IMG/VR virus record: IMGVR_UViG_3300025759_000413
Location: 1 to 31,390 of that record
DNA: 31,390 nucleotides
Source of the DNA: a virus
Reading direction: 5' to 3' (one strand)
Shown here: positions 1 to 31,390 of the stretch, piece after piece
How positions within the stretch are numbered: the first letter of the stretch is position 1
Layout of the letters: each line of letters opens with the position of its first letter
Notes under the pieces: generated by a model
The model's database searches: none
Told to the model about the DNA's origin: nothing
Seen by the model: only the letters and a program-made list of their open reading frames with translations
Position numbers and translations under genes: made by a program

Positions 1-1
1 C

Positions 2-148
2 AGCAAGGTTGAGACTGATGAGTATGAATCCCTCAAGGCAGAACGGGATGTGCTACAAGAGAAACTTCTTAATGCTCTAGACGTTTTAAGAGTCAATGGT
101 CTGGGTGCCTATGTAGATAGAATACGAGGAGAGCAGACAGATGAGTGA
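2..148 (+). CDS. Partial small coiled-coil phage protein (5' end missing)
   Basis: An open frame enters from the left edge and ends in TGA at 146-148, giving 48 residues (begins SKVETDEYESLKAERD, ends RIRGEQTDE). No stop occurs in this frame back to the edge, so the start lies outside the window. The visible part is charged and heptad-like (LKAERDVLQEKLLNALDVL), as in the small coiled-coil proteins that crowd phage early operons. It overlaps the next gene by 8 bases, which suggests translational coupling. No function can be assigned. Confidence 0.6.
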   Translation, partial: SKVETDEYESLKAERDVLQEKLLNALDVLRVNGLGAYVDRIRGEQTDE

Positions 149-533
149 TATGCCAGAGAGGGTGTGGGTGAGATGGATGGAGACATATATCGAACAATCA
201 GACGAAGGCGACCCTTGTGCTTACGAATACATTAGAGCCGATAAGTACGCAGACCTTGAGCGCCAGCATGACAAGGTTATGAGCGACTACCAAGCGCATT
301 TGGCTATGGTGGCAAGCAAAGAGCGTCCCGCATACGACGAACAGCAGAAACGCATCGCAGACCTTGAGCGCCAGCGTGATGGGCTGGTTGAGTTGGCAAC
401 AACGCTAATGAGCTATGCCGCAAAGGATGAGGACGAATCTAAAAGCATTTTGGGTTACGTGATATACGCGCCACCTTGGTTAATACGAGACTTAGAGGTA
501 GCCCTCGCCAAAGCGGAGAAAGATGATGAGTAA
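141..533 (+). CDS. Small acidic coiled-coil phage protein
   Basis: A 130-residue protein starting MSDMPERVWVRWMETY. The N-terminal part (a VWVRW segment and a PCAYEYIRADKYADLE-type segment) resembles the short 'argument-like' N-termini common in hypothetical proteins of phage early regions. The middle is a charged helical coiled coil containing ADLERQHD and again ADLERQRD 36 residues later, encoded by a 19-bp perfect direct repeat. Its start overlaps the upstream partial gene by 8 bases and its stop overlaps the next start. It probably belongs to the accessory early operon; an Ea22-like role is possible but not demonstrable. No catalytic motif is seen. Confidence 0.7.
   Translation: MSDMPERVWVRWMETYIEQSDEGDPCAYEYIRADKYADLERQHDKVMSDYQAHLAMVASKERPAYDEQQKRIADLERQRDGLVELATTLMSYAAKDEDESKSILGYVIYAPPWLIRDLEVALAKAEKDDE
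249..375 (+). repeat. In-frame 19-bp direct repeat inside the 130-residue protein gene
   Basis: The 19-mer gcagaccttgagcgccagc occurs at 249-267 and again at 357-375. The 108-bp spacing keeps the reading frame and gives ADLERQ twice, 36 residues apart. It is probably an internal duplication of a coiled-coil segment. Confidence 0.85.
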
Positions 534-795
534 GGTGCAAAGATACAGCATCAGTAATGGTGTGACAGATGAAAGCGATATTGGTGAGTGGTGCCTTCAT
601 TCTGAGGTGGCAAACCACATCGATGACCTTGAGCAAGAACTCAAAGCCCTGCGCGAACTGCTGGCCTTTGCAGGCTTGGTTTACGACTCGGCAGTGCCAA
701 CAGGCGCAGGGGTTTACGTTGAAGCGGAGGTGCCTCGCAGCGTGTTCAATGAGGCCGCGAAGGTAATAGAAGAAAACAGGATGGAGAAGCTATGA
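526..795 (+). CDS. Small phage protein with ALRELLA coiled-coil motif
   Basis: An 89-residue protein (MSKVQRYSISNGVTDES...). Two adjacent ATGs are possible (523 and 526). The second is preferred because the GGAG at 515-518 lies 7 bases upstream of it and only 4 upstream of the first. The centre is a short amphipathic helix, EQELKALRELLAFAG, almost the same as one in the next gene. The N-terminal YS-S-G segment and acidic composition are typical of lambdoid accessory proteins of unknown function. It overlaps the preceding stop and shares an ATGA junction with the following gene, so it is part of a coupled operon. Confidence 0.7.
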   Translation: MSKVQRYSISNGVTDESDIGEWCLHSEVANHIDDLEQELKALRELLAFAGLVYDSAVPTGAGVYVEAEVPRSVFNEAAKVIEENRMEKL

Positions 796-943
796 AAGAG
801 ACCAGAATCAGGATACCTCTTGAATCAATGACCCCAAGCAGACCAAGCGGATGGGCATTTATTGAGGGCGATGCTTGGGTAAAGCAGCATCCGTTATACC
901 TTGAATCACAGCAAGAACTCATGGCGCTGCGCGAACTGCTGGC
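649..943 (+). repeat. 17-bp direct repeat shared by two adjacent small genes
   Basis: The 17-mer ctgcgcgaactgctggc is found at 649-665 and at 927-943. Each copy is preceded by a second shared block (gcaagaactca at 633-643 and 911-921). Both copies encode QEL-ALRELLA in neighbouring genes. The coiled-coil cassette was either duplicated or used as a recombination joint. Confidence 0.85.
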
Positions 944-1088
944 TGGGATTGACCCCATCCTCACCAAAACAGGCAAGAGCCGTGAGTGGTGGCGGTATCA
1001 CTATGTGGGATTAAGTATTGCCCGTGGGTGGACGATTCACGAAGCAGTGTTAGGGGCTGATCTGGCGCTGGAGGAGTTGGAGAAGTGA
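792..1088 (+). CDS. Small phage protein with ALRELLA motif
   Basis: A 98-residue protein starting at the ATG of an ATGA overlap with the preceding gene. It contains a SGWAFIEGDAWV-type N-terminal region, the coiled-coil cassette QELMALRELLAGI shared with its upstream neighbour, and a C-terminal helical tail (GADLALEELEK). A role cannot be given. Sharing of the cassette suggests that both genes are mosaic accessory genes that exchange segments. The stop TGA overlaps the GTG start of the next gene by 3 bases. Confidence 0.7.
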   Translation: MKETRIRIPLESMTPSRPSGWAFIEGDAWVKQHPLYLESQQELMALRELLAGIDPILTKTGKSREWWRYHYVGLSIARGWTIHEAVLGADLALEELEK

Positions 1089-1426
1089 GAGAGATTAAAT
1101 TCAGGGTTTGGGCTGACGACATGGCGTTTATCTGTCCATCTGATTCCTTCAGTCTTGTGCTGCATGACACCGGACCTCGTATACAAATGTGGTGCTCTGA
1201 TGGGCTGGCAGATGAATTTCCTGCCGAAATTATCGAGCAATACACTGGCCTCAAGGACAAGAATGGGGTGGAGATTTATGAGGGGGATATTGTGGATGTT
1301 CCCTACAATAGCTTAGGGGCCCACCACGTAGAATTCAAGGATGGGCGCTTCACTTGTATCGGTTACGATCTTCGTAGGTGCACAGTAATCGGGAATATAC
1401 ATGAAAACCCTGAGCTGCTGAAGTGA
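1085..1426 (+). CDS. YopX-family phage protein
   Basis: A 113-residue protein beginning at GTG 1085, inside the GTGA overlap with the upstream stop. It shows the hallmarks of the YopX family: N-terminal MREIKFRVW, a central QYTGLKDKNGVEIYEGDIV segment, then a VEFKDGRF strand and a C-terminal VIGNIHENPELL. YopX proteins are small beta-rich proteins found widely in phages and prophages, and their biochemical function is unknown. Recognition of the family is firm; a role in host takeover or regulation is conjecture. The stop TGA overlaps the next ATG by one base (TGATG). Confidence 0.92.
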   Translation: MREIKFRVWADDMAFICPSDSFSLVLHDTGPRIQMWCSDGLADEFPAEIIEQYTGLKDKNGVEIYEGDIVDVPYNSLGAHHVEFKDGRFTCIGYDLRRCTVIGNIHENPELLK

Positions 1427-1605
1427 TGTGGACCCTGTTCCTGATCAGCTGGACGATCATAGAGGCTGCGGTCTACAGCACAGAGGCTGAGTGCATGGAA
1501 CATGCCAGCCATGTCAATGCCCAGGTTTACGAGCATGAAGTGACAGCCATATGCGTCAAGAAGCGCGAAATTAGACTGGATCTGGAGGGTCACAAGATAG
1601 ATTAG
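1426..1605 (+). CDS. Small membrane-anchored or secreted protein
   Basis: A 59-residue protein. ATG 1426 in a TGATG junction is preferred over GTG 1423. Residues 2-16 (WTLFLISWTIIEAAV) form a hydrophobic N-terminal segment that could be a signal peptide or single membrane anchor. The remainder has spaced cysteines (TEAEC near residue 23 and a second at AICV) in the style of small exported phage proteins with a disulfide. It is the last gene before a structured intergenic region, so it probably ends the first early transcription unit. The function is unknown. Confidence 0.65.
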   Translation: MWTLFLISWTIIEAAVYSTEAECMEHASHVNAQVYEHEVTAICVKKREIRLDLEGHKID

Positions 1606-1770
1606 AATGCCCCGCCCCAGCGGGAGAACTGGGGCATGCGGGGCCGGGGTAGGGGATACCCCGATTGGCAGGTAGCCGCCTGCACAAGAACATTGTAACA
1701 CACGGGAGCACCACACCAAAATGCAAAACCTCCATTATTTCTTCATTCTTAGTGCCGGGATGGGCGTATA
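1606..1770 (+). other. Intergenic region with three consecutive GC-rich hairpins
   Basis: The only sizeable non-coding gap in the window. Three perfect inverted repeats follow each other: GCCCCAG (1614-1620) with CTGGGGC (1629-1635), loop of 8; CGGGGTA (1645-1651) with TACCCCG (1657-1663), loop of 5; GCAGG (1668-1672) with CCTGC (1679-1683), loop of 6. No T-run follows any of them, so a standard intrinsic terminator is not supported. A structured leader, attenuator, processing site or small RNA is possible. The rest (1684-1766) is more A/T rich and could hold a promoter for the following genes. Confidence 0.6.
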
Positions 1771-1772
1771 AT
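1767..1772 (+). promoter_or_regulatory. TATAAT sequence, possible -10 element at the start of the second early operon
   Basis: A perfect sigma70-type TATAAT overlaps the ATG at 1771. At 17-19 bases upstream only poor -35 matches occur (for example TTCATT at 1742-1747). If it is used, transcription would begin near 1779, immediately before an in-frame ATG at 1780, giving a near-leaderless message. It may equally be chance. Confidence 0.25.
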
Positions 1773-2016
1773 GTCTGTCATGGATAACGAAATCAAAAAG
1801 CAATTCAAGCACGACCTCGAGACTATGGAGGGCAGCATAGCCTGTCTGGCAGCCCTGCAGGATGTGGTTGACTTTTACCCTACCGAGTACAGCGAGATCA
1901 CATCCGTGGCTTCCCAGCTGGAAACCATGGTTAATGACTTGCTGACCAACCTGGACTATCACTGTGATCCCGTCAATCAATGGCGGTTACGAGCGGAGTT
2001 GAACCAATGGCTTTAG
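1771..2016 (+). CDS. Small acidic helical protein of unknown function
   Basis: An 81-residue protein (MSVMDNEIKKQFKHDLETM...). It is acidic and predicted helical, with no recognisable motif. The start could be ATG 1771, preceded by a weak purine-rich stretch GGGATGGG, or ATG 1780 (MDNEIKKQF), which has no clear ribosome site. It is the first gene after the hairpin region and overlaps the next gene's preferred start by 10 bases. Its position at the head of the DNA-metabolism genes suggests an early regulator or replication accessory protein, but nothing in the sequence proves that. Confidence 0.6.
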   Translation: MSVMDNEIKKQFKHDLETMEGSIACLAALQDVVDFYPTEYSEITSVASQLETMVNDLLTNLDYHCDPVNQWRLRAELNQWL

Positions 2017-2660
2017 TGTATGACCTGCATTACGAGGACCGGGACATGATTGTTGCTGAGGCGGCTGTACGCACCCAGCACCTGTGGCCATCCAAGCCCG
2101 AAGGGGCGCTGGCCCACTCAGTCTGGGTGGAGTTTATCAAGGATCTGGCCCGGCAGCACCTGCATGACGGTGCCATGGATGACCTTAACGGCACAGACTG
2201 CCACTGGTGGATTGAAGGCATGGGTGTGGGCAGGCCGTACCTGATGAAGTTGCTGCGGGACTGGGGGTTCATTGGTGATGGCGTGGACTTTGGGGTAGGG
2301 CTTGACCCCATGGCTGGGCAGCTCTGGTGCAGTGGTGGCAAGCATTACGCGCCGGGGGATGCCTTTGCGCGTGAACTCAGTGCCGTCAGGGGCGTGCGCC
2401 AGACATGTCGGGACTGCGAGAATGATGCGCGCATAGCCAAGCGGGCTGCCAATGGCGCACATCCACGACCCAAGAAGCGGGTTGAGCGGGCCATGCCCAA
2501 GCGCCGCAGAAAGATCGACGATGATGATGTGCGGGAGATTCGCCGGCTGGCCGCCCAAGAAGACAGGCCCACGTTTGAGGAGATTGGCAAGCAGTTTGGC
2601 ATTGGGCAGAGCATGGTGTCCGCCATTGTGAATCGCAGGAAGCACGGCCATGTCGATTGA
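2007..2660 (+). CDS. Putative DNA-binding protein with C4-type zinc site and C-terminal HTH
   Basis: A 217-residue protein. ATG 2007 (MALVYDLHYED) is chosen over ATG 1980 because GGAG lies shortly upstream and the overlap with the previous gene falls to 10 bases. Residues 105-140 carry CSGGKHY...TCRDCEN (C108, H113, C134, C137), resembling the small zinc ribbon that precedes many phage DNA-binding proteins. A basic linker (KKRVERAMPKRRRK) leads to a C-terminal helix-turn-helix, about residues 187-210 (TFEEIGKQFGIGQSMVSAIV), of the type found attached to homing endonucleases and small regulators. No HNH or GIY catalytic core is evident, so a regulator or DNA-targeting accessory is more likely than a nuclease. 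Confidence 0.7.
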   Translation: MALVYDLHYEDRDMIVAEAAVRTQHLWPSKPEGALAHSVWVEFIKDLARQHLHDGAMDDLNGTDCHWWIEGMGVGRPYLMKLLRDWGFIGDGVDFGVGLDPMAGQLWCSGGKHYAPGDAFARELSAVRGVRQTCRDCENDARIAKRAANGAHPRPKKRVERAMPKRRRKIDDDDVREIRRLAAQEDRPTFEEIGKQFGIGQSMVSAIVNRRKHGHVD

Positions 2661-3045
2661 TAAAACCCCGTTTGATCACTGGTGGGCGGTCTACCCCGGC
2701 CACAGGAAGTACAACAAAAAGAAGTGCAGAGCCAAGTTTGAGAAGCACGGCATTGAGGTTCAGCGCGACATCTGGAAGCATACCAAGTGGTGGGCGGGCA
2801 CCAACCCGGACCCTGCTTATGTCTGTGCGCCAGAAGTGTACCTGAACCAGGAAAGGTGGGAGGCAGGTGTTGCAGCACCCATGGCCCACCCCACCGACAC
2901 GAACGCCAGCAATGATCAGCTCGAGCTGGAGCTGCATGGGCTGAGGAAGTTGCAGGAGACAGCCAAGGAGCATGGCATGGTGGATGAGCAGTTGGATGCG
3001 CAGATACAGGCGCTACAAGATAAAATGGATGGGAGGTTTGTATGA
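2650..3045 (+). CDS. Replication initiator/helicase-loader-like protein
   Basis: A 131-residue protein. The first 70 residues fit a pattern common in lambda O C-terminal and DnaT-like phage replication proteins: FDHWWAVYPGHRK, then KKKCRAKF, a helix ending in KHTKWWAG, and a VCAPEVYLNQERWE 'tWLn-rW' signature. That module is usually fused to a winged helix, which is absent here, so the protein may work as a stand-alone loader or partner of the DnaB-type helicase at 5666-7051. The C-terminal 50 residues form a helical coiled coil. It overlaps the previous gene by 11 bases and the next by an ATGA. The exact role is inferred. Confidence 0.6.
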   Translation: MSIDKTPFDHWWAVYPGHRKYNKKKCRAKFEKHGIEVQRDIWKHTKWWAGTNPDPAYVCAPEVYLNQERWEAGVAAPMAHPTDTNASNDQLELELHGLRKLQETAKEHGMVDEQLDAQIQALQDKMDGRFV

Positions 3046-3236
3046 GCAAGGGATCAAAACGGCGTCCGCTGGGCGTATCACTGGACAAGTTTAACGCTGA
3101 GTTCGACAGGATATTCTATGGCAAGTCAAAGGAAGAAGCGGGCACCCAACGACGACAGCAAGAAGACGCTGGCGCAGCTCAGACGAAAGCTGTGGAAGTT
3201 GATCAGCAGGAAGCTACTGGAAAGCTACAGGAATGA
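3042..3236 (+). CDS. Small basic phage protein, 3' part overlapping the NinG gene
   Basis: A 64-residue protein starting MSKGSKRRPLGVSLDKFNAEFDRIFYGK. This N-terminal half matches a common small phage protein form (a KGxKRRP segment followed by a short amphipathic helix ending near IF-x-K). The remaining ~35 residues are Gln/Glu/Ala-rich, low complexity, and lie entirely within the 119-base out-of-frame overlap with the next gene. The tail looks like sequence gained by read-through into the neighbour's reading frame. The start shares ATGA with the upstream stop. The function is unknown. Confidence 0.65.
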   Translation: MSKGSKRRPLGVSLDKFNAEFDRIFYGKSKEEAGTQRRQQEDAGAAQTKAVEVDQQEATGKLQE

Positions 3237-3534
3237 GGATGGATCAATCACATGCTACACCTGCGAGCAGGACTTTGTTGGTCGACAGATTGGCATGGGG
3301 CATGGCTGGCCAAAGAAGAAGTATGGCGGCACGTATTATGATGAGCGAAATCTCAGGCCACAGTGCAGTCGCTGCAACCTGGTAGGACAGGGTGAGCAGT
3401 GGATCTACTTCAACAAGCTGAAAGCTGAGATTGGTGAGGCAGAATTTGAGGACATGTGCGAGTGGCGGCATGACACAAGGCCAGACCGGAAGGACTGGTA
3501 TAGACGGGAGATCAGGAGATGGGAAAATGGATAA
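3118..3534 (+). CDS. ninG: NinG/Rap-like recombination nuclease (HNH-type zinc protein)
   Basis: A 138-residue protein. ATG 3118 is preceded by AGGA at 6-7 bases. After a basic N-terminus, residues 16-45 (KTLAQLRRKLWKLISRKLL) match the helical region before the NinG metal site. The site follows as CYTCEQ (C46, C49), GMGHGWPKKKYGG (H62), YDERNLRPQCSRCN (C83, C86, N87) and a terminal YFNKLKAEIGEAEFED helix. In lambda, NinG (Rap) resolves branched DNA and promotes recombination; family members are HNH-related. It sits beside an exonuclease and a helicase, in keeping with recombination-dependent replication. The first 119 bases also encode the upstream gene in another frame. Confidence 0.85.
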   Translation: MASQRKKRAPNDDSKKTLAQLRRKLWKLISRKLLESYRNEDGSITCYTCEQDFVGRQIGMGHGWPKKKYGGTYYDERNLRPQCSRCNLVGQGEQWIYFNKLKAEIGEAEFEDMCEWRHDTRPDRKDWYRREIRRWENG

Positions 3535-3835
3535 TATTCCAGTAATCAGAATTGAGTTTGAGAGGATGCGGCATAGCATCATGTCCATGGTTAGCCAACA
3601 AAATCTTGAGTTTGACCAGTATTTTCAGGAGGCTCTTGATTCTTACTGCTCAGAGGAGAGCGTGCGCAGGCTAATCGACAGCGAGACAAAGAAGGCCATT
3701 GACGCAGCCATGAAGCAGGAGATAGGGGATTACTTTAAGTTCGGCCAGGGGCGTCATACTCTCAGGCGGGCTATCCATGCCAAGCTCGAGAAGGACTGGG
3801 CAAACGATGACAGGTGGCTCGGTGACAATGGGTAA
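3527..3835 (+). CDS. Hypothetical helical protein between NinG and exonuclease genes
   Basis: A 102-residue protein. The frame is open further upstream, but ATG 3527 (MDNIPVIRIEFERM) follows a good AGGAGA site and gives an 8-base overlap with the NinG stop, whereas earlier starts would run through NinG coding sequence. It is largely helical and charged, ending in RAIHAKLEKDWANDDRWLGDNG. No family is recognised. Its position between two nucleases suggests a DNA-metabolism accessory. It overlaps the exonuclease start by 8 bases. Confidence 0.65.
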   Translation: MDNIPVIRIEFERMRHSIMSMVSQQNLEFDQYFQEALDSYCSEESVRRLIDSETKKAIDAAMKQEIGDYFKFGQGRHTLRRAIHAKLEKDWANDDRWLGDNG

Positions 3836-4574
3836 AGCGCTAGTAGATGTAGAAATCATAGCCCACAGGGAGTTGGCAGTAGACCGCCCGCTGCATGTGA
3901 GCATCAAGTCAGCCATAGCCAAGGTCTGGGAGTGGCGTGGATTGTGCGGCATGAAAGAGGTGGTATGCTGCTGGTCATCCAGCAAGAACTTCAGGAAGGT
4001 GCTGAGTGACACCTACAAGGCCCACAGAAGCCCCAAGCCAGAGGGGTATGATGAGATGGTGCACACCCTGATGAACCACTTTCCAGTACAGAAGATCGAG
4101 GGGCTGGAGGCGGATGATGTCATGGGCATCCTGCAGACCAGCAACAAGTTCGGTGAGACACGCATTGTATCTATTGACAAGGACATGCGCACGATACCGG
4201 GCTGGCTGATCAACCCAGACCACTATGATGCAGCAGACTGGCAGGAAAGCTACTGGAAGGTCACGCAGGAAGAGGCTGATCTGTGGCACCTGCACCAGAC
4301 AGTCATTGGTGATACAGCAGATGGATTCAAGGGCATACCTGGTGCCGGCCCCAAGGCTGCCGAGAAGATAGAGTGCTGGGATGATGTTGTAAAACTGGGC
4401 GAGAAGAAGGGTGTGGACGAGGAGTACCTTGTCCTGCAAGCAAGACTGGCCCACATTCTGCGGAGAGATGATTATCTGCACGAGCAGGGTGCGATAAAGT
4501 TGTGGACTCCGCCCGGCCGCACGCAGGAGTTTTTCTCGCTCAAAACCATGGAGGTTTGCGATGCGCCAACTTGA
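3828..4574 (+). CDS. T7 gp6-like 5'-3' exonuclease (FEN/PIN-type)
   Basis: A 248-residue protein from ATG 3828 (MGKALVDVEIIAHREL), overlapping the upstream stop by 8 bases. Conserved metal-ligand blocks of the FEN-type fold are in order: an N-terminal LVDVEI strand (the usual D-G-D is D-V-E here), DTYKAHRSPKPEGY, LEADDVMGIL, RIVSIDKDMRTIPG and GDTADGFKGIPGAGPKAAEKI (the helix-hairpin-helix-like DNA-binding segment). The tail LAHILRRDDY...IKLWTPPG closely follows the end of T7 gp6. In T7 this enzyme removes RNA primers and degrades host DNA. The D-V-E variant at the first motif is worth noting but keeps an acidic residue. Product class is confident; substrate in this phage is inferred. Confidence 0.88.
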   Translation: MGKALVDVEIIAHRELAVDRPLHVSIKSAIAKVWEWRGLCGMKEVVCCWSSSKNFRKVLSDTYKAHRSPKPEGYDEMVHTLMNHFPVQKIEGLEADDVMGILQTSNKFGETRIVSIDKDMRTIPGWLINPDHYDAADWQESYWKVTQEEADLWHLHQTVIGDTADGFKGIPGAGPKAAEKIECWDDVVKLGEKKGVDEEYLVLQARLAHILRRDDYLHEQGAIKLWTPPGRTQEFFSLKTMEVCDAPT

Positions 4575-5076
4575 GCTGCCAACTGAGCAAAGAATTAATG
4601 AATTGCTGGAGTATTGTCCGTACAGCGGCACATTTTTGTGGATTAGGCCAACCAAGCGGTCTATGCGGCACGGCACAATGGCTGGCCACAAAAGCTCTAT
4701 CGGGTATATCCAGCTGCGGATTGACAAGACTCTCTACCTGGCGCACCGCATTGCCTACAAGGTAATGACAGGGGAAGATCCTGACGGCGAGATAGATCAC
4801 ATAGACCACGATAGGTCGAATAACGCATGGGGTAATTTGCGTCTAGTGTCTCATCAAGAGAATTGTAGAAATGTCGGCTTGACTGCTGCCAACAAATCTG
4901 GCATGGTTGGCGTGCGCGTCAGAGCGGATACCGGGCGCTGGACTGCGGAGATTTGTGTTGACGGGCGAAACGTGGTTCTTGGGTCGTTCTCTACAAAAGA
5001 GGAGGCGCTGGCGGCTCGGGTTGCGGCTGAAAAACGGTACGGGTTTTTTGACAACGGGAAAAGGATTATGCCATGA
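4561..5076 (+). CDS. HNH homing endonuclease with AP2-like DNA-binding domain
   Basis: A 171-residue protein. ATG 4561 follows GGAGG at about 6 bases. Residues ~45-105 form an HNH_3-type core: LAHRIAYKVMTG, then EIDHIDHDRSNNAWGNLRLVSHQEN (D79-H80, N92, H98). Residues ~111-165 form an AP2/ERF-like domain (KSGMVGVRVR...WTAEICVDGRNVVLGSFSTKEEALAARVAAEKRYG). The combination is typical of free-standing phage homing endonucleases. It sits between the exonuclease and a four-cysteine gene with 14- and 4-base overlaps, so it was integrated neatly without visible damage to either neighbour. It probably spreads by cutting phage genomes that lack it; the target is unknown. Confidence 0.93.
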   Translation: MRQLELPTEQRINELLEYCPYSGTFLWIRPTKRSMRHGTMAGHKSSIGYIQLRIDKTLYLAHRIAYKVMTGEDPDGEIDHIDHDRSNNAWGNLRLVSHQENCRNVGLTAANKSGMVGVRVRADTGRWTAEICVDGRNVVLGSFSTKEEALAARVAAEKRYGFFDNGKRIMP

Positions 5077-5267
5077 ACATACCCCCAAACCACGAAAATA
5101 GAGGCAAAAAACGCCTAAATCCGCAGGAAAGATTCTTAGCCCAACCCAACAGTCGGGCCAAGGCCATAGGGGCTAAATGCTGGGATTGTTGCGGTAATCA
5201 GCGCAATGAGATTAAGCTATGCCCCATGACGGATTGCCCGCTGTATGCTTTTAGGCCGTATAAATAG
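5073..5267 (+). CDS. Small four-cysteine zinc-binding protein
   Basis: A 64-residue protein starting at an ATGA overlap. The second half reads KCWDCCGNQRNEIKLCPMTDCPLYAFRPYK: cysteines 36, 39, 50 and 55 give a CxxC...CxxxxC site. The pattern (KAI-AKC-DC-G, EIKLCPMTDCPLY-FRPY) recurs in small conserved phage proteins found in replication regions, whose role is unknown. Structural zinc is likely; catalysis is not suggested. A strong AGGAG site for the next gene follows its stop. Confidence 0.75.
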   Translation: MNIPPNHENRGKKRLNPQERFLAQPNSRAKAIGAKCWDCCGNQRNEIKLCPMTDCPLYAFRPYK

Positions 5268-5276
5268 GAGAAAGTT

Positions 5277-5669
5277 ATGGGGATGTATACGGAACTGTAC
5301 GTGAAGTGTAGCCTGCGCGACGATGTGCCCAGCAATGTTATAGATACGCTGCAGCACATGCTGGACAATACCCGCCCGCAGCCGGAACTGCCACACCACC
5401 AACTGTTTTGCGACGCTACCAGGTGGCGCTTCATGCTGCAGTGCTCAAGCTATTACCACCTACCCATTGCGACGATACAGTTGCTGCATGATGGCATTGG
5501 GGGGTGGTATTTGACAGGGAGATCTGACCTGAAGAACTACTCGGGCGAAATAGACATGTTCTTTGACTGGATCGGGCCGTACTGCGAATATGGTGGCGAG
5601 TTTATGGGGTACAGCCTGTATGAGGAGGACGCTGATCCCGTCATGTACCATGTGCCGGAGGCGGCTTGA
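5277..5669 (+). CDS. Conserved hypothetical phage protein (MGMYTEL type)
   Basis: A 130-residue protein with an excellent AGGAG site (5266-5270) six bases before ATG 5277. The N-terminus MGMYTELYVKCSLRDDVP and the central CSSYYHLP...LHDGIGGWYLTGRSDLKNYSGEIDMFFDWI pattern match a type of small hypothetical protein seen in several phages. Aromatic residues are frequent and an alpha/beta fold is likely. No enzymatic motif is recognised. Its stop overlaps the TTG start of the helicase gene. Confidence 0.65.
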   Translation: MGMYTELYVKCSLRDDVPSNVIDTLQHMLDNTRPQPELPHHQLFCDATRWRFMLQCSSYYHLPIATIQLLHDGIGGWYLTGRSDLKNYSGEIDMFFDWIGPYCEYGGEFMGYSLYEEDADPVMYHVPEAA

Positions 5670-7051
5670 ACTTGTCTGAATCCATAGCACTGACACCAAG
5701 ATCAGCACCATACTCCCAGCAGGCAGAGGAATCTGTACTGGGCAGCCTACTGATTGACCCAGAAGCCTACCACAAGGTTGAGGCAGACCTGACTGAGAAA
5801 GACTTTTACCGGGCAGCCAACCAGTTGATCTACAGGCATATCGCCAAGCTCCATGAGAAGGGGCTTGAGGTTGATATTGTGACCGTGGGTGAGTCACTGG
5901 ATGATGCCGGGGATCTGGATATGGCGGGCGGCATGACCTATCTGGCTGAACTGGCAAGTGTAGTTCCTTCGGCTACACACGTAGCCACTTATGCTACAAC
6001 CGTGAGGCAGGACAGCGTGTCGCGTGCACTGGTTGAGGCAGGCCAAAGGATCGCAGATCTGGGCTTTCATCGTGGGGAGATGTCTGTAGAGGACGCCTTG
6101 AATGAAGCTGAAGCGCATGTGTTCAGTGTCAGCAATGAAGGGCAGTCCAACAAAGGGGCAGATGGTATGTCCTCACTGTTGTCACAGGCATGGGAAAAGC
6201 TGGATATGCTTGACCAATCCAAGGGCGGCCTGACTGGGCTATCCACTGGATTCAAGGACATTGACCTTGCCACCAGCGGGCTGCAACGCCAAAACTTGGT
6301 CATTGTTGCTGGTCGACCATCCATGGGCAAGACAGCCTTTATGATGAACCTGGCTGAGGCCGCCTTATTAAAGGGTCAGGGCCAAGTGGTGGTCTACAGC
6401 ATGGAGATGCCGGGTGATGACCTGATGATCAGGATGCTGTCAAGCCTTGGCCGTGTGGATCAGGGCAGGGCAAGAAGCGGTAACCTGACAGAGGCAGACT
6501 GGCCCAAGCTCACCATGGCTCAGAAGCTCCTGCATGGTAAGCCCCTGCATATTGATGACAGCGCCGGGCTTACGGTGGGGCAGATCAGGGCTAGAACCCG
6601 CAGGCTTGCACGTAAACATGGCAAAATCGGCCTTATTGTGGTCGACTACCTGCAGTTGATGCATGGCCATGGTAACAGCCGGAATGAGCAAATAAGCGAG
6701 ATATCACGCAATCTGAAGCTGCTGGCAAAGGAGTTTGATTGTCCTGTAGTGGCTGGCAGCCAGTTGAACAGATCGCTCGAGCAGCGCACAGACAAGCGCC
6801 CAGTGATGAGTGACTTGAGGGAGTCAGGCGCTATCGAGCAAGATGCAGATGTGATTATGGCGTTGTACAGGGATTCCGTGTACAACCCACATGTAGCCAA
6901 CCCAAATCTTGCTGAAGTGCTGATCCTCAAGCAAAGGAACGGCCCCATAGGGAGGCAGTTGTTGAGCTTCAACGGGCCATACACAAGGTTTGAGGATGTG
7001 GTTGAGCCAGTCTTGAGAGAAACATATTCAGCGTGGAGCGAGGAGGGCTAG
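5666..7051 (+). CDS. dnaB: DnaB-type replicative DNA helicase
   Basis: A 461-residue protein, the usual length for DnaB. The N-terminal domain (YSQQAEESVLGSLLIDPEAY, about 16-110) is the DnaB N-domain. The RecA-like domain has GLSTGFKDIDLATSGLQ, Walker A GRPSMGKT (216-223), YSMEMPGDDL, Walker B IGLIVVDYLQLM (321-332), and a VVAGSQLNRSLEQRTDKRPVMSDLRESGAIEQDADV block with the arginine finger and Q-motif-like residues. No ATG is available near the start. TTG 5666 (TTGA overlap with the previous stop, GGAGG four bases upstream) or TTG 5672 must be used. It unwinds DNA at the phage fork, presumably recruited by the loader-like protein at 2650-3045. No primase is fused. Confidence 0.97.
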   Translation: MNLSESIALTPRSAPYSQQAEESVLGSLLIDPEAYHKVEADLTEKDFYRAANQLIYRHIAKLHEKGLEVDIVTVGESLDDAGDLDMAGGMTYLAELASVVPSATHVATYATTVRQDSVSRALVEAGQRIADLGFHRGEMSVEDALNEAEAHVFSVSNEGQSNKGADGMSSLLSQAWEKLDMLDQSKGGLTGLSTGFKDIDLATSGLQRQNLVIVAGRPSMGKTAFMMNLAEAALLKGQGQVVVYSMEMPGDDLMIRMLSSLGRVDQGRARSGNLTEADWPKLTMAQKLLHGKPLHIDDSAGLTVGQIRARTRRLARKHGKIGLIVVDYLQLMHGHGNSRNEQISEISRNLKLLAKEFDCPVVAGSQLNRSLEQRTDKRPVMSDLRESGAIEQDADVIMALYRDSVYNPHVANPNLAEVLILKQRNGPIGRQLLSFNGPYTRFEDVVEPVLRETYSAWSEEG

Positions 7052-7222
7052 ATGCAGTGTAAGTGCGGTGGAGAGATGAGCCCATGGCGGGAGAACAAGG
7101 ACGGCACCCGTATTGCTAAATGCTCAGGGTGCACCAGGGTTGCGAAGAAGTGGGTTACTGGTCCTCAGCCTCAACCTCAAGGTCAGCAGGAGCAAGGCCG
7201 GCGGCAACAAGAGAAGCCCTAA
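7052..7222 (+). CDS. 56-residue zinc-ribbon protein, 3' end antisense to the last virion gene
   Basis: ATG 7052 immediately follows the helicase stop and has GGAGG at 7041-7045, six bases upstream. The product begins MQCKCGGEMSPWRENKDGTR and contains CxC (C3, C5) and CSGC (C24, C27), forming a compact four-cysteine zinc ribbon, then a Gln/Pro-rich tail (GPQPQPQGQQEQ) ending in TAA at 7220-7222. The tail overlaps the 3' end of the leftward ejection-protein gene by 68 bases on the other strand. Phage genes of this size next to a helicase are often single-stranded DNA or primase-related zinc ribbons, but that is inference. Confidence 0.65.
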   Translation: MQCKCGGEMSPWRENKDGTRIAKCSGCTRVAKKWVTGPQPQPQGQQEQGRRQQEKP

Positions 7223-9761
7223 TTCGCAGCAGGGCCTGCTCTTGCAGCTTTGGCGTCCTGTGCTTCTTGAGAAGATCAGCCATGATCTTTGGGTTTTGCG
7301 CGGCATGCTCAAGGATCTTTATGGTTTTGTTGAACGGGTTTTTGGCCAATATCTTCCTGAACATCAGCGAGCCTTTACCGGCGGCAACCAGTTGCGCCCC
7401 CGTTGTTTTACCCGCCAGCATTGCGCCAAACTTTGCGCCCTGAATCCTGATCATGGTGTCTAGCAATTCTGCCCCCTCTGGGCCATCACCAATATCCCCT
7501 GCCCGAGAAGACGCTTTTGCGATATTCTGCTCTATAGTTGACGCCCTCCGCAGGAGATCCCTGAATCGTGATGCATCACCACTTTTCATCACGCCATTTT
7601 GTGTCATCATCTTGATCACATCATCAGCGTTCTGTTGCAGCATGTCAAACGTGCTTGACCTGGAGATGACGTTTTCCAGAGCTGCAGTCCTAAGCCCCTC
7701 AACTGCGTCCGGGCCTGCCTTCTTGGCTGTATTAGCAAGCTCTTTGAAGCCTCGCTGCGGATTCTTTCCTGTAATGACCGATCCAATCGCCCGAGCAGGG
7801 TCTTCGGCCTTCATCACCTCAGATATCGCACTTCTTTGCAGCATCTTGTTCCTCAGTACAGCCTGAGACTTAACGCGGCGCAGTATCTCAGTCCTTGCCT
7901 GAGAGTTCTCTAGCGTGTCTCGCAGCTCAGGGAAACGCTGCAGCAACTTCTTGTTCTTGCGCAGAAACTCTGTAGCTCCCTCTTTGATTGTGCCGTCGCT
8001 TTTAACGAAGCGTTCCGACAACCCAACCAGGAACCTTTCCTGCTCTGCTCGCATAGACTTGGCAAGATCATCGCCAGCCATAGCAGCAGCAGACTCTAGC
8101 TCACCGAATCTGCGGTTGGCGGTAGGGCCTCCACCAGTGGGACCACCAAAGCCTCTAGTAAGCAATTCCCTGTCTGAGATAACCCTCTCCCCAGAACCTG
8201 TTGTCCTTGTCGACCTGCCAGCAAATGTCTGGTCGTACCCCCTTTTGATAGACGCGGTAAACGCTCGCGCTTCATCGTATCCTGGCAGGCCAGCCATGTC
8301 GTCCATCACAGCGTCAGCTAATTGGTTGTACATTCTTGCGGCCGCAAAGTTCGGGGTGGCCCCTGTTCGGGCGGAACGTGCATTCTCCAGCAAAACGCTG
8401 CGCAAGGTTTGCAGGTCTTTCGCTTTCAGGTGCGGCTTCTGCCTGTATCTGGACAACAACTTCCGCACGCCCGGCTTGAGCGTGTCGTCCAAAATCTCTT
8501 TCGGCACCTCCGCTTGCATTTCCTTCCACGCCCGACCAGTATTGACCGCCACTGCATCCGCCTCGGCAGGGACCTTGCTCCACTTAATCGACTCCTCAGC
8601 CTTCAACTTCTTAAAAGCGGTGGACAGCAAGTCTGCCGCATCCTCGCCAGCAGTCTCTGCGTCCTTTCCGCCGCGCAGCGGTGCAGATGCTCCAGCAGCC
8701 TTCTTCTGCGCAGCATTCAGCGTGCGCTTTACAGCGTCATCATAAGCGCCTGCCCGCATAGCTGCAGCCATCTTCAGGGCTTGAGGGTCGCCAGTCCTTG
8801 CCAGACGCTCAATAAGCCCGGACATCTCCTCTACCGCGTTCTTGTTCATCTCGCCTAAAGCCTTGTCTACGTCAGCATCCATCTGCCTGATCCAAGACTC
8901 CAACCGTAACAGCCCGTCATCGCCAGACTTTAAGGCCGCAGATTCACCCACATCTTCTGCAGACATGAGCGCCCGGTATACATCGTCCACATTGCCGCCC
9001 TGAGACTCGACCATGTGCCGAGCAATATCTGCCGCCCTGGCCTCTTGTCCAGCTTTAGAGAAGATGCTAAAAACCTTGTTGATTGCCACATTGGCAGACT
9101 TGGCCACCAGCGGAACAAAGGTCGTTGGGGCTAGAGCCCCCGCAGTTGCTCCAAGCATTTGGGTGGTTGCATCACCTGGGTCCATCACTTCTGCAGCCAT
9201 TGCGCCAGCACCAGCACCAAGGCCGGAAGCTGTTTCCACCATCTGAGCATACCTTGGATCTCTTGCGGTAGACTGAACGACATCTTGCGCAATCCGGCCA
9301 ACCGTAGATGTGGCTTGAGGGCCTGTCGTCATAGCCCCCTTAGTAAAGGCCAAGGGTATTGATGCCCCAGCTGCCGCCATAGTTGTCACATCCGCTCCTG
9401 TCTTGGCAATCTCGCCAAAACGTGTGCGCTCATCCATCCCTGCCGGGGTTCCCACGCCAGAGTGAACTGTTCCGTTAAAGCCAGGCACGGTCATGGAAGC
9501 CAGAGCCTCGTCAATGTCATCAGAGGTGGGCAGGAACGCTGGCTCCTTGCCACTTATGGCCTTAGATATGTCTCCGGGCAGTCCAAGGACGCTGGTGCCC
9601 AACTCGACAATAGAGTCAGCGATAGAGCGCGTAATGCCCGCCTTCTCCTTTGGAGCCGCTGTAATGCTGCGAATATGGTCTGCCAAGCGTTTTGCGGCTT
9701 GCGTATCGCCAGCGGCATCGGCCTTCCTAAGCGCGTCATGCAGTCTATTAAGGTCTGTCAT
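7155..9761 (-). CDS. Large putative DNA-ejection (internal virion) protein, P22 gp16 position
   Basis: An 868-residue protein, the last gene of the leftward virion operon. It begins MTDLNRLHDALRKADAAGDTQAAKRLADHIRSI, an N-terminal motif frequent in large phage internal proteins. An Ala/Gly-rich, weakly hydrophobic stretch follows (about residues 115-250), which could interact with membrane. The rest is long and helical, rich in Lys, Glu, Arg and Ala. The position after gp10-like, gp7-like and gp20-like genes, the size and the composition fit the largest ejection protein of podoviruses, which enters the host with the DNA. No lytic transglycosylase motif is recognised. The start overlaps the previous stop (ATGA), and the 3' end overlaps an opposing gene. 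Confidence 0.65.
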   Translation of the reverse strand: MTDLNRLHDALRKADAAGDTQAAKRLADHIRSITAAPKEKAGITRSIADSIVELGTSVLGLPGDISKAISGKEPAFLPTSDDIDEALASMTVPGFNGTVHSGVGTPAGMDERTRFGEIAKTGADVTTMAAAGASIPLAFTKGAMTTGPQATSTVGRIAQDVVQSTARDPRYAQMVETASGLGAGAGAMAAEVMDPGDATTQMLGATAGALAPTTFVPLVAKSANVAINKVFSIFSKAGQEARAADIARHMVESQGGNVDDVYRALMSAEDVGESAALKSGDDGLLRLESWIRQMDADVDKALGEMNKNAVEEMSGLIERLARTGDPQALKMAAAMRAGAYDDAVKRTLNAAQKKAAGASAPLRGGKDAETAGEDAADLLSTAFKKLKAEESIKWSKVPAEADAVAVNTGRAWKEMQAEVPKEILDDTLKPGVRKLLSRYRQKPHLKAKDLQTLRSVLLENARSARTGATPNFAAARMYNQLADAVMDDMAGLPGYDEARAFTASIKRGYDQTFAGRSTRTTGSGERVISDRELLTRGFGGPTGGGPTANRRFGELESAAAMAGDDLAKSMRAEQERFLVGLSERFVKSDGTIKEGATEFLRKNKKLLQRFPELRDTLENSQARTEILRRVKSQAVLRNKMLQRSAISEVMKAEDPARAIGSVITGKNPQRGFKELANTAKKAGPDAVEGLRTAALENVISRSSTFDMLQQNADDVIKMMTQNGVMKSGDASRFRDLLRRASTIEQNIAKASSRAGDIGDGPEGAELLDTMIRIQGAKFGAMLAGKTTGAQLVAAGKGSLMFRKILAKNPFNKTIKILEHAAQNPKIMADLLKKHRTPKLQEQALLRIRASLVAAGLAPADLEVEAEDQ

Positions 9762-11077
9762 TTGTATTTGTCCAAAAGGTCTTGGATGTCGTCTGGGGTT
9801 CCGTCACCATCTTCTTTTTGTTGACCAGAAGACAGCACCGCCTCCACTTGCGCAATGGTGGCACCAAGCTCCCTGACGCTTTTGGCAGCCGCTGTTCTGA
9901 CTGACCGCTCAACGGACGGGTTCTGCGCCAAGGACAGGTCTGTGTCGTACTGTCTTTGCATGTATTCTAAACTTGTCTCTAGCTTCGCCCTGACGCTAGA
10001 TGACGACTTGTACCACGCACCCTCAATGTCTGTAAGGTTCAGCGAGTCGACCTGCATCCTTTCATTTACAGGCACCCTGTCGCTGTTGATGTAGGCCATC
10101 TCTATCTGCTTCTTGAGCCCAGCCATCACCTGTCTGGCGCGAACATTGTCCTCGCCGTTAAATCCTTCTGATGTGAACGTAAAACCCTCACCAGTAGCCT
10201 GCACGCTGGACTCGACCCCGTGCGCCAAGCCCAGTATGTCCTTGCCTTCCAACTGCTTAGGAATGTACGCGGATGGCTTTTCCAGCCCGGCCATTGAAAA
10301 CTCTTCCTCGGGATCGTCTGGCTTGGGCGCATCATAAGGATTGCCCTTCATAATCCATTTGTTCCCATCCTTGACGGCCCTGACAGAGCGACCCTTTGCG
10401 ACACCCAAACGCACAGCCTCTGCCTGATTGGGGTGTCCGTCCACGTTGGAAAGTATGTATTGCTCGCCCTCATCCTCTTCCGCGTCTGCAGAAAACGGAT
10501 TTGTCTTCATTGCAATAGGGTTCATGTTATCGTCAACAGACACTCTGACGCGCTCCCCAGGACGCAGGTTAAGATCCTCAGCCAGTTGTTGTGTTGGAGA
10601 GCCGGGTGTGTTGTCCACTAAAATGATACGTTCTGTCTTCTCCTTTGCGGTGGGCGCCTTCAGGAATCCCTCTGCAATCATCCTCTTTTCTGCGTCAGTC
10701 TTCTGGCTGACAAACTCGTTGAAGTCTGCCGGGGTCTGTATGGATTGCAGTATGGCCTGCACCTCTGGTGATGCGCCCTGCAATAGCGTCTTGGCCTGCT
10801 CTCCGTACTTGATTGGCGTTGCGGGGTCGGATGCCTCTTGCGCCTCAGTTATCTTCTGGTAGATTGACTCCACCTCATTCATCGTATCCCACTGCTTCTT
10901 TATGGAAGCCTCGCGCTCGGCCTTCTCACGCGCCAGCTTGTTCTGCTTCATAATATCAGCAAACTTCTGCCGCTCCATTTCCCTTTCTTCTTGCTTCCAC
11001 TTCTGCTCCTTGCGGTAGTCAGGCGTGGTTTTCTCCATCAGGCCAAGGAAGCCTGGTAAGCTCGAGCTAAATGCCAT
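9758..11077 (-). CDS. Putative ejection/internal virion protein with long N-terminal coiled coil, P22 gp20 position
   Basis: A 439-residue protein. The ATG is preceded by AGAGGAT. After a short hydrophobic start (MAFSSSLPGFLGLMEK), residues 20-90 are a highly charged coiled coil (RKEQKWKQEEREMERQKF...). A central beta-rich part follows (ERIILVDNTPGSPTQQLAEDLNLRPGERVRV), then a helical C-terminus. No enzyme motif is seen. The gene lies between two other large helical virion proteins, 11 bases from one and ATGA-overlapping with the other, which is the layout of the P22 ejection-protein trio. The function is inferred from synteny and fold character only. Confidence 0.6.
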   Translation of the reverse strand: MAFSSSLPGFLGLMEKTTPDYRKEQKWKQEEREMERQKFADIMKQNKLAREKAEREASIKKQWDTMNEVESIYQKITEAQEASDPATPIKYGEQAKTLLQGASPEVQAILQSIQTPADFNEFVSQKTDAEKRMIAEGFLKAPTAKEKTERIILVDNTPGSPTQQLAEDLNLRPGERVRVSVDDNMNPIAMKTNPFSADAEEDEGEQYILSNVDGHPNQAEAVRLGVAKGRSVRAVKDGNKWIMKGNPYDAPKPDDPEEEFSMAGLEKPSAYIPKQLEGKDILGLAHGVESSVQATGEGFTFTSEGFNGEDNVRARQVMAGLKKQIEMAYINSDRVPVNERMQVDSLNLTDIEGAWYKSSSSVRAKLETSLEYMQRQYDTDLSLAQNPSVERSVRTAAAKSVRELGATIAQVEAVLSSGQQKEDGDGTPDDIQDLLDKYK

Positions 11078-11088
11078 TGCTGTATCCT

Positions 11089-14000
11089 CTACTTTTTAGG
11101 CGCTTCTTTTTTGCCAAAGATGCCACCCAGTATATCACCAAGGTTGCTGTACTTACTGTACTGCCCAGCGGCGCTACCAGCACCCATGGCACCATAGATA
11201 TCTGCAGCAACCCCGCCAAGCGTACCCGCACCTGAAGCGGCATTCTGACCAAGCCTTGCAGTCTCAAACAGTTGCTGCCACATTTGCTGGTCGCCGCCCA
11301 TAAGCTCCTGCCAGTATTGAGCCCTGTCCTGCATCTTTTGCTGGTGTTCAGCCATCTTTCTGGCAAACTGCGCCTCGTCCTCAGCGGCCTTTTCACCGAA
11401 GTATTGCCGCCTGACATCCATGCGCTGCTCGTTGCCCGCGAGCTTTCTATCAAACTTGGCTTGATCCTCGGCAAACAGCTCGCTGAATGCCCGCTCTCGG
11501 TTACGCGTTAGTTGATCAAAGGCCATCTGGGCTGCGCTGCCCTGCTCTGCCGCTTGCTGCTGCCTGGTCCCCATGGCCGTATCACGGTCATAAGCACGCC
11601 TCTGCAACTCTTGGGCCAGCCTTGACTGGTTCAGGCCCTCGATGTCGCCCATGGCCCTGACGTAGCTCTTGAACGCGCTATCACGCGCTTCTTGGCTGTT
11701 CAGTCTGCCACGGGCCTTGGACCTGTTTTCAGCCATACGGATGGCATCACCTGTCAGTATATCCCATTCACTGGGCTGACCAGCACCAAACCCGGCTTGG
11801 CTTGGGCCAGCAACCGGGGCATTGGTTGGGTCTGTCAGAGTGGGGCCTGATGGTGCAGCTTGCCGCGTGCCAGGTCGAGTAATCTGCCCATAATTCCAGT
11901 TGCCACCCTGCCCAGCAAAGTCCTGCAGGTTCTGGTAGCCCTGGAATGCCTGCGGGTCTGTCATGCCGCTGCGAACATTGGGCTCGACATTCAGGCCGTA
12001 TAGCGAGGTCGCGCCCTCAATCCAGTCGGGGTCTGTATTCAGGTTCGGGCTGCCAACGCGGGCATCAGGTGTCAGTTGGTTGTTAATAGCATCGGTCAGG
12101 CCGGGTAGCGCACCCTTGCCATGCTCCCAGAATGGTCTTTGCCACTCCTGCAGCTCTCGCTGCCATGCAAGCGCATCCTCTGACGCCTTCTCATAGGCTT
12201 CACCCATCTTATCGGAGGCATACATGTTGATGCCACCCTCAAGGATGCCGCCAAGGTTGGTGCTAATGTTGTTTGTTACTGTGGACAGTATGTCGCCCAG
12301 CCAATCGCCTGGTCCGCTCACGGGGTCCTCCTCGTCACTAACTGGGTCATCGTTGTCATCATTGCCGCCGCCCGGATCAATGATAATGGGCGGGTCTGTT
12401 GGGTCTGGTTCTGGTGTTGGGTCATCATCGTTAATCGGTGGTGGTTCGGGTTCAGGTTGTGGTTCTGGCTCAGGGTCCGGCTCAGGCTCGGGCTCGGGTT
12501 CCGGCTCAGGCGTCACGACAATGGGTGGGAGACCTGGCGGATCATCCTCTGCGGGAGGGGTATCCGTTATGGGCCCAGACGGATTGCTGTCCCCGCCCGT
12601 ATTGCCGCCACCCCCGTCATCTGGGCCGGGCGTAGGGTCTGGATCTGGAAACTGGTCCCACACCCAATCACCCATTGTATCATCCCACGACCATTCACCA
12701 TTATCACTTAACGGTGGCGGCTCCGGGGTGTTGCCGGGGCCCGGCTCCGGGTCAGGCATGGGCGGCGGGTCTGTGACATCGTCATCCAGCATGTCGCCGG
12801 GATCAATCACCACGCCCGTGTCTACATCGCCGTCCCCGGTGTCTGGCTCGGGATCATTCTGGTCCAGTATGTCATCTGGCTGGGGCGGGTTGTTCGGGTC
12901 GTACACCGGACCAGAAACAGGACCGCCCGTGTCCAAGTTGGGGTTCTCCACTATCGGGTCGGTGGGCGCATCCGGGTCTGGGTCATCCTCATCCGGGTCA
13001 GGCACCACAACCACGGGGTTGCCGTTGCCGTCTGTACCGGGCTGCTGTGTGCCGCCTTGTGTTGGGTTGGGATTCCACGCCCCGCCCTCGCCAAACAGGC
13101 CCTCTGCCGCCGCGCCGAGCACGCCCACAGGGATAATGACGTTGCCTATCTGTACGCCAACACTGCCCAGGTTCTCTCCCAGCCAGCCACCAAAGCCGCC
13201 TCCACCAGCATTAGGGTCTGCGCTGGCAACTTCCTCGTTGTAGATGTCCCAAAAGTCCTTGACTTCCTGCCAGTAGGGGTCGTCTAAGTATTCGTCGCCG
13301 CCAAGCAGATCCTGCAGCTCGCCAGTGTCTATATCGACACCTTCAAAGTAGTCGCCTGCAGTCTCTGGATCATCCCAAACTTCGTACTGCTCGCCAGTAA
13401 TGGGGTCGGTAACAAGCGTGCTTTCCCCGAGAGGGTCTATGAGCGGGTCATACCCTTCGTCAGGAACATAAACGGTCTGCAGCCTGCCGTCAGCGTCGTA
13501 AATCTGTATCGGCTTGTATGGCCCCTGCTCGTCATCTGACAGAGCCTCAAAATCCTCTTCCGACAGAACGTCATCCTGCCAGTCCCACTCGCCCTGAGTG
13601 AAGCCATCAGGCGTAATGCTCTCACCCGCAGCATTGGTCCACTTGGTTGTGTCGTTGATGTCAACAACCGTGCCAGACTCATGCTTGGGGGGCTCTGTTG
13701 TCGTGATACCGCTTGCCTCGAGCCACGCATGTAGCTCAGGTGTATCCGGTATAATGCCCAACTGGGCTGCCTGCTGCACCAGCTCAGGCGTATTCGTCGG
13801 AATGGTCTGGATAAACTTCTGTACTGTATCGGCCAAGTCAGGCGGGATGTATACGCCGCCCCAGTTGACGCCAGAGCCCTCTATCCAGCCAGTTTCGCTC
13901 ACCACCTCCCCATCGGGCAGAATGGCCGGGCCGTCATTGCCTACGCCCCCAGGCTGCTGTTCCACGGGGACGCCGCCCCCAGTGCCAACCTCGCCGTTAC

Positions 14001-14367
14001 CGCCGCCACTGCCACCTGTCTCGTAGCCGTCGCTGCCCCATTCCGGCACCACGTAGCCACCAGTCGGGTCGCCCTGCCCCAGATCTGGCTCGCTGACCGT
14101 GGGCGCAATCAGGCTTGGCCTATTGCTCCACTCTTGGTTTGATACAAAGCCATCGCCGTCAGCGTCCACGCCCGGCTCTTGGGATAGCGCCCGCTCGTTG
14201 TGGGCCAACGCCTCCTCCCATGACAGGCTCTGCCGCTGCATAAGCGACTTGATGTTATCGTAGAACGGCTTGAGCTGGGACCATTCGACATCAGTGACCC
14301 AGCCGTCGCCATCTGCGTCAGCGCCAAGGTAGACAGCATGGGCATTCCTTTGTTCGTCTGTTGCCAT
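11089..14367 (-). CDS. Giant putative ejection/virion protein with two EF-hands and a Pro/Glu/Asp tether
   Basis: A 1092-residue protein with three parts. Residues 1-85 contain two perfect calcium-binding EF-hand loops, DADGDGWVTDVE (17-28) and DADGDGFVSNQE (68-79), joined by a helix, as in a paired EF-hand domain. Residues ~90-740 are acidic and disordered-looking, with Gly/Asp/Pro runs and an (EP)n block. Residues ~750-1092 are helical: an AYEKASEDALAWQRELQEWQRPFWEHGKGALPGLTDAI segment resembles the repeat-rich region of phage DNA-transfer proteins, followed by Gln/Arg-rich coiled coil and a Gly/Ala-rich end. Synteny places it at the gp7 position of P22, but it is far longer. Calcium may gate folding or binding; that is inference. 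It starts in a TGATG junction. Confidence 0.7.
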   Translation of the reverse strand: MATDEQRNAHAVYLGADADGDGWVTDVEWSQLKPFYDNIKSLMQRQSLSWEEALAHNERALSQEPGVDADGDGFVSNQEWSNRPSLIAPTVSEPDLGQGDPTGGYVVPEWGSDGYETGGSGGGNGEVGTGGGVPVEQQPGGVGNDGPAILPDGEVVSETGWIEGSGVNWGGVYIPPDLADTVQKFIQTIPTNTPELVQQAAQLGIIPDTPELHAWLEASGITTTEPPKHESGTVVDINDTTKWTNAAGESITPDGFTQGEWDWQDDVLSEEDFEALSDDEQGPYKPIQIYDADGRLQTVYVPDEGYDPLIDPLGESTLVTDPITGEQYEVWDDPETAGDYFEGVDIDTGELQDLLGGDEYLDDPYWQEVKDFWDIYNEEVASADPNAGGGGFGGWLGENLGSVGVQIGNVIIPVGVLGAAAEGLFGEGGAWNPNPTQGGTQQPGTDGNGNPVVVVPDPDEDDPDPDAPTDPIVENPNLDTGGPVSGPVYDPNNPPQPDDILDQNDPEPDTGDGDVDTGVVIDPGDMLDDDVTDPPPMPDPEPGPGNTPEPPPLSDNGEWSWDDTMGDWVWDQFPDPDPTPGPDDGGGGNTGGDSNPSGPITDTPPAEDDPPGLPPIVVTPEPEPEPEPEPDPEPEPQPEPEPPPINDDDPTPEPDPTDPPIIIDPGGGNDDNDDPVSDEEDPVSGPGDWLGDILSTVTNNISTNLGGILEGGINMYASDKMGEAYEKASEDALAWQRELQEWQRPFWEHGKGALPGLTDAINNQLTPDARVGSPNLNTDPDWIEGATSLYGLNVEPNVRSGMTDPQAFQGYQNLQDFAGQGGNWNYGQITRPGTRQAAPSGPTLTDPTNAPVAGPSQAGFGAGQPSEWDILTGDAIRMAENRSKARGRLNSQEARDSAFKSYVRAMGDIEGLNQSRLAQELQRRAYDRDTAMGTRQQQAAEQGSAAQMAFDQLTRNRERAFSELFAEDQAKFDRKLAGNEQRMDVRRQYFGEKAAEDEAQFARKMAEHQQKMQDRAQYWQELMGGDQQMWQQLFETARLGQNAASGAGTLGGVAADIYGAMGAGSAAGQYSKYSNLGDILGGIFGKKEAPKK
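12443..12508 (-). repeat. Imperfect hexamer tandem repeat encoding the Glu-Pro run
   Basis: Eleven consecutive copies of a ggytcn-type 6-mer (read on the plus strand). On the minus strand they encode alternating Glu/Asp/Gln-Pro inside the 1092-residue protein. The copies differ mainly at the third and sixth bases, so the dipeptide is kept while the DNA diverges, which points to selection on the protein. Confidence 0.85.
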
Positions 14368-15539
14368 CAGTCGTTGTCGTACAAGTTAAGACTGAAGCGG
14401 AACGAGCTTACAGCCGTGTTGTTAGTGTCTGTGGAGGCTGTGAAGTAGATAATATCGCCTGACGATAATTTAAACCAGACAGGCTCATTCAACGTGATGT
14501 GGTTCTCGTTAGCGGTATCCATAACGTACCTGAAGACCTCGAATTTAGTGTCCACAGTTCTGTTGTGAACCCACCCTTTAACGGTCACTCTTGGAGAGGA
14601 GCCGCCAGAGATTTTGTTCACGTTGGCAAACAGGAGCTTCGCCACACCGACGGCGTTGCTGGGTGTATGGAACAAAGCCTGTTGTGTCACACCCTGACCT
14701 GCCGGGATATACGCATGTACCCCGCCAGACGAGCTTGATGTGATCGTGATTGCCGCCACGTTAGTATCCGCTGACCCGGATGCAGCGACTGCCACTCGGT
14801 TAATGCCAAGGCCGGAAAATGATGTGGTATCGGGGCTGGAACTGCCCAAAGTGTGCGTGGCTGTCGCAAACTCGCCATTGCTGTCGACGTAATCGAAGTA
14901 GAGTATTGTCGCGCCTGTCGCCCCGCCGCCTGCACCGTCACTGGCTGCCGTATATGCAATAGAAAAAGTCTCGGCTGTGGACAGCACCTCCGGCCCTGTT
15001 GGCTTTGCTGGGTCTGCCGTGATCATTATCTCGTTGTCAGCCGTGTCGATATCGGGCAGGTAGCCGAATTTGGTGTAGTGCCTGATACCGCTTCTTGCGC
15101 CCTTAACAATCTCGTCCTGCGCCGGGGCGTACACCCGCACCACAGACGCGTCTGCGTCCGTGCCAAGCGACTGATTGGCGGCAGCCATTAACTGCCCATA
15201 GGTGCCGTAATAAGTGGTCAGCCTGAAGTAGCTTTGCGCGCTTGCGCCATTGACGTACCTGACCCTGAAGTATCTCCCAGCCTTCCTGGCAACGTGAACC
15301 TCTGCTATGCCTGCCGCGCATTCGTACCCAGCCACAGGATAAGTAGAGTCCCAGTTTGTGCCGTCATTGCTGAAATCAAAGTAGAGCGTTCCTGCAACAT
15401 CAGACTTGCACATGATAAAAGCGTCTGGGTAATTGTTCTGTTCGCCCGTGCCAGTAAAGGTGGCAGCACCAGACAGCGTGGCTGTCGAGCTATTGCCTGT
15501 AGAGTCTACCCCGAAGCCCGCATCACCAAAATGACTCAT
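14367..15539 (-). CDS. Beta-rich virion surface or tail protein
   Basis: A 390-residue protein. ATG 15539 is chosen over the upstream GTGs because it forms an ATGA overlap with the previous stop. Residues ~45-115 (AGTLYFDFSNDGTNWDSTYPVAG...RKAGRYFRVRYVNGASAQSYFRLTTYYG) match a beta-sandwich form seen in many environmental phage virion proteins. The second half is Ser/Thr/Gly-rich beta sequence ending in FRFSLNLYDND. No enzyme motif is visible. Its place between the gp10-like hub genes and the ejection proteins suggests a tail-tip, needle-associated or fibre protein. By position it could stand in for P22 gp26/gp14, but it is not recognisably related to either. Confidence 0.6.
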   Translation of the reverse strand: MSHFGDAGFGVDSTGNSSTATLSGAATFTGTGEQNNYPDAFIMCKSDVAGTLYFDFSNDGTNWDSTYPVAGYECAAGIAEVHVARKAGRYFRVRYVNGASAQSYFRLTTYYGTYGQLMAAANQSLGTDADASVVRVYAPAQDEIVKGARSGIRHYTKFGYLPDIDTADNEIMITADPAKPTGPEVLSTAETFSIAYTAASDGAGGGATGATILYFDYVDSNGEFATATHTLGSSSPDTTSFSGLGINRVAVAASGSADTNVAAITITSSSSGGVHAYIPAGQGVTQQALFHTPSNAVGVAKLLFANVNKISGGSSPRVTVKGWVHNRTVDTKFEVFRYVMDTANENHITLNEPVWFKLSSGDIIYFTASTDTNNTAVSSFRFSLNLYDND

Positions 15540-15931
15540 ATAGGCCACCACTCATTGTCGTCTTCATCAAACTCAAGCGTAGGGCAATCCCCTACCGTAT
15601 TGATGATCAGCGTGGATGCCCCTGTAGGGCCGTAAGTCTTGCCGTTAAAGTCGATAGTGACTTGTGCATCTGTTCTTTTTACCGATACTTGGGCTTGGTC
15701 TTCAGGGAAGTCCACCATAGTAACGGTAGCTGCTGACGTATTGGCCATGGTTACGCTTTCGTATCTCACTTCCCCGGTAATGTTGTAATCGCCAGTCTGC
15801 CGGGTTTTGAACCTGGATGCCAGCCAATACAGATCAACCAGAACCTCACGAATCTCCTGCAACTGTACCTCGGTAGACCTGCGGCCTATCTGCTGCAGGC
15901 GGGCATTGATATTGCGTATGCGTCTAGCCAC
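15536..15931 (-). CDS. Small virion-associated protein downstream of the gp10-like hub
   Basis: About 131 residues. The frame is open to 16006. GTG 15931 (VARRIRNINARLQQI) is preferred because it has GAGGTG a few bases upstream and overlaps the hub gene by only 8 bases; ATG 15952 is the alternative. The N-terminal 50 residues are a helical, basic coiled coil (INARLQQIGRRSTEVQLQEIREVLVDLYWLASRF). The C-terminal half is beta sequence ending in TLEFDEDDNEWWPI. The helix-then-beta design could be a trimeric stalk with a tip, as in short tail appendages, but no family is recognised. Confidence 0.55.
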   Translation of the reverse strand: MARRIRNINARLQQIGRRSTEVQLQEIREVLVDLYWLASRFKTRQTGDYNITGEVRYESVTMANTSAATVTMVDFPEDQAQVSVKRTDAQVTIDFNGKTYGPTGASTLIINTVGDCPTLEFDEDDNEWWPI

Positions 15932-18752
15932 CCAGCACCTCGAAGTCTCCATCCACTGCCACGATGTCAACACCAGCATTGGCAGAGCATGAGAAACGGA
16001 ATACACCCTCCCTGAACTTGCCCCACCTATTTAGCTCTCTTGTCTCAAGCCCGCTATTGACTGTCAGGGTGCGGCTTTGGGCAAAGGCTGACCCGTCCTT
16101 AGACAAGGTAACGGTAATCGTGGTGCTGTCTGTGGTGCAATCCGTTGTGATCTTCAGCCCGTTGCAGATTAACTCATCACCCGCTGCGCCACCATCAAAC
16201 AACTCCGCTGTAATGGGACCGCTGTCCTTGGTTCTGACCATGTTCGCACTGTTGTCCTGGTACGTCCCTTCTGACAACTCCCAGATGTTGCTGTTCCACA
16301 AGGCAAGCGTTTTGTTGTATACGTTGGTGTACTCCACGGTCTTGTATCGCGTGCCATCGCTTGCTTGGCGCTCAGACCATTCCTGGCTGTCAACATGGTA
16401 CGTCCAGTGCTTGTCAGCAGAAGGGAAGATAAAGTCCACAAAGGTCTGCTGCCTGTAGCTGTAGGTGGTCACAATGCAGTCAGAGATCGTATTGTACGCC
16501 TCCCATGCCTCAGCCACGCCGGGTTGGTAAATGGGCTGGTATTGCAGGCCAGACATCATGTTGGGACGCCTGAACTGGTCAACAAAGAAGATCATGTCAT
16601 CTATGCTGTCTACAGCGTGAGTGCCCACTAACCCACGCTCAATAACCTGCTGCCTCTCAATGGGCGGCCTGCCCGTGCCGGATGTGTAATAGACTTCTGT
16701 GCTGTTCTCGCCAAATGCATACAGCAACTGGTTGTGGGCAAACATTCTAACAATGTCGTCAGCAAATGATTCGGCCTCAAGAACATCGTCTGCGCTGTAG
16801 CTGGTGGCGTCATTGTTGGCAGAAGCGATCAGTTTACCATCTGCCTGATCCAGATAGAATGCCAGATCCAGGTATGCGCTCGACTTGGCCGTGTCTTCTA
16901 CGTCTGCATCCGTAATTGTGGTCAGCCCGCCCGCCACGGTATAGCGATAGATTGTCCCGCCCGATGAGCCCGTGGTGATCAGCAACTGCACACCGTCTGT
17001 CTCCATGACCACCCTGTCAGACCCGGCGATAGTGCCAATACTGGTGGCAACCCCTATGTTTGAGATGCTGTATAGGGTGGTGTCCCAGATGGCGTACAGG
17101 ATACCATCCATAGCCAGCATACCCCTGGCTACTTTGCTGTCCTGCCCGAGGCTGTAGGTGGTGGACAATGCCAGCTGGTCAATGTCGCTGGATCTGTCCG
17201 TGTCAAAGTTACTGAGATAGAGCTTGTTGCCGCTATCACCGAAAGAAATGCCCACATCCGAGAACTGGACAAACGCAATGGTAGTCCACGCCTCGCCTGT
17301 AGCTGATGTCATGGCAAACGTGATCCAGTTGGCACTGACCGGACCTTCGTGATCCCTGGCATCCAGTTGCGCTGTTGGCGTGACCGTGGCATCTGTGCCG
17401 CCAATCAGGCTGACCGAGTTCATTTCTCCATCAAACCAGTTGCTACCACCAAGCAGGGCTCCAACCTCTAGCCTGCTGCTGTTTAGCCTAGCCATGGTTG
17501 ATTCCCCATGGGCCTGCGTAGCCCCTAGCTGTGACCATGACACGGACCCAACAGCCGTTTTGCGGGGGTCCGTGCTAGTATAAAACAGCACGTTACTGCC
17601 AGACCATGTTACGCGAACCCACAGACCGCCGCCACTGCCCGGCCATGAAGGCGTGGCGGATGAGGTGGATGTTGCAGTCGCTGACGTACCGTTGGACGAG
17701 GACCCGAATTCCAGGTTCCCGCTGGTATCAATGCCGAAGTACCAGTCCTTTGTGCTGCCGCCTTGCCACATGGACATGATGGTATTGAGGGACGCGGGCG
17801 TTTCGTCGTCTGGGGCAACCCATGCCACAACCGTGAAGTCGTCATCTGTGAAGTAATAGTTGCTGCTGAATGCCGTGTAAGCTGACCGGGAAGTGCCATC
17901 GAAGGTAAACGTCGGCACATTGATGCTGGTGTGCGTGTCAAACGTTGAGACGATCTGCGCTGTAGCAATGTCTGTGCTGTCAGTTATCCTGTATTCACGC
18001 TGCAGCTCGCTGGACGCCGTGTTTATAATCAGCGTTGAGTCATCCGCAGAGATGTCGATGCCCACGGGCGTCATGTTCGTCAGATTGCCGAGGTCCAGAT
18101 AGGTGTCATCATACGTGGCAGTGGACAGGTCATACGCCGACGACAGGCTGTACTGCAGCACGGCCTGCACCGTGGTGGACACGATACCGCCTAAACGGCT
18201 GGGAGCATACAACTTGGTTCCGTCGCTATTAAAAGTAAACGTATACGGAAACCCCCCAGCGGGTATCTCGCCAGTCATGTCCAGGGACACAGAGTCGTAG
18301 GACAGGGATGTTGTGTCGTATGCCGGAGATAGTGTGTATTGGTAGATGTTGCGGTCAGCATCGCACACATACAGCTTCGTGCCGTCGCCATTAAAGTTAA
18401 ACCCCGTGGGCACTGGGGTGGGGTGGGTCAAGGCTGTGGCCGTTAAGGCTCCAATCGTAGCCATATCCCATGCGCCTGACAGGGCCGCCTCTTCGATCTG
18501 GTCATTGGTTTGATCCAGAAAAAACACCTTTGTGCCAGCGCTGTTAAACCTGATGTCGCGTATAGCCTCGCTAGATACGCCTTGGTTTTTGGTAAACGTA
18601 GCGGCACCTTCCGTGTCGGCGTAGAACGCTGCCAAGCCCGGAAACTGCCTGTAACCGCGCTTGGTCGCAGGATACATGTTGATCGTGCGCTGCTCGGTAG
18701 TGGCAAGCCGAGTGCTGCCGTAGTTGCTGTTCAGCGGTACGGGGAGTCTCAC
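15924..18752 (-). CDS. P22 gp10-like packaged-DNA stabilisation/tail hub protein with inserted domains
   Basis: A 942-residue protein, about twice the length of P22 gp10 (472). Start is GTG 18752 in a GTGA overlap, with GAGGTG upstream. The N-terminus MRLPVPLNSNYGS...QRTINMYPA and the C-terminal half (LLYAFGENSTEVYYTSGTGRPPIERQ, MIFFVDQFRRPNMMSG, then TKDSGPITAELFDGG...ELNRWGKFREGVFRFSCSANA) follow the gp10 family. Between them lie at least four 'F-DGTKLY...YSLS-AYD' beta-propeller-like repeats (about 64-272), a LamG/concanavalin-like domain (about 281-490) and a further propeller-like blade (500-540). gp10 seals the neck and carries fibre attachments in P22. The insertions probably project from the neck, which is inference. 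Confidence 0.8.
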   Translation of the reverse strand: MRLPVPLNSNYGSTRLATTEQRTINMYPATKRGYRQFPGLAAFYADTEGAATFTKNQGVSSEAIRDIRFNSAGTKVFFLDQTNDQIEEAALSGAWDMATIGALTATALTHPTPVPTGFNFNGDGTKLYVCDADRNIYQYTLSPAYDTTSLSYDSVSLDMTGEIPAGGFPYTFTFNSDGTKLYAPSRLGGIVSTTVQAVLQYSLSSAYDLSTATYDDTYLDLGNLTNMTPVGIDISADDSTLIINTASSELQREYRITDSTDIATAQIVSTFDTHTSINVPTFTFDGTSRSAYTAFSSNYYFTDDDFTVVAWVAPDDETPASLNTIMSMWQGGSTKDWYFGIDTSGNLEFGSSSNGTSATATSTSSATPSWPGSGGGLWVRVTWSGSNVLFYTSTDPRKTAVGSVSWSQLGATQAHGESTMARLNSSRLEVGALLGGSNWFDGEMNSVSLIGGTDATVTPTAQLDARDHEGPVSANWITFAMTSATGEAWTTIAFVQFSDVGISFGDSGNKLYLSNFDTDRSSDIDQLALSTTYSLGQDSKVARGMLAMDGILYAIWDTTLYSISNIGVATSIGTIAGSDRVVMETDGVQLLITTGSSGGTIYRYTVAGGLTTITDADVEDTAKSSAYLDLAFYLDQADGKLIASANNDATSYSADDVLEAESFADDIVRMFAHNQLLYAFGENSTEVYYTSGTGRPPIERQQVIERGLVGTHAVDSIDDMIFFVDQFRRPNMMSGLQYQPIYQPGVAEAWEAYNTISDCIVTTYSYRQQTFVDFIFPSADKHWTYHVDSQEWSERQASDGTRYKTVEYTNVYNKTLALWNSNIWELSEGTYQDNSANMVRTKDSGPITAELFDGGAAGDELICNGLKITTDCTTDSTTITVTLSKDGSAFAQSRTLTVNSGLETRELNRWGKFREGVFRFSCSANAGVDIVAVDGDFEVLGG
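17283..17912 (-). other. LamG/concanavalin-like module inserted in the gp10-like hub
   Basis: Residues 281-490 of the hub. Landmarks, in the same order as two copies in the tail fibre gene (30000-30635 and 28968-29594), are: F-x-DGTS at the start, a W-x(4-6)-TPAS-N-x-I/M-x-S/A-x-W/F segment, FGIDTSGNLEF-SSNGT, GGLWVRVTWSGSNVLFYTSTD, SVSWSQLG, LEVGALLGGSNWFDGEMNSVSLI, and an end block L-DARDHEG...W-T-A-TGEAWT. The shared spacing marks one mobile domain type. Confidence 0.75.
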
Positions 18753-18919
18753 TTGGGCTTCACCTCAAAGTCATGGTCATCTTCTTCTGCCGCGATGGAC
18801 ATGCCCGCACAGGTGCGCACGATGTCGTCCATGCTCATCTTGACAATCTGTTTCCCCTTCCTGACCTTGAACTTCCCGTCCTGGTCAGGCTTTGGGTCTT
18901 TGCGCTTCTTACGAGCCAT
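18749..18919 (-). CDS. Small basic-to-acidic protein between gp4-like and gp10-like genes
   Basis: A 55-residue protein from ATG 18919 (MARKKRKDPKPDQDGKFKVRKGKQIVKMS). The N-terminal half is strongly basic and the C-terminal half acidic (AAEEDDHDFEVKPK). It overlaps the upstream stop by 11 bases and the next gene by GTGA, so it is translated with the neck genes. A DNA- or capsid-binding accessory is plausible, but no family is known to me. Confidence 0.6.
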   Translation of the reverse strand: MARKKRKDPKPDQDGKFKVRKGKQIVKMSMDDIVRTCAGMSIAAEEDDHDFEVKPK

Positions 18920-19871
18920 ATGGGCTGTATCCAAAGTAAACAGAGGCATCGTCCATGTCCCAGCCTTCCAGCAATTCCTTGGTCTGGGCTGCCGTCATCA
19001 ACACTTCCTGGGGTACGGCAATGCCGTACAAGGGGGCTATGCGCACTGCAAGGTTATACACCAAGTATTCCATCCACTCCTGCGGGAAGTTGCTGGTGTC
19101 CGTGTTGGCGGAAATGATCTCAAGCTCGTCCAGATACGTGAGCCTAACCACATCATCAACGGTGCTGGGGGCGGGCCACAAGTACATCACGCCAGCGGCT
19201 TGCTGGGGGTCATAGTAATACTGCACCGGGGTGCCCGTGGCCGTCTTGTTGGGCAGGTTGAAGTATTCCTCTCGAGACAGCATGTGCATCTCGATCTCAT
19301 TGCCGCCATTCTCGCGTCTGGCACTAATCACCTTGAGGGGTCTTGGGCCCGCCGTCGTATACCAGTACACCTTATTGCCAGAGCTGGCCGCACCCGTGAG
19401 GGCGTCATTCAGCGTAACTGTATCGCCCGCAGAGAACGTGCTTATAGTGGACCAGTGAATTGTGTCGTCGTCCTGCACCACCCCTATCACATCGCTGGCA
19501 GCCATAGCCACATCTGTATGCTTGGTGCTGTCGGTGGTGGCTGTTACACTCAGCACCGTCTGCCCTGATGCCTCGTCTGCATCCAGCGTGGTTTCCCCAA
19601 TCTCATCTTCATCAGCAAAGCGTGCGCCCGCCAATTTGTATTGGGCTATACTGTCCTCCAGAAACAGCCTTGCTTCACGCTGCCTCCAAAGACCGAGCCT
19701 CATCTGCTCAGACTTGATCATCAGGTTCAGGGACTCGAGGATCTGGTCCTCTTCCCCGCCAGATGTGGTATCAAGGGTTTCGTCTACCCCAATGATCTTG
19801 ATCAGCCTGGCTGCATGTTCTGCGATCTGCGCGCCTGTTCTGTCGTATGCTGTTACGCCTGATGTTGCCAT
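18909..19871 (-). CDS. P22 gp4-like head-completion (neck adaptor) protein with inserted beta module
   Basis: A 320-residue protein, starting in a TAATG junction. Residues ~10-90 (AEHAARLIKIIGVDETLDT...ESLNLMIKSEQMRLGLWRQREARLFL) are the helical start typical of gp4-type adaptors that bind below the portal. The C-terminal part (VQYYYDPQQAAGVMYLWPAP...RLTYLDELEIIS...FPQEWMEYLVYNLAVRIAPLYGI) also fits the gp4/head-tail adaptor pattern. Between them, residues ~92-172 form an extra beta module (TTLDADEASGQTVLSVTATT...STISTFSAGDTVTLNDAL) absent from P22 gp4 (166 residues) and shared with the upstream gene product. It joins portal and gp10-like hub. The adaptor call is good; the module's role is unknown. 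Confidence 0.8.
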   Translation of the reverse strand: MATSGVTAYDRTGAQIAEHAARLIKIIGVDETLDTTSGGEEDQILESLNLMIKSEQMRLGLWRQREARLFLEDSIAQYKLAGARFADEDEIGETTLDADEASGQTVLSVTATTDSTKHTDVAMAASDVIGVVQDDDTIHWSTISTFSAGDTVTLNDALTGAASSGNKVYWYTTAGPRPLKVISARRENGGNEIEMHMLSREEYFNLPNKTATGTPVQYYYDPQQAAGVMYLWPAPSTVDDVVRLTYLDELEIISANTDTSNFPQEWMEYLVYNLAVRIAPLYGIAVPQEVLMTAAQTKELLEGWDMDDASVYFGYSPYGS

Positions 19872-20335
19872 TACAGATCATTCTCCGATGTTTGTGCTGA
19901 CGCAATGATTACTGTATTGCCTGATGCGGCCTTACTGGGCAGCGCATCTGCTATCGTTACCGTATCTCCTGCCACAAGTGAGGCAATGGTAGACAGGTGG
20001 AATGTTCCGTCATCCAGCTCAATCATAATGCTGTCGCCAGCAGTCATGTTGGTGGTTGCCGTAACACTAAGTTGTGTTTGTCCAGATACTTCCGCTGCAT
20101 CGAGTGTAGTCTCGGTGTGCGTGGGGATGTCTGGTGCCCCAGGTCGTGGATCATCCACAGCTTGTACATCGCGCACCCCTCGGACAAAATCCTGGGGGTG
20201 CCGATGTTCAAAGTCCTCTTTACGCACCACAGAATTGTTCCACTCTCTTCTCGCCTCAGTGGACTTAATCTTGAAGCCAGAGCGGCTGCATGTCAAATTA
20301 TGAGCCCCGTGGACATATTCATTGCGGTTGCGCAA
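19871..20335 (-). CDS. Conserved virion-region protein fused to the same beta module
   Basis: A 154-residue protein with a TTG start and an exceptionally strong ribosome site. Residues 1-70 (HNLTCSRSGFKIKSTEARREWNNSVVRKEDFEHRHPQDFVRGVRDVQ) match a short conserved phage domain (C-x-R-C/S-GFK-x-E-W-x-V-x-x-DFE-RHPQDFVRG-x-D-Q) that recurs near head-tail genes and has no assigned function. The second metal-like cysteine is replaced by serine here. Residues ~75-148 are the beta module also found in the gp4-like protein (TTLDAAEVSGQTQLSVTATT...STIASLVAGDTVTIADAL). The shared module suggests that the two proteins sit side by side in the neck. Confidence 0.65.
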   Translation of the reverse strand: MRNRNEYVHGAHNLTCSRSGFKIKSTEARREWNNSVVRKEDFEHRHPQDFVRGVRDVQAVDDPRPGAPDIPTHTETTLDAAEVSGQTQLSVTATTNMTAGDSIMIELDDGTFHLSTIASLVAGDTVTIADALPSKAASGNTVIIASAQTSENDL

Positions 20336-20349
20336 GGATCACCTCCTTA
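20336..20349 (-). promoter_or_regulatory. 14-nt Shine-Dalgarno region fully complementary to the 16S 3' end
   Basis: The plus strand reads GGATCACCTCCTTA, identical to the 3' end of an E. coli-type 16S rRNA, so the message carries its complete complement directly before the TTG start at 20335. The GGAGG core is six bases from the start. It overlaps the stop codon of the upstream gene. Confidence 0.9.
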
Positions 20350-20826
20350 TGTGGTGGACATGGTTACGCCGCCGTCAGCATTAGTCTGACCGTGGCCATA
20401 CCACTTTGTACCATCACTCTTGAAAGTAACGAAATCCCCTACAACAGCAGTGTTTGCCACGAAGTTAAACGTGTCGGCATTGTCGTCATAAGGGCCATCT
20501 TCGGTAGTGTCAACTTCCAGCTCGTTGATACCAGCCACAATAACATCAGCGCCACCATTGGTGGTGATGACATAGGCTGTAGTGGGAGCAACAGAGACAA
20601 TGAAAGTGACCTCGTAGCCAAGCTGTGGAGCAGGCAACGTAACCGTAAAGCCGCCAGCCAGGGCAAGGAAGAATGTTTTACCATTGTCCTCTGCATCCAG
20701 CGTTTTGGCAGCCGCTAAGACTTCAGCGGCACCTGATGCATTATGCACAAAGATGCCATCGTCGTCCTGAAGCTCATAATCGGTTGAGTTGACGCCTCGC
20801 AGCCGTTGAATAACCTTTTCAGCCAT
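20347..20826 (-). CDS. Decoration-like capsid-region protein
   Basis: A 159-residue protein with AAGGAGAC five bases before ATG 20826. The N-terminus MAEKVIQRLRGVNSTD is followed by beta-rich sequence: GKTFFLALAGGFTVTLPAPQLGYEVTFIVSVAPTTAYVITTNGGADVIVAGI, then NFVANTAVVGDFVTFKSDGTKWYGHGQTNADGGVTMS. That pattern (strands around LPAP-G and a terminal DG-KWY-G) is common in small proteins next to capsid genes and in short fibre heads. A decoration or head-fibre role is likely but not proven. It follows the major capsid gene after a stable hairpin. Confidence 0.65.
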   Translation of the reverse strand: MAEKVIQRLRGVNSTDYELQDDDGIFVHNASGAAEVLAAAKTLDAEDNGKTFFLALAGGFTVTLPAPQLGYEVTFIVSVAPTTAYVITTNGGADVIVAGINELEVDTTEDGPYDDNADTFNFVANTAVVGDFVTFKSDGTKWYGHGQTNADGGVTMSTT

Positions 20827-20843
20827 TTTAGTCTCCTTGGTTG

Positions 20844-20861
20844 AGGGGGCCGAAGCCCCCT
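20844..20861 (-). promoter_or_regulatory. C(UUCG)G tetraloop hairpin after the major capsid gene
   Basis: In the transcript, AGGGGGC-UUCG-GCCCCCU forms a perfect 7-bp stem with an extra-stable UUCG loop. It lies 5 bases after the capsid stop codon and 6 bases before the ribosome site of the next gene. No U-run follows, so it is more likely an mRNA-stabilising or attenuating element than a full terminator. Confidence 0.75.
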
Positions 20862-20866
20862 ACAGG

Positions 20867-21778
20867 TTAAGCCCCAGGGCTGCCGTACAGCGCTCGGAAG
20901 TCACCGACAGTGAGGCTGAAACGCATGTAAGACTTAGCTTTAGCGTTGTCAGTGTCAAAGTCGTTGTCCTGACTGAACTCAATCGGCTTACGATCAAACA
21001 TAGTCATGCCAGAAGGCGCATCAGTTCGGACGAACCATGCGTCTGCGTCGGTGAAGTAGTTGTTCACCTTCAGGCCGCCGGGGATGGCACCTGAGTTCTT
21101 GATGACGTTGATCGCGTTGTTTGCCGTATCGTTCTGCAGCGAGCTATCCAGAATCCGCTTGGCGTTGAAGTAGTTGCCAGGAGCAACATGCAACGTGCGC
21201 GGAGACAGAGAGATTCGCAGACCACGAGAGTTCTTGGCATTCATAATCTGAATGAGCAGGTCCTCAAGTGATGCTTCAGAAAGGTCAGCAGCCGTGGAAA
21301 GCTCGTTTGACTGGTTACCAGACAGAGTCGGGTGGTCAGTCGCCAGAATTTCCTTGCCGTCGCCAAACGTGTACGAGCTGTTAAAGGCCCTGTTGTAGAC
21401 GTTAGCCGCAACAGTTTCTTTGGTCGTGTACATGCTGAAAGCGTTGGCTTTAGCGCGTGTACCAGATACTTCGAGATACAGGTTATCGTCCATCTCTTCC
21501 TTGGTTACGATGTAACCCAGTGAGTATGCAACGTGCGTAGCTCGAGTAACGGTGCCCTGTGTTTCAGTATCGTATACTGTAGCAGCACCTTCCGACTTAA
21601 CAGGAGCAACGCCGAAGCCAGTGACTTCAACCATTTCCTCATAAGCCTTCTCAGAGCTTACAACATCAAAGAGATCTTTGCATTGCTCGCCGTGAGAGTT
21701 GTAGGTGCGACCCCAGATATCAACAATACCCGGCCACAGGAGTTTAGGGTGGTTGCCTGTACTAATAGGAGCAGCCAT
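20867..21778 (-). CDS. Major capsid protein (HK97-fold)
   Basis: A 303-residue protein with the strongest standard ribosome site in the block (AAGGAGG before ATG 21778), as expected for the most abundant virion protein. The sequence (KLLWPGIVDIWGRTYNSHGEQCKDLFDVVSSEKAYEEMVEVTGFG, YSLGYIVTKEEMDDNLYLEV, VYNRAFNSSYTFGDGKEILATDHPTLSG, ISLSPRTLHVAPGNYFNAKRIL, KPIEFSQDNDFDTDNAKAKSYMRFSLTVGDFRALYGS) follows the pattern of HK97-fold coat proteins related to the Mu gpT/phage head-subunit group. Scaffold, portal and decoration genes surround it. No cleavable N-terminal domain is apparent; a separate scaffold is encoded. Confidence 0.88.
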   Translation of the reverse strand: MAAPISTGNHPKLLWPGIVDIWGRTYNSHGEQCKDLFDVVSSEKAYEEMVEVTGFGVAPVKSEGAATVYDTETQGTVTRATHVAYSLGYIVTKEEMDDNLYLEVSGTRAKANAFSMYTTKETVAANVYNRAFNSSYTFGDGKEILATDHPTLSGNQSNELSTAADLSEASLEDLLIQIMNAKNSRGLRISLSPRTLHVAPGNYFNAKRILDSSLQNDTANNAINVIKNSGAIPGGLKVNNYFTDADAWFVRTDAPSGMTMFDRKPIEFSQDNDFDTDNAKAKSYMRFSLTVGDFRALYGSPGA

Positions 21779-21791
21779 GTGTTATTCCTCC

Positions 21792-22421
21792 TTAAATGCC
21801 GAGCAGACCAGCTCGTGTCGCTGCTTCAGTTGAGATGTTCACACGCACAATAACTTTATTGTGGACGAGGTTAGTCTCATTGTCTGGAGCGTTGTACAGT
21901 CGCGTGATCAACAGCTGGTTAGAGGCATCAGCGGCAGGAGCGTCAGACGTAGTGTCCAGTTCCATGCCGGAGAGGCCAGTGGTAGTGCTGCCGCTATGAG
22001 TAGCAATAAGCACCGCGTTAAGACCAACAGAAGAGGCCGGAACGGCACCATCTGCTTGAATCAGGTATTCCTGATACGGGTCAATGTTTACGAGAGCCAC
22101 GCGGGTCGTGGAAGCAGCACCATAAATGGCACTGTCTCGCGTAGTAGGCAGGAAGCCCACAACGACACCTGTGATTTCGTTTGTATCACCCACAGCGACC
22201 ACGTTGACCTCGGGAAGCGTCCCGATCTCAAATGTGCCACCACCGATTACCGTTACTGCAACATCGTTTGATCCGGCTGCAACCTTAATTACAGGGTCGC
22301 CGATGAATACGCTTGTTGCGTAGTCGGATGGGAGATACATGGGAACAACCTTGCCAGTGCTTACAGAAGAAGCGCCCGACCCGATTGGCTTCAACCCGAA
22401 AGGGGTATCTGCATTAGCCAT
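21792..22421 (-). CDS. Capsid-associated (decoration/stabilising) protein
   Basis: A 209-residue protein starting MANADTPFGLKPIGSG, a signature N-terminus of proteins encoded beside the major capsid gene in many phages. The rest is beta-rich (GDPVIKVAAGSNDVAVTVIGGG, NEITGVVVGFLPTTRDSAIYGAASTTRVALVNIDPYQEYLIQADGAVPASSVGLNAVL), consistent with a capsid surface or minor head protein. GAGGAT precedes its start, and 13 bases separate it from the capsid gene. Function is by neighbourhood and pattern, not by proof. Confidence 0.7.
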   Translation of the reverse strand: MANADTPFGLKPIGSGASSVSTGKVVPMYLPSDYATSVFIGDPVIKVAAGSNDVAVTVIGGGTFEIGTLPEVNVVAVGDTNEITGVVVGFLPTTRDSAIYGAASTTRVALVNIDPYQEYLIQADGAVPASSVGLNAVLIATHSGSTTTGLSGMELDTTSDAPAADASNQLLITRLYNAPDNETNLVHNKVIVRVNISTEAATRAGLLGI

Positions 22422-22462
22422 GATATTTATCCTCAGCTAGTTAATGATAGCCGAGTCCACGC

Positions 22463-22999
22463 TTATCTGCGCAGGTCGGCATTGTGTGAAATTGATGCCT
22501 TCGAGTAAGTCTTGTCGGACTTGCCCAGGTTGCCTTGGGGATCAAATGAGTTGCCTTGTTGAATTGCCTCATCGAAGAGATCAATGTCCTGTTGCTTCAG
22601 GCGCATGTTCTCCTCGTACCACTCCTTGCGAATTGCCATCAAATAAGCCATGAGCTTGCCGTGCGGGGTGTCACCCACTGGCTTGCTGACCCACTCATCT
22701 TCATGAGCCAGGTCGCCACCGCTTACCTCAATATCGCCCAAGGAGCCGTCTTTCAGGACAGGGATATAGCCTGCATTCAATGCCTGCTGAATACGCTCAC
22801 CATCATGGTTGATCCAGCGACCCACAAACCCCTCGGGGATGCCCGTCACTGCCAGTTGTTGCGTATAACCGCCCATGGGGACGCGATCACCTGCGCGGGC
22901 CTTAAAGGAGCTTGTCCTTGGGTCCTCTCGCCTGGGTTGCTCGCGTTCCGTTACTGCGGTATCCTCTGCCTCTGTGCTTCTCTCTTTACGTGCTGCCAT
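22463..22999 (-). CDS. Conserved protein between scaffold and capsid genes
   Basis: A 178-residue protein, one base after the scaffold stop. The first 35 residues are charged and disordered-looking (MAARKERSTEAEDTAVTEREQPRRED). The core contains LAVTGIPEGFVGRWINHDGERIQQALNAGYIPVL and PHGKLMAYLMAIRKEWYEENMRLKQQDIDLFDEAI. This 'GF-RWINDD-RI--AL-AGY' pattern occurs in proteins near scaffold genes of other podoviruses, with no known function. It may be a minor head or assembly protein. Confidence 0.65.
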   Translation of the reverse strand: MAARKERSTEAEDTAVTEREQPRREDPRTSSFKARAGDRVPMGGYTQQLAVTGIPEGFVGRWINHDGERIQQALNAGYIPVLKDGSLGDIEVSGGDLAHEDEWVSKPVGDTPHGKLMAYLMAIRKEWYEENMRLKQQDIDLFDEAIQQGNSFDPQGNLGKSDKTYSKASISHNADLRR

Positions 23000-23000
23000 G

Positions 23001-23774
23001 TTATGCCTCGTTGTAGAGCCTCAAGTACTCTTCTTTGGTGAAATTGGGGTTGTCTCGGTTAAACCGCTCATAGGCCGCTTTGGCTTCTGGCGGTAACTGG
23101 GAAAACTCCCCGACTGTGCCGCTGGCTGTTTCGCCATCGACTGGGCCCAGATGAGTCCGGGCTTGGAGATGAGTCTGGCGTACCGCCTTGTCGGCAGCCG
23201 CTACAGCTTCCTCAAAACTCAATCCTCGCTCTCCTTGGTATCGCAATTCCTCCTGCCATGCTTGCGCTTTAGCGGCGGTATCAAACAGCTCTGGATGCGC
23301 TTGCTGGTGTTCCTGAAGTCGCTGCACCACAGGATTGACCTCGGGCTGCGGCGGAATGATGGGTTCCGCTTGAGCCTTGTCTCTCTGCTCGGCAAGCTGA
23401 TCAGCGCGCTTGGATGCTGCTGCAAATGCTTCACCATCGGACTCTTCTACTGCTCGTTGCATCTCCGCTTTAGCGTCGGCTATTGCCTTGTCGTAGCCAC
23501 GCTTCATCGCATCTGCACGGGATTTTTCCATGTGTTCAGCCATTGCCTTCTGGACTGCTATTGACTCTGCCAGTTGCTGCTCCAGCTTCTTCACATCTCC
23601 ACGCAGTAGGCCCAGGTGATCCTCTCGCTTGGATAAAAACTCCTCAGCCGATAGACCACCGTCCTTCTCGTACCACCCTACAGCGGAGGCACGTTCTTCT
23701 GGGGAAAGGGCTGCGCCTTGGGCGTCTAAATTCTCCTCCCCCGGAATATGGGTTCCTTGTTCTGCTTCGCTCAT
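23001..23774 (-). CDS. Scaffolding protein
   Basis: A 257-residue protein, acidic and almost wholly helical. Residues ~50-150 form a coiled coil (LGLLRGDVKKLEQQLAESIAVQKAMAEHMEKSRADAMKRG), followed by a Pro-rich break (EPIIPPQPEVNP) and a C-terminal helical region ending FNRDNPNFTKEEYLRLYNEA. The position between portal/co-chaperonin and the major capsid gene, the length, and the composition are those of podovirus scaffolds, which direct procapsid assembly and then leave. The ATG starts in open sequence, and its stop lies one base before the next gene. It overlaps the upstream co-chaperonin gene by ATGA. Confidence 0.8.
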   Translation of the reverse strand: MSEAEQGTHIPGEENLDAQGAALSPEERASAVGWYEKDGGLSAEEFLSKREDHLGLLRGDVKKLEQQLAESIAVQKAMAEHMEKSRADAMKRGYDKAIADAKAEMQRAVEESDGEAFAAASKRADQLAEQRDKAQAEPIIPPQPEVNPVVQRLQEHQQAHPELFDTAAKAQAWQEELRYQGERGLSFEEAVAAADKAVRQTHLQARTHLGPVDGETASGTVGEFSQLPPEAKAAYERFNRDNPNFTKEEYLRLYNEA

Positions 23775-24151
23775 ACCTTGACTCCTGCAATCTCTTTATC
23801 GTTGAATATCATGTACGGTTCACCGTCATCACCGACAAAGCGAAGTCCTGCGAACTCTTTAGTTACAACCCTGTCTCCAGGTTTTGGCTTGATGGCCCAT
23901 GAGATGAGTTCTCCGTTGGCCCTGCGTCCGTCTGTGAACGCCAGCTCTCCGTGAGAAACAATAACCCCAGTCTGAACATTCCATTCCTCCTGGTCCTTTG
24001 CTTCCGTAGGCACGTAAATCCCACCTGATGTCACCTCCTCCACTTTGTCCTTCTTGATGATAACCTTGTAGTCCAGCGCCTGCCAGCCACTTTTGTTGCC
24101 ATCAAACTCAGCGTCGGTGATGGTTAAGCCACGTTTGCTCCTATCTTTCAT
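23771..24151 (-). CDS. GroES-like co-chaperonin (Cpn10 fold)
   Basis: A 126-residue protein. After a 22-residue N-terminal extension the GroES pattern appears: YKVIIKKDKVEEVTSGGIYVPTEAKDQEEWNVQTGVIVSHGE (strand, mobile loop with GGI at 43-45, then the G-V-V-x-G strand), and KPGDRVVTKEFAGLRFVGDDGEPYMIFNDKEIAGVKV (GD-V, AG, EPYMIF, the final 'I-A-V' strand). The central stretch is a few residues longer than in E. coli GroES. It is ATGA-coupled to the scaffold gene below and to a small gene above, within the head operon. By analogy with T4 gp31 it probably pairs with host GroEL to fold the capsid protein; that role is inferred, the family is clear. Confidence 0.87.
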   Translation of the reverse strand: MKDRSKRGLTITDAEFDGNKSGWQALDYKVIIKKDKVEEVTSGGIYVPTEAKDQEEWNVQTGVIVSHGELAFTDGRRANGELISWAIKPKPGDRVVTKEFAGLRFVGDDGEPYMIFNDKEIAGVKV

Positions 24152-24393
24152 TCTGTCTCCTCAAAGATGTCGTCGTATGCGTCGGCAATCAGTGAGTCGT
24201 GAATGGCCAGATAGGCTTCCGCCCTGGCTGTTGTTACCAAAGAATCCGCATAGTATCTATGCGCGTCCTCGTAACCTCTAGGGTCTAGCTCCTCCTTGGC
24301 CCGCTTGAGTTGGTCGTGGCGCTCCTTGAGGAGATCCCTGACCTTGCGAGTTACCGGGTTGGCTGCCCATGCTTCCCATTCGTCCCTTTCCAC
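24148..24393 (-). CDS. Small conserved protein overlapping the portal gene 3' end
   Basis: An 81-residue protein from GTG 24393, with GGAG upstream. The pattern W-AWAANPVTRKVRDLLKERHDQLK (residues 6-30) occurs in small phage proteins encoded next to portal genes. The rest is helical and acidic (YADSLVTTARAEAYLAIHDSLIADAYDDIFEETE). The first 116 bases overlap the portal gene in another frame, and the stop overlaps the co-chaperonin start by ATGA. It may aid procapsid assembly, but no function is established. Confidence 0.65.
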   Translation of the reverse strand: MERDEWEAWAANPVTRKVRDLLKERHDQLKRAKEELDPRGYEDAHRYYADSLVTTARAEAYLAIHDSLIADAYDDIFEETE

Positions 24394-26371
24394 CTAATGA
24401 CTCCGCTTCTGACTTGTACTTGTCTAGTTGGTCGCCCTCTTCAGCGGCTTCAGCATCAGCCAAAGCCTTGATGGCGCTTGCCTCGTTCTTGACAGCGACA
24501 GTCTGTTGCACAATCTGATCGCCCTCAAGTTTCAGCGCCTCCAGCCTCTGCTCACGGGTCTTGTCTTCAAGTTCCGCCTGCATCTGCTGTAACGCTTGTT
24601 GCATCTGCTGCATCTGTTGCTGCAGTTGCTGCACTTCGGGATTCTGACCAGCCTGAAGCTCGTCAATGCCCTCCATGTTTGCACCTTCCCAGATACGCTG
24701 CCGGAGCTTCCATTGGTCGAAGTACGGGTCATTGACCCATTCCTTCACAAAGTCTACTCGCGCAGCCTTCTGCATGTCTGTGGTAACTGAAGGATCACTC
24801 ACTGGCACAAAGTCCAGGTCATCATCGCTAAAGTCCTCAGCATCAAGGCGCTTATCCAGAACCTCTGCGTACAGGGGATTCCGAATCTCGTAGTTCCAGA
24901 AACGAATGAGCTTCAGCTCCTCGCTCAGGGAACGGTGTATTCTCTTGTAAATACCGCTAAACACCTTCAGGCCCTGCTCAATCAAAGCCATGGTCGTGGT
25001 TGCGGTCATTTCACGCTCTGTCTGGCCTTCCAGCACCTCCTTGAGGTTGCCGATATCACGGCCCGCGTCCACCATAAAGCCCAGCAACTGGAACAGCGTA
25101 GGCGACGGCCCATTGAACGGCATCGTGAACACCGACTTGCGGATGTCCTCGCCGGGGTTAGCTACCGACTTATATTCGCCTGGGCTAAAAGTTATAGGCC
25201 CTTTTTTCCTTAATCCGAGATCGCGGCTGATAAAGCCACCTCCAGCATTCTGGAGCGTGCCCGCGTCCATAAGCATGTTTAAAGTGGTGTTTACGACCTT
25301 GTTTACAGGCAACAGGATGTCAAAGAAGCCAATGTCGTAGAAGCACTTGTCCGTGGACGGGATAAAGCTGTACTTCACATAGTATTGGACTGGCTTGATG
25401 CGGGAAATATCCCCATCCTCGTTCTCGTACACATCCTCCATGCGGAAGTTTGGCGCAAGACGCATGACCCGGCTTGATGCCACATGCACCGTAACCAGGT
25501 AGGGCTCTTTGTAGCCATCGCCGTCTAAATCAATATAGCGGCACTGCTCGATGAACTCTTCCGGCTCCTCAGCCTGATCATCATCCAGATCCAGCTCTCG
25601 GTCCACATACATGCCTGAACGAATGCGCTCGGTGATCATTCTGGGGTTGAGCTTAAACACCTTGGTGATCCTGGCAGCGTCACGAATAGAGGCCGTATCG
25701 CATGGTACAACCAGCTCGTCTGGACCCAGCAGCTCGGTCACAATCCTGCGCTTGGACTGGCTATAGTGCACGCACCGGAACATGGTGCCGTACAGCGGCA
25801 GCCTCAGTAATAGCTTGTCGGTGTCTTCTTCCCACTCCACAATCTCGTTGAAGATCTGCCAGTTGATGAACGTCGATACATCCTCGGCGCGGCGCACCTT
25901 CTTGCCAATCTCGGCGTCCAACTGGGCGGCCTGTGCCATGATCTGCGACGCAAGGGCCTGCTTCTGATCTTCTGGCATCTGGGCATTCTTCAGTTGCTCG
26001 GCCTGGGCCTCAATCTCTCTCTTTTGCTCTACAAACGGGTCCTCACCCACCAGCTTGGGGCGAACCACGGAATTGCCCTGCACAATGGATGGGTATGCGC
26101 GCGAGCTAAACTGGACAGCAGCATTGGTCAGCAGCGGGTACTTGATATTGGCCGCATTGCTGAACGGGAAGTCCTTGTTGTCTTCGTTCATCTGGACCAG
26201 CTTCTGGCCCTCTTCCCAGCACTTCTGCTTGGCAACGTACCGCTTATCCTGGATGTCCTCCAGATATTCTTCTACCGCAGCGGCACCAATACCGTCGATG
26301 TTGTCCACCATCTCGGCCAGGTTGCCGTTTGGTGCGGCAAGAATGCCCTCCAGTGTTTGCTTTTCAGCCAT
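24278..26371 (-). CDS. Portal protein (P22-type)
   Basis: A 697-residue protein, near the size of P22 gp1 (725). Sequences such as YVAKQKCWEEGQKLVQMNEDNKDFPFSNAANIKYPLLTNAAVQFSSRAYPSI, VSTFINWQIFNEIVEWEEDTDKLLLRLPLYGTMFRCVHY, YIDLDGDGYKEPYLVTVH, and YDIGFFDILLPVNKVVNTTLNMLMDAGTLQNAGGGFISRDLGLRKKGPI are characteristic of the P22-like portal family. The C-terminal part has a Gln-rich coiled coil (QQLQQQMQQMQQALQQMQAE), fitting the helical barrel, then a low-complexity Gly/Gln/Pro tail that overlaps the next gene. It forms the dodecameric DNA channel at the capsid vertex. Terminase genes were expected upstream but are not in the window. Confidence 0.9.
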   Translation of the reverse strand: MAEKQTLEGILAAPNGNLAEMVDNIDGIGAAAVEEYLEDIQDKRYVAKQKCWEEGQKLVQMNEDNKDFPFSNAANIKYPLLTNAAVQFSSRAYPSIVQGNSVVRPKLVGEDPFVEQKREIEAQAEQLKNAQMPEDQKQALASQIMAQAAQLDAEIGKKVRRAEDVSTFINWQIFNEIVEWEEDTDKLLLRLPLYGTMFRCVHYSQSKRRIVTELLGPDELVVPCDTASIRDAARITKVFKLNPRMITERIRSGMYVDRELDLDDDQAEEPEEFIEQCRYIDLDGDGYKEPYLVTVHVASSRVMRLAPNFRMEDVYENEDGDISRIKPVQYYVKYSFIPSTDKCFYDIGFFDILLPVNKVVNTTLNMLMDAGTLQNAGGGFISRDLGLRKKGPITFSPGEYKSVANPGEDIRKSVFTMPFNGPSPTLFQLLGFMVDAGRDIGNLKEVLEGQTEREMTATTTMALIEQGLKVFSGIYKRIHRSLSEELKLIRFWNYEIRNPLYAEVLDKRLDAEDFSDDDLDFVPVSDPSVTTDMQKAARVDFVKEWVNDPYFDQWKLRQRIWEGANMEGIDELQAGQNPEVQQLQQQMQQMQQALQQMQAELEDKTREQRLEALKLEGDQIVQQTVAVKNEASAIKALADAEAAEEGDQLDKYKSEAESLGGKGRMGSMGSQPGNSQGQGSPQGAPRPTQAGQGGARP

Positions 26372-26372
26372 C

Positions 26373-26678
26373 CTATTGTCCTATGTCCTGAAACCAGTGC
26401 ATGGCTTCTGCCCACTTGGTTGCTATTGTCGCGGCAATGATCGCGGCAGCCCATTTGAGGCCCCGCACGATCTGGCTGTTACGCTCAATCTCGAGCGCAA
26501 TGGATAATTGCTCCACGGTCATCATGTTTCGCTTAACATGCTCCATGTCATCACGAATGTGCAGCAGAGCATCGTTGTTTCGTTCTGCTTTATCCAAAGC
26601 CCCAGCAACCAAGCCTCTAAGCTCCTCTTGCCCTGTTTGTAGCTCGTTAATCTGTTTTTGCAAAAATTCATCACTCAC
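26373..26678 (-). CDS. Coiled-coil protein with one C-terminal membrane segment (XhlA/holin-like)
   Basis: A 101-residue protein from GTG 26678, with AAGGAG upstream. Residues 1-70 are a coiled coil (LQKQINELQTGQEELRG...HIRDDMEHVKRNMMTVEQLSIALEIERNSQ). Residues ~73-91 (GLKWAAAIIAATIATKWAE) form a single hydrophobic segment, and the tail is short. This helix-then-TM layout is that of XhlA-type and other small phage membrane proteins linked to lysis, although an injection or membrane-tethering role is possible. It lies one base before the portal gene and 15 bases after a cysteine-peptidase-fold gene, so the two may work together. Holin status is not proven. Confidence 0.55.
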   Translation of the reverse strand: MSDEFLQKQINELQTGQEELRGLVAGALDKAERNNDALLHIRDDMEHVKRNMMTVEQLSIALEIERNSQIVRGLKWAAAIIAATIATKWAEAMHWFQDIGQ

Positions 26679-26693
26679 CTTGCCGCTCCTTGG

Positions 26694-27095
26694 CTAGATC
26701 CGGTCGATACTGTGCTGCCGACACCAGTCTTGATACTGCTCGTCTGTGAGCACTCGATACTTTCGCATGGGGCCGCCCAAGTAGTCGGCCTTTTTGGCGA
26801 CTCGCCCATGCGCATTACAAAACACATACTCTTCTCCACCGATTCGGCACAGCACGGCAGCGTGCAGCACCCCCTTGTACTCGCCATGAATCACGCGGGG
26901 AGAAAAGCCCCAAGCCTTCAGGGCCCGATACCACATATCTGCCTTGTCGTCGCAATCGCCGCCACCACGAGCAATGCAGAATGGCACGCTCCACAAGGTT
27001 TCCCTGCGCTCTGGCTTGTAGGGGAATGCCCTGTCTAGCCCGTATACTGCCCTGGCAAACACCGCATGGGGCTTCCTTTTGAACCAGCCAAACAT
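26694..27095 (-). CDS. Transglutaminase/papain-fold cysteine protein
   Basis: A 133-residue protein. The core GGGDCDDKADMWYRALKAWGFSPRVIHGEY...VLHAAVLCRIGGEEYVFCNAHGRV has the layout of transglutaminase-like cysteine proteinases: GDCDD with catalytic C48 on a helix, H78 in the LHAAVL strand, and N94 (or H96) after the next strand. N-terminal MFGWFKRKP is basic. Such folds in phages cut peptides or crosslink proteins. It may be a peptidoglycan peptidase for lysis or entry, or a head-maturation protease; the sequence does not decide. The start forms TAATG with the previous stop. Confidence 0.6.
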   Translation of the reverse strand: MFGWFKRKPHAVFARAVYGLDRAFPYKPERRETLWSVPFCIARGGGDCDDKADMWYRALKAWGFSPRVIHGEYKGVLHAAVLCRIGGEEYVFCNAHGRVAKKADYLGGPMRKYRVLTDEQYQDWCRQHSIDRI

Positions 27096-27775
27096 TACAA
27101 AATGTGGCTTACGTCAGCGCCGCCAGGAACGGCAAATAATTTGGGTGGCGTGTGCTCTACGCCTTCCTCATCAACGTAAGGGGTGCGTGGATATATCTCG
27201 TCATACAAAGCCTTCAGTGCAGGATCACCTGCTACTTCCTCAAGTACAGGATGCTTCACTGTGTAGCTGGATTCAGGCACTTCCTCGCCATCGCCGTATA
27301 CAGGCACTTGCTTGTAGCCCTCAATCTCGTCGGTTGTGACGTACTCAACGATGGGCCTGCCGGGAAGCTCCAGCGTGTTGCCATCTTCATCGAGGACTGT
27401 TCGGATCGTTGGTGTCTCAACCCGCTCAACCTTGTAGATAGGATCGCCGTCTGTATAGCCCACAACCACTTGCGGCGTGTAGGCAGGGACGGTTACAACT
27501 TCCTCTGTCCACTGTAGTTCGCCCTCAATCTCTACCTGACGCTTGAATCCGTGGATTTCTTCGAGAGAGGTAACGGTCACAAAGGGCAGTTCAGCCAAGC
27601 CTTCAAGCTCGTCAATCGAGGTGATGACGATCATGCTCTTAGTGCCATCAGGCGAATACTGAACATGCTTACCAGAGCGTCCGTCGATCTTGCCTCTGTA
27701 GGGTGATTCCTCGTCTACGAGTCCAGTGGCTAAGAGTGCAGCCATATCTGTGCAGATGGAAATTAGGATGCTCAT
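27095..27775 (-). CDS. Beta-rich protein of unknown function near the tail fibre
   Basis: A 226-residue protein with a weak ribosome site. The N-terminus is SILISICTDMAALLATGLVDEESPYRGK. Residues ~45-75 contain two similar SIDELEGL/SLEEIHGF helices with V-x-V strands (MIVITSIDELEGLAELPFVTVTSLEEIHGF). The rest is acidic beta sequence (TPQVVVGYTDGDPIYKVERVETPTIRTVLDEDGNTLELPGRPIVEYV). No family is recognised. It is ATGA-coupled to the small membrane ORF before it. A tail-fibre chaperone or assembly factor is a possibility only from its place after the fibre gene. Confidence 0.5.
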   Translation of the reverse strand: MSILISICTDMAALLATGLVDEESPYRGKIDGRSGKHVQYSPDGTKSMIVITSIDELEGLAELPFVTVTSLEEIHGFKRQVEIEGELQWTEEVVTVPAYTPQVVVGYTDGDPIYKVERVETPTIRTVLDEDGNTLELPGRPIVEYVTTDEIEGYKQVPVYGDGEEVPESSYTVKHPVLEEVAGDPALKALYDEIYPRTPYVDEEGVEHTPPKLFAVPGGADVSHIL

Positions 27776-27873
27776 AGAATCGCCCCCAGCAGCATTAGAG
27801 CAAGAAGAAACCCCAGACCAACCCCAAGCAAGAAAACAAATCCAAATGCCGTTGCTACTGCATGACCAATCAT
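27772..27873 (-). CDS. 33-residue membrane peptide between fibre and downstream genes
   Basis: The ORF starts at the ATG of an ATGA overlap with the fibre stop and ends in TGA overlapping the next start (also ATGA). It encodes MIGHAVATAFGFVFLLGVG... and continues with a hydrophobic run to ...LLGAIL, giving one membrane segment covering residues ~5-33 with no charged residue in it. The weak GCAGGTAGC before the start suggests coupled translation from the fibre gene. Hydrophobic peptides of this size in phages can be holin-like, single-gene lysis, or virion membrane proteins; the sequence does not decide. Confidence 0.55.
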   Translation of the reverse strand: MIGHAVATAFGFVFLLGVGLGFLLALMLLGAIL

Positions 27874-30800
27874 AGTGTTGCTACCTGCGCGTCAGTGAGC
27901 CGCTTGTTGAATATCTTGACGTTGCGGATTGTGCCGTAGGGTTGCGCTCCGCTGGCGTTATTGGCTCCAATTTGTATGGTTGTAGGAGGGTCGGGATCAG
28001 GAGTTACGTCTGTATCTGCCGCGCCCTGTGATAAACCATCTATATAGAGTTGTGCGTCATTCGTGAACGAAACAAAGGTAATGGACTGCGTGACCCCTAT
28101 GATTGAATCGTTTGTGGCAGTTTCAACCGCCTTGTTTGTGCCATCCGAAGAAACAACACCAGTTATAGAGCCGTCGCTACCTGTCTCAATGTAAACAGGC
28201 TCATTAGAATCACCATCATGGATAGACAGCACTTGGGTGTTGGTTGAAATCTGCCCCGGCGTGTACTCCAAATGCTGAGTTCGACCATACGGAGCATTCC
28301 CCACTGCGCTATAGGTCAGAACATCAGCATTGCGTGTGGCGCTGGTAGTTGTGGTAGGGATGTAGGTGGTGGGGAAGGAGCCGGATTCTACTTGTGCGCC
28401 CCATACGAGGATTGAGGAGGTGCCGTCTAGGTCTACTGTAGTGCTTCCGTCCGTTGACGCAACGTGGATTCTAGCAGTACCAGCAAGGTCGGAAGTAGTT
28501 GTGAATGTTACTGCTACACGATAATAACCATAAGCCGTTGGCACCGGGTCGTGAACCGTATGGTTTGATGAAACAGTACCCCACGCCCCAGTAGACATAT
28601 TGAAATAGGACAACCCGTTGGCCGTTCCATCAAAATTTTCAATTCTGATAACACACATGCCTAACTGGTCGGCTTTGACGTGCCAACTGTATGTTGATGC
28701 CCCGCTACTAACAGTCAGGTTTTGCTGCAAACTAACAACCCCTGTTCCAGTAGCCCCATCATCAATCAGCCTAACCGCCGTCTTTGTCCCATCCGGCGCA
28801 ATGGCGTAGTTCGCCACAGGGGTCGCATTCGTATCCGTCCACGTAGTCCCCAAATTCCCCGGAGTGGAGTACAACGCCAGATTAGTCCCAGCCTGCTCAC
28901 TCAGATACCCCAATGGCCCTGAAGCATCCCAAGGTGACGGGATGTTCTGCTCGATGGAGCAATTTCCATTCTGCGTCCAGACCTCGCCTGTGGAGGCTGT
29001 GGCTGTTGTAACGCCGGGGGTGAAGGTTCTTGCGTCATAATCGACAACAGGGACAGCGGCGGTTGATCCTATCGTTGTAAACAGGGCCATGCGATTTGCG
29101 GTGCCACTCTGAACCAACCCCGTACCTGTTTGCGTCGATCCAACCTCAATGACAGCCGTACTGTCAAACATGCTTGTTATGCTGTTTGTTACAGCAACAG
29201 GATCGCCAAACTGCACCCATGTGATTTCGCTATATGGTGTCCACGGCGAATCGTCGGAAATGTAGAAAGTGACCTCTGCCTCAGAAGCGTCATAGTCTGC
29301 TCTTGCCCAATGAATAGAGCCGTTCTGGAATCCAGTCGCGGCATCGCTTGATGCGGTTCCAGTTGTTGCGCCACCTGTTGCCCCGTTAGAGGATACGGCA
29401 AACCTCAGAGTACCGTCTGCGTTTACGTCGAATATAAAAGTTGCTTGAGAGCCCGTTCCTGTCCACTTGGAAACCATCGCTTGATTTGAAGCGGGAGTCC
29501 AATCATCGAAAGAGCCATTCCAAACTGCGATAAGATCAGTCGTTCCAATATCAACATCAGGCGTAGAGATGTAATCCCCACTCGACCCCGGAAAATCCCC
29601 CCACTTCGCCAGTGGCGAGAAGGCTTTGGCTGTGCCGTTGAGCGTCCAGAGGTCGGGGAGTTCTATGACTGAGATTCCAGAAACTGTGCCATCAAAACTG
29701 GCCGCGCTAAAAAGCATAATCCGATCACTTAACGCTGTTCCGGTGTCTGGAGTGAGGATTATCCTGTAGTCGCCATTAGCGGTAATGTTGGAACTTACAC
29801 CCGCCAAAGCCGATCCATAAATATAGAACTGGAAAGTGCCAGAAGAATAGTTAGAGACAGTGAACTCTACCGCGCAGTTTTTGCCGTTTTTTATACTGCC
29901 CGAATCAAGATCAAACTGTACTTGGGCAGAATTTGTGCCGTCGCATGTGAATGTTCCATCTCCGTTATCAGTCCATCCTGACTGGACGGTATCGGCAACA
30001 CCATCCCATAACTCCCCATTACTCTCCTTCTGGCTCTGAGTCTCCCATGTCACTCCTGCCTCATAGTCATTCGCATTGAAATCGACTACGGGATCAGCAG
30101 TTGGGTCTGTGGATGCGATGACGAGGGCGCGGGAGATTTTGCCTACGCACAAATCAGACGTTCCTGATAGCGTTGATCCTATTTCGATGGATGCCGTGGT
30201 GTCTGCGATTGATGTTGTCCCGCCAACAACTACAGTCTCCCCTAACTGAGTCCATGTGATATTTGACGGACTTGAGTTAATAGGATCATCAGACACATAA
30301 AACGTAACGATGTGACTGCCTGAGCCGTTGTCAACGTCAAGGGTTGCACGAACCCAATGCCCTGTTCTATCGCCAAAGCCTGTCCCTTGCGTGGACACCT
30401 GTCCAATCGTATTGGTTCCGTCTGCTGACCAATAAATGCCCAACGCCCCACCAGATTCCACTCTGAACTGATAGCTGTTATCTGGGTCTGCCTCAAACTT
30501 GGCTACTATTGCGTTATTGCTGCTTGGCGTCCAGTCCTCTAGTGCAAGCCACCCAATTATGGTTATATCACCCGTAACACTATTCGCAGCATTATCAGGC
30601 GTGCTGACATAGCACCCCGAAGTCCCATCCAACTCTACCCACTGGCTCGTTGATGAGTTAATCGCTGGCCCTGTGGCCTCTGTGACTACGCCTGTAGAGG
30701 CTACGGTATTACCATTGTGATAATTGAAAGCCTTGACCCCATCTCGATTGAGGCCGTGGTCGGCTTCTTTGACTGAGATCGAATAGTAACTAACATCTGA

Positions 30801-31390
30801 GTTGGCTGCGTCATTCCAAAGAGCCACATGAGTTGTGTCTGCTGTTGCTGTAAAAGTTACGCGGAATGTAGAGCGTGTGGTGGTAGCGGTGTACGCAGTT
30901 AGATACGTCTGGTCTGTTCCCGCCGAGTTGGTCGGCCCAACATTGATAACCTCTGTGCCAGACGCAGCAGCAGCCTCTACCTCTAAAACATAATCCTTGC
31001 CCACGGTAGGCGCAGTCGGCATCGCTCTGAAGGCGCGACCATCCGTATCCACCCGCGCTATCCGGTAGTGGTCTGTATCAAACTCGAAGGTGTCAGCAAA
31101 AGATGACCAGCTTCCGGTTTCGTCTGTATCTAGCGCGGCTTGCGGCGAGTATTCGGTTGCGCCTGTCTGAACACCCGTAGAGACATACTCAGAGGGCGCG
31201 TGTGTGATGTTGCCTGTGACTTCTTCAAGTTGCCATTTGGTGATTTCGAGGGTTACTGCATCGTCGCAAACTATCTTCGGTGTTACAACCGTTCCGGCTG
31301 CGTCGGTGGATGCCGTAACTGCAAATCTTGCAGGCGTGGCGCTCAAAGACGAGCCTATGTCCTGAGTGGTCAGCGTCCCTATTGCGCTGC
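27870..31390 (-). CDS. Multi-domain tail fibre or receptor-binding protein with LamG-type repeats (5' end missing)
   Basis: The frame is open from the right edge (31390) to TGA at 27870. TTG 31346 is an internal codon, not a convincing start, because the frame continues upstream without a stop (SAIGTLTTQDIGSSL before it). Counting from 31346: residues ~80-195 are a carbohydrate-module-like sandwich; LamG-type domain A ~238-449; a second sandwich ~450-565; LamG-type domain B ~585-793; a third sandwich ~815-995 ending in the typical fibre motif ILVWGAQVE...FPTTYIPTTTTSATRNADVLTY; and a last LamG-like domain ~1000-1155 ending TIRNVKIFNKRLTDAQVATL. Such chains bind host glycans. Its N-terminal attachment domain lies outside the window. 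Confidence 0.75.
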   Translation of the reverse strand, partial: SAIGTLTTQDIGSSLSATPARFAVTASTDAAGTVVTPKIVCDDAVTLEITKWQLEEVTGNITHAPSEYVSTGVQTGATEYSPQAALDTDETGSWSSFADTFEFDTDHYRIARVDTDGRAFRAMPTAPTVGKDYVLEVEAAAASGTEVINVGPTNSAGTDQTYLTAYTATTTRSTFRVTFTATADTTHVALWNDAANSDVSYYSISVKEADHGLNRDGVKAFNYHNGNTVASTGVVTEATGPAINSSTSQWVELDGTSGCYVSTPDNAANSVTGDITIIGWLALEDWTPSSNNAIVAKFEADPDNSYQFRVESGGALGIYWSADGTNTIGQVSTQGTGFGDRTGHWVRATLDVDNGSGSHIVTFYVSDDPINSSPSNITWTQLGETVVVGGTTSIADTTASIEIGSTLSGTSDLCVGKISRALVIASTDPTADPVVDFNANDYEAGVTWETQSQKESNGELWDGVADTVQSGWTDNGDGTFTCDGTNSAQVQFDLDSGSIKNGKNCAVEFTVSNYSSGTFQFYIYGSALAGVSSNITANGDYRIILTPDTGTALSDRIMLFSAASFDGTVSGISVIELPDLWTLNGTAKAFSPLAKWGDFPGSSGDYISTPDVDIGTTDLIAVWNGSFDDWTPASNQAMVSKWTGTGSQATFIFDVNADGTLRFAVSSNGATGGATTGTASSDAATGFQNGSIHWARADYDASEAEVTFYISDDSPWTPYSEITWVQFGDPVAVTNSITSMFDSTAVIEVGSTQTGTGLVQSGTANRMALFTTIGSTAAVPVVDYDARTFTPGVTTATASTGEVWTQNGNCSIEQNIPSPWDASGPLGYLSEQAGTNLALYSTPGNLGTTWTDTNATPVANYAIAPDGTKTAVRLIDDGATGTGVVSLQQNLTVSSGASTYSWHVKADQLGMCVIRIENFDGTANGLSYFNMSTGAWGTVSSNHTVHDPVPTAYGYYRVAVTFTTTSDLAGTARIHVASTDGSTTVDLDGTSSILVWGAQVESGSFPTTYIPTTTTSATRNADVLTYSAVGNAPYGRTQHLEYTPGQISTNTQVLSIHDGDSNEPVYIETGSDGSITGVVSSDGTNKAVETATNDSIIGVTQSITFVSFTNDAQLYIDGLSQGAADTDVTPDPDPPTTIQIGANNASGAQPYGTIRNVKIFNKRLTDAQVATL

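Follow-up and report, generated by a model that had tools for sequence, protein, structure and literature searches.

The genome fragment analysed here, a 31,390-base virus record of a short-tailed, marine-type phage (hereafter the window), encodes a head-closure hub of 942 aa in a family whose members typically have ~460-480 aa. This raises the question of what the excess consists of, how it is related to the fibre of the same virus, and what it could be doing at the neck. An initial annotation of this DNA had recognized a lectin-like LamG module within the gp10-like neck hub and two copies of the same module in the fibre; its coordinates for the hub module (17283-17912, residues 281-490) and for both fibre segments are right, and both genes lie on the minus strand (Table 1).

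Table 1. Features of the hub and fibre genes of the window, with residue numbers referring to the encoded proteins
Feature	Coordinates	Strand	Basis or remark
Hub gene, gp10/Hc3-type head-closure (neck hub)	15924..18752	minus	942 aa, GTG start
Hub N-terminal stretch, residues 1-49	18606..18752	minus	INMYPA...RQFPG, common to compact homologues (alignments)
Inserted DGTK-repeat β-propeller (predicted), blades 1-4, residues 50-276	17925..18605	minus	AlphaFold pLDDT mostly 60-90
Putative LamG/ConA-like module between propeller blades, residues 281-490	17283..17912	minus	homology to fibre modules
Last propeller blade after LamG, residues 491-540	17133..17282	minus	FGDSGNKLYL repeat
Conserved Hc3/gp10 core, residues 541-942	15927..17132	minus	blastp to compact Hc3 2.7e-26, 1.2e-24
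Fibre protein, 1172 aa	27870..31388	minus	5' end cut by contig edge; PHROG 5939 tail protein 1.3e-38, at the C-terminus
Fibre junction DGVKAFNYHNGNTVASTGVV	30693..30743	minus	site of an extra LamG ("position A") in L015/L016
LamG module D1, fibre residues 252-463	30000..30635	minus	alignment, BLASTP, hhalign, predicted fold
LamG module D2, fibre residues 599-807	28968..29594	minus	alignment, BLASTP, hhalign, VIA-align
GTA head-spike-fibre domain, fibre residues 829-1021	28326..28904	minus	NCBIfam NF048003.1, E 2.1e-31
C-terminal Laminin_G_3, divergent third LamG, fibre residues 1048-1170	27879..28247	minus	PF13385, E 6.6e-10, whole protein

The hub gene and its nested insertion

The assignment of the gene to the gp10/Hc3 family is based on its core, as length does not define the family. 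The PHROG 578 head closure Hc3 profile is matched with E 9.2e-43, covering only hub residues 542-931, and residues 569-756 match two PDB entries, namely the stabilization protein 9vyg_M (1.9e-8) and the needle head 7eeq (2.1e-7), with the solved gp10-type chains aligning from their position 79-83 onward to hub residue 569 onward. Among relatives the core retains 54-86% identity. A gp4-like adaptor gene (18909-19871, minus strand), with above-cut-off matches to P22_Tail-4 (4.3e-5) and SU10_adaptor (2.5e-7), directly precedes the hub gene in the structural cluster. The hub shares with the P22 gp10/Hc3 proteins (PHROG 578; 7eeq, 9vyg) the core, the N-terminal stretch and this placement after a gp4-like adaptor gene, and differs from the compact homologues of seven annotated phages, which have 457-479 aa and lack an insertion, in its ~490 added residues. 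An assembly artefact can be ruled out for the hub gene, since two further contigs carry it, one identical over 2829 nt and the other with a single difference.

In the adaptor itself, known adaptors are matched only from residue 171, and the first 170 residues might be a further dock. Downstream of the hub, the gene at 14367-15551 (minus strand) encodes a protein whose N-terminal part resembles PBSX XepA (NCBIfam 3.1e-7, far below the cut-off), and a GroES/Cpn10-like co-chaperonin gene (23771-24151, minus strand; Pfam 3.4e-12) lies between the portal-like and capsid genes of the structural cluster.

The added residues lie between the core and the N-terminal stretch, whose equivalents in the compact hubs of L039 and L040 read VNCFAEA/VNLFPE...APG. 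The AlphaFold model of the full-length hub resolves only the inserted propeller and some of the core, and failed for the LamG and for residues 616-807. Residues 54-270 and 500-530 form one propeller in this model, which aligns with the Pizza6 propeller at Z 15.9 (VIA-align; rmsd 3.2, 207 aligned, model range 54-529). Given that the modelled propeller closes across the LamG gap, the LamG is an insertion into the propeller itself, placed in the linker before the last blade. In L036, which is devoid of the LamG, the equivalent last blade directly adjoins the rest of the propeller. The insertion noted in the initial annotation is thus real but larger than described, as it includes a β-propeller around the LamG; this nesting had been missed, as had the kinship with an additional module of some fibres and the uneven occurrence of the parts in relatives. 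The accompanying statement that P22 gp10 has no such insertion holds for the compact homologues, a set of seven phages that does not include P22's own protein.

DGTK-type repeats are also present in proteins of Roseobacter (CRP-13 gp43), Lentibacter, Maribacter and Synechococcus phages, of which CRP-13 gp43 reads like a fibre-like protein, judging from its N-terminal sequence. Both the propeller type and the LamG type are found in fibre or fibre-like proteins of other phages.

The LamG modules of neck and fibre

Sequence comparisons show that hub residues 281-490 are homologous to the fibre domains D1 and D2. Each of the two is 30-31% identical to the neck module, and 34 columns are invariant across the three segments (MAFFT). 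BLASTP within the set of open frames links the neck module to D1 (E 8e-20) and D2 (3e-9), and D1 to D2 (4e-27); profile-profile comparison with hhalign gives, for the same pairs, E-values of 2.9e-29, 1.1e-23 and 1e-40 at probabilities of 99.8%, 99.6% and 100%. Against 500 composition-preserving shuffles per pair the corresponding Z-scores are 25, 16 and 31 (0/500 in each case), and segments of the adjoining propeller and the core, compared with these fibre domains as controls, give Z-scores from -1 to 0.2. These shuffles and controls rule out a chance likeness due to Thr/Ser-rich composition, and the sharing of one module by hub and fibre, as initially annotated, is borne out as a relationship beyond composition.

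Taken alone, the neck module matches the Pfam Laminin_G_3 model at E 1.5e-5 (25.6 bits, below the 27.6 cut-off), and a Pfam scan of the whole hub gave no Laminin_G_3 match. Comparison of the neck LamG with annotated phages yielded nothing at E 0.01, sequence searches of the PDB with the LamG module and the LamG profile gave no match, and no relative was recovered when 84,980 bacterial and archaeal genomes were searched with the hub and core profiles.

Structure prediction supports a LamG/ConA-like β-sandwich for the fibre modules D1 and D2. In a fold search with a model of D1, linker and D2 (overall pLDDT 67), a laminin LG4-5 pair is recovered over both modules (E 5e-10), along with neurexin LNS domains, pentraxins and the CBM40 of sialidases. 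Alignment of the D2 region by VIA-align gives Z 16.5 for the PTX3 pentraxin domain (rmsd 2.9, 173 aligned) and Z 16.2 for NanC, and the best matches in a viral library are ConA-like/LamG proteins of uncultured phages. Many of the laminin LG, pentraxin and sialidase CBM40 relatives are ligand or glycan binders. For the neck module, modelled at pLDDT <40 in the full-length hub, the LamG/ConA-like fold would follow from homology, so that the lectin fold proposed at the outset is carried by the model for the fibre copies and extended by kinship to the neck. Five aromatic or acidic residues, namely Y292, Y300, D303, W370 and W383, are invariant in the neck copies and nearly absent from the fibre modules, suggesting that the modules of neck and fibre need not bind the same sugar.

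The initial count of two fibre copies is correct for D1 and D2, but the fibre also has a third, divergent LamG at its C-terminus, which shows no shuffle-significant similarity to D1 or to the neck module. The C-terminal part (27879-28904) also includes the GTA head-spike-fibre domain (NF048003.1, 109.8 bits against a cut-off of 36), and the fibre could therefore be a head spike; its C-terminus also has matches among annotated phage tail fibres, including those of Rhodobacter phages. Hence, of the earlier designation "tail fibre", only "fibre" is a safe label, "tail" being unproven given this domain. In GTA the N-terminal peptide of the head-spike fibre sits on the capsid spike base protein; the N-terminus of the window fibre lies beyond the contig edge.

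Two further features of the fibre concern its modular construction. Its last ~130 residues are nearly identical to those of the L026 fibre (8961-13076), with ~50% identity in the remainder, a sequence pattern that would suit a mosaic fibre tip. The spacer between D1 and D2 (29595-29999, minus strand; ~135 residues) is predicted to be β-rich, varies in length among relatives, and is perhaps another β-sandwich module.

Distribution and exchange of the modules among relatives

The hubs of the relatives form a three-step series. Beyond the compact hubs, a second group possesses the propeller without the LamG, namely L030 (703 aa) and L036 (715 aa), with L034, L035 and L038 resembling L036 in the parts compared; the third, with both propeller and LamG and 935-943 aa in length, comprises the window, L005, L006-L008, L011 and L012. 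In a tree of the core, the LamG-less L030 groups with the window and L005 (support 98/100), inside the sampled LamG-bearing set, so that the LamG has been lost or gained more than once. That so close a relative keeps the hub without the LamG also marks the neck LamG as accessory.

In a tree of the modules, the neck copies form a single clade (100/100) and the fibre modules cluster mostly by position. Nearest to the neck clade, with moderate support (84/82), are the position-A modules of the fibres, a kinship that carries no direction of transfer. These modules are present in the L015 and L016 fibres and missing from that of the window: the spacing at the junction is 16 residues in the window fibre and L026, as against 230 in L015 and 221 in L016. 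The L015 A module is also the best single outside match of the neck module (41%). The relatives' contigs are fragments with either hub or fibre modules, not both. On the whole, these sequence relationships suggest that the neck hub has acquired a fibre-type part.

Five distinct hubs keep the LamG in frame at 62-80% identity, and a near-identical pair does so at 94%. Between lineages the LamG retains 62-76% identity, against 49-59% for the surrounding propeller and 61-73% for the core up to residue 840; that it is better kept than the propeller argues for a function. Between the window and L005 it is less well kept (79% against 86%). The near-identical hubs of L011 (928-3738) and L012 (1497-4307) differ in sharp tracts, with 0 differences in the first 1092 nt, 25% of nucleotides changed over codons 395-486, and none over codons 487-569. 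The changes in codons 395-486 are mostly synonymous, and this tract, in the second half of the module, ends at the LamG border. Such a pattern would fit recombination covering half of the LamG, or a chimeric metagenome assembly; retroelement hypervariation is ruled out, since the changes are mostly synonymous and bounded.

Possible roles of the neck module

The best overall explanation, to which we give a probability of roughly one half, is that of a hub with nested cargo, in which the LamG serves as an auxiliary appendage for presumed adhesion to glycans. In P22-type tube B the conserved part forms the channel lining rather than an exposed surface (PMC10386132), and SU10 has the blades beside its N-terminal entry directed away from the tail axis (PMC9509320); by analogy, the insertion is most likely outward-facing. 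The DGTK-repeat propeller would have come first, into the loop that joins the N-terminal strand to the core, and the LamG/ConA-like module would then have entered one of the propeller's inter-blade linkers. The core would seal and guide the DNA, like that of other gp10-type hubs, with the propeller as a stalk that displays the LamG outside the hub. If the hub is hexameric, as its relatives are, its six copies per virion would place weak glycan-binding sites in a ring close to the portal vertex, and these sites may help to hold the virion on the polysaccharide surface of the cell, after or besides binding by the fibre.

Protein-protein contacts are another use of LamG/ConA-like folds, and the propeller-LamG might instead be a docking or clamping part that holds a fibre or spike on the hub through contact between modules or stiffens the hexamer, with no contact to the host. 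Such a role has a precedent in SU10, where a loop of the hub propeller docks the short tail fibres and inserted Ig-like domains touch them (PMC9509320). It would also account for the neck LamG being the best kept inserted part across distant lineages, which is unusual for a host-range domain, and for invariant residues that differ from those of the fibre. We regard docking as the main rival, but a less likely one: L030 keeps its hub without a LamG, and the 25% nucleotide difference that sets L011 and L012 apart in the second half of the module fits an exposed, exchangeable part better.

Virion β-sandwich decorations, including Ig-like ones, are commonly discussed as weak glycan binders, and the neck module could in principle bind environmental glycans (particles, mucus-like polymers) and thereby keep virions near their hosts without being receptor-binding. 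The slow change of the LamG between lineages would suit this proposal, but its sister modules belong to the fibre, usually a host-binding part, and we consider it unlikely. An improbable reading is that the hub doubles as a receptor-binding protein, the fibre-derived LamG on its propeller stalk sensing a surface glycan beside the channel and perhaps coupling this contact directly to the opening of the hub. It is likewise improbable that illegitimate recombination dropped a fibre module into the hub, where it persists as a functionless passenger: modular exchange is frequent here, as in the extra fibre module at a clean junction, the recombination tract stopping at the LamG border and the LamG-less L030, but five distinct hubs hold the LamG in frame and better kept than the propeller between lineages, and two successive insertions at one place favour use.

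Adhesion through the LamG appendage would add a second tier to that of the fibre. The two-tier design envisaged in the initial annotation is plausible, and as a design it is not new, since the 936 lactococcal phages have carbohydrate-binding modules on the neck passage structure, the major tail protein and Dit, and in tests one neck and one tail module bound host cells (PMC6669499). The likeness would lie in related modules of carbohydrate-binding type on the neck and on a host-contacting appendage, the homologous modules here being known from the hub and fibre genes. The 936 phages, however, are siphophages whose carrier is a separate accessory collar protein rather than a gp10-type hub, and the accessible part of PMC6669499 describes no counterpart of the nesting of a LamG in a propeller.

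The nozzle and muzzle proteins of SU10 and crAss001 likewise combine a hexameric β-propeller hub with β-sandwich domains at the propeller openings, but these are Ig-like domains, located between or in blades 2-3, which form the tail end (PMC9509320, PMC10172136). The window hub has its insert ahead of the core propeller, in the form of a second propeller that carries a fibre-related LamG. RcGTA particles have two adhesins at separate sites, a head spike fibre and a tail fibre, which bind the same capsule, and the window fibre has the GTA_spike_fiber domain; the two RcGTA adhesins, however, share no detectable homology and neither is a neck hub (PMC10218006). A broader parallel is offered by domain mosaicism in phages, where receptor-binding domains occur in other protein classes, recently shuffled, and neck passage structures are among the examples (PMC10684548). 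The neck case in the accessible part of that source concerns a neck passage structure protein whose C-terminus has been exchanged, and that part mentions no LamG in a head-closure protein.

A search of the full-text, open-access literature found no report of a LamG in a gp10-type hub. What is new is the LamG inside such a hub, its nesting in a second propeller, and its kinship with a module of the virus's own fibre. Together these point to a route by which an essential channel protein may become a display platform, namely successive nested insertions at one outward-facing loop, with a lectin-type neck module and the virus's own fibre drawing on one pool. If the neck module binds a host glycan, receptor-binding functions could also be sought in the necks of short-tailed phages, and gp10-type hubs that are length outliers in metagenomes would provide a cheap search handle for them.

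Follow-up and report, generated by a model that had tools for sequence, protein, structure and literature searches.

Head operon and co-chaperonin gene

The window (the whole stretch of viral DNA that was analysed) is a 31,390-base virus record, possibly a fragment. The genes of a head operon run along its minus strand in the order portal, 81-aa frame, Cpn10, scaffold, p178, p209 and coat. This bears out an earlier sequence-only reading, which had put the Cpn10 gene between the portal/81-residue protein and the scaffold, beside the capsid gene:

24278..26371, minus strand: portal-like head-tail connector, 697 aa, 78.6 kDa (phrog_332, 2.6e-11; tblastn to annotated portals)
24148..24393, minus strand: small upstream frame, 81 aa as called (conserved in L101, L102 and L021)
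24157..24162, minus strand: ribosome-binding site GAGGAG of the Cpn10 gene, 5 nt ahead of the ATG (direct sequence reading)
23771..24151, minus strand: Cpn10/GroES co-chaperonin gene, 126 aa, 14.0 kDa (Pfam PF00166, PHROG 3188, AF2 model)
23001..23774, minus strand: scaffold-like coiled-coil protein, 257 aa; 4-nt overlap (ATGA) between its start and the stop of Cpn10
22463..22999, minus strand: p178, conserved head-module protein, 178 aa (between scaffold and p209 in 189/193 loci)
21792..22421, minus strand: p209, conserved head-module protein, 209 aa (phrog_37556, 8.9e-13; in 193/193 loci, immediately before the coat)
20867..21778, minus strand: major capsid protein, HK97 fold, 303 aa, 33.1 kDa (weak matches to the Mu gpT Pfam family and phrog_371; model)

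The 81-aa frame overlaps the 3' end of the portal gene and its true start possibly lies further in. The product of 23001..23774 has no family match, and its position and composition suggest a scaffold role; p209 is a possible decoration protein. Neither the coat nor the portal gave a convincing sequence match to a solved structure; the coat fold was assigned from an AlphaFold2 (AF2) model (pLDDT 87), for which the Foldseek matches are the capsids of D3 and HK97.

The Cpn10 frame begins with an ATG on the minus strand. The sequence-only reading had found it at exactly 23771-24151 without giving a strand, and the plus strand of the same interval is interrupted by stops. An ATGA overlap joins the gene to its neighbour at each end. 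Compared with its two nearest relatives (76% and 68% identical) the gene has dN/dS values of 0.11 and 0.07, with dS near saturation. These values indicate purifying selection and, on this comparison of sequences, the frame is a genuine gene.

Predicted fold, mobile loop and roof

The protein matches the Pfam Cpn10 family (PF00166; E 3.4e-12, 46.7 bits against a cut-off of 21.1), with residues 25-124 aligned to positions 4-92 of the 93-position profile, and PHROG 3188, 'co-chaperonin GroES' (E 1e-12). All 76 members of the family alignment match the same Pfam profile. An AlphaFold2 model of the single chain, built from this 76-sequence alignment, has a mean pLDDT of 89, and its top structural matches are all Cpn10 proteins (Z 8.5–11.0; the next unrelated fold scores Z 6.3), consistent with a predicted GroES beta-barrel. 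The nearest solved chains by sequence are algal, bacterial and mitochondrial Cpn10s. T4 gp31 (1g31) was not among the matches in this profile search of solved structures and was found by fold instead, with Z 9.6 and an rmsd of 1.9 Å over 72 residues for gp31 in its GroEL complex, and Z 8.5 for free gp31; gp31 is itself only 14% identical to GroES (PMC6318259). The Cpn10 pattern with GGI mobile loop and closing strand, read earlier from the letters, thus reappears in the Pfam and PHROG matches and in the predicted barrel, and a model lacking that barrel, which would have spoken against the assignment, was not obtained. Judged from sequence and predicted fold together, it is near certain that the protein is a GroES-type lid.

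Four parts of the chain bear on how such a lid might work:

24086..24151, minus strand: N-terminal extension, residues 1-22, ahead of the Cpn10 domain (domain match starts at residue 22-25)
23966..24040, minus strand: mobile loop, from GGI (residues 43-45) to the conserved Gly62, with 17 residues between G44 and G62
23978..24007, minus strand: predicted helix, residues 49-58, in the lengthened stretch past the mobile loop (AF2 model, alignment)
23879..23947, minus strand: roof segment, residues 69-91 (alignment)

The mobile loop of the window protein reads TSGGIYVP and keeps the GG and the hydrophobic GroEL-contact residues; the contact positions are hydrophobic in 118 of 143 phage relatives. 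The protein shares with cellular GroES/Cpn10 the domain, the GGI mobile loop, the closing strand and the predicted barrel, but differs in its N-terminal extension and in the distance from GGI to the next glycine. This distance, which depends on the alignment, is 17 residues in the window and in 123/143 phage Cpn10s and 18 in a further 17 (140/143 at 17–18), against 13 in 18/18 cellular Cpn10s, a mostly alphaproteobacterial set. The window is therefore four residues above cellular Cpn10. T4 gp31 departs from GroES in the same part of the protein, with a mobile loop of 22 residues rather than 16, and lacks roof loops altogether (PMC6318259), whereas the roof segment of the window protein is longer than that of GroES: 23 residues, compared with 17 in 16 of 18 cellular Cpn10s and 18 in most relatives, and longer too than in the annotated phage proteins. 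The four-residue lengthening of the mobile loop marks the whole phage clade; the six-residue-longer roof is absent from most of it.

The sequence-only reading had proposed that the N-terminal extension and a longer central stretch adapt the chaperonin cage to a capsid monomer. The extension, for which order is predicted from about residue 11, is conserved only in L101 and L102 and is missing from MW202785 and MW202796, which keep the same gene layout; across the family alignment such extensions differ widely. This part of the proposal is not supported, and the 'longer middle' resolves into the clade-wide change in the loop and the more restricted change in the roof described above. Enlargement of the cage for the coat is a weak explanation in any case. 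T4 gp23 (~56 kDa) exceeds the GroEL-GroES cage and gp31 is thought to be necessary for it (PMC6318259), whereas the window coat, at 33.1 kDa, lies well below this size and makes a larger cage unnecessary.

The head-module Cpn10 of Alcaligenes phage vB_Af_QDWS535 (L007 3531-3872) has lost the GGI and gained an insertion in the mobile loop, so the textbook loop is not kept by every member; judged from its sequence, this protein may have a different mode of GroEL binding, or none.

Linkage to one coat clade

A tblastn search with the window Cpn10 finds annotated co-chaperonins in phage records, and a coat search finds 21 phage records, of which a representative of each type was inspected; nearly all have Cpn10 upstream of scaffold and coat. 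The order from Cpn10 to coat is as in the window in MW202785, Roseobacter phage CRP-902, MW202796 and Caulobacter phage RW. An annotated GroES in the same place, with a homologous coat, is present in HTVC023P/HTVC027P, CRP-901/902, RW, Planktothrix phage Pag-Yong1, vB_Af_QDWS535 and MW202785. Those annotated relatives that were aligned are about 29–41% identical to the window Cpn10. The window shows the pattern of the HTVC023P/CRP-901/MW202785 coat clade, i.e. Cpn10, scaffold, p178, p209 and coat on one strand with a loop spacing of 17, and differs from CRP-901/902 in that its portal adjoins the Cpn10 block rather than lying at a distance. The core genome shared by 82 HTVC023P-type pelagiphages comprises 13 genes, GroES being one of them (PMC9599517), and the gene is also marked in the CRP-901 group (PMC10149686). 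Neither the gene nor its annotation is therefore new; what this analysis adds is its tie to one coat clade and its absence beside a sister clade. Pseudoalteromonas siphovirus B8b also encodes a GroES among its structural genes, which was matched in the structural search of viral models, but there its place is in the tail region, beside the tape-measure gene (PMC4294664), unlike the head operon of the window.

We used the coat as bait to search IMG/VR and GTDB genomes; using Cpn10 itself would have been circular, and an alignment of five Cpn10 sequences proved too diverse to search a collection with. Because the scans retain the best-scoring relatives, the counts apply to the closer members of the coat family, and many records are fragments; loci were counted only where at least 4 kb of upstream sequence was available. 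Within these bounds Cpn10 lies upstream of the coat in 156/158 loci: in all 94 viral loci, on the same strand and with a median distance to the coat of 2.06 kb, and on the coat strand in 62 of 64 genome loci. The two exceptions are a chimeric contig and an N-gapped contig. In the genome contigs L229 and L235 a coat gene of this family runs into chromosomal sequence unrelated to it or into stretches of N, probably through faulty assembly. Downstream of the coat, Cpn10 was found in 0/85 viral and 0/52 genome loci, and the same profile, which detects an Acinetobacter GroES at 1.4e-17, found none at control loci with T7 or P22 coats. The record CAKLQH020000021.1 (L018, 'Acinetobacter phage MD-2021a') served only as a cellular control; the stretch read holds only bacterial chromosomal genes (acrB, glpQ, groL-groS, pckG) and the record looks mislabelled as phage.

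The order portal, Cpn10, scaffold, p178, p209, coat is not rearranged in any of 193 loci, across which Cpn10 sits a median of 4 nt from the scaffold frame and the portal, where seen, can be as far as 3.7 kb from it. CRP-901 has about 10 kb between portal and Cpn10, yet Cpn10 still stays with scaffold and coat. Cpn10 and coat distances correlate (rho 0.65), and exactly one Cpn10 is present in each of 15/15 whole phage records. Cpn60 (GroEL) was searched for as a phage-encoded partner in 37 records, and none was found; the window has a single Cpn10 and no Cpn60. Bacterial isolates with such prophages retain their own, much higher-scoring Cpn10; for metagenome-assembled contigs the host names may be wrong. 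Chaperonins of the virioplankton have reportedly been surveyed by Marine et al. (ISME J 2017).

We also took a quasi-random sample, 45 longer contigs from IMG/VR chosen by a shared arbitrary 14-mer. Five carry Cpn10; all four in which the coat region was read have this coat, and a further one holds a close Cpn10 copy. In one sampled contig the coat is 33% identical and Cpn10 is missing, and the idea that Cpn10 is universal for this coat fold was rejected. With that coat as bait we found a sister clade, 28–36% identical to the window coat, in which 47/47 loci with at least 4 kb of sequence have no upstream Cpn10. A homologous portal and, at many loci, p178 occur there in the same order, with a portal-to-p178 gap of about 0.8 kb, compared with 1.5 kb in the Cpn10-bearing clade. 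Sixteen of 18 whole records of the sister clade lack any Cpn10, and the other two carry one elsewhere, with the cellular loop length. A like coat without a head-module Cpn10 means that the fold class as such does not require the co-chaperonin. In a quick coat tree with SH-aLRT support only, the Cpn10-less rows all fall on one side of a branch (support 76) with only vir526 among them, which suggests about one gain or loss of the gene.

Cpn10 genes outside the head module occur in distant relatives (L602, G095:C1:30188-30478; L603, G096:C1:35337-35558; L450 3700-4164, MW202601.1), and the cellular loop length of those in G095 and G096 suggests separate acquisitions. The divergent archaeal virus vir526 (L015, BK063670.1), assigned to Methanomicrobiales, has a groS at 11827-12183, upstream of the terminase and away from the head block; it is of cellular loop length and falls among cellular Cpn10s.

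The coat as probable client

Placement beside scaffold and coat had been taken in the sequence-only reading as a strong hint to the substrate. The linkage now extends over 156 of 158 loci, far beyond one genome; the identity of the substrate is what we infer from it. We consider it likely that the phage makes a GroES-type heptameric lid together with its head proteins, that this lid caps the host GroEL, and that it chiefly serves to fold the HK97-fold coat. The Cpn10 would be co-produced with the head proteins from the translationally overlapping operon and would assemble into a heptamer, its retained hydrophobic mobile loop would bind host GroEL, and the resulting chamber would mainly fold the 33-kDa coat, for which hundreds of copies would be needed at once. 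The support is a Cpn10 identified by sequence and predicted fold, purifying selection, a place in the head operon, a tie to one coat clade and the finding of no GroEL in the records searched. The precedent of T4 gp31 in coat folding, also invoked earlier, is sound (PMC6318259): both are phage-encoded proteins of Cpn10 fold that work, or would work, with host GroEL, although the T4 coat is about 56 kDa and the window coat 33 kDa.

A broader role is unlikely, but has some evidence in its favour. The protein could be a general co-chaperonin for host GroEL, an extra or altered lid serving many phage proteins or the infected cell, with its place in the head operon reflecting late expression. Consistent with this, gp31 can take over from GroES for every cellular substrate (PMC6318259), and B8b (beside its tape-measure gene; PMC4294664), MW202601, G095 and G096 carry Cpn10 away from the coat. 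Set against it are the invariant place beside scaffold and coat within the clade and a presence that tracks the coat clade, while the scattered genes of G095 and G096, with their cellular loop length, look like independent captures.

Linkage alone does not single out the coat, since all genes after the portal are linked and the immediate neighbour of Cpn10 is the scaffold. Another head protein (scaffold, p178, p209 or portal) could then be the main client, and the overlap with the scaffold gene and the presence of p178 and p209 in the same block would fit this. We regard it as distinctly improbable. The portal is often apart from Cpn10 and at 78.6 kDa is above the cage size; the Cpn10-less sister clade has homologues of p178 and the portal and also of the coat, and this comparison does not discriminate.

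Less probable still is a barrel that has taken on a structural or assembly role in the head or neck and has lost its GroEL function. In favour of this, the phage records searched gave no GroEL and the N-terminal extensions are highly variable, but the mobile loop, which is useful only for GroEL, keeps its GG and hydrophobic contacts in most members, and the prophage hosts retain their own Cpn10, so that a partner GroEL is expected there. That the gene is a passenger recently taken from a host, with no special role, can be dismissed: most bacterial control genomes do have a Cpn10 from which it might have come, but dN/dS is about 0.1, retention is 156/158, hosts keep their own copy, and cellular Cpn10s cluster together (100/99) apart from the phage proteins, with only the long-branched vir526 inside (81-column unrooted tree, in which the phage Cpn10s may or may not form one clade), which argues against recent capture.

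How the association with a coat clade arose can be suggested only tentatively. We think it possible, if somewhat doubtful, that an HK97-fold coat lineage became dependent on a private GroES through one gain at the root of the clade, with the longer mobile loop fixed simultaneously and the gene hardly ever lost afterwards in phages infecting many hosts; the sister lineage, whose operon is the same, would fold its coat without one. If this were true, the coat clade and its sister would be a natural experiment on the acquisition of chaperonin dependence. Phage co-chaperonins were known before, and in one pelagiphage group GroES had already been listed among the core genes; its near-invariable retention by one coat clade, next to a Cpn10-less sister of the same gene order, provides matched pairs in which the need of a coat for its own GroES, and the coat features behind that need, become directly testable. 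Caulobacter phage RW and its relatives, which grow in a laboratory host, offer a cultured model for this pairing of Cpn10 and coat.

Other features of the window

Two further pairs of genes on the minus strand share sequence:

27870-31346, minus strand: LamG-bearing tail protein, 1158 aa
15924-18752, minus strand: head-closure protein, 942 aa
19871-20335, minus strand: 154-aa protein sharing a domain with the SU10-type adaptor
18909-19871, minus strand: SU10-type adaptor

The phrog_578 match of the head-closure protein is confined to residues 542-931; about residues 305-493 form an additional region with 30% identity to repeats of the LamG tail protein. The adaptor shares a stretch of about 76 residues (93-168) with the 154-aa protein next to it, at 57% identity. 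An HNH endonuclease with an AP2 domain (4561-5076, plus strand), encoded in the replication half of the window, adjoins a 5'-3' exonuclease gene, lies upstream of a DnaB helicase gene and is probably a homing endonuclease.
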